A stretch of DNA of 57,391 nucleotides from assembly GCA_027622655.1 (NCBI GenBank), contig JAQBYI010000020.1, forward strand, positions 1 to 57,391, written 5' to 3'. Shown piece after piece: positions 1 through 57,391 of the stretch. The notes beneath the pieces were generated by a model, which was given only the letters and a program-made list of their open reading frames with translations, was not told the DNA's origin and ran no database searches. This DNA comes from Gemmatimonadota bacterium. GTDB lineage: Bacteria; Gemmatimonadota; Gemmatimonadetes; Gemmatimonadales; Gemmatimonadaceae. The position numbers were made by a program, and so were the translations under genes. The number at the start of each line of letters is the position of its first letter. Position 1 is the stretch's first letter.

Positions 1-70
1 AAACTCCTGGTCGCGTCACAGGACGCTGCTCAGTAAACTCAGTCCACCCGGTGTCTCAAAATCGTTGACA
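1..70 (-). mobile_element. possible end of an insertion sequence (partial, at window edge)
   Basis: Read on the minus strand, the sequence from base 70 begins TGTCAACGATTTTGAGACAC, which looks like the TG-starting terminal repeat of an IS element. The neighbouring secreted peptide gene loses its family-like sequence exactly at this point. Only one end is in the window, and no transposase or target duplication can be seen, so this is an inference from resemblance and from the break in the gene. Confidence 0.3.
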
Positions 71-267
71 GGTTCCGCAGCGCACGACGGATAACCACCG
101 ACTGTGAACTGAATCCTGGACTCAGGATTAAAGGGATTCGGAAAATTCTGTCCCATCGACACGACCGACTTCTTCTGCTCCGGTTGTGTCACCTGCGATT
201 GCCCAACTCGTGGCATGAGCACGAGGGTCAGCACAATTACTGCGAGTGCAGACCAGCGAATCCTCAT
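16..267 (-). CDS. secreted peptide with FlgD-Ig/sorting-type NPFNP motif, probably truncated
   Basis: The 83-residue product starts with a clear signal peptide (basic MRIRW, hydrophobic core, likely cleavage after GQSQ). It is followed almost at once by QNFPNPFNPESRIQFTV, the opening motif of FlgD immunoglobulin-like domains and of related C-terminal sorting tails of secreted proteins. In such proteins the motif is followed by a further beta-rich segment. Here the sequence changes after GGYPSCAAEP into 17 unrelated residues and stops at TGA, which suggests truncation, perhaps by the IS-like sequence at bases 1-70. The ATG is preceded by GGAG at a good distance and a plausible sigma-70 promoter lies at 342-370. 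The role of the intact protein is unknown. Confidence 0.6.
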   Translation of the reverse strand: MRIRWSALAVIVLTLVLMPRVGQSQVTQPEQKKSVVSMGQNFPNPFNPESRIQFTVGGYPSCAAEPVNDFETPGGLSLLSSVL

Positions 268-341
268 GTGAACTCCGATTGAACTAGGTAGGGGCTATGG
301 TGCAAGCTCCAAGTGAAAGTGAACGTAAGTGGTGAAGAGGC

Positions 342-370
342 AATGTATTGGCCCAGTTTGACGGCGTCAA
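342..370 (-). promoter_or_regulatory. sigma-70-like promoter for the secreted peptide gene
   Basis: On the minus strand TTGACG (370-365) and TACATT (347-342) are separated by exactly 17 bases. They match the -35 and -10 consensus at 5/6 and 4/6 positions. The site lies between the selB stop and the secreted peptide start and would give a leader of about 70 bases. Recognised by eye only. Confidence 0.5.
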
Positions 371-432
371 GAACGAGCCCCGTGCCACATATGGATCAAC
401 CAGCCAAACCGATCCAAGTTCCCAGTCTCAGG

Positions 433-2301
433 TCAAACCGAGCCGGCCGAAGTAGTCGGCGGTGCGAGCCGGCGCAGGTCCTCCTGCCGCACGGTCACAC
501 CCACGCGATCGCAGTACTCAAGAAATGGGATGATGTACTTACGCGTAAGTCCTGTTATTTCACGGAGTTCCGACGTCGGACGACCGTGATTATCAGCCAG
601 AGCGCCTCTCACGAGCCCCGTGAGTTCGACGACTGCTCCTGCAGAGAAATAGCGATCCGACGTCACCTGCACGGCCTCGCCGGCACGCGCAAGGAGCTTG
701 AGGATTGCCATGGTGTCATCCCCGAGCGAAGCACTCAGTTCATCGATGGCCGGCGGCTGGTGGCCAGCCGCGATCAGAGCGCTGCGCACACGCTCGATCT
801 TGGCGGCGTCCCCGGGTGCGCTCCCCGGAGACCACCCTGCCCGAGCGACGACGCCATCGACCATCGTGCATTCGCCGTCTGCTACCAGTCGGGCGAGGAC
901 TGCGTCCACCAGTTCGGCGGATGCGGCCACGCCGGAGCGAACTGACTGAACAAGCACCCCCGGTTCGAGCGGATGGTCGCGGTGCGCGTCGGCAACAGAA
1001 CGCCGACAATGGTCGGCTACCGCAGCCATCACGTTGGAGTCATAGAGCCTGTCGCCAACCCGCCCGTCCGGTGCGTATGCCAGAACGATCTCCTCCACTT
1101 CGGACGGCTTCGCTCCGAGCCGCACAGCGAGGCTCGCGATGGCAACGCCGCGGCCCGACGACTCCGCGACGATCCACCGAAGCCGCTGGTCCACCCGTGC
1201 GCCGACCAACGGCCACGGCTTGGCCCGGCGCCGCGGTGGATCTGGATCAGTTATCACCCCGCCGCCAATGGTCGCCGCCGGCGAGGCGGTGCGAATAACG
1301 AACCGATCGCCGGCACGGGCAACTACCGCGGAATCGAGCATGATTCGCACTGAAACTTGGGCTCCCGGCCCGACCGGTCTGCCCGCCGCGACAATGCGCG
1401 CGCCAATATCGGCAGTGCCCAGGTGGAAGCGCACGCGAGTGCGCGGGCCGATGACGGGCGCTTCGTCTCGAAGCGCTGCGTCGGCCCGAACGACCGGAGA
1501 CGGTGTCCACCGATCGGCGGTGCGCACGAGCACCGCGCCGCGCGGCTCGATGTCGGCCCGATCGACTCCGCCGAGCGCGACGGCGGTTCGGATACCGCTC
1601 GTTGCGGTAGTCTTGACCACCCCGTGCGATTCGATACCTCTCACCCGGGCCGACAGTCCGGCGGGGAGGAGTTGCACTGAATCTTCGAGGTCCACTGCGC
1701 CCGACCAGACAGTGCCGGTCACGACTGTCCCTGTGCCCTTTACGGAGAACACGCGGTCGATCGGCATCCTGAATAGATCGCCGGTTGATCGGGCCGGAAC
1801 GGAGCGCGCGGCGTCGCGAATCGCGTCTCGCAGCGCGTCGAGCCCCACGCCCGAAACTGCCGAACAGTGGACGATTGCTGCGTCGCGAAGAGGGCCGCGA
1901 GCGAGTGCGTCGCGAACGTCATCTGTGACGAGTTGCAACCAGTCCGGTTCTGCCAGGTCGGCTTTCGTGATCGCGACGACACCGGCCGATACGCCGAGCA
2001 GCTCTAGTATGGCGAGGTGCTCGCGTGTCTGTGGCATCATTCCTTCGTCGCCTGCTACGACAAGGAGCGCGAGGTCGATCCCGGTGGCACCGGCGAGCAT
2101 CGTGCGCACGAATGCTTCGTGGCCGGGAACATCGACAACGCCGAGCGTACCAAACCCATCGAGTTCGAGCGGAGCAAATCCGAGTTCGATCGTGATTCCC
2201 CGCCGCTTCTCTTCCGGCAGCCGGTCGGTATCGACGCCCGTCAGGGCGCGAATCAAGGTTGTCTTCCCGTGGTCAATGTGCCCGGCGGTGCCCAGAATCA
2301 T
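433..2301 (-). CDS. selB: selenocysteine-specific translation elongation factor SelB
   Basis: This 622-residue GTPase delivers selenocysteinyl-tRNA to ribosomes stalled at recoded UGA codons. The N-terminus carries the P-loop GHIDHGKT (residues 7-14), switch I GITIE (35-39), DVPGHE (57-62) and the guanine-specificity motif TKAD (112-115). Beta-barrel domains and a C-terminal winged-helix region that normally binds the SECIS hairpin follow, and the length matches the family. The start at 2301 was chosen over one 45 bases upstream because GGAGG sits 7 bases before it and the protein then begins MILGTAGHIDHGK, as in homologues. The ATG overlaps the recO stop (ATGA). No selA, selD or tRNA-Sec is visible in the window, so partners must lie elsewhere. 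Confidence 0.95.
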   Translation of the reverse strand: MILGTAGHIDHGKTTLIRALTGVDTDRLPEEKRRGITIELGFAPLELDGFGTLGVVDVPGHEAFVRTMLAGATGIDLALLVVAGDEGMMPQTREHLAILELLGVSAGVVAITKADLAEPDWLQLVTDDVRDALARGPLRDAAIVHCSAVSGVGLDALRDAIRDAARSVPARSTGDLFRMPIDRVFSVKGTGTVVTGTVWSGAVDLEDSVQLLPAGLSARVRGIESHGVVKTTATSGIRTAVALGGVDRADIEPRGAVLVRTADRWTPSPVVRADAALRDEAPVIGPRTRVRFHLGTADIGARIVAAGRPVGPGAQVSVRIMLDSAVVARAGDRFVIRTASPAATIGGGVITDPDPPRRRAKPWPLVGARVDQRLRWIVAESSGRGVAIASLAVRLGAKPSEVEEIVLAYAPDGRVGDRLYDSNVMAAVADHCRRSVADAHRDHPLEPGVLVQSVRSGVAASAELVDAVLARLVADGECTMVDGVVARAGWSPGSAPGDAAKIERVRSALIAAGHQPPAIDELSASLGDDTMAILKLLARAGEAVQVTSDRYFSAGAVVELTGLVRGALADNHGRPTSELREITGLTRKYIIPFLEYCDRVGVTVRQEDLRRLAPPTTSAGSV

Positions 2302-3068
2302 GGGGCTGCCTCCGCCATTGAGCGACCGCCTTGCCGCTGCTCCCACGCAGCAAAGGCGCGCAACGGCCGCCCATCACTGAGATGTTCTTCGAGGAACTCG
2401 CGCAAGAGTCGCATGTGGGCCCGGACCGATGCCGAATCGACGTCGATGTCTGAGCCGGCAATCCACGACCCAAGTGTTGCTCGCGCCTCGGCCGGCAAGC
2501 GCCGCCCTCCGCGCGCCTGACGCGCACACGATTCACAGAGCGCTCCGCCTGCGCGGTGATGAAACATCACTTCGCCGGCAAGGGCGCCGTGGCAGACCGC
2601 ACACTGATCGAGAGCCGGGGCGAAACCAAACTCGGCCACGAGTCGCCATGCGCTCGCTAGCCCCGCGGCCACTGCTCTATCCGGAGCGGCCATCACCACG
2701 GCGTCGAGGCTCTCAATGGCGGTCGCGTATAGCGATCCGGTCTCGGATTCGCGTCCGAACCTGAGACAGAGCTCGGATATCACGCTCGCCGCAGCGAACC
2801 GGTCAAGCGACTCGCCGAGTTCCGGGCGTGATCCGGCAGCTTCGAATCCGTTAAGCGCGTGCAGGTCGCGCGTGGGGTGCATGCGAATGTGCGCGACGCC
2901 GGACGCAAAAAGATCGAGCGCGGCGCCGAACTGGTTGCGTGGACGCCGCGCTCCGCGCGCTACGACCGATACGACTCCAGCGTCGCGCGTCACGAGGCGC
3001 ACGATACGCGAAGTCTCGCGATAGTCGAAAAGGTGCAGGACGAGGGCGTCGGTTGCGATATGCCTCAC
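2298..3068 (-). CDS. recO: DNA repair protein RecO
   Basis: A 256-residue RecO, the recombination mediator that works with RecR to load RecA on SSB-coated single-stranded DNA. The N-terminal OB-fold begins in the usual way (TDALVLHLFDYRETSRIVRLVT) and the protein has the helical domain with a four-cysteine zinc site, C156-x2-C159 and C178-x2-C181. Translation appears to start at GTG; no strong ribosome binding site is visible. The stop codon overlaps the selB start by four bases, so the two genes are probably co-translated. It begins 23 bases after btuD. Confidence 0.93.
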   Translation of the reverse strand: MRHIATDALVLHLFDYRETSRIVRLVTRDAGVVSVVARGARRPRNQFGAALDLFASGVAHIRMHPTRDLHALNGFEAAGSRPELGESLDRFAAASVISELCLRFGRESETGSLYATAIESLDAVVMAAPDRAVAAGLASAWRLVAEFGFAPALDQCAVCHGALAGEVMFHHRAGGALCESCARQARGGRRLPAEARATLGSWIAGSDIDVDSASVRAHMRLLREFLEEHLSDGRPLRAFAAWEQRQGGRSMAEAAP

Positions 3069-3091
3069 GACGTAAAACTATTGGGCTGCGG

Positions 3092-3880
3092 TTACTGGGG
3101 CCCGCGCCGGCGGAGCGGAACGAGCACCGGCGCGCCGACGACCGGGTCGCGCGACACCAGGAGCGGCCACGCGTACACGCGCTCCAGCAGGTCGCCGTCC
3201 ATGACGTCGGCCGGCGCGCCGTCGGCGACAACGGCCCCCTTCGAAAGCAGGACCATCCGCGACGCGAAGCGCGCCACGAGATTGAGCTGGTGCGAGATCA
3301 GCAGAACAGCGACGCCTTCGCGCGCAATGGAGTCGAGCAACTCAAAAAGCGCCATCTCGTGCGCGATGTCGAGAAACGAGTTGGGCTCGTCGAGCACAAT
3401 CGTCCGCCCCCCCTGCGCGAGCGCGCGCGCCACGCGCACCCGCTGCCACTCTCCACCGGAAAGCTCGTCCGTTCGGCGGTCGAGGAACCCGGAGAGATCC
3501 GTTCGCCTCACGGCGTCAGCGCAAGCAGCAAGATCGTCGGCCGATGGTCCGCTCCACGCCGTGCCGTGTGAAAAACGCCCGAGTGCAACGAACTCGCGCA
3601 CCGTTCGCGGGAAGACCGGCTCCTCGCGCTGTGGAACAACGGCCACGGTCCGCGCGACGGCGCGTCGGTTGAGCGCGGAAAGCTGGACGCCGTCGACGCC
3701 GATTGACCCGGCGACGATCGGCGCACGGCCAAGGAGGGCGCGAACGAGCGTACTCTTTCCGCTCCCATTCGGCCCCGCCACGGCGGTGATCATTCCATCG
3801 GCCGCGTCGAACGACACATCATCCACGGCCGGTGCCGCGGTGTTCGCATAGCGAACCCGAAGCTTCTCGAACCGGATCAT
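3092..3880 (-). CDS. btuD: cobalamin/iron-siderophore ABC transporter ATP-binding protein (BtuD-type)
   Basis: A 262-residue ABC ATPase that would energise import through the adjacent permease. It has Walker A GPNGSGKS (36-43), Q-loop VVPQ (81-84), signature SGGEWQ (141-146), Walker B IVLDEP (161-166) and the switch histidine in SHQ (H197). The first residues MIRFEKLRVRYAN align with family N-termini, so I take the start at 3880; an upstream extension of 34 residues would overlap btuC and looks non-coding. BtuD and FecE/FhuC-type proteins cannot be told apart by motif; the cobalamin riboswitch upstream of the operon is the reason for choosing B12. Confidence 0.88.
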   Translation of the reverse strand: MIRFEKLRVRYANTAAPAVDDVSFDAADGMITAVAGPNGSGKSTLVRALLGRAPIVAGSIGVDGVQLSALNRRAVARTVAVVPQREEPVFPRTVREFVALGRFSHGTAWSGPSADDLAACADAVRRTDLSGFLDRRTDELSGGEWQRVRVARALAQGGRTIVLDEPNSFLDIAHEMALFELLDSIAREGVAVLLISHQLNLVARFASRMVLLSKGAVVADGAPADVMDGDLLERVYAWPLLVSRDPVVGAPVLVPLRRRGPQ

Positions 3881-3917
3881 TGGCGACCGCCGCGAAACAA
3901 AACCGGAGCGCGCGCGC

Positions 3918-4892
3918 TCATGCCACGTGGCGCATTCGCGCCAGGAAGAACGGGACGCCGACGAGCGCTGTGACAGCGCCAAGCGGGAGTTCGGCCGGAG
4001 ACCGGATGGTACGCGCCACCACGTCTGCGCCGACTAGCAACGCGGCGCCGGCAACGGCAGCTGCGACGAGCGTGGCACGCGTCGAGCGTGCACCGAGAGC
4101 GCGAACGATCGCCGGAACGACCAATCCCACAAACCCGATCAGCCCGGCGGACGCAACCGTGGCGGCGGCAAGCAGCGCGGCCACGATGAATACTCGCCTC
4201 GTCGCGCGATCGACATCCACGCCGAGCGCCGCCGCCGCGTCACTCCCCAAAGACAGCACGTCGATTTCGCGGGCCAGCAGCCAGAGACCGGCGAACGACA
4301 CCGAAACGACCAGTGCGAGCCATGCTGTTCCGCTCCACGTGGCGCCACTGAGCGATCCCATCATCCACCACAGGGCATCGCGCACTGCGCCTGCAGGGGC
4401 GCCTGAGAGCACCACGAGTATCGCGGCATTTGCGAACGCGCCGATGACCACGCCCGCCATGACGAGCGCAGGAGAGCTGGAACGGGCGCCGGACGCATGC
4501 GCGACGGCAATGACAAGAAGTACGGCGGCGACGGCTCCGCTGAACGCGGCCAGTTCAACTGCAGCTGGATGAAGCAGCCCAGCCGCCGTAACGAGAACAG
4601 CGCCGACGGCGGCCCCACCAGAAACACCGAGGAGGTAGGGCTCGGCGAGCGGGTTTCGCATCGTCGTCTGCAGCGCTACGCCGCTCGCTGACAGCCCCGC
4701 GCCGACGAGGACGGCCATCACGATCCTGGGCAGCCTGATCGTGCGGACAATTGCGATGGCCTGCGAATCGGCGGTGCCAACTATCGCCCCGTACACGTCG
4801 CCCAGCGAGAGCGACACCGGACCGATGACGAGCGCAAGGAGCACGCTCGCGCAGAGCGCGAGCAGCAGCGCCGCCCAGATACGAGGAGTCAT
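3918..4892 (-). CDS. btuC: cobalamin ABC transporter permease (FecCD/BtuC family)
   Basis: A 324-residue integral membrane protein of the FecCD family with about nine to ten hydrophobic segments. It includes the conserved early stretch GLSASGVALQTTMRNPLAEPYLLGVSGGA and the GLIGFVGLVVPAIVR segment, the coupling region that contacts the ATPase. It forms the inner-membrane channel for vitamin B12 taken from BtuF. Transcribed between btuF (3 bases upstream) and btuD (37 bases downstream). The specificity is inferred from the riboswitch; the family also carries haem and siderophores. Confidence 0.92.
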   Translation of the reverse strand: MTPRIWAALLLALCASVLLALVIGPVSLSLGDVYGAIVGTADSQAIAIVRTIRLPRIVMAVLVGAGLSASGVALQTTMRNPLAEPYLLGVSGGAAVGAVLVTAAGLLHPAAVELAAFSGAVAAVLLVIAVAHASGARSSSPALVMAGVVIGAFANAAILVVLSGAPAGAVRDALWWMMGSLSGATWSGTAWLALVVSVSFAGLWLLAREIDVLSLGSDAAAALGVDVDRATRRVFIVAALLAAATVASAGLIGFVGLVVPAIVRALGARSTRATLVAAAVAGAALLVGADVVARTIRSPAELPLGAVTALVGVPFFLARMRHVA

Positions 4893-4895
4893 CGG

Positions 4896-5858
4896 CTAGC
4901 GACCGCCGCGCCCGTAGATCAGTTCGCGCACATGCCGTGCGGCTTCACCGAGACGAACGCCGGGCCGGGCGACGAGCGCCGTGTCGAACACGACGACGCG
5001 GCCTGCCCGAACCGCCGGAATCACCCGCCATGCTGCGGACTCTGCAATGCGCTCCGCTCCGGTTGGCCCGACGATGATGAGGTCCGGATTGCGGCGCACC
5101 ACCTCCTCGAGCGAAACCTGCGGCGACGGCGCGGAGATGTCGCCGAAGACGTTGGACCCGCCCGCCAGTTCGATCAACTCTCCGACAAAACTTCCACTTC
5201 CCGCTGTGAACAGAGGCGGGTCACCCATTCTCCAGAAAACGCGCGGCGCGATTAGCGGCCGGGGCATCTGCCGAACAGCCTCTACCGACGCGAGGACCGA
5301 GTCGGCAACGACGATACCTCCCGAGTCGCCGGTGACACGCGCGTACGCATTGGCGAACCGCCGCAGGTCGTCAATCCGGTCGGTCCGAATCGAGAGAGTG
5401 CGAACGCCGGCAGCATGCAGCGCAGCGACCGCCCGTTGATTTCCTACCGTTGCGTAAAGAATGACGAGGTCGGGGCGCGCGCCGACGACGGCCTCGACGT
5501 TCGGTCCGATACCGTTGCCGAGATCAGGGACCGCAGCCGCTTCGGCAGGATAGAGATCCCAATGAGTGCGTCCCACGACGCGCGGTCCGGCCCCGGCGGC
5601 GAAGAGAAACTCCGTGGTTACCGGATTGAGCGACACTATACGCCGGGCGATGCCAACCGCGACCGTATCGCCGAGATCGTCGACGAACGCCGATGGCGCA
5701 CCGCCAGACTCAGTTTCTACCGAGCTCTGCCCATTCGAGTCAGCGCAGGCCGCACCCATGATGGCCACACCAGCAGCGGCAATCAGGCGCATCGCCACGC
5801 GGTCGAGCGTCCGGTGGGGCGAGGCCGACGAACTCAGGATTCGGTAGAGCGAAGACAC
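4896..5858 (-). CDS. btuF: cobalamin-binding periplasmic lipoprotein (BtuF-type)
   Basis: A 320-residue helical-backbone substrate-binding protein (TroA/BtuF fold). Typical sequences are RIVSLNPVTTEFLFAAGA, VVGRTHWDLYP, PDLVILYA and the NPDLIIV segment of the C-terminal lobe. The N-terminus is a signal sequence ending MGAAC with cysteine 38, so it is probably a lipoprotein anchored in the envelope. I place the start at the GTG at 5858 because AAGGAG lies 8 bases upstream; an internal ATG at 5792 would give a shorter, more classical signal peptide but has no good ribosome site. It is the first gene of the operon behind the cobalamin riboswitch, and its ribosome site lies in a hairpin (5861-5889). 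Confidence 0.88.
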   Translation of the reverse strand: MSSLYRILSSSASPHRTLDRVAMRLIAAAGVAIMGAACADSNGQSSVETESGGAPSAFVDDLGDTVAVGIARRIVSLNPVTTEFLFAAGAGPRVVGRTHWDLYPAEAAAVPDLGNGIGPNVEAVVGARPDLVILYATVGNQRAVAALHAAGVRTLSIRTDRIDDLRRFANAYARVTGDSGGIVVADSVLASVEAVRQMPRPLIAPRVFWRMGDPPLFTAGSGSFVGELIELAGGSNVFGDISAPSPQVSLEEVVRRNPDLIIVGPTGAERIAESAAWRVIPAVRAGRVVVFDTALVARPGVRLGEAARHVRELIYGRGGR

Positions 5859-5860
5859 AA

Positions 5861-5889
5861 CGGGCTCCTTCAGATACCGTGGGAGCCCG
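5861..5889 (-). promoter_or_regulatory. hairpin covering the btuF ribosome binding site
   Basis: CGGGCTCC and GGAGCCCG form a perfect 8-bp stem with a 13-base loop. On the transcript the 3' arm contains the GGAG of the AAGGAG ribosome binding site for btuF. With the cobalamin aptamer about 85 bases upstream, this is a natural expression platform: the stem would block translation when formed. The alternative ligand-free pairing was not identified. Confidence 0.6.
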
Positions 5890-5974
5890 CAACGCCGAAT
5901 GCCAAGTCACGCGAGGGTCCGCGCTGCATCCGAACGCCACTGGTCCTCCCCCGAGGACGTATTCAGCGTGGCGC

Positions 5975-6114
5975 GATCGCAGGTCGTCTCCTGGCTTCGG
6001 GCCCATCGCTCGCCTTCCCGGTCGATCCCAGTGGCTTGTTGAGCGTGGCGTTCTGCCCGTTACAGTGGCGGGGCCGCGCCGGAATCGCACCGGCTTCCGT
6101 GTCCCGCGTTCGCT
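5975..6114 (-). promoter_or_regulatory. cobalamin (B12) riboswitch
   Basis: The minus-strand RNA carries the ordered conserved blocks of the cobalamin aptamer: GAAGCCGGTGCGATTCCGGC, then GCGGCCCCGCCACTGTAACGG, the B12 box AAGCCACTG (6037-6029), CCGGGAAGGCG, and GAAGCCAGGAGACGACCTGC. It sits between the upstream membrane protein gene and btuF. Downstream of the aptamer is a 6-bp GTCCTC/GAGGAC hairpin (5943-5958) and then the stem over the btuF ribosome site, so control is probably at translation. Binding of adenosylcobalamin would be expected to repress btuFCD. Confidence 0.93.
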
Positions 6115-6134
6115 ATGTGGGGTGGACGCTAGCC

Positions 6135-7271
6135 CTAGTCGGCTGGAGGCGCAAGGCGCGCCGCGCGCTGCGCGCCGCGCGCTGCAGCTTCACCCGACCG
6201 CGAGTTGCACGGGCCAACCCGCCTGCCCCGGCGAAACGACAGCCAGAGCGCGATAGCCATCACAAACGCAGCGACCGTCGCAATCAGGCGAGGCGCACCC
6301 GGGCCCAAAGCTCCCCGCGGCGGAACCTGGACTCTCACCGTTGCGCCAATCGCGACACCGTGTGCGACGAAGCGGCGAAACGCACGACCCGAGATCAGCT
6401 CCGGCGTTTGCTCCGCGATTCCAATGCCGGTCACGGTCGCGACAGAGTCTTCGACGAGCACTTCGACTACGTCGGCAGCGTCCGCGAACTGGAACGTCAG
6501 CTCGCCGTTCGTTGGAGCGAGCCGATACAGCACCGAAATGCGCTTCGTGCCCGGCGCGATGGGCGCCAACAGCTCCACGCGTCCGTCAATGATCAGGATG
6601 GCGCTTGCCGACACGTCACTCTCGCCAGCACGAATGTCGTACGCACCCGACGGGAGAGCCGCCTGAAATGTCGGAGCGTTGCCGCCACCCACGACACGCG
6701 TAATCTCGCCGCCGTTCACGAGGATGAAGACCTCGGCGACTGTCCTCGCCGCCGACGTGTCAGCTGCAGATACAATGACGTGGCGGCTTGCAACGCCGAT
6801 GGGCACGTCCCGGCTCGTCGTGTCGTAGACGGTGAGTTCCGCATCGTCGGCCGGCTGCGCACCATTCCCGACACGGCCGACGCGCTTCGAGAAATAGGCG
6901 ATCCCTCCATACAACGTCGACACAAAGTAGACGGCCTCGGGATCTCCGCCCGGCCGGTACCTGAACCGGAAATCACCTCGGGGTCCCGAACGCGTCGAGT
7001 CGACGGCGCCAGCCGAGTCTGTTCCCACGCGATGAAGCGTCACCCATGTTCCGACAAGAGGCTTCGTTGAGCCGCCTCCGGCCAGCACAACGCGGCCGGT
7101 CGCTGTCGCCACACGGACGCCGGCGCTCGTGTCCCGGGTAGTGGCAGCGGGGCCATCCTGCGCCGCCAGCGTGCCTGCCAGCGTGCCTGCCAGAGTGCCT
7201 ACCAGAGTGCCTGCCAGAGTGCCTGCCAGAGTGCCTGCCAGAGTGCCGAGCGCCATCGCCAACCGGCGCAC
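6135..7271 (-). CDS. exported, C-terminally membrane-anchored protein of unknown function with repeat-built signal peptide
   Basis: About 378 residues. The signal peptide is made of seven GTLA/GTLV tetrads ending in AAQ, encoded by 12-bp tandem repeats. It is followed by a region like a carboxypeptidase regulatory (transthyretin-type) domain: TGRVVLAGGGS, GTWVTLHRVG, GDFRFRY. More beta-rich sequence follows, then one C-terminal membrane helix (LIATVAAFVMAIALWLSF) and a basic tail. I do not recognise the family. The start is uncertain: GTG at 7271 gives a basic n-region (RR), ATG at 7256 is the alternative; longer versions would overlap the upstream nuclease gene. It lies between that gene and the B12 riboswitch, but nothing shows a B12 role. 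Confidence 0.65.
   Translation of the reverse strand: MRRLAMALGTLAGTLAGTLAGTLVGTLAGTLAGTLAAQDGPAATTRDTSAGVRVATATGRVVLAGGGSTKPLVGTWVTLHRVGTDSAGAVDSTRSGPRGDFRFRYRPGGDPEAVYFVSTLYGGIAYFSKRVGRVGNGAQPADDAELTVYDTTSRDVPIGVASRHVIVSAADTSAARTVAEVFILVNGGEITRVVGGGNAPTFQAALPSGAYDIRAGESDVSASAILIIDGRVELLAPIAPGTKRISVLYRLAPTNGELTFQFADAADVVEVLVEDSVATVTGIGIAEQTPELISGRAFRRFVAHGVAIGATVRVQVPPRGALGPGAPRLIATVAAFVMAIALWLSFRRGRRVGPCNSRSGEAAARGAQRAARLAPPAD
7164..7247 (-). repeat. seven tandem 12-bp repeats inside a signal peptide
   Basis: Seven copies of GGCACTCTGGCA (coding strand) run head to tail with few changes. Each unit encodes Gly-Thr-Leu-Ala, with one Gly-Thr-Leu-Val. The unit length is a multiple of three, so slippage would change the length of the hydrophobic core without breaking the frame. 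Confidence 0.95.
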
Positions 7272-7305
7272 GAGCGCGCCGGAGCGCTGACCGCTCAGCA
7301 CGGGG

Positions 7306-7842
7306 TCAAAGCGTGAACTTGCCGAAGTCTTCCGGCCGCAGTTGCTCCAAATGGCGTCGCAGGTTTTCGGCGTAGGACGATGACTCCGCGATCGCAGCAT
7401 CACTGCGCTGCTCGACCGATTCGGGCGTGCCGCTATCGTCCTCGGCGGAAAGCTGCTCATACTCGTTCAGCAGCTCCTCAGAGGCGAAAAGCGGAGCGCC
7501 GAGCCTGATGGCGATGGCGATGGCGTCGGACGGACGTGCGTCTACCACGAACGGGTTCCCACCGCGCGTGATGTGCATCTCAGCGTGGTACGTATGCTCA
7601 ACGACGCGGCTGACGACTATCCGGGTCAACGTGCCGTCGAGTACGGCCAGCAGAGAGCGGACCAGGTCGTGCGTCATCGGGCGTTCACGCGGAACACCGT
7701 GCAGATGCGCCGCAATAGACTCAGCCTCCGGCCGGCCGATCCAAATGGGCAGCACCCGCGTGCCACCGCGCTCCTGCAGCACGACCACAAAAGTCTTCTG
7801 CTGCCCGTCATGGCCGAGCTTCGACACCACGACTTCTACCAC
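7306..7842 (-). CDS. bifunctional nuclease family protein (DUF151)
   Basis: A 178-residue DUF151/BFN protein. The domain runs from residue 1 to about 130 with typical sequences LPIWIGRPEAESIAAHL, RPMTHDLV and the C-terminal DARPSDAIAIAIRLGAPLF. The tail ends in ENLRRHLEQLRPEDFGKF, resembling the UVR-like coiled segment seen after some members. Plant and mycobacterial relatives are reported to have DNase and RNase activity; many bacterial copies have no assigned role. Start GTG with GGGGAGG just upstream. The stop is 40 bases after the metK stop direction-wise, so it may be co-transcribed with metK. Confidence 0.88.
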   Translation of the reverse strand: MVEVVVSKLGHDGQQKTFVVVLQERGGTRVLPIWIGRPEAESIAAHLHGVPRERPMTHDLVRSLLAVLDGTLTRIVVSRVVEHTYHAEMHITRGGNPFVVDARPSDAIAIAIRLGAPLFASEELLNEYEQLSAEDDSGTPESVEQRSDAAIAESSSYAENLRRHLEQLRPEDFGKFTL

Positions 7843-7882
7843 TGTGCCTCCCCGGACGCTACGCTGCGCGTCCTTGCACCAG

Positions 7883-9058
7883 TCAGCCGCGCACCGCGCG
7901 CTTCAACGCCGCCACTCGGTCGGTGCGCTCCCACGGAAACAACGTGACAGTCTTGCCGAATCGCCGTGCCCGCTCACTCTTGCGACCGAAGTGCCCGTAC
8001 GCGGCCGTGTCGCTGTAGATCGGTTTGCGCAAATCGAGTGCGGCAGTGATGCCCATCGGCGTGAGGTCGAAAACCTTTCGTACTGCCTTCATGATCACTC
8101 GATCGTCCACGCGTCCGGTGCCGAACGTATCGACCATCACGGAAACCGGTTCAATGACGCCGATCGCGTAGGCCACCTGTACTTCACACTTCGTAGCGAG
8201 CTTTGCGGCAACGATGTTCTTGGCGACCCACCGGGCCGCGTAACTACCGGAGCGATCGACCTTGGAGGGATCCTTCCCGCTGAACGCTCCGCCGCCGTGG
8301 CGACCCATTCCGCCGTAGGTGTCGACGATAATCTTCCTGCCGGTGAGCCCGGCATCACCCTGCGGGCCGCCGACAACGAACCGGCCCGTGGGATTGATGT
8401 GCGTCCGCATCCGGCGCGAGCGAAGTTCCTTTGGAATCACAGCGTCGATGACTTCGCGTCGAATGCCTTCACTAATCGCGCGATTCGAAACCCGTTCGGC
8501 GTGCTGCGCGGATACCACGACAGTGTCGACAGACACCGGCGCGCCATCCTCGTACAGCACGGTCACCTGACTTTTCCCGTCGGGCCGCAGCCATGGAAGC
8601 GTGCCGTCCTTGCGCCGATCTGCAAGTGCCCGGACGAGTTTATGCGCCAACATGATCGGGAGCGGCATCAGCTCTTCCGTCTCGTTGCACGCATAGCCGA
8701 ACATCATTCCCTGGTCACCGGCGCCACCGGTGTCGACGCCGCGCGCGATGTCGGCCGACTGCTGATCAATGGTAGACAACACGGCACAGGTATTCGCGTC
8801 GAAGCCGTAACCCGCCTCGCTGTATCCGATGCGTCGAATCGTGTCGCGCACGAGCGCCGGAAGATGCACGTATGCCGACGTCGTGATCTCGCCGAATATC
8901 GTCGCGAGTCCCGTCGTGACCATCGTTTCGCACGCTACGCGCGCACGCGGATCGACGGCCAGCAGCGCGTCGAGCACCGCATCGGAGATCTGGTCGGCGA
9001 CCTTGTCCGGATGGCCTTCTGTGACTGACTCGGATGTAAACAGATGAGGATGTTTCAA
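7883..9058 (-). CDS. metK: S-adenosylmethionine synthetase
   Basis: A 391-residue MetK, which makes S-adenosylmethionine from methionine and ATP. Family signatures are [20 protein letters not shown] near the N-terminus, [12 protein letters not shown], and the P-loop-like [19 protein letters not shown]. The first residues [11 protein letters not shown] align with other MetK proteins, which fixes the start at 9058; that codon is TTG, and no clear ribosome binding site precedes it. It follows ptsI by about 107 bases in which I see no riboswitch. The product supplies methyl groups and also the radical-SAM cofactor used by MiaB elsewhere in the window. Confidence 0.96.
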
Positions 9059-9165
9059 CGGAGGCGCTGTGAGAAAAGTGTGTGCCGGTCACTCAGCGGC
9101 GATGCTGCGTCGGAACGGCGTTTGGTTAGGATGACGACGGACGGAACAGGAGAATATCTGGAAGG

Positions 9166-10917
9166 TCACGCGTGGAGCAACTCGCTCGGCACCTCGGCGA
9201 CGAGACGTTCGCGGAGGATTAGCTCAGCCTCGGCCGCGGTTGACGCCGCAAGGGCCGCGTCCGCCGCCGCGGTGGCCTCGGACGCTCGCATTCCGCGCAC
9301 GATCAGTTTCACGCGCATCAGCGAGTTCGGATTCACGCTCAGCTGGCGAATGCCGAGCCCGAGCAGTGCAAACGCCATGATCGGCTCCGAGGCCATCTCT
9401 CCGCAGACACCAACCTCGATACCGTGCCGGTTCGCCACTTCAACCGTCATCCGGATCAAGCGGAGCACGGCTGGGTGCAGCGGCGTGTACCGAGAGGCCA
9501 GCCCAGCGTGGCCACGGTCCACGGCAAGCGTATACTGAACGAGATCGTTCGTGCCGATGGAGAAGAACGAAACGTCGCGCGCGAGTGATTCAGCGAGCAC
9601 CGCGGCCGCCGGCGTCTCGATCATGACGCCGACCGGAACGTCCGCCCTGTGAGGCACACCACGCGCCGCGAGTTCTGCGGCAGCTTCGGCAATCAGGACG
9701 CGGGCTTGGCGCACCTCGTCCACTGAGACGATGAGCGGCAGGTTGATCCTGACGTCCCCGAGCATCGCAACTCGCAAGAGCGCACGAAGCTGAGTCTTGA
9801 AGAGTTCAGGTTGGTCGAGGCACATGCGGATTGCGCGCCATCCCAGAAACGGATTGGGCTCCTCGGGATAGCCGCCAATCGGCAACTTGTCGCCACCAAC
9901 ATCGAACGTCCGAATAATGACGGGCTTGTTTCCGAATGCGCGCACGACGCCGGCGTAGGCTGCGTACTGCTGGTCCTCGTCTGGCATTGCCGCGCGCCCG
10001 ACGACAAGAAATTCGGTCCTCATGAGCCCCACGCCCTCGGCTCCGCTCTGTGCCGCATGCTCGGCTTCGTCAGGGAGGTCGACGTTCGCCAGGAGCGTTA
10101 CGCGTTCACCGTCGCGCGAGATAGCTTCTTCGCCGGCGAGGTGGGATAAGGCCTCCGTCTCTGCCTGCTGTTGTCGACTGAGGGCGGCCGCGACGGTTTT
10201 TTCAGCCGAGGTCGGGCGCGTAGCGATAGTGCCGGCCGTGCCGTCGAGAATCACCTCTTCCCCGCTGCGCAGGCGAACGGTCGCGTCGAGCAGGCCCACC
10301 ACTGCCGGAAGGTCAAGCGAGCGGGCGAGGATGGCGACGTGCGACGTCCGCGTACCGGCGTCAGTGGCGATTGCTGCGATGCACTCGCGGTCGAGCTGGA
10401 GGGTCAGGCTTGGAGTCAGGTCGTGCGTGACGAGTATGGCGTTGGCGCCTCGCGGCAGATCGAGCGGATCGTGATCCGGAAGCCCCATCAACACGGTCAG
10501 CACGCGAATGTGCACGTCGATGAGGTCACTGACACGCTCTCGGAGCGTTGCGTGCGGTGAGCGGCCGAAGTGATCGCGCCACTCGAGCATCACCACATCG
10601 AACGCCCGCTCAGCGCTGAAGTGCTGACGGATGGCGTCTTCAACTCCGCCGCGGAGTTCGGGATCCTCGACGATGGATATCTGGACTTCAAAGATCCCGG
10701 CTTCTGCAGATCCCGCGACGCGGCGAGCGCGATCGCGAACATTTCTCAGTCGCCCGACAGTGCGGGCAAACGCGATGCGGAGCCGCTCGATTTCCGCCTC
10801 GACTTCGTCGGACTGGATTACGGAATCGGGAACTTCTGGCACCTCCCATCGCAACAGGTGCACCGCACCCACGACGATGCCGGGTGATGCCGGAATTCCC
10901 TTGAGGATCGATGGCAT
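9166..10917 (-). CDS. ptsI: phosphoenolpyruvate-protein phosphotransferase (PTS enzyme I)
   Basis: A 583-residue enzyme I, which takes phosphate from PEP and passes it to HPr. The phosphorylated histidine is H193 in GTRTSHVAILAR. The PEP-binding barrel has GVGLMRTEFL, the arginine-containing IIRTFDVGGDK, GTNDLVQYTLAVDR and the catalytic cysteine in GVCGEMA. The length is that of canonical enzyme I, with no extra domain. The start lies 3 bases after the HPr stop, so the two are translated together, completing the order hprK-EIIA-EIIB-EIIC-EIID-HPr-EI. Confidence 0.96.
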   Translation of the reverse strand: MPSILKGIPASPGIVVGAVHLLRWEVPEVPDSVIQSDEVEAEIERLRIAFARTVGRLRNVRDRARRVAGSAEAGIFEVQISIVEDPELRGGVEDAIRQHFSAERAFDVVMLEWRDHFGRSPHATLRERVSDLIDVHIRVLTVLMGLPDHDPLDLPRGANAILVTHDLTPSLTLQLDRECIAAIATDAGTRTSHVAILARSLDLPAVVGLLDATVRLRSGEEVILDGTAGTIATRPTSAEKTVAAALSRQQQAETEALSHLAGEEAISRDGERVTLLANVDLPDEAEHAAQSGAEGVGLMRTEFLVVGRAAMPDEDQQYAAYAGVVRAFGNKPVIIRTFDVGGDKLPIGGYPEEPNPFLGWRAIRMCLDQPELFKTQLRALLRVAMLGDVRINLPLIVSVDEVRQARVLIAEAAAELAARGVPHRADVPVGVMIETPAAAVLAESLARDVSFFSIGTNDLVQYTLAVDRGHAGLASRYTPLHPAVLRLIRMTVEVANRHGIEVGVCGEMASEPIMAFALLGLGIRQLSVNPNSLMRVKLIVRGMRASEATAAADAALAASTAAEAELILRERLVAEVPSELLHA

Positions 10918-10920
10918 GGT

Positions 10921-11190
10921 TCAACTCTCTCCGAATTTGGTTGCGAAGAGTTCACTGAGTGCAACGACGGCCGCCTCGGCGTCGTCGCCATCGGCTCGTA
11001 CATGCACGGTGGACCCGCACGGCGCCGCGAGCATCATCACGCCCATGATGCTTTTGCCGTTCACGTCGAGGCCGTCGAGCGAGAGCGTGATCGACGCGCC
11101 ATACCGCGCGGCTACCTTCACAATCACCGACGACGGGCGCGCGTGAATCCCGGCCTCGTTGGTCACGAGCATATCGCGCTCTGCGATCAT
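10921..11190 (-). CDS. ptsH: phosphocarrier protein HPr
   Basis: An 89-residue HPr. The phosphate-carrying histidine is H16 in NEAGIHARPS, and the regulatory serine is S47 in GKSIMGVMML, the site used by HPr kinase, whose gene is in the same cluster. The start at 11190 is fixed by the ATGA overlap with the EIID stop and by the family length; longer readings in the same frame run through the EIID gene and are not real. HPr would carry phosphate from enzyme I to EIIA and, when phosphorylated on serine, act as a carbon signal. Confidence 0.95.
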   Translation of the reverse strand: MIAERDMLVTNEAGIHARPSSVIVKVAARYGASITLSLDGLDVNGKSIMGVMMLAAPCGSTVHVRADGDDAEAAVVALSELFATKFGES

Positions 11191-11951
11191 CGAAGCACCA
11201 TGGCGGCCACGCCGGCGACGATGAGGAGCGCGAGCGAGACGCGCCATCCCTGAACGCGGCCCTGCGTCAGGCCGAGCATCACGGCGCCGGCTGCGCCCAC
11301 CCCGCCAATGATGAACACCCCCAGCGGGCTCGCACCAGCGGACCGCGCGAGTGCGAGCGGAATCGCGACGCCACCGACGACTGCGGCGACTCGCGTCAGC
11401 ATCAGCGGACCGCGACGAAACAGCGGCGTGCTGAGAGCCGGCGCGACCGCCAGTCCATCGCTCCAGCCCACGTTCAACCCCCATATGCGCAGGGCGAGAT
11501 GGCCAACGTTATACGTCCCTAGAAACACTGCCACCACCATGAAGGGCGAAGCCCCGAGGCCAAATGTGAGTAGTGCGATCAGGGAGCACAGAGGAAGCCA
11601 CGCTGCCCACACGAGACGGTCGCCCACGCTGCCCAACGGCCCGCAGGCAGCCGTCCGAAACCGCTCGATGCGCTCCAGGTTCTCGAGCGAGAGTTCGGCC
11701 CGGGCGAGCGCTCCTACGGCGACGGCGGCAAGGTACGGATGTGCGTTGAAGTACCGGCTCTGTCGCGCAAGCGCCGCGCAGTACGCCTCCCCGCCACGCC
11801 CGCCCGGCAAAAGCCGCAATGCCGGCTCGATTGCAAAAGCGATGCCGTTTCCAATCATCGTCTCGTAGTTGTACGAGCCCTGCAACGTGAGGAGCCTTGC
11901 CAATACGAGCATACGTGTACCGACCGAGAGCGGCGGCGCGGCGATGGTCAT
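11187..11951 (-). CDS. PTS system mannose/fructose/sorbose family IID component
   Basis: A 254-residue EIID of the mannose-type PTS. Characteristic parts are LQGSYNYETMIGNGIAFAIEP, the FNAHPYLAAVAVGAL region, and GDRLVWAAWLPLCSLIALL, with a hydrophobic C-terminus. With EIIC it forms the membrane channel for a hexose-type sugar. The start at 11951 overlaps the EIIC stop (ATGA) and the stop overlaps the HPr start in the same way. The transported sugar cannot be told from sequence. Confidence 0.9.
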   Translation of the reverse strand: MTIAAPPLSVGTRMLVLARLLTLQGSYNYETMIGNGIAFAIEPALRLLPGGRGGEAYCAALARQSRYFNAHPYLAAVAVGALARAELSLENLERIERFRTAACGPLGSVGDRLVWAAWLPLCSLIALLTFGLGASPFMVVAVFLGTYNVGHLALRIWGLNVGWSDGLAVAPALSTPLFRRGPLMLTRVAAVVGGVAIPLALARSAGASPLGVFIIGGVGAAGAVMLGLTQGRVQGWRVSLALLIVAGVAAMVLR

Positions 11952-12631
11952 CGTGCCACCATCGCCACGATACCTACGGCCAGACCGCCACCGAGGTACC
12001 CTATCGCACCCATCGGGCGTGCGCAGCGCACCAGCGCTGCCGCACCGACGGCCGTGGCCAGGATGAGCGGCCAAGTGAGGGACTGCCCGAACGCGATATT
12101 CCACCGACTCAGGACAGGCATTGTGAAAGCGAACGCGAGGATGAGCCCAGCCGAGGCCACAAGAACGCCCCGCCAGAGATCCAGTGCGATTCCCGTTACG
12201 TGCAATCGCGTCACCGCCGCGGCGGAACCAATAGCGAGTTCCTCACGCAGGACGCCAGCCAGAACCGCGACGCGGCGACGATGCCATACCATGGAGATCG
12301 ACCCGAGCCCGGCAACGGCCAGGCCGATCAGCACAGCGAATGCAAGCGAACCCGGCGAACCGCGGCCGCCGATGACGTATGTCGTGGCCGCCACGACGCC
12401 CGCCGCGCCCCACTCCGGGTAGCGGCTCGCGCCGAACGGCAGGGTCTCGAGGGCGAACAGTTCCATAACGGCGCCCACAACGAGCCCATCCTCGGCGCGA
12501 CCGAGCGCCGCAGCCCCCAACGTAGCGGACACAATCGGACGCGAGACCATTGTCTGGCCGACACTCACCGTGTCGAGCGAGCAAAGCGACGCAATCACGA
12601 GGAGCGCGATGAAGTCCGCGGGACCGATCAC
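11948..12631 (-). CDS. PTS system mannose-type IIC component
   Basis: A 227-residue EIIC with six to seven hydrophobic segments. The opening LDTVSVGQTMVSRPIVSATLGAA and VVGAVMELFALETLPFGASRYPEWGAAGV are typical of mannose-type IIC proteins. It is shorter than the Enterobacterial protein (about 265 residues). Starts with GTG overlapping the EIIB stop (GTGA). It would pair with EIID to move the sugar while EIIB phosphorylates it. Confidence 0.88.
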   Translation of the reverse strand: MIGPADFIALLVIASLCSLDTVSVGQTMVSRPIVSATLGAAALGRAEDGLVVGAVMELFALETLPFGASRYPEWGAAGVVAATTYVIGGRGSPGSLAFAVLIGLAVAGLGSISMVWHRRRVAVLAGVLREELAIGSAAAVTRLHVTGIALDLWRGVLVASAGLILAFAFTMPVLSRWNIAFGQSLTWPLILATAVGAAALVRCARPMGAIGYLGGGLAVGIVAMVAR

Positions 12632-13116
12632 GCGGGGCCTCCGCTCAGCAGCGCCTCAAGCGGCACCTCGTCGGCGCCCGGAAGGTCCTGTGCCGTGACC
12701 CTCACCCCGCACGATGCGATCGCAGCAAGCGCGGCATCGTCCTCAGGAGAGAGGAACACATAGGGCAGCCGCCAGGTCCTGCCGATGCGGTGATGCACTC
12801 CGCCTATGTTCACCGCGCGAATTCGTGGAGCCGACTGTACGAGCCGACCCATAGTTGGAATGTCCGCGGTGAGCAGCATACCGGCGTCGGCGCGGGCGTC
12901 AAATTCCGGAAGTCGCAAGACGACCGAATCGGTGGTCTCGACGAACAAGGTCATCTCCGGAGGCGTCCCCATGCTGTAGAGCTCGCACTCCCAGTCGTTT
13001 GCAGCCACCGTGTCGTCGACCAGCACGATGAAGCCAAGCCGCAGCGACTGGCCCCAGCCCACCACAACCTGGCCATGCACCAGCCGGTCGTCTACACGAA
13101 AGCACTCAATCGGCAC
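12628..13116 (-). CDS. PTS system mannose/sorbose-type IIB component
   Basis: A 162-residue sorbose-type EIIB, the cytoplasmic protein that transfers phosphate from EIIA to the incoming sugar. The phospho-histidine is H14 in RVDDRLVHGQVVVGW, near the N-terminus as expected. The start is taken as GTG at 13116, which overlaps the end of the EIIA gene by 11 bases; the much longer open frame upstream is the antisense or out-of-frame reading of EIIA and hprK. The stop overlaps the EIIC GTG. Confidence 0.88.
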   Translation of the reverse strand: MPIECFRVDDRLVHGQVVVGWGQSLRLGFIVLVDDTVAANDWECELYSMGTPPEMTLFVETTDSVVLRLPEFDARADAGMLLTADIPTMGRLVQSAPRIRAVNIGGVHHRIGRTWRLPYVFLSPEDDAALAAIASCGVRVTAQDLPGADEVPLEALLSGGPA

Positions 13117-13510
13117 GCGGCGCACCCGAAGCCGGATGTACGACGATGGCGTCGCGGGCACGCGCCGCGGCGCGCCCGAGTGCCTCCGCGCTGGCGTCGT
13201 CACCCAGCGCGAAATCGAGCAGCATGGCCGCCGAAGCGCCGGTGACAACAGCGACTGACGGATCCGAGTGCGCAATGCGTCGCGCGGCGATCGCCACGCT
13301 TCCCGCCGGGAGATCGGTGAAGACAACCGAGGCACCATGCTCGCGCAGCGCAACTCGAAGTGCCTCCTCAACTCCTCGGGAGTCACACCCTTCGTTAGTG
13401 ACTGCGCGAAAGACGTCCGCCCGGCCGGCGACGCACCCAACGAGCTCAATGAGCGCCGCTGCGAACCCCGCGTGTCCAGCCACAACGGCGCGAGGCGGCC
13501 CGCTACTCAT
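13106..13510 (-). CDS. PTS system mannose-type IIA component
   Basis: A 134-residue EIIA-man protein. The expected active histidine is H13 in VVAGHAGFAAALIE, after the first beta strand. A conserved TDLPAGSVAIAARRI segment (compare the TDLxGGSP motif of the family) follows. It accepts phosphate from HPr and passes it to the separate EIIB. Its ATG overlaps the hprK stop by 8 bases. As a separate EIIA it could also have a regulatory role, but the neighbouring EIIB, IIC and IID support transport. Confidence 0.85.
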   Translation of the reverse strand: MSSGPPRAVVAGHAGFAAALIELVGCVAGRADVFRAVTNEGCDSRGVEEALRVALREHGASVVFTDLPAGSVAIAARRIAHSDPSVAVVTGASAAMLLDFALGDDASAEALGRAAARARDAIVVHPASGAPRAD

Positions 13511-14477
13511 CGTCTTCCTGCAGGTAGTTGCCCACCTTCGCCGTGCTCTGCCTGAGGCGGGCTTTCAGTCGATCGTTGAACGCCTCCGCGGCATTCACGC
13601 CGCTGTACTTCAGCAGGTGATTGAGCGCGATCACTTCGGCGATGACCGTAATGTTCTTGCCCGGATTCAACGCCACAGTCACCAGCGGGAGTGTCGCGCC
13701 GAGGATTTCGATGGTCTGTCCATCGAGGCCAGTGCGATCGACCGCGTTCAGCCCGTCCCATTTCTCGAGGGCGACGACGACCTCAATACGCTTCTGTTGA
13801 CGTACGGAGCGAATTCCGAAAATGCGGGAAACGTCGATGATGCCGACGCCACGGATCTCCATGTGATGGTGCGCGTGGTCGTGGGCGCGCCCAATGACGA
13901 CGTCTGCTCCGCGACGATTGCAGATCACCAGATCGTCGGCCACCAGACGGTGCCCGCGCTCGACGAGATCGAGCGCGCATTCGGACTTCCCGATTCCGCT
14001 GTCACCCGTGAACAGCAACCCTACACCGAACACATCTGCGAGCGAACCGTGCAGTGTTGCGGTTGGCGCGAAGGCGGCCTCGAGAAACGGAACGATCCGG
14101 CGGTAGAACTCCTGCGTCTTGAGTTTCGAGCGGAGAATCGCGACGCCCGACGCCTTTGCCTCGTCGTCCATTCCCGCGGGCAGTTCCTGTCCCTTGGTGA
14201 TCATGACGCAGGGAACTGCAAACGAGAGAAACTGTCGGATGTTTCGCATGCGGCTCTCTGCGTCGAGCGAGTTGAGGTAACTCACCTCGGTTTCGCCCAG
14301 GACCTGTATGCGTGCCTCGACGAATCGGCCGACGTAGCCGGCCAACACCAAGCCCGGACCCGAGGCGTCAACGGTTGTGATCTCACGTTCGAGTCCAGCC
14401 GGATCGCCAAGCAGATCGAGTTTGAGCGGCTCTTTCATGCGTTCGTACAATTGGGCGACGATGAGTTTGGGCATCAT
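13503..14477 (-). CDS. hprK: HPr kinase/phosphorylase
   Basis: A 324-residue HprK/P, which phosphorylates and dephosphorylates HPr on its regulatory serine according to energy state. It has the N-terminal regulatory domain, the H143-containing HGSLADVFG motif, Walker A GDSGIGKS (158-165) and the HprK signature MEIRGVGIIDV (206-216). Two ATG codons lie in tandem at the start. It is the first gene of the PTS cluster, with HPr carrying the matching serine seven genes on, so the pair is likely functional. In Gram-negative lineages HprK often tunes PTS or cell-envelope processes rather than the CcpA circuit of Firmicutes; which applies here is not shown. Confidence 0.96.
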   Translation of the reverse strand: MMPKLIVAQLYERMKEPLKLDLLGDPAGLEREITTVDASGPGLVLAGYVGRFVEARIQVLGETEVSYLNSLDAESRMRNIRQFLSFAVPCVMITKGQELPAGMDDEAKASGVAILRSKLKTQEFYRRIVPFLEAAFAPTATLHGSLADVFGVGLLFTGDSGIGKSECALDLVERGHRLVADDLVICNRRGADVVIGRAHDHAHHHMEIRGVGIIDVSRIFGIRSVRQQKRIEVVVALEKWDGLNAVDRTGLDGQTIEILGATLPLVTVALNPGKNITVIAEVIALNHLLKYSGVNAAEAFNDRLKARLRQSTAKVGNYLQEDDE

Positions 14478-14511
14478 CCCTCGCGTGGCTCTGCGGCCAG
14501 GTGATAGTTGG

Positions 14512-15633
14512 TCACGACCTATTCTCGTTCGTGCGTTGGACGACTTCGCTCAGGTGGGCTTCGGTCTCCGACGCGGCGCGCGCCCAGGTAAACGACTCTG
14601 CGAATGCCCGGCCCGCCCGACCCATCGTCTCGGCAATGTCCCGCGAGGCCGCCAGCCGGTCCATGGCGCGCGCGAGCCCTTCCACGTCACCGTGAGGTGA
14701 TAAAAACCCGGTCACCCCGTCACGCACGGATTCCCGGATTCCCGGTGAGTTCGACGCCACCACGGCCGTGCCGCACGCCGCGGCCTCCACGTTGGTCAGG
14801 CCCCACCCTTCCTTGGGCGAAGCCAGCACCACCGCCCACGCGCGCTGCAGAAGAGCCAGCTTCTCCGCTTCGCTCACGAAGCCAAGAAATCGCACGCGCC
14901 GACCAAGGTCAAGCGAGCGTGCGAGTGATTCGAGAGCGCCACGGAAATCGCCCGCGCCGGCAATCTCGAGCGTCGCGTCCGGATGTGACATTCGCGCAAA
15001 CGCGCGGATGACGAGGTCAACGCCCTTGTAGCGTTTCAGACGGCCTATGTACGCGAAGGTCGGGAGCGGTGCCCGTTTCGCCGGCGCGGGAACGAACACA
15101 TCCGCGCTGACGCCCGGGTAGATCACGCGCACGTGCTCGCGCACGATACCACGCGCGACCAGATCGTCGGCCGTACTCTCGGATATGGCCTCGAAGGGCA
15201 CATCGCGATACGCGTACGGGAGCGGCTGCTCGCTTGCCCATACGGCGGTCGCAAGCGGCCACGGGAGCTCCTGAAATACGGTGGAGCCAAACAGGTGCGG
15301 CACGCACGCCACGACGGGACAGCCAGCTCCCCACGCAGGCGTATAGAGCGGAGCCTTGTTGATGTCTTCCACGATCACGTCGAACGGACGAGCACGAAAG
15401 TCGCGCCGCCATCTCCGGAAAACCTTGAGCGCAAATGTCTGGCGCGTACCGACCCGCACCACGTCAATCCCGCCCAGCGCGGCAGTTGGCTCGCACCCGG
15501 GCCATCCGCCGCACAAGAGCGTGACCGAATGTCCGGCGCCCGCCAGGCGTTCGAATATTTCATGTAGGTGAATCTCGGCGCCGCCAGCAAGGGGATTCTC
15601 TCGATCATGCCAGTTGATGACCAGGATCTTCAC
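14512..15633 (-). CDS. glycosyltransferase family 4 (GT-B) protein
   Basis: A 373-residue GT-B glycosyltransferase. The N-terminal acceptor domain begins VKILVINWHDRENPLAGGAE, with the glycine-rich loop, and the C-terminal donor domain has YIGRLKRYKGVDLVIRAF and the EX7E motif in EGWGLTNVEAAACG. It probably adds a sugar to an envelope or exopolysaccharide; donor and acceptor are unknown. Start GTG at 15633 overlaps the nusB stop (GTGA). It lies between nusB and hprK and is the only carbohydrate-active gene in that run. Confidence 0.88.
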   Translation of the reverse strand: MKILVINWHDRENPLAGGAEIHLHEIFERLAGAGHSVTLLCGGWPGCEPTAALGGIDVVRVGTRQTFALKVFRRWRRDFRARPFDVIVEDINKAPLYTPAWGAGCPVVACVPHLFGSTVFQELPWPLATAVWASEQPLPYAYRDVPFEAISESTADDLVARGIVREHVRVIYPGVSADVFVPAPAKRAPLPTFAYIGRLKRYKGVDLVIRAFARMSHPDATLEIAGAGDFRGALESLARSLDLGRRVRFLGFVSEAEKLALLQRAWAVVLASPKEGWGLTNVEAAACGTAVVASNSPGIRESVRDGVTGFLSPHGDVEGLARAMDRLAASRDIAETMGRAGRAFAESFTWARAASETEAHLSEVVQRTNENRS

Positions 15634-16049
15634 GCGAGCGTGCCGACACGGCGGGCGTGCGCGTCGAGCACACCGTTGACGAACCCTGCGGAGCGCGCGC
15701 TCCCGTATCGCTCGGCGAGCCGCACGCACTCCTGAATCACGACCTTAGGCGGCGTTCCACCTTGGGCAAACTCGGCCACTCCCAATCTCAACACGCACCG
15801 CTCAATCGCCCCAAGACGTTCGAGCCTCCAGTGCGTCGTGACCTCGACCAGTTCTGCGTCAACCTGCTCAAGATTCACCGCGATCCAGTTGAGCAGCCGA
15901 TCGGCGAACTCGCGCTCGACCGGCAGAACGTTCAAGTCGTCCCATAGCCTCGAGGCGACGCCGAGCAGATCGTTGTTGTGACGAACGTCCCACGCGTAAA
16001 GAGCCTGAAGCGCGCGCGATCGTCCGCGAGTCTCAATCCGAGCCGGCAT
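15630..16049 (-). CDS. nusB: transcription antitermination protein NusB
   Basis: A 139-residue all-helical NusB, which with NusE (S10) binds boxA RNA to form antitermination complexes on rRNA operons. Typical segments are RSRALQALYAWD, the WRLERLGAIERCVLRLGVAEF core and the C-terminal YGSARSAGFVNGVLD. The start at 16049 has GGAGG six bases upstream; the longer frame would run through ribH. It overlaps the ribH end by 17 bases; ribH-nusB adjacency is common in bacteria. Confidence 0.95.
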   Translation of the reverse strand: MPARIETRGRSRALQALYAWDVRHNNDLLGVASRLWDDLNVLPVEREFADRLLNWIAVNLEQVDAELVEVTTHWRLERLGAIERCVLRLGVAEFAQGGTPPKVVIQECVRLAERYGSARSAGFVNGVLDAHARRVGTLA

Positions 16050-16533
16050 CGCCTGCCTCCGCTGCGGCCACGTCGAGCCGCGTGAAGAGGTCGGCCATCT
16101 CAAGCGCAGCGAGCGCAGCGTCGGCGCCCTTGTTCCCATGCGCGCCACCGGAGCGCGCTTCGGCCTGGTCGTCATTGTCGGTGGTCAAAACCCCGAACCC
16201 GATCGGCACCGCGAACTCCCGCTGCAACGCAGCAAGGCCGCGTGCGGCCTCCCCGGCCACATAGTCGAAGTGCGGCGTTTCGCCGCGGATCACCGCACCA
16301 ACTGCCACGATCGCGTCGTAGCGCTCGGTGGCGAGCAAGCGCTCGGCGGCCGCCGGTAGTTCCCACGCACCCGGCACCCACACCGTGTCAATGTCATCGA
16401 GTTTGACACCATGACGCACGAGGCACTCGACGGCGCCGTTGAGGAGCTTCTTCGTTACTTCGTCGTTAAACCGACTGGCAAGCACGGCAATCCGGCGTCC
16501 GTCGCCGGCCGGCGCTCCCTGGAACTCCGCCAT
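16033..16533 (-). CDS. ribH: 6,7-dimethyl-8-ribityllumazine synthase
   Basis: A 166-residue lumazine synthase, which condenses the ribulose-phosphate-derived butanone with the pyrimidine to give the riboflavin precursor. Conserved parts are ASRFNDEVTKKLLNGA, the VPGAWELP motif, the GAVIRGETPHFDYVAGEAARG loop with the catalytic histidine, and FGVLTTDNDDQAEARSGG. The ATG at 16533 overlaps the ribBA stop by one base (TGATG). Family members assemble into 60-mers or smaller rings. Confidence 0.96.
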   Translation of the reverse strand: MAEFQGAPAGDGRRIAVLASRFNDEVTKKLLNGAVECLVRHGVKLDDIDTVWVPGAWELPAAAERLLATERYDAIVAVGAVIRGETPHFDYVAGEAARGLAALQREFAVPIGFGVLTTDNDDQAEARSGGAHGNKGADAALAALEMADLFTRLDVAAAEAGDAGSD

Positions 16534-17789
16534 CAAAGCGCCCGGAGGTGGCCGAGCTTCCGGCGCTTGGTTTCCAGATAGTCGGCGTTGTCGCGCGATT
16601 CCGGCGCCATCAACGGCACGCGATCGTGTACATGCAGACCGTACCCCTCGAGTCCGACCAGCTTCTTGGGATTGTTCGTGATTGGCCGAATGCCTGTGAG
16701 ACCCACATCCAGCAGGATCTGAGCGCCGATGCCGTAGTTGCGAAGATCGGGGGCAAAGCCCAGACGCTCGTTGGCTTCGACGGTATCCGCGCCCTCGTCC
16801 TGCAGCTGATAGGCCTTGAGCTTGTTCAGGAGGCCGATGCCACGACCTTCCTGATCGAGGTAGACGATCACGCCGCTACCGTTCTTCGCGATCATGGCCA
16901 TCGCAGTGTGCAGTTGCCAGCCGCAATCGCAGCGAGCGGAGTGAAAGACGTCACCAGTGAGGCACTTGGAGTGCATACGGGCGAGCACATCGTCCTTCCC
17001 TTCAACGTCACCGAAAACGAGCGCGACGTGTTCGTGGTCGTCCACGTCATTGGAATAGCCAATGATCCGAAAATCGCCGAACTCCGTCGGCAGTCGCGCC
17101 TCGGCGACGCGATGGACCAGCCGCTCGGTGCAGAGGCGGTGGGCGACGAGCTGCGCAACCGTGATGAACGTGAGGGCGTGCTTTGCAGCAAAGGCCTCGA
17201 GCTCGGGTCGCTTGGACGTCGTACCGTCGTCATTGAGGATTTCACAAATGACCCCGGCCGGCTGGAGGTTCGCCAGCCGCATCAGATCGACTGCTGCCTC
17301 CGTGTGACCCACTCGCTGCAGCACCCCGCCCTGACGCGCGCGAAGCGGATGCACATGCCCCGGACGCCGCAGGTCCGACGGCACCGCGCGGGGATCGACA
17401 GCCGCTCGAATGGTGGCGGCCCGGTCCGCTGCGCTGATTCCGGTGGTCACTCCAAATCGCGCTGCGCCGTCGATGGTCACCGTGTATGCAGTTCGCATCG
17501 CTTCGGTGTTCTCGGCGCCCATCATTGGCAGTTCGAGGTGATCAACGCGGTCTGGAGCCATCGCGAGGCAGATCATCCCCTTGGCCCGCATAAGGAAGTT
17601 GACCTTCTCGGCAGTGATGAACTCGGCAGCGCCAATCAGATCACCTTCGTTCTCGCGGTCTTCATCGTCGGCGACGACAATGAACTTGCCCGCCTTCAGG
17701 TCCTCAATGGCCTGCTCAATCGTTCCAAATACCATGGGTGCACCGACCGGCATCGTAGACGCCAGTCGTTCCTTGTCAGAGTTGATCAT
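16533..17789 (-). CDS. ribBA: bifunctional DHBP synthase / GTP cyclohydrolase II (RibBA)
   Basis: A 418-residue fusion of two riboflavin enzymes. The N-terminal half is 3,4-dihydroxy-2-butanone-4-phosphate synthase with the acidic metal site DDEDRENEGD (41-50), FGVTTGISAADRAAT and GHTEAAVDLMRLA. The C-terminal half is GTP cyclohydrolase II with the zinc cysteines in CLTGDVFHSARCDCGWQL and the YLDQEGRGIGLLNKLKAY loop. Start at 17789, 13 bases inside the ribE end; longer readings overlap ribE fully. All catalytic motifs I know are present in both halves. Confidence 0.95.
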   Translation of the reverse strand: MINSDKERLASTMPVGAPMVFGTIEQAIEDLKAGKFIVVADDEDRENEGDLIGAAEFITAEKVNFLMRAKGMICLAMAPDRVDHLELPMMGAENTEAMRTAYTVTIDGAARFGVTTGISAADRAATIRAAVDPRAVPSDLRRPGHVHPLRARQGGVLQRVGHTEAAVDLMRLANLQPAGVICEILNDDGTTSKRPELEAFAAKHALTFITVAQLVAHRLCTERLVHRVAEARLPTEFGDFRIIGYSNDVDDHEHVALVFGDVEGKDDVLARMHSKCLTGDVFHSARCDCGWQLHTAMAMIAKNGSGVIVYLDQEGRGIGLLNKLKAYQLQDEGADTVEANERLGFAPDLRNYGIGAQILLDVGLTGIRPITNNPKKLVGLEGYGLHVHDRVPLMAPESRDNADYLETKRRKLGHLRAL

Positions 17790-18390
17790 GAGTGGCCGCC
17801 GCAAATGAGCCTGCCGCGAGCCGTTGTGCGTACTTCCCGAGCACGTCCGCTTCCACGTGAACCGTGTCACCGATCGCAAGCTCTGCCAATGTCGTGTGGC
17901 GAAGTGTGAACTCGATGAGGGACAGCTGAATCGCATCCGGCTCACGGAGTTCGTTGATGGTGAGGCTCACGCCATCCACGGCGATCGATCCGTGCGGGAC
18001 GACCAGTGGCGCCAGCGCGGGCGTGAGTGCGATCTCGATCAATCGCGCATCTCCAGCCGTGACGATGTCGGTCACTTCTGCGACAGCGTCCACATGGCCA
18101 AGTACGAAATGCCCGCCCAGCCGGTCCGACGCACGGAGCGCACGCTCGAGGTTCAACCGGCGACCAACCATCCATCCGGCCATCGCCGTTCGCGAGAGCG
18201 TCGTCTGAACCGCGGCAGCCGTGAACCACCCGCTTCCGGCCTCTCGCACGGTCAGGCAGGCGCCGTTGACTGCGATCGATTCGCCCAACGCGAGGTCGCT
18301 GTAGGCGCAGGCAATACGAAACTCGCGCCCGGCCTCAGTGTCCGAGGTCCGTTCGAGTGTTCCGATATCAGTTATAAGTCCGGTGAACAT
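17776..18390 (-). CDS. ribE: riboflavin synthase alpha subunit
   Basis: A 204-residue riboflavin synthase, which dismutates two lumazine molecules into riboflavin and the pyrimidine. It begins with the invariant MFTGLITDIGTLE and has the two repeated beta-barrel halves, each with a GxSIAVNGACLTV or GSIAVDGVSLTIN motif. GHFVLGHVDAVAEV is the typical segment of the first half. The start overlaps the ribD stop (TGATG). The gene symbol is ribE or ribC depending on species. Confidence 0.95.
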   Translation of the reverse strand: MFTGLITDIGTLERTSDTEAGREFRIACAYSDLALGESIAVNGACLTVREAGSGWFTAAAVQTTLSRTAMAGWMVGRRLNLERALRASDRLGGHFVLGHVDAVAEVTDIVTAGDARLIEIALTPALAPLVVPHGSIAVDGVSLTINELREPDAIQLSLIEFTLRHTTLAELAIGDTVHVEADVLGKYAQRLAAGSFAAATHDQL

Positions 18391-19484
18391 CAGGTCATGC
18401 GTGCGCGCGGATCGTAAACAGTCATGACGTCGGGGCCGAAGCGGTGCCTCGCGACTACGCGGAACCTGTCAAGAAACGATGCGTTGTCGAACGCGGCGAT
18501 CGCCCCGGCACCCAAGCGTCGGGGTGCGCGAAAGATAACGATTCGGTCGACGACTCGCGCAGCCAGGAAAGCCTTCGCCATCCCCGGTCCGGCCTCAACA
18601 AGCAGCGCCCGAACATCGTGCCGGACAAGGAGTTGCAGCGCCCGCCCGAGGGTCCGAGCATGCAGAACTTCTACGCCCTTCCGGAAGAGCTTCAGTTCAC
18701 GGCGAGGGGCCTTGGCTGCCGCTACGACAACGGTCGGAACGCGCATCGCCGACGCGACCAGTCGAGACTTCAGTGGCAACCGCGATCGACGGTCGAAAAC
18801 CACACGGACCGGTGGAACGCGTGGAAGGCGCACAAGACGCACGGTGAGATCCGGATCGTCCGCCAGGGCCGTACCGATTCCAATGGCAATCGCATCGCTC
18901 TGCGCCCGCATGCGGTGGACTTCCCGGTTCGCCGCTGCGGCAGTGATTGTGGCGCGACGTTTCCCACGGCGTGCGACCGCGCCATCGGCGGACAGTGCAA
19001 TTTTGAGCGTCACCCAAGGGCGACCTGGAGCCGTGTGGACGAAGAAGAACGCCGCATTCAGCTCTCGTGCGGCCTCGGCTTCCAAGCCAAACTCCACGAC
19101 AATTCCCGCACGCCGAAGTTTGCGGGCACCGCCGCCAGAGTGACCGCCGGGATCGCGAACGGCGCAGACGACTCGAGCGACGCCCGCGGCGATCAAGGCA
19201 TCAGTGCACGGTGGAGTTTTCCCCCAATGGGCGCACGGTTCGAGCGTGACGAACACGGTGGCGCCGCGGGCTTTTGCGCCGGCCTTGGCGAGTGCCACGA
19301 CTTCGGCGTGCGCCGATCCGAACCGAGCGTGATACCCCTCCCCAACGATACGACCCGCACGAACGACGACGGCGCCGACCATCGGGTTCGGCACCGTCTG
19401 TCCCCAGCCGCGGCGGGCCAGCGCGAGCGCGCGTTTCATCCACGCGCGCTCACGCTCCGCCGGCGTTGGCCGGCGGGTACCCAT
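18390..19484 (-). CDS. ribD: bifunctional riboflavin deaminase/reductase RibD
   Basis: A 364-residue fusion. The N-terminal deaminase has the zinc motifs HAEVVAL and PCAHWGKTPPC; the C-terminal reductase has KIALSADGAVA and ADDPDLTVR, the NADPH and substrate site. In the deaminase the usual DPNPxVxGxG loop reads DPGGHSGGGA, a local departure of unknown effect. The start at 19484 gives the expected N-terminus (ERERAWMKRALALARRGWGQTVPNP) and leaves 4 bases after the upstream gene. First of four overlapping riboflavin genes; no FMN riboswitch is visible upstream, where an outer membrane protein gene lies. Confidence 0.93.
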   Translation of the reverse strand: MGTRRPTPAERERAWMKRALALARRGWGQTVPNPMVGAVVVRAGRIVGEGYHARFGSAHAEVVALAKAGAKARGATVFVTLEPCAHWGKTPPCTDALIAAGVARVVCAVRDPGGHSGGGARKLRRAGIVVEFGLEAEAARELNAAFFFVHTAPGRPWVTLKIALSADGAVARRGKRRATITAAAANREVHRMRAQSDAIAIGIGTALADDPDLTVRLVRLPRVPPVRVVFDRRSRLPLKSRLVASAMRVPTVVVAAAKAPRRELKLFRKGVEVLHARTLGRALQLLVRHDVRALLVEAGPGMAKAFLAARVVDRIVIFRAPRRLGAGAIAAFDNASFLDRFRVVARHRFGPDVMTVYDPRARMT

Positions 19485-19488
19485 TCCG

Positions 19489-20451
19489 CTAGAACGCGAT
19501 GCGGAGGCCACCCGAGAGGTAAGTCCGCGAATCGCTCGCCGGCTTGTCAAATGTGTTGAACGGCGTCGGCAGCGAGCCACCGCTCACTTGCCCTGCCTCG
19601 GCCACGAGTTTGAACACGAAGAAGTTGATCATCGCTCCCGCGAATACGTTCGTGCGCGTCATGCTCATGCTTGCAGAGGCGTTTGCGGTCTGGCCACTCT
19701 CGCTTGCCACGATGTCGGCGGACGCCTTGTAGCTGTCCTGACCCACGCCAGCCTGGAGACCAAAGATCAAGAAAGTCTTGGCCGCCACGATCCTGACTGC
19801 GGACATCTTCACAGAGAAGTCGTTAAGTGCGAACGACCCTGAGCTGCCGCCGGATGAACCCGAAAGCGAGATAGTCGGGAGATCGCGTTGCAGGTAGCTG
19901 ACGTAGACACCGGGAGTCAGCACCGACTCGTCCAGGATGCCGACGCGAACGCCGTAGCCGAGCTTCAGGTTTCCGTCAGGCGCCGTTACCGAAAAATCGC
20001 CGTCGCTGCCTTCGATGTCCGGGATGTAGAGCGCGCTCACGAGCGCATCCACAGCTCCGATGTGGGTGGCACCGAGATTGAAGCCCTTCCATATGCCGAA
20101 TGACGCATCGACGCCGACGCCCGGAACGATCGTTTCCTCGGTCGTGTAGCTCTGCGGCGCGCTGTCGGTACGGAACGGCACATCCCCGATGTTGGGGAAT
20201 GCACCGTTCATCACGCCCGTTCCGCGGATGCTGAGGGCAAACCGCCCAAGTCCGCCGAGCGCGCCGCTCTGCCCGAGCGTGCTGCTGCCGCCAGCGACCG
20301 CCGTAGCAAGCTGCGGCGTCATGTAGTTGACGAGATCGACTGACGCGTAGCAGGCCTGACGCGCAAAAATCGGCGCACTTGCGCACTGCGCGCCAAGCGG
20401 CGCCGCAAACGCGGTTCCGATCACAGCTGCGACAACGAGACGTGACTTCAT
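19489..20451 (-). CDS. putative outer membrane beta-barrel protein
   Basis: A 320-residue exported protein. It has a signal peptide (MKSRLVVAAVIGTAFAAPLGAQ), a short cysteine pair (CASAPIFARQAC) after the cleavage site, and then alternating polar/aromatic strands ending GGLRIAF. The C-terminal phenylalanine is typical of proteins inserted by the BAM machinery. No catalytic motif is visible and I do not recognise the family; a porin-like or structural role is possible. Start chosen at 20451, with GGGGAG just upstream. It lies between purM and ribD and may be co-transcribed with either. Confidence 0.75.
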   Translation of the reverse strand: MKSRLVVAAVIGTAFAAPLGAQCASAPIFARQACYASVDLVNYMTPQLATAVAGGSSTLGQSGALGGLGRFALSIRGTGVMNGAFPNIGDVPFRTDSAPQSYTTEETIVPGVGVDASFGIWKGFNLGATHIGAVDALVSALYIPDIEGSDGDFSVTAPDGNLKLGYGVRVGILDESVLTPGVYVSYLQRDLPTISLSGSSGGSSGSFALNDFSVKMSAVRIVAAKTFLIFGLQAGVGQDSYKASADIVASESGQTANASASMSMTRTNVFAGAMINFFVFKLVAEAGQVSGGSLPTPFNTFDKPASDSRTYLSGGLRIAF

Positions 20452-20464
20452 TCGCTCCCCGTTT

Positions 20465-21499
20465 CTAGTTGAGTTCGACCCGACCGCTCCCTGCCCGCAG
20501 TCGGCCAATTTCCCACGAATCCACTGAACCGCGCCTTGCGCTGGCGCACACCGCATCGGCGCCAGCCTCGTCCGTGGCAACCACCATTCCGACACCCATG
20601 TTGAAGGCGCGGAACATTTCGGAGTCGGACACGCCGCCTCCTTTTTGTAGGACGCGGAAGACCCCCGGAACGTCCCATGATTTGGTATTCACGATGGCGT
20701 CGATGTCGGGCGGCAGGGCCCGGTCGAGGTTTCCGGGAATTCCGCCGCCCGTAATGTGGGCCATCGCGTGCACATGGCCAAGAACCGGTTTGAGAACGCC
20801 CAGATACGACCGGTGGACGGCAAGCAGCACGTCGGCCACGGTTCGCCCGTCGGCGCCGGGGAACGGATCTGACGGACCCAACTTCAGCCGATCGCGAACG
20901 ATCGTGCGCGCAAGCGAATAGCCGTTCGTGTGGAGTCCGCTGCTGCCGAGCGCGATCAGCACGTCTCCCGCACGCGCACCACCGCGGGAGATCACCTGCC
21001 CTTCCTCCACGGCACCGACGATGAAGCCGGCGAGATCGTAGTCCGGTGGCGTATAAAGGCCTGGCATCTCTGCCGTTTCGCCCCCGATAAGTGCGCAACC
21101 GTTCTCGATGCAGCCAGCGGCAACGCCGCGCACGATGGCCTCGACCGTCTCGGGGACGAGCTTGCCGAAGGCGACGTAGTCCAAAAAGAACAACGGAACG
21201 GCGCCCTGAACGAGAATGTCGTTCACGCAATGGTTCACGAGGTCGTGGCCCACGGTATCGTGGCGGTCGGCCTCGATTGCGACCTTGATCTTGGTGCCCA
21301 CTCCGTCCGCACTGGAGACGAGAAGTGGATCCTTCATCTCCTTGGGCACGCGGAACATGCCCCCGAATCCGCCGAACGCGCCGCGGGTTCCCGCCGTGAA
21401 CGTGCTTTCGACGAGCGACTTGATGCGATGCTTGCTATCGTCGGCGGCAGCGATGTCGACGCCGGCCGAACGATAGTCGAGCGGTCGCGCCTCGCTCAC
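20465..21499 (-). CDS. purM: phosphoribosylformylglycinamidine cyclo-ligase (AIR synthetase)
   Basis: A 344-residue PurM, which closes the imidazole ring in purine synthesis using ATP. Signatures are the glycine-rich AGTRGAFGGFGGMF, SSADGVGTKIKVA, GHDLVNHCVNDILVQGA and ALIGGETAEMPGLY. It is not SelD: the purine-type DGVGTK motif and the lack of a selenophosphate-synthetase Cys/Sec loop near the N-terminus argue against that. Starts with GTG overlapping the kinase stop (GTGA). Confidence 0.96.
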   Translation of the reverse strand: MSEARPLDYRSAGVDIAAADDSKHRIKSLVESTFTAGTRGAFGGFGGMFRVPKEMKDPLLVSSADGVGTKIKVAIEADRHDTVGHDLVNHCVNDILVQGAVPLFFLDYVAFGKLVPETVEAIVRGVAAGCIENGCALIGGETAEMPGLYTPPDYDLAGFIVGAVEEGQVISRGGARAGDVLIALGSSGLHTNGYSLARTIVRDRLKLGPSDPFPGADGRTVADVLLAVHRSYLGVLKPVLGHVHAMAHITGGGIPGNLDRALPPDIDAIVNTKSWDVPGVFRVLQKGGGVSDSEMFRAFNMGVGMVVATDEAGADAVCASARRGSVDSWEIGRLRAGSGRVELN

Positions 21500-22410
21500 G
21501 GCACCTCGGCGTCGAACGCCACGAGGGAGTGAAACTCCGCGAGACGGGCCGCGATGTCGTCCTTGTTGACTTCGAGCAAGCGCCCGATCGAGAAGCCCTC
21601 AACCACGAACGAACCCATCACAGAACCGAAGACGACCGCGCGCCGCAGATTGGCCTCGCTGAGGTCGTCAGTGCTTGCGAGGTAACCCACGAATCCACCG
21701 GCGAACGAATCGCCGGCGCCAGTCGGGTCGAACACCGCTTCTAGCGGGTACGCGGGTGCGAAGAACACGCGGTCCCCGTGAAACATGAACGCGCCGTGCT
21801 CACCCTTCTTGATGACAACCGTTTTCGGACCTCGCTCCATTATCCAGCGCGCGGCTTTGACGAGGTTGACCTGCTCCGTGAGCTGGCGAGCTTCCGAATC
21901 GTTGAGAGTGATCAGGTCCACGCGCCCGAGCAACTTGACCACATCATCGCGGCGGCTCTCGATCCAGAAGTTCATCGTATCGCACGCCACCAGCTTCGGG
22001 CTCTCGACCTGCTCGAGCACGTCGAGTTGCAGCCGGGGATCGATGTTGCCTAGGAAGACATACTTCGCCGTCCTGAACTGCGCGGGAATCTTCGGACGGA
22101 AGTGGGAGAAGACACCAAGCTTCGTTTCCAGGGATTCCGCGGAATTCAGGTCGTGCCCGTAGCGGCCGCGCCAGCGAAACGACTCCCCTTCTGCGCGCTC
22201 GAGGCCCGAAAGGTCCACGCCGCGCGATACGAGCTCGAGCAACTTCTCCTCGGGATAGTCGGCCCCGATCACCCCAACGAGTTGGACGCGCGTGAAATGC
22301 GACGCGCTCGCCGCGAAGTAGGTGGCGGAACCGCCGAGCGCATCGTCGACCCTGCCGAAGGGCGTCTCGACCGAGTCGAGCGCGACTGAACCAACAACGA
22401 GGACTGTCAT
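21496..22410 (-). CDS. PfkB-family carbohydrate/nucleoside kinase
   Basis: A 304-residue ribokinase-fold kinase. The N-terminus MTVLVVGSVALDSVETP and GGSATYFAASASHF form the substrate-binding region; DPTGAGDSFAGGF near the C-terminus holds the catalytic aspartate and anion hole. The substrate is not clear from sequence. Overlap with purM may hint at a nucleoside or ribose substrate, but this is only context. Start set at ATG 22410; the upstream extension is basic, low-complexity and unlike the family. Confidence 0.87.
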   Translation of the reverse strand: MTVLVVGSVALDSVETPFGRVDDALGGSATYFAASASHFTRVQLVGVIGADYPEEKLLELVSRGVDLSGLERAEGESFRWRGRYGHDLNSAESLETKLGVFSHFRPKIPAQFRTAKYVFLGNIDPRLQLDVLEQVESPKLVACDTMNFWIESRRDDVVKLLGRVDLITLNDSEARQLTEQVNLVKAARWIMERGPKTVVIKKGEHGAFMFHGDRVFFAPAYPLEAVFDPTGAGDSFAGGFVGYLASTDDLSEANLRRAVVFGSVMGSFVVEGFSIGRLLEVNKDDIAARLAEFHSLVAFDAEVP

Positions 22411-22437
22411 CAGGAGAGGAAGATCATCGAAGTTTGA

Positions 22438-22453
22438 GCCACGCGTTCGTGGC
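22438..22453. other. short hairpin between argS and the PfkB kinase
   Basis: GCCACG and CGTGGC form a 6-bp stem with a 4-base loop in the 100-base gap between argS and the kinase gene. Next to it a 12-base unit (GCGCGGCGAAAC) occurs twice in tandem. There is no good U-tract, so a terminator role is doubtful. Confidence 0.3.
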
Positions 22454-22510
22454 GCGCGGCGAAACGCGCGGCGAAACGCGGATCGCACTCGCTATGTGCG
22501 CGAGGCGGAG

Positions 22511-24199
22511 TCACATGCGCTCCGGCGCCGAGATGCCAAGAACGTCGAGACCGTTTGCCAGCACGATGCGGGCGGCCTTGGCCAGCGCGAGCCGCGCCTG
22601 CATGATCGCATCCGGCTCGCCCAGAACATGGTGCTTGTGATACCAGAGATGTACGAGGCCGGCAGTGTCGTGCAGCCAGTTCGCCACACGATGCGGTTCA
22701 AGCGCGTCCGTGGCGCCGGCGAGCAATGCGGGCCAGTCCACGAGGGCCTTGATGAGTTCACGCTCCTCGGGCTGCGAGAGCACGTCCCACGACAACCCCT
22801 CGCCGGTGATCGATGCAGGATCCATCTCGCCGACCCGAAAGATCCCGCTCAACCGCGCGTGCGCCATCTGGATGTAGTAGACCGGATTCTCTTCCGACTG
22901 CGAGCGCGCGAGATCAACATCAAACACCAGTTGACTCTCGCCCTTTCGCATCAGGAAGAAGTACCGTACCGCGTCGCGCCCAACCTCATCGACGAGATCG
23001 CGCACAGTCACGTAGCTCCCGGCACGCTTGGAGATCTTCATTTCTTCTCCGCCGCGTACGACCGTGACCATCTGATGGAGGACGTACTCGGGGTAGCCAA
23101 CCGGAATCCCCATCTCGAGCGCCTGCAATCCGGCGCGGACGCGCGTGACCGTACTGTGGTGATCGGCGCCCTGCACGTCGATCGCACGCGCAAAACCCCG
23201 CTGCCACTTGGTCACGTGGTAAGCGACATCCGGCACGAAGTAGGTCGGCTCGCCGCCTTTCTCGGCACTCCGGCGCATGACGCGATCCTTGTCGTCTCCG
23301 AAATCGGTGGTCCTCAACCAAAGAGCGCCATCCTGTTCGAAGGCGTGCCCTGCCTTTGCGAGCTGCGCGAGCGTGTCGTCCACCCGGCCTTCGGTGTAGA
23401 GCGACGATTCGAGATAGTAGACGTCGAAGCGAACGCCGAACGCCTTTAGATCGGTGTCCTGCTCGCGGCGGAGATACCCCACCGCGAACCGTCGAACGTC
23501 ATCCCGAAGTTGGCCGTCAGCTTCCCACCCCGCCCTCAGACGCTCGCGCGCTGCATCAACCGCCACGCTCTCGCGACCGGCAAACGCATCGAGGTACGCG
23601 GCCGCAACTTCCGCGACATAGTCGCCGTGATAGTGGTCCTCAGCGAGCGGCTCGCCGACTGCTCGCCTGAAAACGCTGTCGCACAGCCGTTCAATCTGGC
23701 CGCCACCATCGTTGTAGTAGAACTCGCGCGTAACATTCCAACCGGCGTGGGCCAACAGCGACGAAATAGCGTCGCCGAGAGCAGCCTGCCGGCCGTGACC
23801 AACGTGCAGCGGACCGGTGGGGTTGGCCGACACGAACTCGATATTCACTGCGCGTCCACTGCCGCCGTTGGATCTGCCGTACGCGGCGCCTTCGGCGAGC
23901 ACGGTCGCGATGGTTGACGCCAGGTGGCCTGCGTCGAGGCGGAAGTTGATGAATCCGGGCCCGGCGATGCTCGACTCCGCCACGCCTGCCGCTCCGGGAT
24001 TCATCGCCGCGAGCAGATCACGTGCGATGTCGAGCGGTTTCCGGCGGAGCGGCTTGGCGAGCGCCATGGCCGCATTCGTGGCCCAATCGCCGTGCGCTGT
24101 ATCGCGTGGTCGCTCGAGCACGGGAACAAACGACTCGGGGGCGCCGAGCGATCGCGCCGCGCGTTCTACCTCGGTGCGGAGTCGCGCTTCGGAGTTCAC
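22511..24199 (-). CDS. argS: arginyl-tRNA synthetase
   Basis: A 562-residue class I synthetase that charges tRNA-Arg. The HIGH motif appears as HVGH in ANPTGPLHVGHGRQAALGD, and the KMSK loop as MKISKRAGSYVTVRDL. The N-terminal Add-1 domain and the C-terminal DALR anticodon-binding domain (ARLSGIF to the end) are present, giving the normal length. Starts at GTG overlapping the fmdB stop (GTGA). Confidence 0.96.
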   Translation of the reverse strand: MNSEARLRTEVERAARSLGAPESFVPVLERPRDTAHGDWATNAAMALAKPLRRKPLDIARDLLAAMNPGAAGVAESSIAGPGFINFRLDAGHLASTIATVLAEGAAYGRSNGGSGRAVNIEFVSANPTGPLHVGHGRQAALGDAISSLLAHAGWNVTREFYYNDGGGQIERLCDSVFRRAVGEPLAEDHYHGDYVAEVAAAYLDAFAGRESVAVDAARERLRAGWEADGQLRDDVRRFAVGYLRREQDTDLKAFGVRFDVYYLESSLYTEGRVDDTLAQLAKAGHAFEQDGALWLRTTDFGDDKDRVMRRSAEKGGEPTYFVPDVAYHVTKWQRGFARAIDVQGADHHSTVTRVRAGLQALEMGIPVGYPEYVLHQMVTVVRGGEEMKISKRAGSYVTVRDLVDEVGRDAVRYFFLMRKGESQLVFDVDLARSQSEENPVYYIQMAHARLSGIFRVGEMDPASITGEGLSWDVLSQPEERELIKALVDWPALLAGATDALEPHRVANWLHDTAGLVHLWYHKHHVLGEPDAIMQARLALAKAARIVLANGLDVLGISAPERM

Positions 24200-24657
24200 T
24201 TATCTGAACTGCCGCTCGAACTCGACGGTGCGGACGGCGCCTTCTTCGAGCTATCAGCCTTGCCGGATTTCGACTTTGCAGGCGAGGCGGGAGACTCGCC
24301 GCCCTTCGCGCCTGAGTCTGGCTTGGCAGATCCGCCGCCGTCTCCGGAACCAGATCCAGAGCCAGAACCAGTGCCGGCTCCATCACCCTTCGGCGCTGAG
24401 GCCGCATCCCCACCGGTCTTCTCGGCGGTGCTCGACGTGCCTTCAGGGCGGGCGCGTTGATCCTTCTTGCCGTCTTTCCCGTAGTCGGTGATGTAGAAAC
24501 CCGAGCCCTTGAACACGAGTCCACCGCCTGCGGAAATCCGACGTTCTGCTTCGAGCCCACACGTCGGACACGGCAGCGCTGAAGCTGCCTCACTCATGCG
24601 GAGCACGAAGTTCTCAAAATCATGCCCCGAAGGGCAGCGGTATTCGTACGTGGGCAC
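24196..24657 (-). CDS. FmdB-type zinc ribbon protein with low-complexity tail
   Basis: A 153-residue protein. Residues 1 to about 65 are the FmdB/CxxC regulatory zinc ribbon: MPTYEYRCPSGHDFE, then CPTC at about 30-33. The usual first CxxC has become CPSGH, so the site may use Cys-His. The conserved GGGLVFKGSGFYITDYG follows. The remaining 85 residues are a Gly/Ser/Lys/Asp-rich tail, (GS)n and KADSSKK-like, likely disordered. Function of the family is poorly known. GTG start with GAAGGA upstream; the stop overlaps argS. Confidence 0.85.
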   Translation of the reverse strand: MPTYEYRCPSGHDFENFVLRMSEAASALPCPTCGLEAERRISAGGGLVFKGSGFYITDYGKDGKKDQRARPEGTSSTAEKTGGDAASAPKGDGAGTGSGSGSGSGDGGGSAKPDSGAKGGESPASPAKSKSGKADSSKKAPSAPSSSSGSSDK

Positions 24658-24754
24658 GGCGCGGAGTCCTTCAGTAGGGAGGCAACGCTCACCGGTCGTG
24701 GTGACGGCGCGCCTGCGAAGTTTACCCCTGCGGCGACGGCGACGGCAGCCCGCG

Positions 24755-25372
24755 CTAAAAGATGAACGCAGCCAGGCCGATGCTGATCACGTCTGCGCTG
24801 AGCCGCGCGCCACTGTCGGCCTCGGCGATGAGTCCGACCGATCGCGTCGTACTCATGTAGTCCGCGTAGATCGACACTCCCATCTTGCTGGTGAGACGAA
24901 AGTCCCGGCCAATCCCGACGACCAGGCCAACGCTGTTGGCATGCATGTCGAGCGCGCCAACCTCCGGAAACGTGGCGTGAGCACGCACCAGTCCGAGCCC
25001 TGCCCCCGCCTTTATGAAGAAGTTCTCTTCGGCCTTCGGGTACCACTGGGCATTGAGCGTGACCCACGAGAGCGCCCAGCCACCAGTGCCGTTGGCGATG
25101 GGGAAACTCGCGTTGAACAGATTCGCTTCAAGTGCGATCGTCAGTTGCGGGGCAACGTTGGCGGCTCCACGGATCAGCAATACAGGGCCGCTCAACCTAT
25201 CACCCTTGCACTTGGGCACGCATGACAGTCCGGCCGTGCCCGCACCCACACCAATGGAGGCGGTCATCCCGGCACGCTCGTTGTAGACACCCTGAGCGCC
25301 AGCCGACGTGGCCAGCCCGGCGGCGATCGCCGCGGCAACCGAGGCGTGAGCGATGCGGCGAATCATCTTCAT
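24755..25372 (-). CDS. small outer membrane beta-barrel protein
   Basis: A 205-residue exported protein with a signal peptide ending SAGAQ, followed by about eight predicted strands and a C-terminal phenylalanine (SIGLAAFIF). This layout resembles OmpA-like or OmpW-like 8-stranded barrels (TLNAQWYPKAEENFFIKAGAGLGLV). Two cysteines in CVPKCKG may form a disulphide in an outer loop. No ligand or activity can be assigned. It sits between the mutase and fmdB genes on the same strand. Confidence 0.72.
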   Translation of the reverse strand: MKMIRRIAHASVAAAIAAGLATSAGAQGVYNERAGMTASIGVGAGTAGLSCVPKCKGDRLSGPVLLIRGAANVAPQLTIALEANLFNASFPIANGTGGWALSWVTLNAQWYPKAEENFFIKAGAGLGLVRAHATFPEVGALDMHANSVGLVVGIGRDFRLTSKMGVSIYADYMSTTRSVGLIAEADSGARLSADVISIGLAAFIF

Positions 25373-25405
25373 GTCAAGGAAACTACTCCCCGCGCCTGCG
25401 CCGTG

Positions 25406-26989
25406 TCACGGCGCCCGATGGCGCCCGAAGGCTGCTTCAAGAACGTCGCTGATTTCGCCAACGGTGACCCGCGCTCGCACGCAGTCCACAATCGCCTCCA
25501 TTACGCCACTCGCTGCGATGCCGGCGCGAGCAGCGCACGCCGAGAGCGCCGCCAGAGACTCGCGGGCGGCGTCGCCGTTCCGGCCTGAGCGTGCCGCCCG
25601 GACCCGAGCAGCCTGCTCCGATTCGAGAGCGCGATAGTCAGGCGTTGGAACAACGGGCGCCGGCGCCCCGTCGTCGAATCGATTGACTCCGACGATCACG
25701 CGGTCTCCCGATTCAACAGCCTGTTGATGCGCGTAGGCGCTGCGCGCGATCTCGTCCTGCAGGAACCCGGCGTCGATCGCCGCCACGCTTCCACCCCGCC
25801 CCTCCACCTCTGCCATGAGCGCCAGCGTCCGCCGCTCAACCTCGTCCGTCAGCGCCTCGACGAAATACGAGCCCGCGAGCGGGTCGGCTGTACCCGCAAC
25901 TCCGCTTTCGTGAGCGACCACCTGTTGGGTACGCAGCGCAAGAGTTGCGGCCTCTTCGGTTGGAAGCGCCAGCGCCTCGTCGTAGCCATTCGTGTGCAAC
26001 GACTGAGTTCCTCCCAGAACCGACGCGAGCGCCTGAACGGTGACACGAACGACATTGGTGAGCGGCTGCTGGGCCGTAAGGGTAACTCCACCCGTCTGCG
26101 TGTGAAAGCGGAGGCGACTGCTCGCAGCCGTGGCACCGAATCGGTCGCGCATCAGGCGAGCCCAGATGCGCCGCGCGGCGCGAAACTTCGCGACCTCCTC
26201 AAAGAGGTCGCTGTGACAGGCGAAAAAGAACGAGAGCCGTGGCGCGAACTGATCGACCGCCAGTCCACTTGCGAGCGCTGTCTCGACGTATGCCACGGCA
26301 TTCGCAAACGTGAACGCGAGTTCCTGCACCGCGGTGGCACCAGCCTCGCGCATGTGGTAGCCCGAAATCGAAATCGGATTCCAGTTGGGCACCTGCGCCG
26401 CACAGAACCGGAATGTTTCCGCGACGAGCTGCAGCGACGGCGCAGCGGGATAGATGTAGGTCCCGCGGGCAACGTATTCCTTCAGGATGTCGTTCTGGAT
26501 TGTGCCCGCCAGCTGGTCGCGCCGAATCCCCCGTTCTTCTCCCACCACGACGTACATCGCCAGCAGCGTAGCTGCCGTGGCGTTGATCGTCATGGACGTC
26601 GAAACCTTGTCGAGCGGAATATCGGCGAGGAGAGTGTGCAGGTCGTCCACTGTATCGATGGCTACTCCAACTCGGCCGACCTCGCCGAGCGCGCGCGGAG
26701 AATCGGAGTCGATGCCCATCTGAGTCGGGAGATCGAACGCCACCGACAATCCCGTCTGCCCGGCGTCCAGCAGGTGCCGGAAACGTCGGTTCGTCTCGGC
26801 AGCCGTTCCGAATCCTGCATACTGACGCATCGTCCAGAGGCGACCACGGTACATCGTGGGCTGAATTCCACGCGTAAACGGAAATTCGCCCGGATCGCCA
26901 ACGTCTCGGTCGTAGTCCACCTCCGCATCGCCGGGACGGTACACCAGCGCAATCGGGATGCCGCTCGGCGAAACGCGCTCGTCGCTCAT
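25406..26989 (-). CDS. methylmalonyl-CoA mutase-family catalytic subunit (no B12-binding domain)
   Basis: A 527-residue protein matching the N-terminal TIM-barrel domain of acyl-CoA mutases: [49 protein letters not shown], and the [18 protein letters not shown] and [16 protein letters not shown] regions. The reaction would be rearrangement of methylmalonyl-CoA and succinyl-CoA, or of a related CoA ester. The C-terminal cobalamin-binding domain of about 130 residues (DxHxxG) is absent, so a separate small subunit is needed; none is seen in this window. Start at 26989 fits the family; upstream frame is non-homologous. The B12 uptake operon 20 kb away fits its cofactor need. Confidence 0.9.
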
Positions 26990-27033
26990 AGAGGGAAAGC
27001 TAGCGCCGCCGCGTCGCGGCTCGCTTGCAACGC

Positions 27034-28065
27034 CTACTGTGCGGCGAGCATTTCGCTCGCCATGTCCACGTCGGCCTTGCTGCCGACATAGATCGGCGTT
27101 CGCTCGTGCAGCCTGGTGGGTACGATGTCGAGAATGCGTCGCGTCCCGTCCGTAGCAGCACCGCCAGCCTGCTCGCAGATGAACGCGAGCGGATTGCACT
27201 CGTAGAGGAGGCGCAGCTTGCCCGACGGAGCCTTGGCATTAGCCGGGTACGCGAAGACGCCGCCGCCGAGCAGGTTCCGGTGAAAGTCCGCCACCATGGA
27301 ACCGACGTACCGCACGTTCATTGCGTCGCGCTTTCCGTCGAGGCCGCGATACCGACGCACCAAGTCGCGCACCGGCGCATCCCAGTGCTGTTCGTACGAT
27401 TCGTTCACGGAGAGGTAGCGGCCGTGCTCCGGGATTCTGATGTCGGGATGCGAGAGCAAGAACTCGCCGAGCAGCGGATCGAGCGTAAAACCGTGCACTC
27501 CCGACCCGGTGGAGTAAACCAGCATGGTGCTGGATCCATAAATCACGTACCCAGCCGCGACCTGATCACGCCCGGGCTGCAGCGCGTCTTCGAGTGTGGC
27601 GCGATCACCGGCCGTCTTCTGTGGAAGTATCGAGAAGATCGTTCCCACCGGGACGTTCACGTCGATGTTCGAGGATCCGTCGAGCGGGTCGAAAAGCAGG
27701 AAGTACCTCCCGGTTCGAAACTCCGGCGGAATCGGGATCAGCTCATCGACCTCTTCCGACGCCATTCCGCACAGGCGCCCGCCGTGGTCCAGCGCCTTGA
27801 CGATGGTCTCGTTCGCGATGAGGTCGAGCTTCTGCTGAACCTCGCCCTGAACGTTCTCCTCTCCAGCCGAGCCGAGCACGTCGGCGAGCCCGGCCGACCG
27901 CACCTTGTTGGCGATCATCTTGGCTGCGAGCGCGAGGTCGTACAGGATTCCTGAGAGCGCACCCGACGCGCCTGGATGCAGCTCCTCCTGTTCAATGATG
28001 AACCTCTCGATCGTGACGACCGAGGTGGCGGTATTGCGGACGACGCGGCTTGGGCGATCAGGCAT
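27034..28065 (-). CDS. fbp: class I fructose-1,6-bisphosphatase
   Basis: A 343-residue FBPase, the gluconeogenic phosphatase acting on fructose-1,6-bisphosphate. The metal-binding core is [63 protein letters not shown] and the [26 protein letters not shown] segment complete the class I pattern. ATG at 28065 was chosen because the 25 residues before it look unrelated. Its presence together with a PTS and HPr kinase points to active switching between sugar use and gluconeogenesis. Confidence 0.95.
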
Positions 28066-28146
28066 GGGAGTCGCAGGGTAAGGTCGGGTCCGTACGGGAA
28101 AAATGGAAGAGCGTGCGACGTCGCCTCCTCTAGCGCTCAACCCGCT

Positions 28147-30270
28147 TCACCGTCGCACCCGCTTCGCACCGGCTGCGCCGCTAACCTCGTAGCGGGTTCC
28201 CGCGACGTCGGTGCGCACGACAATCGACCCGAGTAGATCGGTACGCGCGACCGCCACTCCACGTGCTTCGAGTGTGTCGAGCACCGCGGGCGCGGGATGG
28301 CGATAGCGGTTTCGAGCTCCGACCGAGACCAGTGCCAACTCCGGCCGCACGGCGTCGAGCAATGCGCTCCTCGTGCTCGTGGCGCTTCCATGATGCGCCA
28401 CCTTCAGGATGTTCGCGCGCAACGACGTGCCGGAGTGGGCGAGCAGCCACGCTTCTTCGGCGGCTTCGGCATCGCCGGTCATCAGCAGGCGGACCTCGCC
28501 AAAGCGAACGAGCATCATCGCGCTCGCAAGATTGGGATCAGTCAGCGAACTCGTCCACGAGGAATCCGGCGCGAGAAAAGTGATGACCACCCCGTCGATG
28601 TTTGCCGAATCGCCGGGATGAATGCGGCGCCACGGAATCCCCCGCTCGCGGGCGGCCACGAGCGCAGCGCGATAAGCGGGGCTCGTGCCGGCGAACGCCG
28701 CGTCGCGCAGATCGGCTGGCCGCAGGAGTGATATCAGAGAGGCGGCTCCACCTACGTGATCGTCGTGCGGATGCGTCATCACGAACATCGCAACGCTTCC
28801 GCCGTAGCGACGCAGATACGGAACGACGATTCTCCTCCCTGCATCGCCCACGGCCCAGCCACCACCGGCGTCGACGACAATCCAGCGTCCGAGCGGGGAG
28901 CGAATGGCGATGGCGTCGCCCTGGCCCACATCGATCATGTGCACTTCCATCCCGCGAGCCGGCCCCGGCACGAGCGGTGCCCACGCGATGAGCGCCATCG
29001 CGACACCGGCGCCGACGAGCCACCGAGCCCGCCGACGCCGCGCCGCTGCGGCAGCAACCACACAGACGGCCGTGACGCCTCCAAGTATCGCACCAAACAG
29101 CGACGGTGCCGACACGATGGAACCTCCCGGGACAGCGGCGGCTGTAGCCGCAATTGCGTCGAGTGCGCGAACGAGAACGCGCGCTCCGTCGGCGGCGAGC
29201 CGTGCCGGCGCACCGAACGGCGCCAGCATCAAAGAGAGAAAGAGCGCGGGTTGCATCACGGCGACGACTGGCGCAGCGACGATGTTCGAGAAAGGGGCTA
29301 TCAGGCTCACGCGCGCGAAGTGCCAGGCCACGAGCGGCGCCGAGGCGAACGATGCGACCGTGGCGACGGCGAGATCGGTTGCCAGCTTGCGCTTCAGCCC
29401 CCGGAGCCGCGGAGCCAGTGTGCGCCGCGCCCAGATTCCGGCGGCCGTGATTGACGCGAACCCCGTGACGCTGAGCTGGTAGCCGAGTTCGAGAACCGTG
29501 CGGGGATCGAAGAGCAACGGCACGAGCGCTCCAACGGCAAGCGTTGCCCACGGCGACACAGGGCGCTGCAACGCACGACCCGCCGTTGCCGCCGCGAGCA
29601 TCGCACCGCTGCGGAGCGCGGGCGGAGGTGCCCCAATCGCCGCCACGTAGAGAGCCGTGATGGCGACCGCCAGCCAACGCGCCACGACAGGTGGAAGTCT
29701 CACGATCTGCAGGGCAAGGAGAACTGCACCCGAGATGATCGCGACGTGCAGGCCGGATATGGAGAGAATGTGGACGAGGCCCGCGCGTGCATAGCGGTCC
29801 CGAACCTCCGGTGCGAGCTGCTTCGTGTCTGCGATCAGGAGTGCACGCACCGTCGGCGCGTCGGTACCAAAGAGCGTGTCGATGGACGCGCCCGCCCGCT
29901 CACGCCACCGAGCCAGTGGCGACGTAGCGTGTTCGGCCGCGGGAATCCGACGACGACTGAACGCCGTACTACTCGCGCCCCTCGAGTACGCCGCGGAGTC
30001 ATCGCGGGCGCGCCGCTCTTTTGCGTCGGAATCGGCCGCCACGATGGCACCAGTGGCGACGAGCAGACCGCACGCCGTCAGCGTTGATCGCCGCCCCACC
30101 GCCGTTGCGAGCAGCGCCAACAGAGCGCCGGCCCCCACCGCGGGCAACGTCAGGCCGCCGAAGCCGGCAAACAGCCCCACGATGTAGGCGGTAACTCCGA
30201 TGGCAATGAGCGGCACGCTCAGCTCCTCTGCGAATGCACGAACCGTCGGGAATGCGCGACGAACATGCAC
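28147..30270 (-). CDS. comEC: ComEC/Rec2-family DNA uptake channel protein
   Basis: About 707 residues. After an N-terminal membrane pair comes the competence domain with HILSISGLHVA (about 167-177) and many membrane helices. Then, around residue 450 to the end, a metallo-beta-lactamase domain with MIDVGQGDAIAIRSP and THPHDDHVGG. ComEC moves single-stranded DNA into the cytoplasm during transformation. Only about 40 residues separate the first helices from the competence domain, so the usual OB-fold (DUF4131) seems missing. The start is uncertain (GTG at 30270 proposed; the longer reading to 30402 crosses the divergent glycosyltransferase start). No other competence gene is in the window. Confidence 0.85.
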   Translation of the reverse strand: MHVRRAFPTVRAFAEELSVPLIAIGVTAYIVGLFAGFGGLTLPAVGAGALLALLATAVGRRSTLTACGLLVATGAIVAADSDAKERRARDDSAAYSRGASSTAFSRRRIPAAEHATSPLARWRERAGASIDTLFGTDAPTVRALLIADTKQLAPEVRDRYARAGLVHILSISGLHVAIISGAVLLALQIVRLPPVVARWLAVAITALYVAAIGAPPPALRSGAMLAAATAGRALQRPVSPWATLAVGALVPLLFDPRTVLELGYQLSVTGFASITAAGIWARRTLAPRLRGLKRKLATDLAVATVASFASAPLVAWHFARVSLIAPFSNIVAAPVVAVMQPALFLSLMLAPFGAPARLAADGARVLVRALDAIAATAAAVPGGSIVSAPSLFGAILGGVTAVCVVAAAAARRRRARWLVGAGVAMALIAWAPLVPGPARGMEVHMIDVGQGDAIAIRSPLGRWIVVDAGGGWAVGDAGRRIVVPYLRRYGGSVAMFVMTHPHDDHVGGAASLISLLRPADLRDAAFAGTSPAYRAALVAARERGIPWRRIHPGDSANIDGVVITFLAPDSSWTSSLTDPNLASAMMLVRFGEVRLLMTGDAEAAEEAWLLAHSGTSLRANILKVAHHGSATSTRSALLDAVRPELALVSVGARNRYRHPAPAVLDTLEARGVAVARTDLLGSIVVRTDVAGTRYEVSGAAGAKRVRR

Positions 30271-30379
30271 GTCCGCATCATTGCCGCTACCATCGTTTCG
30301 CTGCGGCGTTGTAGTATTGCCGGAGAGCGACCGGACATACCGGCGCCTGACGAAACCGTGTACCCGGAGGCCTGGCGCC

Positions 30380-31468
30380 GTGCTCGTTGCAGTCGAGGCC
30401 ACGCGGTTTGTAAGGGACGGACGCGGGATTGGCCGCTACGTGCGTGCGCTGCTTCCGCAGCTCACTGCCGTTCGCGCTGATGTTTCCGTCACGCTTCACG
30501 TACGCGGCGATGCCCACGTCGCAGCCGCTCGCGATTGGCTTGCGAGTGCCGGGCTTTCAACCGAGCGCTATTCCGTGCTTCCGATCGAAGCACTGCGCAA
30601 CTCGAACGCCGACGTCTTCTGGTATCCGTGGAACTACCCGGAGCCGCTCCCCCGCCGCGGAACTGTCGTCGTAACGATTCACGACGTGGCGCCGCTCGCA
30701 ATGCCGGACCCCCGTTGGTCGGCGATTTTCCGCAACCTGCTCTGGCGGCGTCGCTACGCGCGCGCCGCTTCGCACGCCAGCATTGTGCTCGCGGACTCCG
30801 AGTTCACGGCGAGCGAAGTCCGTCGCCTGTTGGCTGTGCCCGGCGATCGGATTCGCATCGCACTCCTTGGCGCAGACGATATCGTGAACGGCGACCGGAC
30901 CGGTGACGAGAAGTCACTCGACCGCCTCGGAATCGAAAAGCCGTACGTGCTGACCGTCGGATCGGCCGACCGTCGCAAGGACCTGGCCACGGCGGTCCGG
31001 GCGGTGGAGCGACTGGTCGAGGCCGGGCAACGCATTACGCTCGTGCAGGCGGGCAATCGCTGGCGCCGGGGTGGCGCGGGCGCAGAAGCCGCTTGGCTCA
31101 AGCCCGTCGGCTTCGTCGGGCCCGCGGAACTCGCTGCGCTCTACCGGAACGCCGCTGCGCTAATCGTGCCAAGCCTCTACGAGGGATTCGGACTTCCCGT
31201 GCTTGAGGCGATGACATTCGGCACACCTGTGGTATGCGCCCGCAGTGCGTCGTTACCGGAAGTGGGCGGCGATGCGGCCGCGTATTTCGCAGCGGGCAAC
31301 GACCGTGAACTCGCCGACGTTGTTTCGAAGTTGCTCGCCGACCCCGGAGCCGCCGCTGACATGCGCGAACGAGGATTGCAGCGAGCCAAGAAGTTCACTT
31401 GGAACCAAACTGCAACGCACACGCTCGAAGCGTTCGACGCTGCTATCGCGTCAGCAGCGGGCCGCTAG
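30380..31468 (+). CDS. glycosyltransferase family 4 (GT-B) protein
   Basis: A 362-residue glycosyltransferase, one of only two plus-strand genes. It begins VLVAVEATRFVRDGRGIGRYV, with the nucleotide-sugar enzyme's typical first glycine loop. The donor-site EX7E motif appears in YEGFGLPVLEAMTFGTPVVC, and the SADRRKDLATAVRAVERL segment is typical. The GTG start at 30380 is preceded by CGGAGG at 9 bases, better than any upstream codon. It is divergent from comEC and convergent with miaB (27 bases apart), so it is transcribed alone. Substrate unknown. Confidence 0.9.
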   Translation: MLVAVEATRFVRDGRGIGRYVRALLPQLTAVRADVSVTLHVRGDAHVAAARDWLASAGLSTERYSVLPIEALRNSNADVFWYPWNYPEPLPRRGTVVVTIHDVAPLAMPDPRWSAIFRNLLWRRRYARAASHASIVLADSEFTASEVRRLLAVPGDRIRIALLGADDIVNGDRTGDEKSLDRLGIEKPYVLTVGSADRRKDLATAVRAVERLVEAGQRITLVQAGNRWRRGGAGAEAAWLKPVGFVGPAELAALYRNAAALIVPSLYEGFGLPVLEAMTFGTPVVCARSASLPEVGGDAAAYFAAGNDRELADVVSKLLADPGAAADMRERGLQRAKKFTWNQTATHTLEAFDAAIASAAGR

Positions 31469-31494
31469 CGCAGCCTCGCGTTTGGTCGGGACGG

Positions 31495-32820
31495 TCAGCC
31501 AGCGACGGGTAGTGCTGCGCGCTGTGCTACCGGAGTGCCCGTGAACGTAAAGCCCGTCGTACCCGTCAACTCGACGAACAAATAGTCGCCGATGCTGGCC
31601 GACTCCGCCGGCACCATGACCGTTCGAAAGTCACGGGATCGTGCCTGCAGGTCGCCGCCGCGTCGTGCCACCTTTTCCACCAGGACTTCGCGGCGTTCTC
31701 CGAGTCGCTGGAAGTTTCGTGAGCGGGCGATGGACCGTACGACCGTCACCAGTTCGGTGTAGCGCCGATCTACGTCCTCACTTGCCACGGTCAGCTCCGG
31801 CGGCATGCGCGTAGCCGGCGTCCCTTCGCGCGGTGAAAACTTGAAGGTGAACGCGTCGTCGAACCCAACCTCGCGCGCAAGCGAGAGGGTTTCCTCGGCG
31901 TCCGCATCGGTCTCGCCGGGAAAGCCAACGATGATGTCGGTCGTCACGCTCAATCCGGGAATCGCGGCCCGCATTCGTTCGACGCACTCGAGGTACTCGG
32001 CGCGGCCGTAGCGCCGAAGCATTCGCTTGAGCATCGCGTCGGACCCGGACTGCACAGGGAGATGTACATGCTCGCAGACTTCAGGCACTTCGGCCATTGC
32101 GGCAATAACAGAATCTGTGAAGTCGTTGGGATGCGGGCTCGTGAAGCGCACACGCTTGATCCCATCCACCGCACCAACGGCGCGGAGCAGTTCACCAAAA
32201 TCGCGGGTGCCGTCGTTCCACGAGTTAACCGTCTGGCCGAGCAGAACAACTTCGGTCAGCCCCTGCTCCACAACTTCGCGGGTTTCGCGCACGACGTCGT
32301 CGAGCGCACGGCTCCGCTCGGCGCCTCGTGTGTACGGCACAATGCAGTACGTGCAGCGATAGTCGCAGCCGCGCTGCACCGGTATCCACGCCTTCACGCC
32401 CTCGAATCGGCGGGCCTGGAAGTCGTCGTAGTGTTCCTCGAGGTCGAAGTCGGTTGCCGTTGTTCGCTCGCCACGCCGGGCACCTTCGATGAGTTCCGGG
32501 AGCGACCGGTACGCGTCGGGGCCCACCACCAACGAGACGCGCGATTCGGCGTCCATGAGGCGCGGGCCGAGTCGCTGCGCCATGCAACCGGTGACACCGA
32601 GTACCGTGTTGGGGCCCATATGGCCCTTGAGCTCACCAAGGCGGCCCAGCACTCGCTGCTCGGCGTTATCGCGGACGGCACACGTGTTCACCAGAATGAC
32701 GTCCGCGCCCGCCGGGTCCTCGGTGTGCGAGTAACCGGCGGCCGCAAGCTTTCCGAGCATAAGCTCGGAATCCGCCACGTTCATTTGGCAGCCGTACGTT
32801 TCGAGATAGACGGTGGGCAC
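31495..32820 (-). CDS. miaB: tRNA-2-methylthio-N6-dimethylallyladenosine synthase MiaB
   Basis: A 441-residue radical-SAM methylthiotransferase that adds a 2-methylthio group to i6A37 of tRNAs. The N-terminal MTTase domain has the first cluster cysteines C11 (YGCQMN), C47 (NTC) and C79 (TGCMAQ). The radical-SAM cluster is C152-x3-C156-x2-C159 in RGCDYRCTYCIVPYTRGAERSR, and a TRAM domain closes the protein. GTG start without a strong ribosome site. A long hairpin (32832-32893) separates it from the upstream kinase gene, so it may have its own promoter; none was found. Confidence 0.95.
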   Translation of the reverse strand: MPTVYLETYGCQMNVADSELMLGKLAAAGYSHTEDPAGADVILVNTCAVRDNAEQRVLGRLGELKGHMGPNTVLGVTGCMAQRLGPRLMDAESRVSLVVGPDAYRSLPELIEGARRGERTTATDFDLEEHYDDFQARRFEGVKAWIPVQRGCDYRCTYCIVPYTRGAERSRALDDVVRETREVVEQGLTEVVLLGQTVNSWNDGTRDFGELLRAVGAVDGIKRVRFTSPHPNDFTDSVIAAMAEVPEVCEHVHLPVQSGSDAMLKRMLRRYGRAEYLECVERMRAAIPGLSVTTDIIVGFPGETDADAEETLSLAREVGFDDAFTFKFSPREGTPATRMPPELTVASEDVDRRYTELVTVVRSIARSRNFQRLGERREVLVEKVARRGGDLQARSRDFRTVMVPAESASIGDYLFVELTGTTGFTFTGTPVAQRAALPVAG

Positions 32821-32831
32821 GACTGAAACTA

Positions 32832-32893
32832 GGTGAGGAGCGTGGGTGAAGGGCTCCTGACGTCCATCCTACGCATCACTCACGCTCCTCACC
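32832..32893 (-). terminator. 18-bp imperfect inverted repeat at the 3' end of the kinase gene
   Basis: Arms 32832-32849 (GGTGAGGAGCGTGGGTGA) and 32876-32893 (TCACTCACGCTCCTCACC) pair at 17 of 18 positions with a 26-base loop. One arm lies in the last codons of the kinase gene and its stop codon is in the loop. On the minus-strand transcript the hairpin is followed by TAGTTTCAG, a weak U-rich run. A terminator or RNA-processing/attenuation element before miaB is plausible. Confidence 0.55.
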
Positions 32894-34101
32894 GTAAACT
32901 CTCCCGTTCGGGCCGAGATGCGGACCGGCTCCTTCGGCTCCAGCGGAAGCTGAACGAAGAAGGTGCTTCCCTCCCCCTCCGTGCTCGTCACCCAGATGCG
33001 CCCGCCGTGCGACTCAACGGCGAGCCGGCAGAAGGTCAGACCGAGCCCCGAACTCCGCACGCGCGGTGCATGCTGGGCGTGCACCTGTTCGAACTTTCGA
33101 AAAATGATTTCCTGATAGTCCTCGGGGATTCCTGGGCCATCGTCGGCGACAGTGAACAGGATGCCCGTGGGGTCGCGGCGCGCAGCGAGACGGAGCGTCA
33201 CTGGGCCAGGCGAATGATTGACGGCGTTCTGCACGAGATTGGACAGCACACGTTTGATGAGCGCTTTGTCGGCGACTATTACGGGTGCGTCGTCGGCGAC
33301 ATCGACCGATGCGGAGGCACTTTCCTGCTGAAAGCGCAGCTGCCAGTCGAAGACAATCTCGGCGAGAAGCGCGGCCGGCGCGATCTGTTCCGGTACGAGC
33401 GGGAGCGTGCGTTCTTCGATACGCGAGACCTCGAGAAGATCCTCGATCAGTCCTAGCAGATCCTCCGCCTTTCCTTCCGAATCGGAAAGAGCCCGGGCCT
33501 GCTGTTCCGTGAAGTCGCCGAAATCGCCGTCGCGCATCATTTCGAGCGTCGCCAGAATGGAAGTCAGCGGCGCCTTGAGATCATGGACGATCATTTTCAT
33601 AAGGTCGTCGCGCACCTTCTGCAGTTCGCGCAGGCGCTTCAGGCTCTCTTCGAGCGCGTCGGTGGCGCCTTTCAGCTTGAGCAGCGACTGCACGCGCGCA
33701 TTGAGTACCAGGCGGTGGTACGGCTTGTTCAGGAAGTCGTCGCTCCCCGCCTCGATTGCCTTCACACGGTCGGACGTTTCGCTCAAGGCAGTCACGAATA
33801 CCACTGGGATTCGCGCCGTGCGCGGATCACGCTTAATGCGGCGGCAGACTTCGAAGCCGGCGTCGCGATCGGAAACCCCGAGGTCGCCAGCGGGCATCGA
33901 GATGTCGAGAATGGCGAGGTCCGGCCTGTGTTCGACCGAAGCAGCGATCGCAGCTTCCGCGTCGCGGGCAACGATAACCCGATACCCCAGCGCCTCTAGC
34001 TGGTCCGTGAGCAGTTCGAGATTCGCCTCTGCGTCGTCGGCAATCAGCACGAGCGGCGCGCCCGAACGCTCGGAGGCGGCGGAAGCGGTTACCGCGGCCA
34101 C
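32869..34101 (-). CDS. cytoplasmic response regulator-histidine kinase fusion
   Basis: A 410-residue hybrid. Residues 15-140 form a receiver domain: acidic pair D22-D23, phospho-acceptor D66 (LAILDISMP) and K126 (LNKPYH). A coiled linker (about 145-165) leads to a HisKA domain with H173 in VHDLKAPLTS and a HATPase domain (LSNLVQNAVNHS, DDGPGIPEDY, FRKFEQ, SSGLGLTFCRLAVESHGG). There is no membrane segment or sensor domain, so it is likely a soluble kinase controlled by phosphorylation of its own receiver. GTG start at 34101, 2 bases after the outer-membrane gene stop; no separate output regulator is nearby. Confidence 0.9.
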   Translation of the reverse strand: MAAVTASAASERSGAPLVLIADDAEANLELLTDQLEALGYRVIVARDAEAAIAASVEHRPDLAILDISMPAGDLGVSDRDAGFEVCRRIKRDPRTARIPVVFVTALSETSDRVKAIEAGSDDFLNKPYHRLVLNARVQSLLKLKGATDALEESLKRLRELQKVRDDLMKMIVHDLKAPLTSILATLEMMRDGDFGDFTEQQARALSDSEGKAEDLLGLIEDLLEVSRIEERTLPLVPEQIAPAALLAEIVFDWQLRFQQESASASVDVADDAPVIVADKALIKRVLSNLVQNAVNHSPGPVTLRLAARRDPTGILFTVADDGPGIPEDYQEIIFRKFEQVHAQHAPRVRSSGLGLTFCRLAVESHGGRIWVTSTEGEGSTFFVQLPLEPKEPVRISARTGEFTVRSVSDA

Positions 34102-34103
34102 GA

Positions 34104-35243
34104 TCAGGGGCGGATGCCGACCCCGATACTCATCAGCCACGCCTTTTCGGTGATCGTCGCGGCAGTGCGAGTCGCCCGCGACACGCCGAGGTCGAGCATT
34201 GCCCTCGATCCACCGACGGGAATCCCCAGGCCACCGGCGAACGATCCTTCTCGGACGGCCGTCGTTCCGTACGTGAACGGAAGTCCGCGTACCCGGTATC
34301 CCGTCCGAATCACCATAGGCGTCGCCCCCAGGCTCGGTCCGAGAACTTCCATTCCAACGGAAACGTCGGTGGCGTCCTTGAGTCCGAGCGCCGACGAGCC
34401 CAGGCCGCGGAAGTCGGTCCATCGCTCCTTGCCCACGCGAACCGTAAACACGGTGCCGGCAAGACCGTCGTACGACGCTGTAAGCCCAGCGCGCAGCGGA
34501 ATCGTGCCCGAGCCGACGAGCGTTGTGTCGCCGAGGCGCATCCGAATCGCTCCACCCAGCCGAACGTCACCGCCGAGGGCGATATGATGTCCGGTGAGCC
34601 AGACTGCACCAAACGACATCGCCGTGCCGGTGAAGCTGTACCTGTTGTCGAGCTGGAAGCCGCCCGCCTTGGACGAATCGGCGAAGATCCGGCCAAGCGT
34701 CACGCGGTTTTCACCTGGAAACAAGTGAACCGCCGCGCCCACGTGGAACTGTTCACTAAACGTCCAAGCCATCGCGGCGCGCACGTCGGCGATGCCGCCC
34801 ACGCTCGAGGTGAACACCGTGGACGGGATTCGCTCGGTCCCTACCGACTGCGTATCGGCGTACGAGTTACTCCACGTCCGATCCATGAACGACGAGAACG
34901 AGAGCGCAAACGTCGCGCGCTCCTGTTGCCCGGAAACCATGAAAAGCGGGAATCGCGTGGTCGTTGTGTTCACCGCCGGTCCTCCGGCCTGCACGCTGCG
35001 AAACTCAGGTTCGAACTGGAAATACCCCTGCAGCCGCGTCCCGAGCACGATGGCTGCAGGATTCATCGGCGACTGCGGATCAAGGCCGGCCAGAGACCCG
35101 CCGGAGCCTACTCCGCGTGTGCTCGTTCCGCCGACAGGATAGCCGAATCCCAAAAGGCTGAGAGCGCCTTGGGCGCGCGCCGTTCCCGCGGTGCCCGCTA
35201 TCACCGCAAGCACGCACATCAGTGTGAGGCTGCTACGTCGCAT
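34104..35243 (-). CDS. outer membrane protein, FadL/PorV-like
   Basis: A 379-residue exported protein with signal peptide (VLAVIAGTAGTARAQ). After the signal comes GFGYPVGGTSTRGVGSGGSLAGLDPQSPMNPAA, a pattern like the N-terminal NPA(A/G) motif of FadL/PorV-type barrels, followed by many short amphipathic strands. It ends IGVGIRP, not with an aromatic residue. Role unknown; FadL-type proteins import hydrophobic compounds and PorV types assist secretion. Start at 35243, 8 bases after the lipoprotein stop, in one run with that gene and the kinase. Confidence 0.65.
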   Translation of the reverse strand: MRRSSLTLMCVLAVIAGTAGTARAQGALSLLGFGYPVGGTSTRGVGSGGSLAGLDPQSPMNPAAIVLGTRLQGYFQFEPEFRSVQAGGPAVNTTTTRFPLFMVSGQQERATFALSFSSFMDRTWSNSYADTQSVGTERIPSTVFTSSVGGIADVRAAMAWTFSEQFHVGAAVHLFPGENRVTLGRIFADSSKAGGFQLDNRYSFTGTAMSFGAVWLTGHHIALGGDVRLGGAIRMRLGDTTLVGSGTIPLRAGLTASYDGLAGTVFTVRVGKERWTDFRGLGSSALGLKDATDVSVGMEVLGPSLGATPMVIRTGYRVRGLPFTYGTTAVREGSFAGGLGIPVGGSRAMLDLGVSRATRTAATITEKAWLMSIGVGIRP

Positions 35244-35251
35244 CTGCTGAA

Positions 35252-36580
35252 TCACGGTACACCGAATCCGGAGTTCCGCGTGTACGTGATGCGCATCGCA
35301 GGGCGCAGGCCAGCGCCCGCGGACGAGGACCAAAACGCGGCGAGGCGCGGAAGCGTTCCCTCTTCGCTCACAGTGAGCACGAGCGCGCGGGGTGGCACGC
35401 CAGGGATGCCGGCCTGACTACCCCAGGCGCGTACGAGTGAGAACATCTCAAGCTCGCGAACCCCCGATTCACCTGGAACCACGCTCAGCGAGTCCGAAAT
35501 CACCACCCCGGGGCCGGCAATGAGGGTGGAGGCACGACGGAGATCTGTGATCTCAAACGATGCCAATCCAACGCGCGGGTGCACCACAACGGTGTCCAGC
35601 GGCCCGCCAAACGGGTATGCAACCTGCGTCAGGCGAAGCGTGGCACGAACAATCGTCGAGGAGTCGGAGAGCCAGCGAGGAATGTCGAATCGGAGATACG
35701 CCCGTCGGCCAGGTACGCCGCCCAAGAGCATGGTATTGGCGATGGTCGGCAGGTTGTTCTTGGTCACCACCGAATAATCCAAGAGGTCAAGCCGGATGTC
35801 TTCGCGGCCGACTGGCCCCGCCGACGCCAGCGGTATCTCAAGCAGAGGCGTGCCGGAATCCGGCCTGGGGCGGTATCGCAACTCAGCCGGCAAGCCGCCT
35901 TCCACCGCGCCAATCCGAAACGCGACCGGACCCGGTCCGCTCACGCGGACGCCGACCCGCAGCCGCTGCCAACCAGTGGAACTGTCGGCCAGCGCGGCCA
36001 GCATGGCCGAGTCCGAGACCGGCACAAAGACGGAATCGACGATTTTTGCCTTCGCGAACGTGGCGCCACCAATCAGAAACTGCGGAGCGAAGCGCGCCAC
36101 CAACGGAGAGTCGGCCGAGTCGGCGGCCGTAGTGTCGTTCACGTCGTACAAGTCGATCCGCACGCTGTCGGGAACCTGCGAGCCCGTAAGGTCGACCCAC
36201 AGGCGCACGAAGACGGAATCCACGTACGTGATCGCGTAGGCCGTATCGTCCGGCGGGACGTAATGCGTGATGAGCGTGTCAAACCGGAGGATCGCCACAG
36301 TCTCGAGATCGTTGCCGGACGAAACCAGCGCCAGGTACGGCTCAATGCCGCGCCCGGGGAATCCGGCGTATGTGCTGTCGTACGCAAGTATCGGATCGAT
36401 TATCGTATCGCGGATTTCGAGCTGCTGACCCGGACACAACGGCGCGGCGATAGCGCAGTTGTCTCCACCGTCGATCGATTCAGTGCAAGCGCCAGCAAGC
36501 GCCGCGGCCACGAGCGCCACGCCCACAAACACGGCGCGACGCGAACCTCGCACCGGACCAACACGGGATGTGTGGGTCAT
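35252..36580 (-). CDS. lipoprotein of unknown function with DNRLRE-like region
   Basis: A 442-residue protein with a lipobox-like LAGAC signal, so it is likely tethered to a membrane after export. The mature part is beta-rich and Asp/Thr/Ser/Val-rich. Around the last third, AYLRFDIPRWLSDSSTIVRATLRLTQ resembles the cell-surface DNRLRE domain (YLRFDL...ATLRL); an earlier AILRFDTLI stretch may be a second copy. No enzyme motif is seen. ATG overlaps the cdd stop (ATGA), so it is in the alr-deoB-cdd unit although its role is probably unrelated to nucleosides. Confidence 0.65.
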   Translation of the reverse strand: MTHTSRVGPVRGSRRAVFVGVALVAAALAGACTESIDGGDNCAIAAPLCPGQQLEIRDTIIDPILAYDSTYAGFPGRGIEPYLALVSSGNDLETVAILRFDTLITHYVPPDDTAYAITYVDSVFVRLWVDLTGSQVPDSVRIDLYDVNDTTAADSADSPLVARFAPQFLIGGATFAKAKIVDSVFVPVSDSAMLAALADSSTGWQRLRVGVRVSGPGPVAFRIGAVEGGLPAELRYRPRPDSGTPLLEIPLASAGPVGREDIRLDLLDYSVVTKNNLPTIANTMLLGGVPGRRAYLRFDIPRWLSDSSTIVRATLRLTQVAYPFGGPLDTVVVHPRVGLASFEITDLRRASTLIAGPGVVISDSLSVVPGESGVRELEMFSLVRAWGSQAGIPGVPPRALVLTVSEEGTLPRLAAFWSSSAGAGLRPAMRITYTRNSGFGVP

Positions 36581-36987
36581 GCGTGCTTCAGCGACTGGCC
36601 GGTAAACGGCGACGGAAGCAGTTCCGTGAGCGACCAGGCGGCCGACGTCCCGAGGGCGCCGAAACTGGTGACCGCGAGCGACGGAGCGAATTCAACGAGC
36701 GCCTGACGGCAGATGCCGCACGGTGGCGTCGGTGTGTCGGCTTCGGTGACCACTACGAGTTCGGTGAACTCCTGTTGGCCGGCGAGTATCGCCGCGCCCA
36801 GTGCGTTGCGTTCAGCGCACGAGCCGGCGGGAAACGAAGCGTTTTCGACGTTGCATCCGGCGAACACGCTTCCATCGGCAGCCAGCAATGCAGCGCCAAC
36901 ACGAAAGTTCGAGTACGGCGCGAACGCCTTCTTCATGGCCAGCTCAGCGGCAGATCGAAGGGCGGCGGTATCAGGACGCGTCGTCAT
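36577..36987 (-). CDS. cdd: cytidine deaminase
   Basis: A 136-residue homotetramer-type cytidine deaminase, converting cytidine and deoxycytidine to (deoxy)uridine. The zinc site is C57-A-E59 in GSCAERNAL with E59 as the proton shuttle, plus C90 and C93 in PPCGICRQ. The substrate loop FRVGAALL and GCNVENASFPAG are present. ATG at 36987 overlaps the deoB stop; the pair form a nucleoside salvage unit. Confidence 0.95.
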   Translation of the reverse strand: MTTRPDTAALRSAAELAMKKAFAPYSNFRVGAALLAADGSVFAGCNVENASFPAGSCAERNALGAAILAGQQEFTELVVVTEADTPTPPCGICRQALVEFAPSLAVTSFGALGTSAAWSLTELLPSPFTGQSLKHA

Positions 36988-38150
36988 CGGCCCATCACTA
37001 GCGGAAGGAACGAACGTCCGGCACCACGAAACTCGAGGCCGAGCCATTCGGAGACAGTCGCGCCGAGATCGGCGAATGAATTGCGTCGGCCAATGGCCAC
37101 GGGGCAGACGCGCGGACCGAACACGAGAACAGGTACCGTCTCGCGTGCATGGTCCGTCGAAGGCGTTGTTGGATCGTTGCCGTGATCGGCAGTAATGAAC
37201 AGCAGGTCGTCCTCTCTCAGGGCGGCGGTGAGCGCCGGCAAAGCGGCGTCGAAGTCGCGCAACGCCTTATAGAACCCCGGAGCGTCGTTCCGGTGCCCGT
37301 ACAGTTGGTCGAAATCTACAAGGTTGCCAAACAGGAACCCACTTCCCCCGTGCAGCCAGCCCAAGATGCGCTCCAGCCCTTGGGTGTTGCCCGTGGTATG
37401 CCCTCCCTCAATACCCCGCCGCGCGAAGAGGTCGTCCACCTTTCCTACCCCGGTACGCTCGATGCCGGCGGCCGCGATTGCATCGATCAGCGTCTCCCCG
37501 GGCGGAACCACGGAAAAGTCTCTGCGGTTGCCGGTCCGCTTGAATGCCCCAGGCGCTCCGGCAAACGGGCGCGCGATCACCCTCGACACGTTATGCGGCG
37601 GCACGAGCATCTCCCGCGCCGTCTGGCAGGCGGCGTAGAGCTCTTCGAGCGGCACGTGCTCCTCGTGGGCCGCAACCTGAAATACCGAGTCCGCGGACGT
37701 GTAGACGATCCACGAACCGGTCGCCACGTGCTCGGCGCCAAAGCGTTCAATCAGGTCGGTCCCGCTGCCGGCAACGTTGGCGATCACACCCCGCCCAGTC
37801 TTGGCGGAAAATTCGCGAATGACGTCGGCCGGGAAACCCTGGGGAAACGTGGGGAACGGCTCTCGCACGCAGACGCCCGCAAGTTCCCAGTGACCCGTCG
37901 TGCTGTCCTTTCCCGCCGACTTCGGCTCCAGAACTCCGTATGCAGCCGTTGGCGCCGGCGCGCGCCGCATTCCTTCGAGTTCGGCGATGAGACCGAGTCC
38001 CGCGCGTTCGAGGTGCGGCAAATCGACCCCGCCAACGGCGCGTGCGAGGTTGCCCAACGTGTGGCTGCCGGCGTCGCCGTATTCCGCGGCGTCGGGCGCG
38101 GCTCCGATGCCGACCCCGTCCAGCACGACGATCGCAGCGCGTTTGGCCAT
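36984..38150 (-). CDS. deoB: phosphopentomutase
   Basis: A 388-residue DeoB of the alkaline phosphatase fold, which interconverts (deoxy)ribose-1- and -5-phosphate in nucleoside breakdown. It shows the metal-site starts IVVLDGVGIG, the phospho-acceptor threonine region AGKDSTTGHWELAG, and the C-terminal TADHGNDPTTPSTDHARE. Start ATG overlaps the alr stop (TGATG). With cdd immediately downstream, it feeds pentose from nucleosides into central metabolism. Confidence 0.96.
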   Translation of the reverse strand: MAKRAAIVVLDGVGIGAAPDAAEYGDAGSHTLGNLARAVGGVDLPHLERAGLGLIAELEGMRRAPAPTAAYGVLEPKSAGKDSTTGHWELAGVCVREPFPTFPQGFPADVIREFSAKTGRGVIANVAGSGTDLIERFGAEHVATGSWIVYTSADSVFQVAAHEEHVPLEELYAACQTAREMLVPPHNVSRVIARPFAGAPGAFKRTGNRRDFSVVPPGETLIDAIAAAGIERTGVGKVDDLFARRGIEGGHTTGNTQGLERILGWLHGGSGFLFGNLVDFDQLYGHRNDAPGFYKALRDFDAALPALTAALREDDLLFITADHGNDPTTPSTDHARETVPVLVFGPRVCPVAIGRRNSFADLGATVSEWLGLEFRGAGRSFLPLVMGR

Positions 38151-39232
38151 CAGACGTAAACCCTCGCTGCACGGGCACGAAGGCCGGTAAGAACCTCGTA
38201 CGGCGACAGACCACAGGCCGCGCCGACTTCGTCAACGGAAATCGCGCCGGGCCCATCGCCGCCTATCAGCGTTGCAATGTCGCCGACTTCGCACGGAATG
38301 CCGGTGACGTCAACCATCGTAAGGTCCATTGTCACGGTTCCGACGATCGGCGCGCGACTCGCTCCGACGCGCACCACTCCCTTGTTGCCCAGCGAACGTC
38401 GGTACCCATCGGCATACCCGACGGAGAGGGTGGCGAGCCGCGTAGGCCGCTGCGCCGTCCAGGTGGCGCCGTAACTGACCGTGTCGCCCGGCTTGAGGTC
38501 GCGCAGCTCCGCGACCTGCGCGTGAACGTGGACGACCTGCTCCGGGACCAGAGCTGCACCGCTCCCTACCCCGTACAGAAAGACGCCCGGTCGCACAAAG
38601 CTCCACGGCGAAGGCGACGTGCGAGCGATCGCACCGCTGTTTTCCGCATGAAGCAACTCGGGCTCGGCCGGCATCGCCGCGACCGCGTCACGGAACCGCT
38701 GCGTCTGTACATCCATCGACCCGTCGTCGTACTCCGAAGAATGGAAGTGCGTAAACGCTCCGGCGGGCGGACACGCCTTGAGTTCTTCGGCGAGCGCGCC
38801 GACTTCGTCGAAGCGAACTCCCGCACGACTCATTCCCGTGTCGATGCCGAGATGCCAGTCGCCGCCACCAGTCATCATCCACATGCGAATCGAGCGGGAG
38901 TCACCAAGCGCCGGAATCAGGCGCGCGGCGCGTACGGCGCCGAACGACTTCGCCGTTGCCTCGACAGGAGCGACCACGAGAATCGGGCGGTGGATGCGCG
39001 CGGCGCGCAGTTCCTCGCCCTCGGCGACGGTCGCAACACCATAGCCCCACGGATCGAGCGACTCCAGAGCGCCCACAACCGGGCCGACGCCGAGCCCATA
39101 GGCGTCGGCTTTGACCATCGGCATGATCGGAACGCGACTCTGCGCCGACACAGCACGCGCGTTTCGCACGAGCGCGTGCAGGTCGACTTCGATCCACGAA
39201 CGGTGGCTGGCTTTGGCTGCGAACGAACTCAA
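38150..39232 (-). CDS. alr: alanine racemase
   Basis: About 360 residues. A PLP enzyme making D-alanine for peptidoglycan. The PLP lysine is K41 in MPMVKADAYGLG, the typical entry RSWIEVDLHALVRNA precedes it, and the C-terminal domain has SYGATWTA, SVGYADGYRR and MDLTMVDVTG. No ATG or GTG lies at the right place; TTG at 39232 (AGAGGGA 9 bases upstream) gives a family-like N-terminus, while TTG at 39265 is the alternative. First gene of the alr-deoB-cdd unit; D-alanine made here would feed the cell-wall genes at the right end of the window. Confidence 0.9.
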   Translation of the reverse strand: MSSFAAKASHRSWIEVDLHALVRNARAVSAQSRVPIMPMVKADAYGLGVGPVVGALESLDPWGYGVATVAEGEELRAARIHRPILVVAPVEATAKSFGAVRAARLIPALGDSRSIRMWMMTGGGDWHLGIDTGMSRAGVRFDEVGALAEELKACPPAGAFTHFHSSEYDDGSMDVQTQRFRDAVAAMPAEPELLHAENSGAIARTSPSPWSFVRPGVFLYGVGSGAALVPEQVVHVHAQVAELRDLKPGDTVSYGATWTAQRPTRLATLSVGYADGYRRSLGNKGVVRVGASRAPIVGTVTMDLTMVDVTGIPCEVGDIATLIGGDGPGAISVDEVGAACGLSPYEVLTGLRARAARVYV

Positions 39233-39348
39233 GTAGCGGATTCCCTCTGGCGCTTGGCTGACCAAAACAGTGCGAGCTGCGCGAACCTGGGACGGGTGCG
39301 CGCCGTCAAATCTAGCTGCCCGGAATAGAGGCGGGGCTAAGTTTCGGC

Positions 39349-40200
39349 ATGTCTTCCTCCAGCCCGAATCGAACCTCGCTCGACGATGCCCTCGCCATCA
39401 TGCGCGACCTCCGCACGCGTGACGCGTGGGACAAGGCGCAGACGCACGAGTCGCTCCGCCCATACCTGAACGAGGAAGCGCACGAACTCGACGACGCGCT
39501 CCGCACGGGCGACGACGCTCAGATCCGAAGCGAACTCGGCGACGTGCTGCTACAGGTGCTCTTCCACGCGATCATCGCCGAGGAGCGCGGCGCATTCGAC
39601 ATCAGCGACGTAGCGGGTTCGCTGGTGCGGAAAATGACCGTGCGGCATCCGTGGTTGTACGGAGACGGCGCGTCGAAGGCGCAGTCGGCCGGCAACGCAT
39701 CCGATGCCACAGCGCCGCTACCGGAGCGCGAGCCTTGGGAGCAGATGAAGTCGAAGTCCCGCGCGACGCTGGCCGAGGGGCTGCCGGTTGGACTGCCTTC
39801 CCTGCACCGAGCGCACAGGCTGCAGGAGCGCGCGGCCGGCGTTGGGTTCGACTGGCCGGATGTTCGCGGTCCCGCGGACAAGGTGCGCGAGGAGCTGGCC
39901 GAGGTGGAGGAGATCATTGCGGAGCACGGCACCGCGTTCGACACACACGGCGTGCCCAGCGCCGACCCGCGGCACGCGGCGCTGGAATCCGAACTCGGCG
40001 ACCTGCTCTTCGCGGTGGTGAACCTCTGCCGAAAGACCGGCGTGCATCCCTCGCTCGCGCTGGACAAGGCGAACGCAAAGTTTCAGTCGCGGTTCGAGGC
40101 GATCGAAAAACTGGCGGCGGCGCGCGGGATCGATGTGCGCACGGCCGGCCTGGAAGCGCTCGACAAGCTGTGGGACGAGGTGAAGTCCGGCGAGGGCTGA
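39349..40200 (+). CDS. mazG: nucleoside triphosphate pyrophosphohydrolase MazG
   Basis: A 283-residue tandem-domain MazG that hydrolyses NTPs or dNTPs to monophosphates. The first domain has EEAHELDDAL and SELGDVLLQVLFHAIIAEE, the metal-binding ExxE...ExxD pattern. The second repeats it in KVREELAEVEEII and SELGDLLFAVVNLCRK. The N-terminus LAIMRDLRTRDAWDKAQTHESL corresponds to the usual RLRxPxGCPWD-type start, here altered. Divergent from alr (about 80-115 bases) and convergent with asnS. Confidence 0.93.
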   Translation: MSSSSPNRTSLDDALAIMRDLRTRDAWDKAQTHESLRPYLNEEAHELDDALRTGDDAQIRSELGDVLLQVLFHAIIAEERGAFDISDVAGSLVRKMTVRHPWLYGDGASKAQSAGNASDATAPLPEREPWEQMKSKSRATLAEGLPVGLPSLHRAHRLQERAAGVGFDWPDVRGPADKVREELAEVEEIIAEHGTAFDTHGVPSADPRHAALESELGDLLFAVVNLCRKTGVHPSLALDKANAKFQSRFEAIEKLAAARGIDVRTAGLEALDKLWDEVKSGEG

Positions 40201-40207
40201 GCTACTA

Positions 40208-40405
40208 CTACTTCAGCGCGTTCGTCCAGTTGAACGTGACAGTCAGCGCGGTGACGGCGCTCACGGGTCCATAGCCCACGGCGAAGAGAAAGCGCTGCCC
40301 GTCCCCAGTCACGTCAAACTCGCTCCAACCTGGCAGCGGCACTGCCGGCCGCCGGAACAGGGCGGTCGGCGAGCGCCACGCTGAGCTTGGAGAGATCGGA
40401 CACTC
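40208..40405 (-). pseudogene. remnant of the C-terminus of a TolB/WD40-like beta-propeller protein
   Basis: Between the mazG and asnS stops, one minus-strand frame reads 65 residues that end LPGWSEFDVTGDGQRFLFAV, then about 13 residues, then LTVTFNWTNALK and three tandem TAG codons. The DVxxDGQRFLF...VxxNW...LK pattern is the usual C-terminus of beta-propeller proteins fused to Ser/Thr kinases. There is no start codon of the right size; the frame is closed by TGA inside the asnS end. I read it as a decayed gene fragment. Confidence 0.55.
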
Positions 40406-40406
40406 G

Positions 40407-41702
40407 CTAGGGCTTGAGCCTGTGCATCATCCGCGGAAACGCGATGCACTCGCGGATGTGCGGCGTGCCGCAAATCCAAGCCACCGTGCGCTCGATACCA
40501 AGCCCGAATCCCGAGTGGGGGAACGTGCCGTACTTCCGAAGCGCGAGGTACCAATCGTACGCCGCTTCGGGAAGCTTCTCCTCGCGCAGGCGGTGGAGAA
40601 TCTTGTCGTGGTCGTCCTCGCGCTGCGAGCCGCCTATGATCTCGCCAAATCCCTCGGGCGCGAGGCAATCGTTGCACAGCACTGTGCGGGGATCGGCCGG
40701 GTTCTCCTTCATATAAAAGGCTTTGGCTTCTTTCGGGTAGTTCATGATGAAGATCGGCCGGTCGTAATCGGCGACGAGCAGCGACTCGTCCTCGGCGCCA
40801 AGGTCGTCGCCCCACTTTGTGTCGCTCCCCTTGGTGGCGAGCGTCGCGATGGCATCGTTGTAGTCGATGCGCGGGAACGGCGCCTTCACGTTCTCGAGCT
40901 TGGTTACGTCGCGCTCCAGTTCCTTGAACTCGGCGCCCTTCCTCTCCAGCACTCGCTGCACGACGTACACAAGCAGGTCCTCCTGCAGCTGCATGTTGTC
41001 GTTGGAGTCGGCGAACGCGACCTCGGGCTCCATCATCCAGAACTCGGTGAGGTGTCGGCGCGTCTTCGATTTCTCGGCCCGGAACGTCGGACCGAAAGTG
41101 TAGATCTTTCCGAACGCCGCCGCGGCGGCTTCGCCGTAGAGCTGGCCCGTCTGAGCGAGAAACGCGGTTCCTTCCTCGAAATACTCCGTCGCGAACAAGC
41201 CGCTCCGTTCGCCGATCGCCGCCGTCAGGATCGGCGTGTCGACGCGAAGGAAATCGCGCTCGTAGAAGAAGTCGTGAATTGACTGCTCGACTTCGCTGCG
41301 AATCCGCGCAATGGCCACCTGCCGCGGCGTGCGCAGCCAGAAGTGCCGGTTGTCGAGCAGATGATCGATGCCGTGCTCTTTCGGCTGGATGGGGTAGTCG
41401 ATGGGACTGGCCCCGAACAGTTCGAGATTCGCGAGACCGAGTTCGTGTCCGCCGGGCTGGCGCGCATCGGCCTTCACTTCACCCGTGACGGCAATGCACG
41501 CCTCCTGAGTGAGCGTGCCGAACAGGTCCCACACCTCCGGCGTGACTTGGCTCTTCACCACTACCGACTGCAAAATCCCGGTGCCGTCGCGCATCACGAT
41601 GAACGCGACCTTGCCGCTCGACCGCAGGTGGGTGACCCACCCGCGCACCGTTACCGATTGACCGACGTGCTGCGGAAGCTCCGCGATGCGTGCAAAGGCC
41701 AT
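40407..41702 (-). CDS. asnS: asparaginyl-tRNA synthetase
   Basis: A 431-residue class IIb synthetase. The OB-fold anticodon domain (VTVRGWVTHLRSSGKVAFIVMRDG) comes first. The catalytic domain has motif 2 FRAEKSKTRRHLTEFWMMEPE and motif 3 GFGLGIERTVAW. The segment MNYPKEAKAFYMKEN distinguishes AsnRS from AspRS, as does the overall length. ATG lies 3 bases after the sugar dehydrogenase stop, so the two are co-transcribed. Direct charging of tRNA-Asn is thus possible in this organism. Confidence 0.95.
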   Translation of the reverse strand: MAFARIAELPQHVGQSVTVRGWVTHLRSSGKVAFIVMRDGTGILQSVVVKSQVTPEVWDLFGTLTQEACIAVTGEVKADARQPGGHELGLANLELFGASPIDYPIQPKEHGIDHLLDNRHFWLRTPRQVAIARIRSEVEQSIHDFFYERDFLRVDTPILTAAIGERSGLFATEYFEEGTAFLAQTGQLYGEAAAAAFGKIYTFGPTFRAEKSKTRRHLTEFWMMEPEVAFADSNDNMQLQEDLLVYVVQRVLERKGAEFKELERDVTKLENVKAPFPRIDYNDAIATLATKGSDTKWGDDLGAEDESLLVADYDRPIFIMNYPKEAKAFYMKENPADPRTVLCNDCLAPEGFGEIIGGSQREDDHDKILHRLREEKLPEAAYDWYLALRKYGTFPHSGFGLGIERTVAWICGTPHIRECIAFPRMMHRLKP

Positions 41703-41705
41703 GGG

Positions 41706-42995
41706 TTAGCGCGTTCCCCGGTAGCTGATCTTGTAAATCGTGCCGGCGACGTCATCCGCCACGTACAGCGAGCCGTCGGCGCCCTGCGCCAAACCGGCAG
41801 GACGATGAATCCGTCCGTCTTTGCCCGGAGCACCATTGTCGAACGAGAACTCCGACGCGAAGTCCCGATGCGTCCCGGCGCGACCGGCGCTGAGCGGAAG
41901 GAACGCCACGCGATAGCCCATGTTCGGCAGCGGCGCGCGGTTCCACGAGCCGTGAAAGGCCACGAATGCACCGCCCCGGTACTCGGCCGGAAACTGGCTG
42001 CCAGTGTAGAACATCATATCGTTCGGGGCCCAATGCCCCGGGAACGCATACGCCGGATTCTTCTTGCCGACACAACGATCCGACTTCTTGCCGTCGCCGC
42101 CATACTCCGGCGCGGTGACGAGCTTTTTCTCGTCCACCGACCAGTAGCAGTAGGGCCAGCCGAAATCGTCGCCCCGCATGATGTGATTCACCTGCTCGCC
42201 GGGGTTCTCGGCGCCGTACGCGTTGTCGTGACCGTTCCAGAGGCCGGCGGGCGGCGGTTGCAGTCCGTCACGGCCGTGCATCGTGGCCCAGAGCGTTTGA
42301 TCACGCGGGTCCACCGTTAGCGCAATGGCGTTACGAATCCCGGTCGCGAACCTCGTACCATCGGACGGCTTCTGACCGGTCTTGTTCGCGTCGAACGCCC
42401 ATATCCCGGCCCGGGTTTCGAGCTCGACACACGGATCGACGCCCGGCGTTTCCGGCGCACGAGGGCCTGGTTCGCAGGAGTTTGTCTGGGAACCAACATT
42501 CATGTACAGGGTCGAACCCACGATCACGAAGTTGTAGGCGTTGTGGCCACCCGTCGCGAAGTCGGTCGCGATCGTGTCGGCCGCGCCGAGCGACGTGGCG
42601 CCGGTCTGGTAGCGATAACGAACGATCGAGCGACCCGAAGACGAGTAGAGGTAGCCGTTGGCCAGCGCGATGCCGGAACCGCTAGCCTGCGCCAGCTTCG
42701 TAACCGCGTCGGCCTTTCCGTTGCCGTCGGCATCGCGGAGGAGAAAGATCGATCCAGGCGAGCCAGACGCCCCGCCGCGTCCGCGGGTGGGGTTGCCCAC
42801 GATGAGCACATCGCCGTTCGGCGCGACCACCATGTGGCGTGGCGCCTGAAGGCTGTCCGCGAACACAGTCGCGCAGAAACCGGCCGGTAGCGTGATACCG
42901 GCGTTGTCGGCGTCGCAAGGCACGGCGCGCTGCTGAGGAGCGGCAGCAACGAGTCCGGCGAGGACGAGGGCAGAGAGGGAAAGCTTCGCGACCAT
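41706..42995 (-). CDS. secreted glucose/sorbosone dehydrogenase-type beta-propeller protein
   Basis: A 429-residue exported protein (signal peptide MVAKLSLSALVLAGLVAAA). The propeller shows the family's repeated sequences: APRHMVVAPNGDVLIVGN, FATGIRNAIALTVDPRDQTLWATMHGRDGL, GDDFGWPYCYWS and PAGLAQGADGSLYVADDVAGTIYKISY. It belongs to the PQQ-type sugar/sorbosone dehydrogenase group; substrate and whether PQQ is bound cannot be told. Two cysteine pairs may form disulphides. ATG at 42995 has GGAG 7 bases upstream. It probably acts in the periplasm and is followed closely by asnS, an odd functional partner. Confidence 0.85.
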   Translation of the reverse strand: MVAKLSLSALVLAGLVAAAPQQRAVPCDADNAGITLPAGFCATVFADSLQAPRHMVVAPNGDVLIVGNPTRGRGGASGSPGSIFLLRDADGNGKADAVTKLAQASGSGIALANGYLYSSSGRSIVRYRYQTGATSLGAADTIATDFATGGHNAYNFVIVGSTLYMNVGSQTNSCEPGPRAPETPGVDPCVELETRAGIWAFDANKTGQKPSDGTRFATGIRNAIALTVDPRDQTLWATMHGRDGLQPPPAGLWNGHDNAYGAENPGEQVNHIMRGDDFGWPYCYWSVDEKKLVTAPEYGGDGKKSDRCVGKKNPAYAFPGHWAPNDMMFYTGSQFPAEYRGGAFVAFHGSWNRAPLPNMGYRVAFLPLSAGRAGTHRDFASEFSFDNGAPGKDGRIHRPAGLAQGADGSLYVADDVAGTIYKISYRGTR

Positions 42996-43099
42996 TCTTG
43001 AACTCCACACGGGATCGGGGAACGGCAATATCCGACAAATCTACTGCCAGAAACGAGTGTGCGGCTCACGGTTGTTTTTCTACCATACGCAGTTGTCGT

Positions 43100-45208
43100 C
43101 TACCCTACCCTGAACAACTCCATCGCCCGCGCGTACCGCCGCTTGAGCACGGCCTGGATTGGCGCGTTGACCTTGGACGAGAGATTTGGATCGCGCTCCA
43201 GGAGCCGGCGTGCCGCCTCACGACTCAACTCGTTGAGTTCCAGATCGCGGAACGGGTTGGCAATCCGGAACGTGGCCTCGCCGCTCTGCCGCTGCCCGAA
43301 CAGGTCACCCATTCCGCGCATCCGAAGATCGGCCTCGGCAACCTCGAATCCGTCGCTGGTCTGCACGACGACTTGGAGCCGTTCTTCCGATTCGGGCGCC
43401 ACATCGCCGAGCAGAATGCAGAAGCTCTCCTCGGCACCGCGGCCGACTCGTCCGCGCAACTGATGGAGCTGGCTGAGGCCGAATCGCTCAGGATGCTCGA
43501 CGACCATAACGGTGGCGTTAGGCACATCGATCCCGACTTCGATCACCGTTGTGGAAACGAGAAGGTCAATCGCGCCGTCGCGGAAGCGGCGCATCACTTT
43601 GTCCTTGGTCGCGACATCGAGCCGCCCGTGGAGCAGCTCGAGCCGGCGGTGTGCGAAGCGACCCGTGCTCAGTTCCTCGAAACCTTTCGTGGCGGCCTTG
43701 AGCGCAACCTTGTCGCTCTCCTCGATGAGCGGAAAGACAAGAAACGTCTGCCTCCCCTTTTCAATCTGGCCTTCGATGAAGTCATACACTTTCGCGCGGG
43801 CCTTTTCCGGGCGCCGAACGGTGGTCACCGGCTGGCGGCCCGGCGGGAGCTCGTCGAGCACGCTTACGTCGAGGTCGCCGTACACGGTAAGCGCGAGCGA
43901 GCGCGGGATTGGCGTGGCGCTCATGAGCAGCATGTCGGGGCGCTCGCCCTTCTTTCCAAGCGCGAGTCGCTGTTCCACGCCGAACCGATGCTGTTCGTCC
44001 ACGACCGCTAGCCCGAGGCGGCCAAACTCGATGCCCTGCTGCACGAGAGCGTGTGTGCCAATGGCGAGTACCGGTTCGACGCTCGCGAGGCGCGTGGCTG
44101 CGGCCCGGCGCGCCTTTGCACCGAGTGAACCGGTCACAATGAGCGGCGAGATGCCGAGCGGCGCGAGTAGACTAGCCATGGTATCCGCGTGCTGTTCTGC
44201 GAGCAGTTCGGTTGGCGCCATCACGGCGGCCTGAAACCCGTTCTCCATCGCCAGCAACGCCGCGAAAAGCGCCACGACGGTCTTGCCGCTCCCGACATCG
44301 CCTTGCAGCAGGCGATGCATGCGGTCGCCGCCGCACATGTCTTTCACGATTTCCCGAGTAGCCCGCACCTGCGCCGTAGTCAGCTCAAACGGAAGAACGG
44401 CCTTCAGTTTGGTGGTAAGGTCACGCCGGTTCGTGTACTGAATGCCGACGCGCGCGGTGCGGGAAAGCGCCCGCGCCCGAAGGTGCAGAATGTTCACGAA
44501 GAGCAACTCTTCGTAAGCGAGGCGTGCGCGCCCTCGTCGCGCATCGTCCAGCGTCGCCGGCCTGTGCACCATGCGCAGCGCTTCCGGCAGCGTGGGAACC
44601 ATCGCTTCCGTCAACAGTCCTTCCGGTAGATACTCCTTGACCAGCGGCAGGTACGTATCGAGATGCCGGTCAATGAGGAACCGCATCTGCTTGAACGAGA
44701 ACCCCTCCGTCGCCGGGTATACGGCGAGCACGCGGCCGGTGGCGTTCTCCTGCTCTTCCGCGCCGAGGTTGATGGTCTCGCGCGGCGCGAACTGCCGTCC
44801 GTGGAAGAAGCGAACCGCACCCGCCAACAGAAGGACGTCGCCGACCTTGATGGACCGGTCGAGGAACGGCTGCCCCGGCCACGCACACTCGATCATGCCG
44901 CTCTCGTCCTTGATCACTGCCTGGAAGACGCGAAGCCCGCGTCGCGTCGGGATGATTCCTTTCGAAATCACCCGACCTACTACGGTGGCGGCGTCGCCGA
45001 TGCGAAGGCGGTTGACCGGTGAGATGGTGCTGGCGTCCTCATACCGGTGCGGCACGTGAAGCATGAGATCGCGCACCGTGAAGATCCCGAGCCTTCGGAG
45101 CACGTCCGCGCGCCCCGGCCCGACACCCTTGAGGTACATCGCGAGCATGTCCAGCGAGAGCCTCGGGGCGCCGCCCGACGCGCCGCGCGAACCGGCGCCC
45201 GGCGTCAT
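43100..45208 (-). CDS. recG: ATP-dependent DNA helicase RecG
   Basis: A 702-residue branch-migration helicase that rewinds stalled forks and D-loops. It has the N-terminal wedge OB-fold (about 60-200), then Walker A GDVGSGKT, DEQH box (VVDEQHRFGVEQR), SATPIPRSLALTVYGDLDVS, motif V IEVGIDVPNA and motif VI QLRGRVGRG. Full length and all helicase motifs are intact. ATG overlaps the ftsY stop (ATGA). Confidence 0.96.
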   Translation of the reverse strand: MTPGAGSRGASGGAPRLSLDMLAMYLKGVGPGRADVLRRLGIFTVRDLMLHVPHRYEDASTISPVNRLRIGDAATVVGRVISKGIIPTRRGLRVFQAVIKDESGMIECAWPGQPFLDRSIKVGDVLLLAGAVRFFHGRQFAPRETINLGAEEQENATGRVLAVYPATEGFSFKQMRFLIDRHLDTYLPLVKEYLPEGLLTEAMVPTLPEALRMVHRPATLDDARRGRARLAYEELLFVNILHLRARALSRTARVGIQYTNRRDLTTKLKAVLPFELTTAQVRATREIVKDMCGGDRMHRLLQGDVGSGKTVVALFAALLAMENGFQAAVMAPTELLAEQHADTMASLLAPLGISPLIVTGSLGAKARRAAATRLASVEPVLAIGTHALVQQGIEFGRLGLAVVDEQHRFGVEQRLALGKKGERPDMLLMSATPIPRSLALTVYGDLDVSVLDELPPGRQPVTTVRRPEKARAKVYDFIEGQIEKGRQTFLVFPLIEESDKVALKAATKGFEELSTGRFAHRRLELLHGRLDVATKDKVMRRFRDGAIDLLVSTTVIEVGIDVPNATVMVVEHPERFGLSQLHQLRGRVGRGAEESFCILLGDVAPESEERLQVVVQTSDGFEVAEADLRMRGMGDLFGQRQSGEATFRIANPFRDLELNELSREAARRLLERDPNLSSKVNAPIQAVLKRRYARAMELFRVG

Positions 45209-46107
45209 TGGCCGAGCAGACCTTCGGCGAAGGCATCAGCGTCAAACGGCTCGAGGTCATCGACGCCTTCGCCCACTCCGACAAACTTGACCGGCGCATC
45301 AATTGCCTCGTGTACCGCAACCACAACGCCACCTTTGGCCGTTCCGTCCAGCTTGTTGAGCACGATGCCCGTTACCGGAACGGAGGCTGAAAAGACGCGG
45401 GCCTGCGCTACGGCGTTCTGGCCGATCGTCGCGTCGAGCACTAGAAGCGATTCGTGGGGAGCACCGGGGAGACGCTTGTCGATCACACGCACGACCTTTC
45501 GAAGTTCATCCATCAGTGCGTCGCTGGTGTGCAGTCGACCGGCGGTGTCGATGATCGCCACGTCCGACCCTCGCGCGACGGCAGAGTCGATTCCCGCCCA
45601 CGCCACAGCCGCGGGATCGGCGCCGGCAGTCGCGCCAACGAACGCGGCGCCCGAGCGCTCGGCCCAGACCCTCAGTTGATCGATGGCCCCAGCACGAAAC
45701 GTGTCGCCGGCTGCAACCAGCACCGACTTTCCTTCGCGGCCGAGGCGCGCCGCCAGCTTGCCGATGAACGTCGTCTTTCCTGCGCCGTTAACGCCGAGCA
45801 CCAGGTACACCGACGGCCCCTCTGCCGCGACCGCGAGGGCGATTCCGCTCTTGCCGGAACGGAGCGCATCCGCGACGCCGGTCACGAGCGCCTGCTCAAA
45901 GTCGGCGATCGTCTTGATCGCACCCCGCTCGGCGCGCTGACGCACGTCGTCCACGAGGCGAGCCGTGACCGCGGTCCCGAAATCCGACGTGAGCAGCAGC
46001 TCTTCGAGTCGGTCTATCGATTGTGCGTCAACGCCGCCCTTCGCGAGGACTTTGACGTCGCTCAAGGCAAGGCGCTTGATGCGAGTCCAGAAACCGTGTT
46101 TCGTCAT
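45205..46107 (-). CDS. ftsY: signal recognition particle receptor FtsY
   Basis: A 300-residue FtsY with a short N-terminus rather than the long acidic A-domain of Enterobacteria. The NG domain has ALVRRL-type helices, the P-loop GVNGAGKTTFIGKLA, DTFRAGAIDQL, the DTAGRLHTSDALMDEL box, and LNKLDGTAKGG. It docks ribosome-SRP complexes at the inner membrane. ATG at 46107; the stop overlaps recG. Confidence 0.96.
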   Translation of the reverse strand: MTKHGFWTRIKRLALSDVKVLAKGGVDAQSIDRLEELLLTSDFGTAVTARLVDDVRQRAERGAIKTIADFEQALVTGVADALRSGKSGIALAVAAEGPSVYLVLGVNGAGKTTFIGKLAARLGREGKSVLVAAGDTFRAGAIDQLRVWAERSGAAFVGATAGADPAAVAWAGIDSAVARGSDVAIIDTAGRLHTSDALMDELRKVVRVIDKRLPGAPHESLLVLDATIGQNAVAQARVFSASVPVTGIVLNKLDGTAKGGVVVAVHEAIDAPVKFVGVGEGVDDLEPFDADAFAEGLLGQ

Positions 46108-46159
46108 TCGGTGCCCACGGGCAACGCGCCGCCTGGCCGATGTGCGCCCGCCACGGCGG

Positions 46160-47953
46160 CTATCGCAACCCGATCTTGCGGCGGAGAATCCACTCGGCGC
46201 AAAGCGCTGCCAGGGCGAGCGCGTAGATCAACCACGAGTTACGCGCCAGAGGAGCGCGGCCCGCAGCCGTTGCCGTTCCGATCGCGCCGGCGCTCACTGT
46301 CGGGCGGCGCGGCACCCACTCTCCTGAGCCGTTCACGGCCAGGATGCCCTCTCGGTTGCCCGTGCGCGTTGTGTAGATACCAGCCGCCATCGGCGGCGTT
46401 TCGGTCACGGTGCTTACTCCCGGGAATCGCAGCGTGACCGAGTCGACACCCGTATCGCCCCGGCGTTGCACCACGACGACTGCCGTCGAATCAGCGAGCC
46501 CGCCGCGACGCCAGCGGACTGATTCTCCAACTCTGCTCCACGCTGCGACCGGGCGCGGACCGCGCAGGTCGACCGTTTCGCCGGCCAGCCAGTCAAAAAT
46601 CGAGCCCCAGAACGACACGAACGTGTCCGCCGTTCGTCCACCACGAAAACGCCATCGCCAGAGCCCTGCGGCCGGAACTACTACGGTACGCTGCGGACTG
46701 CTAGTCCCGCTCACCACCCGGCGTTCGTCGAGCCGGCGGCCGCGCTTGGCCGTGAGCGCCGTCCACTCTGATGAGCGCGGCGCCTCGCCAACCTCGATTG
46801 GCGGGAGCGAATCCCACGGGAGCGTGCTGAACGTAGACATCAGGGGCGACGGCGGCGCCGACACCGGGTAGTACTCATCCCCGCGGGCCACAGGTGGCAC
46901 GATGAGCGCGAGCGCGCCGCGCACGAACGTTCGGGGTGCCGCGAACACCGCAGTGTCACCGTGGATGACCACGATGGACGCATCGCCCATCGCTCGACGT
47001 ATCTCATCTTCGCTCACTGGCGCGAGCAAACCGTCCACGCGCCACTGACCGGGCGCAACGCGGAAATACCCGCGCGTTGGCACAGCAAGCGTTCCCCGGA
47101 GGACATCGAGCGCGTACCGCGCGTCGAAGTCCGGTGCCGTCGAGACAAATACCGCCGAAGCGCCGGCCGCCACATCGAGCGAAGCGTACAGCGTGTCATT
47201 GCGTGCGAGGGCATCATCAGCAGCCGTGACCACAACGCGAACGAGGCGCTGCCCTGCCGTTGGGCCCACGGCAACGCGCCAGCGTACTTCGCGCTCCGAG
47301 AAGGCAGCCATCGAGTCGAGCACCGTGGCGGCGACGCGTGTGCCGTCCATCGCCAGCGCGACCGTACCCGAACGCGCGCCGCCGCTACCCGACGATATGA
47401 CGGCGGTTACATCCACGGAATCGCCCGTTACGGCAGCAGGTGGCACAGTGACCGACGAAACCGCGGCGTCGACGCGGTTTCCGCCGTCAACGATCAAGAT
47501 TGAAGATCCACTCGGAAGTTCCTCGAGCCGTTCCGGATCGCTCAACCGGCCATCGGTGACGAGAACAACCGCCCGGCCCGCGCCCAATGCGCGCTCTACG
47601 AGCGGTCCGACGATTGACGCGGCGTCTGACGGTTGCGCCTGCGGTCGGCCCGCCCGAACGCTATCTCCGACGAGCAGCGTAGTGTCGCCGCCAATCGAGT
47701 CAACCGCCTGGAGCGCCCGACGCCAGAGCGAGGTGTCGCCTGCGACGAGCCAGCTCTCTGAGGCGTCCAACGCCACGTACGGACTGGGAGCCCGGCTCAA
47801 GCCAACTGGAGCATTGAGGACAAGAGCGGCCACGAGAGCCGCTGCCACGCCCCTCAGCGCGATCGGTATGCGCGCATGCAGCGCGCCGCCAAATCGATAC
47901 TGAACGAACGCGAACGCGGCGCCTACTACGACGGCAATGAGCCAGGAGAGCAT
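46160..47953 (-). CDS. vWA-domain membrane protein of unknown function (BatA-like)
   Basis: A 597-residue protein. Two N-terminal helices (about 3-18 and 33-50) precede a von Willebrand A-type domain with an intact MIDAS start D63-A-S65-E-S67 (VALDASESW) and the later VTDG (132-135). A long beta-rich region follows and a final helix (about 574-592) with a basic tail. The layout resembles aerotolerance/BatA-like proteins and glutamine-amidotransferase-like surface proteins. The gene lies between ftsZ and ftsY, preceded by a strong hairpin at the ftsZ 3' side. Its link with division or secretion is only positional. Confidence 0.75.
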   Translation of the reverse strand: MLSWLIAVVVGAAFAFVQYRFGGALHARIPIALRGVAAALVAALVLNAPVGLSRAPSPYVALDASESWLVAGDTSLWRRALQAVDSIGGDTTLLVGDSVRAGRPQAQPSDAASIVGPLVERALGAGRAVVLVTDGRLSDPERLEELPSGSSILIVDGGNRVDAAVSSVTVPPAAVTGDSVDVTAVISSGSGGARSGTVALAMDGTRVAATVLDSMAAFSEREVRWRVAVGPTAGQRLVRVVVTAADDALARNDTLYASLDVAAGASAVFVSTAPDFDARYALDVLRGTLAVPTRGYFRVAPGQWRVDGLLAPVSEDEIRRAMGDASIVVIHGDTAVFAAPRTFVRGALALIVPPVARGDEYYPVSAPPSPLMSTFSTLPWDSLPPIEVGEAPRSSEWTALTAKRGRRLDERRVVSGTSSPQRTVVVPAAGLWRWRFRGGRTADTFVSFWGSIFDWLAGETVDLRGPRPVAAWSRVGESVRWRRGGLADSTAVVVVQRRGDTGVDSVTLRFPGVSTVTETPPMAAGIYTTRTGNREGILAVNGSGEWVPRRPTVSAGAIGTATAAGRAPLARNSWLIYALALAALCAEWILRRKIGLR

Positions 47954-47966
47954 GGGGGAAAGTTAC

Positions 47967-48006
47967 GCGGCGGCAACCCAGGGAACACCGCCCGGGCTGC
48001 CGCCGC
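47967..48006 (-). terminator. strong GC-rich hairpin downstream of ftsZ
   Basis: GCGGCGGCA (47967-47975) and TGCCGCCGC (47998-48006) form a perfect 9-bp stem, and the enclosed CCC/GGG bases can extend it. It lies between the ftsZ stop and the next gene. The bases after it on the transcript (GTAACTTTCC) are only slightly U-rich, so it may act as a partial terminator or an RNA-stability element at the end of the division cluster. Confidence 0.55.
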
Positions 48007-48045
48007 AATCAATCAGTCGAATGTCGAACGACAGAGCCCACCGGC

Positions 48046-49257
48046 TCAGTCCATCTGGCGCCGGATAAACGTGGGGATCTCAAGGTCATCGAGATCCGGC
48101 TGGGGGCGGCGCTCAGGCTGCGGTGCCGCACGGCGGAGGGCCGGCGCTGCGCTACCCTGGCCTCCGGTGAACGCACTGCCGATTACCGGCCGCGAACGGG
48201 CGCCGTCGATCGGAATGACCCGCGTTCCGCCTGCCATGCTGGAGCGGGTCGACTGGCCCTGCGACGAGAACGAACCCGGTCGGGACGCCTGTTGCGCGCG
48301 TCCGAACCCGGTCGCAACCACCGTGACGCGAATCTCGCCCTTCATCGAGGGCTCCTGAACAGCACCAAAGATGATCTCGGCGTCGTCGCCTGCAGCGTCG
48401 TGAATTACATCAGCGATCGCCGTGACCTCTCCAAGCGTGAGGTCCGGACCGCCAGTGACGTTGAGCAGCACACCGGTCGCGCCGGAGATCTGAACGTTGT
48501 CGAGCAGCGGGCTCGAGATTGCCTCGCGGGCAGCGGCCATCGCACGATCATCGCCGCGACCGATACCCGTGCCCATCAGAGCAGCACCGCCGTCCTTCAT
48601 CACTGTGCGCACATCGGCGTAGTCGACGTTGATCATGCCGACACCGGAAATGATGTTCGAAATACCGCTCGTGGCGTGCAGAAGGACCTCGTCGGCCTTC
48701 TTGAGCGCGTCCTGGAACGGAATGTTCTTGCCGACCACCGCGAGGAGCCGCTCGTTGGGCACGACAATCATCGTGTCCACGTACTTGCTCATCTCGATGA
48801 TCCCTTCCTCGGCCTGCCGGATTCGCTTGCGTCCTTCGAACAGGAACGGTTTCGTGACGATACCAACCGTCAGCGCACCGGCTTCCCGGGCAAGTTCGCA
48901 GATGATCGGCGCGGCGCCGGTACCGGTGCCGCCGCCCATGCCGCAGGTGACGAACACCAGGTCTGCACCGGATAGCACCTTGCTCACTTCATCGCGATTC
49001 TCATCGATCGCCTGGCGCCCGATTTCCGGGCGGGCGCCGGCGCCGAGGCCGCGAGTGAGCTTCTTGCCGATCTGGATCTTTACATCGGACTTCGAACTGA
49101 GGAGCGCCTGTGCGTCGGTATTGACCGAGATGAATTCCACGCCGCTGAGGCATTCGTCGATCATGCGGTTCACGGCGTTTCCGCCGCCGCCACCGACGCC
49201 AACGACCTTCATGCGGGCGCTTTGCGTCGGGGTGTCCTCGAACTCGAAGATGCTCAT
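48046..49257 (-). CDS. ftsZ: cell division protein FtsZ
   Basis: A 403-residue tubulin-like GTPase that forms the division ring. The nucleotide loop VGVGGGGGNAVNRM starts at about residue 19, the tubulin signature GGGTGTG is at 108-114, and the T7-loop region VNVDYADV is replaced by INVDYADVRTVM. A disordered linker of about 70 residues leads to the conserved C-terminal peptide LEIPTFIRRQMD, which binds FtsA. ATG at 49257. A 258-base gap with repeats and a hairpin separates it from ftsA, so it may have its own expression control. Confidence 0.97.
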   Translation of the reverse strand: MSIFEFEDTPTQSARMKVVGVGGGGGNAVNRMIDECLSGVEFISVNTDAQALLSSKSDVKIQIGKKLTRGLGAGARPEIGRQAIDENRDEVSKVLSGADLVFVTCGMGGGTGTGAAPIICELAREAGALTVGIVTKPFLFEGRKRIRQAEEGIIEMSKYVDTMIVVPNERLLAVVGKNIPFQDALKKADEVLLHATSGISNIISGVGMINVDYADVRTVMKDGGAALMGTGIGRGDDRAMAAAREAISSPLLDNVQISGATGVLLNVTGGPDLTLGEVTAIADVIHDAAGDDAEIIFGAVQEPSMKGEIRVTVVATGFGRAQQASRPGSFSSQGQSTRSSMAGGTRVIPIDGARSRPVIGSAFTGGQGSAAPALRRAAPQPERRPQPDLDDLEIPTFIRRQMD

Positions 49258-49320
49258 TGGCCCGATGTTGATGTGGTGGAGGTCGAGAAATGATAGCTCA
49301 GCGGGTACGACTGCAACAGC

Positions 49321-49505
49321 GAGTTGACGGCCGACGGTACACGGCTAACGGTTGACGGTCGTTCCGCTACAGTGTAGTGACGAGCGAAGGGGAGAAAACG
49401 CAAAGGCGCCCACTGCAGGAGGTTTTCCACAGTAGACGCGCCTCGAAAGACTTGTGAGATCGGACCACCGACAGCCGTTAGCTGTCAACCGTACGCCGTC
49501 CACAC
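49321..49505. repeat. ftsA-ftsZ spacer with ACGGNNN heptad repeats and a hairpin
   Basis: The left cluster (about 49323-49369) reads GACGGCCGACGGTACACGGC and then TAACGGTTGACGGTC; the right cluster (about 49473-49501) is its inverted counterpart (CAGCCGTTAGCTGTCAACCGTACGCCGTC). Both are built from 7-base units of the form ACGGNNN. Between them AGGCGC (49404) pairs with GCGCCT (49443), and inside ACTG pairs with CAGT. The spacer has no gene; its placement suggests control of ftsZ levels or a dispersed repeat family. Confidence 0.6.
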
Positions 49506-49515
49506 GCCCTTGTTA

Positions 49516-50781
49516 TTAGAAGAAGTCCTGAAGCCAAGTCTTCACCCGCTGCGCGATCTTGTCCATCGACTGGCCTGAGCCGGGCGTGGAAAACCGCCTC
49601 CCCTTCGATGTGGCGCCTCCGAGCGCCACCCGGTGGGCCCCGTACTGAACGAGCCCCACCACGGTCGAGAACCGCGGCTGCGCAACGTTGTCGGCAAGCC
49701 CACCGAGGAACTCGCCGGGGAGCCCAACGCGGGCGCCAGTGCCGAAGACATCGCTTGCAAGCTCGGCAGTGCCCGGCTGAGCCGCCGCTCCACCAGTTAC
49801 GACGACGCCGGCGGCCAACTTCTTGATGTAGCCGGCCTGCTGCACTTCCCGCACGATCATTTCGAAAATCTCGGACGTCCGCTGATGCATGATGTGAGCG
49901 AGCAGTTCTCGCGGGATCTGCCGGTCACCCTGCGCGACCGTGCTCGGCAGCTGGATGACGTCCGTACGATCGACGCTCGGTTCGTACACGCAGCCGAACT
50001 CTTCCTTGAGGCGTTCGGCGTCGGCCTGGGTCACTCCGAGTCCGTGCACGACGTCGCTGGTAACGTTGAGGCCACCAAGGCCGACAGTGCCGAGATACCG
50101 GATCTTCCCTTCGTGAAAGACGGCCACGTCGGTCGTGCCTGCGCCCATCTCCACAAGGCAGACACCGAGCTCCTTCTCGTCATCGGTGAGCACGGCGAGC
50201 GCAGACGCCAACGGCTCGAGCACGAGCTCGCCAATCTTGTAGCCAGCCCGCTCCACCGCTTTTCGGAGATTCATGGCCGGGCTCGACCCGATGGTCACGA
50301 GATACATCTCGGTCTCGAGCCGGGTGCCGATCATTCCGACCGGGTCGCGAATACCGACGTTCTTGTCCACTGCGTATTCCTGCGGAATCGCGTGAATCAA
50401 CTCGCGGTCCTGAGGAATGGACTGCGCCCGGGCGACGGCGTTGGCGCGATCGACGTCGGCGCGGGTTATCTCGGCGCCGGTCACGGACGCAATGCCGGTG
50501 GAGGTCATCGCCTGCACGTGCTCGCCCGCTATTCCGGCGTATACCGTAGTCACCTTTGCACCGGCCATCCGCTCGGCATCCTCGAACGCCTTCTTGATGC
50601 TGCGCGTGGACTCGTCGATGTCGGCAACGACGTTGCGGCGGAGGCCTGTGGTCCTGGCCTGGCCAACTCCGAGGATGTTTACGGTCGGGTGTTTGGGAAG
50701 GTCACCAACGACCTCGGCGATAACAGCCGTGGTCTTGGCAGATCCGATATCGAGGCCGGCAACGAGCTGGGCGGTAGTCAC
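49516..50781 (-). CDS. ftsA: cell division protein FtsA
   Basis: A 421-residue actin-like protein that anchors FtsZ to the membrane. It begins VAGLDIGSAKTTAVIAE (phosphate 1), and has the SHS2/1C domain, VEMGAGTTDVAVF (phosphate 2) and GVVVTGGAA (adenosine motif). It ends with the amphipathic membrane helix MDKIAQRVKTWLQDFF. GTG start 9 bases after the ftsQ stop. Confidence 0.96.
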   Translation of the reverse strand: MTTAQLVAGLDIGSAKTTAVIAEVVGDLPKHPTVNILGVGQARTTGLRRNVVADIDESTRSIKKAFEDAERMAGAKVTTVYAGIAGEHVQAMTSTGIASVTGAEITRADVDRANAVARAQSIPQDRELIHAIPQEYAVDKNVGIRDPVGMIGTRLETEMYLVTIGSSPAMNLRKAVERAGYKIGELVLEPLASALAVLTDDEKELGVCLVEMGAGTTDVAVFHEGKIRYLGTVGLGGLNVTSDVVHGLGVTQADAERLKEEFGCVYEPSVDRTDVIQLPSTVAQGDRQIPRELLAHIMHQRTSEIFEMIVREVQQAGYIKKLAAGVVVTGGAAAQPGTAELASDVFGTGARVGLPGEFLGGLADNVAQPRFSTVVGLVQYGAHRVALGGATSKGRRFSTPGSGQSMDKIAQRVKTWLQDFF

Positions 50782-50790
50782 GGTAGTCCT

Positions 50791-51498
50791 TTATGGCAGT
50801 CGGGCAATCACTTGGTCGCGAAAACGCAGGTCGATCTCGGTGGCCATTGCGCGCCTGCGCGCGAGGTCAGCCTCGACCGGAAGAATATCGAACAACCGTT
50901 CCATCGAAAGATCGGCTAGCGCCAGCACCACGCGCGGCGTCGAGTCGTTCAGCGTGATCGCGATGCTCCCGTCTGCCGCCCGTCGCACATCGCCGATGCG
51001 GGCGAAAAACGCAGGCAGCGCATCCCGAACTTCGCCGAGCAGCCGCAGTGCGAGCGTGTCACGCGTACGCAGCACAGGTACGTCCAGGTCCACTACGGTC
51101 AGGTCGATCGGGAGCGTGCGCCCGGTCGCGTCGACCGCCACGAGCCCTCCGCTCGCCTGCACCAGCGCGACCGGAAGGTTTTCCGTCACCTCAACGACGA
51201 GCGTCCCCGGCATGCGGCGGCGCACGCGTACTGCCTGCACCGACGGGTGACGCCCGACCCGCGTTTCGAGCGGCTCAGCGTCATCCCATATGGACGCGGT
51301 CGAATCTATCCTCAACCGCGTAACGATCTCATCGGCGCTCACGTAACGCGCACCCGTGACGTCAACGCGGCGGACGCGAAAGAAGTCCAGCTGCGCGAGT
51401 GCCGGCCTGAACCACCACGGTGATGCGAGCACGGCGAGGAGCGAGGCAACAAGCCCCACACGTCGGACCCGCCGCTTCCAGCCGGGCGGCTCTGTCAT
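50791..51498 (-). CDS. ftsQ: cell division protein FtsQ
   Basis: A 235-residue bitopic membrane protein. A short basic cytoplasmic tail (MTEPPGWKRRVRR) leads to one helix (VGLVASLLAVLASPWWF). Then comes a POTRA domain (FRVRRVDVTGARYVSADEIVTRLRI) and the FtsQ beta domain. It links early and late divisome proteins. The ATG at 51498 overlaps the murC stop (ATGA); the longer frame is antisense-like basic sequence. Identity rests on the POTRA layout and position, since FtsQ is poorly conserved. Confidence 0.9.
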   Translation of the reverse strand: MTEPPGWKRRVRRVGLVASLLAVLASPWWFRPALAQLDFFRVRRVDVTGARYVSADEIVTRLRIDSTASIWDDAEPLETRVGRHPSVQAVRVRRRMPGTLVVEVTENLPVALVQASGGLVAVDATGRTLPIDLTVVDLDVPVLRTRDTLALRLLGEVRDALPAFFARIGDVRRAADGSIAITLNDSTPRVVLALADLSMERLFDILPVEADLARRRAMATEIDLRFRDQVIARLP

Positions 51499-52883
51499 GC
51501 GGCGACACCACCCAACAACGCGATCAACTCGGGTCCTGTTTTCGTAACGTCGCCGGCGCCAATGGTAATGACGACATCGCCCTCCCGTACACCGGCGGCG
51601 AGTGCGACCGCCATCTCTGCGCGCGCGCCGGTCCATTCAGGAGACTTCCCCGCCTTGGCCATCGCGTCGGCAACCAGCCCGCTCGTGACCCCCTCAACCG
51701 GTTGTTCGCGAGCCGGGTAGATGTCGGCCAGCCATATGGCGTCGGCGGCGCCGAGCGCGGCGGCAAACTCAGCGGCGAAATCGCGGGTCCGCGAGAACAG
51801 GTGCGGCTGAAACGCCGCGATGATTCGTCGGCCCGGAAACGCGTCGCGTGCCGCCGCCAACGTCGCCCGAATCTCCGTGGGGTGATGCGCATAGTCGTCA
51901 ACGACTGTCACTCCGGCCACGTCGCCAAGTCTTTCGAACCGGCGTTCCACGCCGCGATAGTTCGCAAGTCCCCGCGCGAGCGTCTCGACCGACGCCCCCC
52001 ATACACCGACTCCAACCGCGATGGCGGCGAGCGCGTTTTGCACGTTGTGTGCACCCGGCACCCCCAGCGCGATGCGGCCCAGCAACGTCCCGTCGAAGGC
52101 CACATCGAAACTCGCGCCACCGGCGGCCGGCCGAACGTTGCGCGCCACGAGGCGTGCGTCCCGGCTCAAAATGCCGTAGCGAATTACCTCAGCGGTCGCC
52201 GGAGACGGAAGGAGATTCGCCCAGTGATCGTCGGCGCAGGCGATGAGCCAGCGCGAACCTGAGGTGAACCGCGCGAACGTGTCGCGGATGTCGTCGAGAT
52301 CGCGGTATATGTCGAGGTGATCGGCTTCAATGTTCGTGACAACTGCGACGTGCGGGTCGAGCGCCAGGAAGGATCGGTCGTACTCATCGGCTTCGACTAC
52401 GAATACCCGGTCTGCGCCGGCACTCAGGTTGCCGTTCCACGAACGGACGCGGGCGCCAACTACGCCCGTCGCGTCGATACCGGCGCCCTTCAGCGCCTCG
52501 GTGGTCATGACGGTCGTAGTCGACTTGCCGTGCGTTCCCGCGATCGCCACGAGCCGCTCTCCGGCGCCCGTTACCTCGGCGAGCGCCTCGGCACGCCGCA
52601 CAACCGGAATACCCAGTGCTCGGGCGCTCTCGAGCTCTGGGTGGTCCTTTGGAACGGCTGACGTCACGACGAGCGCTCTGTGGCGCTCGGGATGCGACGC
52701 CGAGTGTTGATGCCGGACGCTGATGCCCAGACGGTCCAGGTCGGCCACGGCCTCAGAGCTCTGGTCACAGCCGGTGACGTTCGCGCCAAGGCGGACGCAC
52801 AGCTCGGCCAGCGCGCTCATGCCGGCGCCGGCGATTCCCATGAAGTGCACGGGGCGCGGATCGGAGGGATCAATGAGCGGCAT
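51495..52883 (-). CDS. murC: UDP-N-acetylmuramate--L-alanine ligase
   Basis: A 462-residue Mur ligase adding L-alanine to UDP-MurNAc. The N-terminal Rossmann start is VHFMGIAGAGMSALAEL; the ATP site is GTHGKSTTTVMTTEAL, and VVEADEYDRSFLAL, VTNIEADHLDIY and DDYAHHPTEIRATLAAAR follow. Start at 52883 overlaps murG by 14 bases. In many bacteria murB and ddl follow murC; here ftsQ follows directly. Confidence 0.96.
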   Translation of the reverse strand: MPLIDPSDPRPVHFMGIAGAGMSALAELCVRLGANVTGCDQSSEAVADLDRLGISVRHQHSASHPERHRALVVTSAVPKDHPELESARALGIPVVRRAEALAEVTGAGERLVAIAGTHGKSTTTVMTTEALKGAGIDATGVVGARVRSWNGNLSAGADRVFVVEADEYDRSFLALDPHVAVVTNIEADHLDIYRDLDDIRDTFARFTSGSRWLIACADDHWANLLPSPATAEVIRYGILSRDARLVARNVRPAAGGASFDVAFDGTLLGRIALGVPGAHNVQNALAAIAVGVGVWGASVETLARGLANYRGVERRFERLGDVAGVTVVDDYAHHPTEIRATLAAARDAFPGRRIIAAFQPHLFSRTRDFAAEFAAALGAADAIWLADIYPAREQPVEGVTSGLVADAMAKAGKSPEWTGARAEMAVALAAGVREGDVVITIGAGDVTKTGPELIALLGGVAA

Positions 52884-53967
52884 CGCTCGCCAGTGCCAGG
52901 ATATGCACCGCGATGTCGTCAGCGGCGCGCGGACGTGCCCGGGCAAGCGCGCGACGCCCCAACTCAGCGAGGCGAGGACCGTCGCCGAGGAGCTTTGCGA
53001 CTTCGTCTGCGAGGCGTTCGGGCGTGAGCGCCGATTGCGGCAAGTGCATCGCCGCCCCGGCTCGCTCGAGCGCGACGGCGTTTGCAGTCTGGTGGTCGTG
53101 GGCGGCGGTCGGCAGCGGACAGATGATCGTGGGTACGCCCCATGCGCAGAGTTCCGCCGTGCTCATCATGCCGCCGCGCGACAGCGCGATGTCGGCAGCA
53201 GCGTATGCCGTGGCCATCGGTGAGATGTATGGCACAACGCGCACATCTGGTCGGTCAAGCGAACGGTAGAGATCATAATGCGCCTTCCCCGTCACCCAGA
53301 GCACACAGAGCGACGACGGAAGCCCGCGCTCGATGAACCCGAGAGTTGCCAAGTTGATCGCGCGCGCGCCCTGGCTCGCGCCGAACGCGAGCAGCACGCG
53401 TGCGGACGCGGGGAACCCCCACAGGGCCCTGGCCTCGTCGGGACCGGGCCGGATGTCGGGCGGCGGCTCGATCGGGTTGCCCGTGTCGAGGTAGCGACAC
53501 CGGCCGCGCGGGAGAAAATGTTCCGCCTCGGGGAATCCCAGGTACGCCTCGGTGCTGAAACGCGCAAACAACCGCGCTGTCGCTCCCGGATGACTGTCAC
53601 CTATGTGCTGCACGATTGGAAGGCGGTGGGTTGCCGCCCACGCCAGCGCGGCACCGCTGGCGTAGCCTCCGGTGCCAACCACGACGCGCGGCTTGAACTC
53701 CGAGGCGAGCCGGCCAACATCGCGCCACGCGGAAACTCCACCGGTGAGCGTCCGCCAATTCTTCCAGGGTTCGCTCCGGTAGAGCGGGTGCGCGTTCACC
53801 AGCGTGTGCGAGAACTCAGTACCCGGCAGCACATCGCGCTCAATTCCGCGGAGCGCGCCGACGAAATGGGCGTGGACCGACGCATCGCGCCTGATCATCG
53901 CGCGGGCGATGGCAATGGCGGGATACAGGTGGCCACCCGTGCCGCCACCGGCAAAGAGGATGTTCAC
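52870..53967 (-). CDS. murG: UDP-N-acetylglucosamine transferase MurG
   Basis: A 365-residue GT-B enzyme that makes lipid II from lipid I. The first glycine loop FAGGGTGGHLYPA and the donor-site region SRGGMMSTAELCAWGVPTI with DHQTANAVALERAGAA are typical. The usual HEQNxxPG segment near residue 125 reads HIGDSHPG, so the EQN is lost. Length and remaining motifs are normal. GTG start 18 bases after ftsW. Confidence 0.94.
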   Translation of the reverse strand: MNILFAGGGTGGHLYPAIAIARAMIRRDASVHAHFVGALRGIERDVLPGTEFSHTLVNAHPLYRSEPWKNWRTLTGGVSAWRDVGRLASEFKPRVVVGTGGYASGAALAWAATHRLPIVQHIGDSHPGATARLFARFSTEAYLGFPEAEHFLPRGRCRYLDTGNPIEPPPDIRPGPDEARALWGFPASARVLLAFGASQGARAINLATLGFIERGLPSSLCVLWVTGKAHYDLYRSLDRPDVRVVPYISPMATAYAAADIALSRGGMMSTAELCAWGVPTIICPLPTAAHDHQTANAVALERAGAAMHLPQSALTPERLADEVAKLLGDGPRLAELGRRALARARPRAADDIAVHILALASDAAH

Positions 53968-53985
53968 CGTGAGCGTCCCACGGCG

Positions 53986-55218
53986 TCACTCCCGCCGCAA
54001 TGCAGCGGCAAGCGGGTCGGTCGCTCCGCTTCCTACGATGCGCTCACCGCGACTGCCGATGTTGACGAGGATGCCGGTCAGAAACATCGAGAGGATGAGA
54101 TTCGAGCGCCCATAGGAAATGAACGGCAGCGTAAGGCCGGTGGTCGGCAGCAGTCCGACCACGACGCCGAGGTGCAAGTACGCGGTAACGAGCATCGTGA
54201 CCGTCAGGCCAATCGCGACGAGGCGCTGGAACTGCGTCTCCGCCCGCTTGGCGATACGAAAGCCGAGCCATCCCCAGGTGGCGTAGAGGATCGTTACGCC
54301 GGCGATGCCGACAAAACCCCACTCCTCACCGATGCTCGAACCGATAAAGTCGTCGTACGACAGCGGCAGAAACCCGTTCTGTTGCCGCCCTTCGCCGAAC
54401 CCGACTCCCAGGAGGCCGCCCGACCCGACTGCGATAAGCGATTGCGTGAGCTGGTAGTTGACCGTCGCGTGCGCGACGCCAGCAGCGTCCGCGAACCCGA
54501 GCAGTCGTTCCATGACGTACTGCAGGCGCTGCGTTTCATTCCAGATGACTGGCGCACCGAGAATGCCGAGAAGGACGAAGTGACCGATGCGCCCGCCGGC
54601 GGCGAATGCGACCACACCCATCTGAAGAGCGAAAAAGAGCACGACGGATAGATCGGGCTCGAGCGCAGCCATGATAGCGAGTACGCCGATCACGACGACA
54701 ATCGGAAGCATCCCCTTCGAGAAGCGTCGCATCTGGTCGCCTTTCTTGACGACGATCATCGCAGTCCAGAAGACGACGGCCAGCTTTGCGAACTCCGACG
54801 GCTGCACTGAGCCGCCAAACAGGAACCGCCGCGCGCCCAGGATGGGCGGAGCAATCGTTTTCGTGAATGGGAGAATCGTGATGAGCATCCCCAGCATAGC
54901 GAGGGCCATGATGTGCCACGCGTACTTCCGCCAGACCTCCGCGTCCACCTTTGCCGCTACGGCGAATGCCACCACGCCGATACCCACGCCCGACAGTTGC
55001 TTGAGAAGGAAGTAAGCGCTCCCCTTCCCCATATCCATGGCCTTGAACGCGCTCGCGCTGTACAGCGTGGCGAGCCCGAACGCGAGGAGAACGGCGCTTA
55101 CGAGAATCAGCGCCCGTGCTTCGACGTCAATGCGCCACCGGGTGCGCGCCTGCTCCGGCGACCGCGCGGCAGGCGAACGAGCGCCCGCGATGCCCTGCGG
55201 GACGGCGATAGACGTCAC
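53986..55218 (-). CDS. ftsW: SEDS-family peptidoglycan glycosyltransferase FtsW
   Basis: A 410-residue polytopic membrane protein with about ten helices. Typical SEDS features are GARRFLFGGSVQPSEFAKLA, the loop with NYQLTQSLIAVGSGGLLGVGFGEG, and the PTTGLTLPFISYGRSNL segment in the last helices. It polymerises lipid II at the septum with a class B PBP. FtsW rather than RodA is chosen because of its place between murD and murG. GTG start overlaps the murD stop. Confidence 0.95.
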   Translation of the reverse strand: MTSIAVPQGIAGARSPAARSPEQARTRWRIDVEARALILVSAVLLAFGLATLYSASAFKAMDMGKGSAYFLLKQLSGVGIGVVAFAVAAKVDAEVWRKYAWHIMALAMLGMLITILPFTKTIAPPILGARRFLFGGSVQPSEFAKLAVVFWTAMIVVKKGDQMRRFSKGMLPIVVVIGVLAIMAALEPDLSVVLFFALQMGVVAFAAGGRIGHFVLLGILGAPVIWNETQRLQYVMERLLGFADAAGVAHATVNYQLTQSLIAVGSGGLLGVGFGEGRQQNGFLPLSYDDFIGSSIGEEWGFVGIAGVTILYATWGWLGFRIAKRAETQFQRLVAIGLTVTMLVTAYLHLGVVVGLLPTTGLTLPFISYGRSNLILSMFLTGILVNIGSRGERIVGSGATDPLAAALRRE

Positions 55219-56618
55219 GCAACGCCCCGGGCGAGGCGGCGGAATATGTCGCCACGGTCTTCGTAGTTCCGGAACATGTCGAAGCTTGAGCAGGCAGGAG
55301 AAAGAAGCACGGCATCACCGCGCGCTGCGGCCGTGCGCGCGCGAGCAATCACCTCTTCAAATGACGATCCGAGTCGCTCGAGCGGCACGTGCGTCCCTGA
55401 TGCAGCGAGATCTGCTTCGATCTGGGCGGCGGCTTCGCCGAACACGATAACAAGCCGGGCTCGGTTGGCGAGTGAAGCCGCCAGCGATGTGTACGACTCG
55501 CCCTTGTGCTTTCCGCCCATCAGAATCACCGTGGGACGCGTCATGGCGTCGATCGCGACGCGAGCTGATGCCACGTTTGTCGCTTTCGAGTCGTTGATCC
55601 AGAGCACCCCCTCGCTGTCGGCGACCACTTCAAGTCGGTTCGGCAGCCCCTCAAACGACCGCAGGCCGCGAGCAAGGCCATCTCTCGCGGAACCCGTCGT
55701 GAACGCAGGGTCAGCCGATGCCACCGCGAGCGTCGCCGCAAGCACGTTAGCCACGTTGTGTTGGCCAAACAGGGGGATGTCCGCACGTGGCATCAGTCGC
55801 TCACCGAGCAGCGTGATAGCCTCGTGCGCCTCGTCGAACGTCGCGTCCACGCCGAGTCCACGCACTGAGAATCGCCGGTGTTCGCCGCGCACCCTCGCCG
55901 CACGACGCGTGACCTCAACGTCATCGGCGTTCGTCACCCAGATCGAGGCGGCGTCTGCGTTGACGAACAGCCGGTCCTTGTCCGCGTAGTAGTCGTCGGT
56001 CCCGGCGTACCGATCAAGATGGTCCGGGGAGAGGTTCGTCAGCACTCCAACGGCCGGACGCAGCGAACTGGTATCGTGCAACTGAAAGGACGACATCTCG
56101 AGCGCGATCCACACAGGCGGTACAGGCATCAGCGCGATCTCGCTCAGCGCCACGCCGATATTTCCTGCCGCTGTTGCGTCCGCTCCAAGCGAGCGCAGGA
56201 GGTGGGCGATGAGCGCCGTGACAGTCGACTTACCATTGGTGCCGGTTACGGCAATCAGGCGCGCTTTCCCGAGAAACCAGAGCGCAAGTTCAACTTCACT
56301 GACAACGGGGATGCCCGCACCGCGGGCGGCAACGACGGGAGCTGCGTCCGGCGGCACCCCGGGGCTTACGATTGCGAGCGATGCCTTGGCGATCCGTTCC
56401 AGATCGTGTCCGCCGTACTGCTCAGTGATGCCAAGCACGGCAAGCGCGTCCGGAGCGGCGGCTGCCCCCCGCCCCGTCGCAACGGAATTACTTGGCCGCG
56501 GGCCGGAATCGGACGCATATACGCGCGCGCCTTCGCGTGCAGCCAGACGCGCAGCAGCCAACCCGCTCCTCGCGAGTCCGATGACCGCCACTTCGCCTGC
56601 GGCCAGCAGTTCCCGCAT
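55215..56618 (-). CDS. murD: UDP-N-acetylmuramoylalanine--D-glutamate ligase
   Basis: A 467-residue Mur ligase adding D-glutamate. VAVIGLARSGLAAARLAA is the N-terminal nucleotide fold; the ATP loop is VTGTNGKSTVTALIAHLL; EMSSFQLHD, TNLSPDHLDRY and WINDSKATNVASA mark the central domain; LSPACSSFDMF is near the end. The start at 56618 overlaps the mraY stop (TGATG); the longer frame reads through mraY out of frame. Confidence 0.96.
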   Translation of the reverse strand: MRELLAAGEVAVIGLARSGLAAARLAAREGARVYASDSGPRPSNSVATGRGAAAAPDALAVLGITEQYGGHDLERIAKASLAIVSPGVPPDAAPVVAARGAGIPVVSEVELALWFLGKARLIAVTGTNGKSTVTALIAHLLRSLGADATAAGNIGVALSEIALMPVPPVWIALEMSSFQLHDTSSLRPAVGVLTNLSPDHLDRYAGTDDYYADKDRLFVNADAASIWVTNADDVEVTRRAARVRGEHRRFSVRGLGVDATFDEAHEAITLLGERLMPRADIPLFGQHNVANVLAATLAVASADPAFTTGSARDGLARGLRSFEGLPNRLEVVADSEGVLWINDSKATNVASARVAIDAMTRPTVILMGGKHKGESYTSLAASLANRARLVIVFGEAAAQIEADLAASGTHVPLERLGSSFEEVIARARTAAARGDAVLLSPACSSFDMFRNYEDRGDIFRRLARGVA

Positions 56619-57391
56619 CAGCGCAGCTTCATCGTGGAAAGCGCAACAAACGCGCACAGAATCCCGAGAATCCAGAAGCGGACGACGACTTGCGACTCCG
56701 GCCATCCTTTCATTTCGAAGTGATGGTGCAGCGGAGCCTTGAGAAACACCCGGTTGGCGCGGGCGTACTCCACCCCGTGCCGGCGCTTGCGAAACTTGAA
56801 GACGCTGCGCTGGAGGATCACCGACACAGTCTCGGCTACGAACACGCCGCCAATGAAGACAACCAGAAACTCGGACTTGAGCAGAATCGCCACCGCCCCC
56901 AGCGCGCCGCCGAGCGCCAACGCGCCGGTGTCGCCCATGAATACTTGCGCAGGCTTGCAGTTGAACCAGAGGAACCCCAGACACGCGCCGCCGACTGCGG
57001 TGCAGAAGATCGTGAGCTCACCGGCGCCGCGGAGGTAGAACAGGCCCAGGTACTGCGAATAGTCCACGCGCCCCATGACGTAGGCGAAGATCGCAAACGT
57101 CACCATCGCGATCGTCATCAGCCCGCTGGAGAGCCCGTCCAGTCCGTCCGTGAGGTTTACGGCATTCGACGTTGCCGTCATCACGAACGTGACGAACAGC
57201 ACGTACACCCACGCAAGCCCGATCGTTGCCGGCACAATGAGAATGTTCTTGAAGAACGGCACGGTGGTCGACGCGCCCGGCAACTGGTTGAGCGGCACCT
57301 GCCAGAGGTAGATGCCGAGCGCGATGCCGAGCGTCACCTGCCCGGCCAGCTTCCATCGCTCGACGAGCCCCTCGTTCTCCAGCCCGGCGCG
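56618..57391 (-). CDS. mraY: phospho-N-acetylmuramoyl-pentapeptide transferase (5' end beyond window)
   Basis: The last 257 residues of MraY; the frame is open to the window edge, so the N-terminus lies outside. MraY moves phospho-MurNAc-pentapeptide onto undecaprenyl phosphate to give lipid I. The magnesium site NLTDGLDGLSSGL, FMGDTGALALGGALG, and the C-terminal histidine motif APLHHHFEMKGWPE are all present. It heads the visible part of the division and wall cluster. Confidence 0.95.
   Translation of the reverse strand, partial: RAGLENEGLVERWKLAGQVTLGIALGIYLWQVPLNQLPGASTTVPFFKNILIVPATIGLAWVYVLFVTFVMTATSNAVNLTDGLDGLSSGLMTIAMVTFAIFAYVMGRVDYSQYLGLFYLRGAGELTIFCTAVGGACLGFLWFNCKPAQVFMGDTGALALGGALGAVAILLKSEFLVVFIGGVFVAETVSVILQRSVFKFRKRRHGVEYARANRVFLKAPLHHHFEMKGWPESQVVVRFWILGILCAFVALSTMKLR

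Follow-up and report, generated by a model that had tools for sequence, protein, structure and literature searches.

A seven-unit 12-bp minisatellite in a predicted signal peptide from a Gemmatimonadaceae genome rich in short tandem arrays

When a tandem repeat makes up the core of a signal peptide, does its copy number adjust export, or is the repeat merely tolerated there? The question is raised by a 57,391-nucleotide stretch of a Gemmatimonadota genome (contig JAQBYI010000020.1; hereafter the window), where a 12-bp minisatellite of seven units (7164..7247, minus strand) encodes (GTLA)3 GTLV (GTLA)3 by unit-by-unit reading and translation. TRF reports the array at 7165-7247 with a period of 12 bp, 6.9 copies, 95% matches and a score of 145, the highest of any array in the window. 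On the minus strand the units are, in order, three copies of GGCACTCTGGCA, then GGCACTCTGGTA, GGCACTCTGGCA, GGCACGCTGGCA and GGCACGCTGGCG; two of the three kinds of difference among them are silent, and the third exchanges A for V, which keeps hydrophobicity. The original prediction, GTLA repeated seven times, was right about seven in-frame 12-bp units, but their content is six GTLA and one GTLV. Its reading frame through the array is confirmed, and with it the point that gain or loss of units preserves that frame.

The array has the hallmarks of a coding minisatellite: head-to-tail units longer than 10 bp, in frame, and beyond chance according to TRF and simulation (670 kb of Markov-simulated DNA of the same composition yielded no array scoring ≥80). 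A dispersed repeat family or mobile element was considered and rejected. Searched for in 119 genomes, the motif occurs elsewhere only in G035, as a sporadic intergenic array whose unit is similar (2–3 mismatches), and the other arrays of the window's own genome are built from different units.

Translated from upstream of the array, the protein would begin with the signal peptide MRRLAMAL-(GTLA)7-A (7161..7271, minus strand), as judged from the translation and from where orthologues have their signal peptide, with both its precise start and its cleavage site predicted. Inspection and alignment recover the features of a type I Sec signal peptide, namely an MRR... n-region, 34 uncharged residues and a terminal ...LAA before Q, at a position conserved in orthologues. 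In-frame starts 5' of the array are GTG 7301, GTG 7271, TTG 7262 and ATG 7256. GTG 7271 gives a complete signal peptide of 37 aa, followed by QDG, and GTG 7301 one of 47 aa; a start at ATG 7256 would lose the positive n-region and its charge ahead of the core. The gene likely starts at GTG 7271 (MRRLAMAL...) or GTG 7301. Because the array segment sits where orthologues carry their signal peptide, translation from upstream of it is well supported, in agreement with the original prediction of a signal-peptide core. Judged by its sequence, the array is the hydrophobic core of a cleavable Sec signal peptide ending in ...TLAA, with cleavage predicted before Q.

The gene itself (6135..7271, minus strand), delimited from its open frame, orthologues and a predicted model, would encode a beta-rich periplasmic part behind the signal peptide and a C-terminal transmembrane helix (LIATVAAFVMAIALWLSF; 6234..6287, minus strand; from sequence and orthologue alignment), and its product reads as a membrane-anchored periplasmic protein. 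Orthologues are present in 76 of 80 relatives, mostly at 29-42% identity, and share this architecture, usually with an extra C-terminal tail (consensus ALDxxF...LKxxL). The window's member lacks the tail found in most orthologues (6135-6234, minus strand), and no other frame has it; in the orthologue from G008 (L003), the frame continues into btuF-like sequence. Searches of the window protein against Pfam and NCBIfam gave no match, including none above the gathering score to CarboxypepD_reg (PF13620), a domain matched weakly by 17 of 28 family members (best E 7e-5), and a PDB sequence search gave no significant relative. A low-confidence model (mean pLDDT 65, 3 sequences) shows beta sandwiches and a membrane helix, for which Foldseek returned only partial matches (TM ~0.3), to OST1 and M1 aminopeptidases.

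Upstream of the array gene lie metK and, directly adjacent, a bifunctional nuclease gene (BFN_dom, PF02577, E 7e-35; 7306..7842, minus strand); locus L156 has the same gene order. The MetK protein shares 83% identity with its counterpart in 'Gemmatimonadetes bacterium isolate RH-18aug17-373', in keeping with an origin of the window in Gemmatimonadota. After the array gene comes a cobalamin riboswitch (RF00174; 5986-6098, minus strand; Rfam, 75.8 bits), in front of a btuF-like gene (4896-5858) and its ABC transporter genes. The periplasmic binding protein, FecCD permease and ABC ATPase encoded there most likely serve B12 uptake, as judged from sequence.

Leaving out copies cut by a contig end, relatives carry a conventional signal peptide at the array position, mostly ending in an A-Q motif, and GTLA repeats are found in none of them. 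The original prediction had named, as one refutation, identical repeat number in all related strains together with no repeats in homologues, and the absence of the GTLA repeat from orthologues supplies half of it. One orthologue, from another genus (L050, genome G035), does have a repeat in the same signal peptide, a 15-bp unit in 3.3 copies encoding (AAPLV)n; its sequence marks it as an independent event, unrelated to the GTLA array. Separately, an orthologue at a contig start (L041; G031:C47:1-120) has a 57-bp two-copy repeat in its N-terminal region, ALFLTAALRTSARNSA.

Among 64 signal peptides compared, the window's has the longest uncharged core, at 34 residues (next 25, median 16), and 61 of the 63 orthologues exceed it in hydrophobicity. 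By scale calculation, on which the hydrophobicity argument is built, the best 12-residue Kyte-Doolittle mean is 1.69 for any number of units between 2 and 10, and the 19-residue insertion energy sum is flat from four units up (published biological hydrophobicity scale). The number of units is thus expected to alter core length and not peak hydrophobicity. This speaks against the earlier suggestion that repeat number tunes export or targeting, as only length would shift.

Tandem arrays are abundant in this genome. In a sample of 951 kb of stretches (30% of the genome), TRF found 101 arrays scoring ≥60 and 57 scoring ≥80, most commonly with a period of 12. Arrays of 9–15 bp scoring ≥80 number 45 in these 951 kb vs. 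7 in 700 kb sampled from nine congeners (p ~1e-5), a density about 5 times higher. Half of the 56 arrays scoring ≥70 in the first 670 kb are intergenic, where intergenic DNA makes up about 7% of the sequence; one intergenic array of a 12-bp unit in 7.8 copies (L032:1731-1823; C11:21230-21322) begins within a few bases of the stop codon that ends an ssb-like gene (C terminus DDDLPF, read by eye). Among coding or N-terminal arrays, 58 of 66 have a period divisible by 3, vs. 16 of 35 intergenic ones (Fisher p ~1e-5), the split coming from a simple codon-usage gene-calling script with some N-terminal assignments doubtful. Since coding arrays are nearly all multiples of 3, purifying selection alone explains the 12-bp period, and together with the genome-wide spread of arrays this points to a tolerated repeat rather than a tuned switch. 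The proposal of a contingency locus loses ground here, as an in-frame period needs only purifying selection and the genome is full of arrays, many of them non-coding.

Nine of 67 contig ends have an array within 150 bp (L085, L094, L121, L126, L127, L130, L131, L135 and L149), vs. 1.9% of interior windows (p ~5e-6), which suggests that long or variable arrays break the assembly at contig ends. Some arrays may accordingly vary in the population, although the array at 7164-7247 is itself outside that evidence.

Within the 30% of the genome that was sampled, at least five other signal peptides, picked by eye, bear arrays. They include a cupin protein with (LLGSA) x4.3 (L132:3712-3776, contig C20), a sulfatase lipoprotein with (TLRT)n in an arginine-rich n-region and a small lipoprotein with (LLA)n before LTIGAC (L082:1191-1277 and 5228-5271, contig C1), a DUF4390-like exported protein in which a 12-bp array of 4.9 copies places AGAQ x5 at the signal-peptidase site (L137:3619-3677, contig C25), and a cyclophilin with (VACL)2.5. 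All 14 DUF4390-like orthologues, some of them 65-68% identical, have an unrepeated signal peptide with one site, and the LLGSA repeat is absent from cupin relatives with a visible signal peptide, so at least these two arrays are recent and private to this genome. Signal peptides hold 4 of 15 coding arrays scoring ≥100 vs. about 3% expected (p ~0.001), and 6 of 59 scoring ≥60 (p ~0.01), where the expectation takes signal peptides and first membrane helices to hold an estimated 3.2% of coding residues, a share uncorrected for composition. The enrichment could reflect selection for arrays and not mere tolerance; alanine/leucine-rich sequence may itself be prone to repeats.

We consider it probable that the array is a minisatellite of recent origin, private to the species, which an ordinary and permissive Sec signal peptide tolerates, and we infer both the near-neutrality of the array and its origin by slippage. 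A short piece of a normal signal peptide would have been duplicated, and replication slippage would then have extended it to seven units of 12 bp, while selection purged frame-breaking changes. The remaining variation would be tolerated as long as the n-region stayed positive, the core hydrophobic enough and the cleavage site intact. Each GTLA unit gained or lost would change the core by four residues at a predicted unchanged peak hydrophobicity, and export is predicted to be buffered against repeat number. One observation that counts against tolerance is that the orthologue in another genus, L050, has repeats in the same signal peptide too. This orthologue favors instead a reading in which signal peptides of this lineage are hot spots where arrays are advantageous, extending a weak core or multiplying cleavage sites as in AGAQ x5, with the array adaptive and fixed rather than switching. 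The excess of arrays found in signal peptides would fit, as would a weak core offset by length. Such a fixed adaptive array is nevertheless improbable in our judgment, since the enrichment is moderate and still contains compositional bias, short cores suffice in orthologues, and 700 kb of congeners contain just one weak candidate signal-peptide array.

An in-frame contingency locus, in which frequent slippage produces mixed signal-peptide lengths and length sets the export level or decides between cleavage and retention, we regard as unlikely. Neighboring units are nearly pure and the period is in frame, several signal peptides of the genome have arrays, and arrays lie at contig ends as expected of variable or long repeats; human CNDP1 shows that secretion can be set by signal-peptide repeat number (PMC13116943). 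Against this stand the constant calculated peak hydrophobicity over 2–10 units, the variant units that interrupt the array (lower purity means less mutation; PMC3899988), a protein with no hint of a surface-antigen role, and the expectation of in-frame coding arrays without selection for switching. The lineage-wide version, in which signal peptides repeatedly arise from population-variable in-frame arrays whose length spectrum would serve as a graded, never-off export contingency, is a long shot. We give almost no credence to the array being an untranslated DNA or RNA regulatory element with the start codon downstream. Similar 12-bp arrays do occur in intergenic DNA of this genome, but orthologues have a signal peptide at the same point, and no ATG, GTG or TTG is in frame between 7256 and about 7112, where the next start lies past the signal peptide and would delete it. 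The region folds no better than its shuffles (z +0.96), on which ground an RNA element was rejected; a search for promoters and terminators gave no match, and the only Rfam match in the whole window is the cobalamin riboswitch.

Known systems resemble the window's array in part. Neisseria opa (P.II) genes switch their frame through CTCTT repeats within the stretch that codes for the signal sequence (PMC13183285, PMC3899988); both are tandem repeats within DNA encoding a bacterial signal peptide and changed by slippage, which in our case is presumed. The Opa unit, however, is 5 bp and turns the frame on or off, whereas the window's unit is 12 bp, keeps the frame constant and is not known to vary in number. 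Human CNDP1 (carnosinase) likewise has an in-frame repeat in its signal peptide, a polymorphic (CTG)n leucine repeat that alters secretion (PMC13116943), but that gene is eukaryotic, its repeat pure leucine and its polymorphism proven, while the window's unit is weakly hydrophobic and added units bring no rise in calculated peak. Coding minisatellites and VNTRs, in which in-frame units are favored, are common in secreted and surface proteins, and less pure arrays among them mutate less (PMC3899988). The window's array shares their period of more than 10 bp and their in-frame units in coding DNA; unlike the usual examples, found in mature extracellular domains, it lies in the part that is presumably cut off. 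In the open-access literature we found no bacterial example of a signal peptide core that holds an in-frame minisatellite.

The array is a clear example of the birth of a repeat in a tolerant coding segment. It illustrates how little a signal peptide needs, as here the core is a 28-residue tetrapeptide repeat, apparently born by slippage. Should its copy number prove variable, the array would count as an in-frame contingency locus with graded effect, a kind hardly described in bacteria. The main interest lies in the recurrence of arrays across several of this genome's signal peptides, a natural experiment in varying the length of the core and of the n-region and in multiplying cleavage sites.
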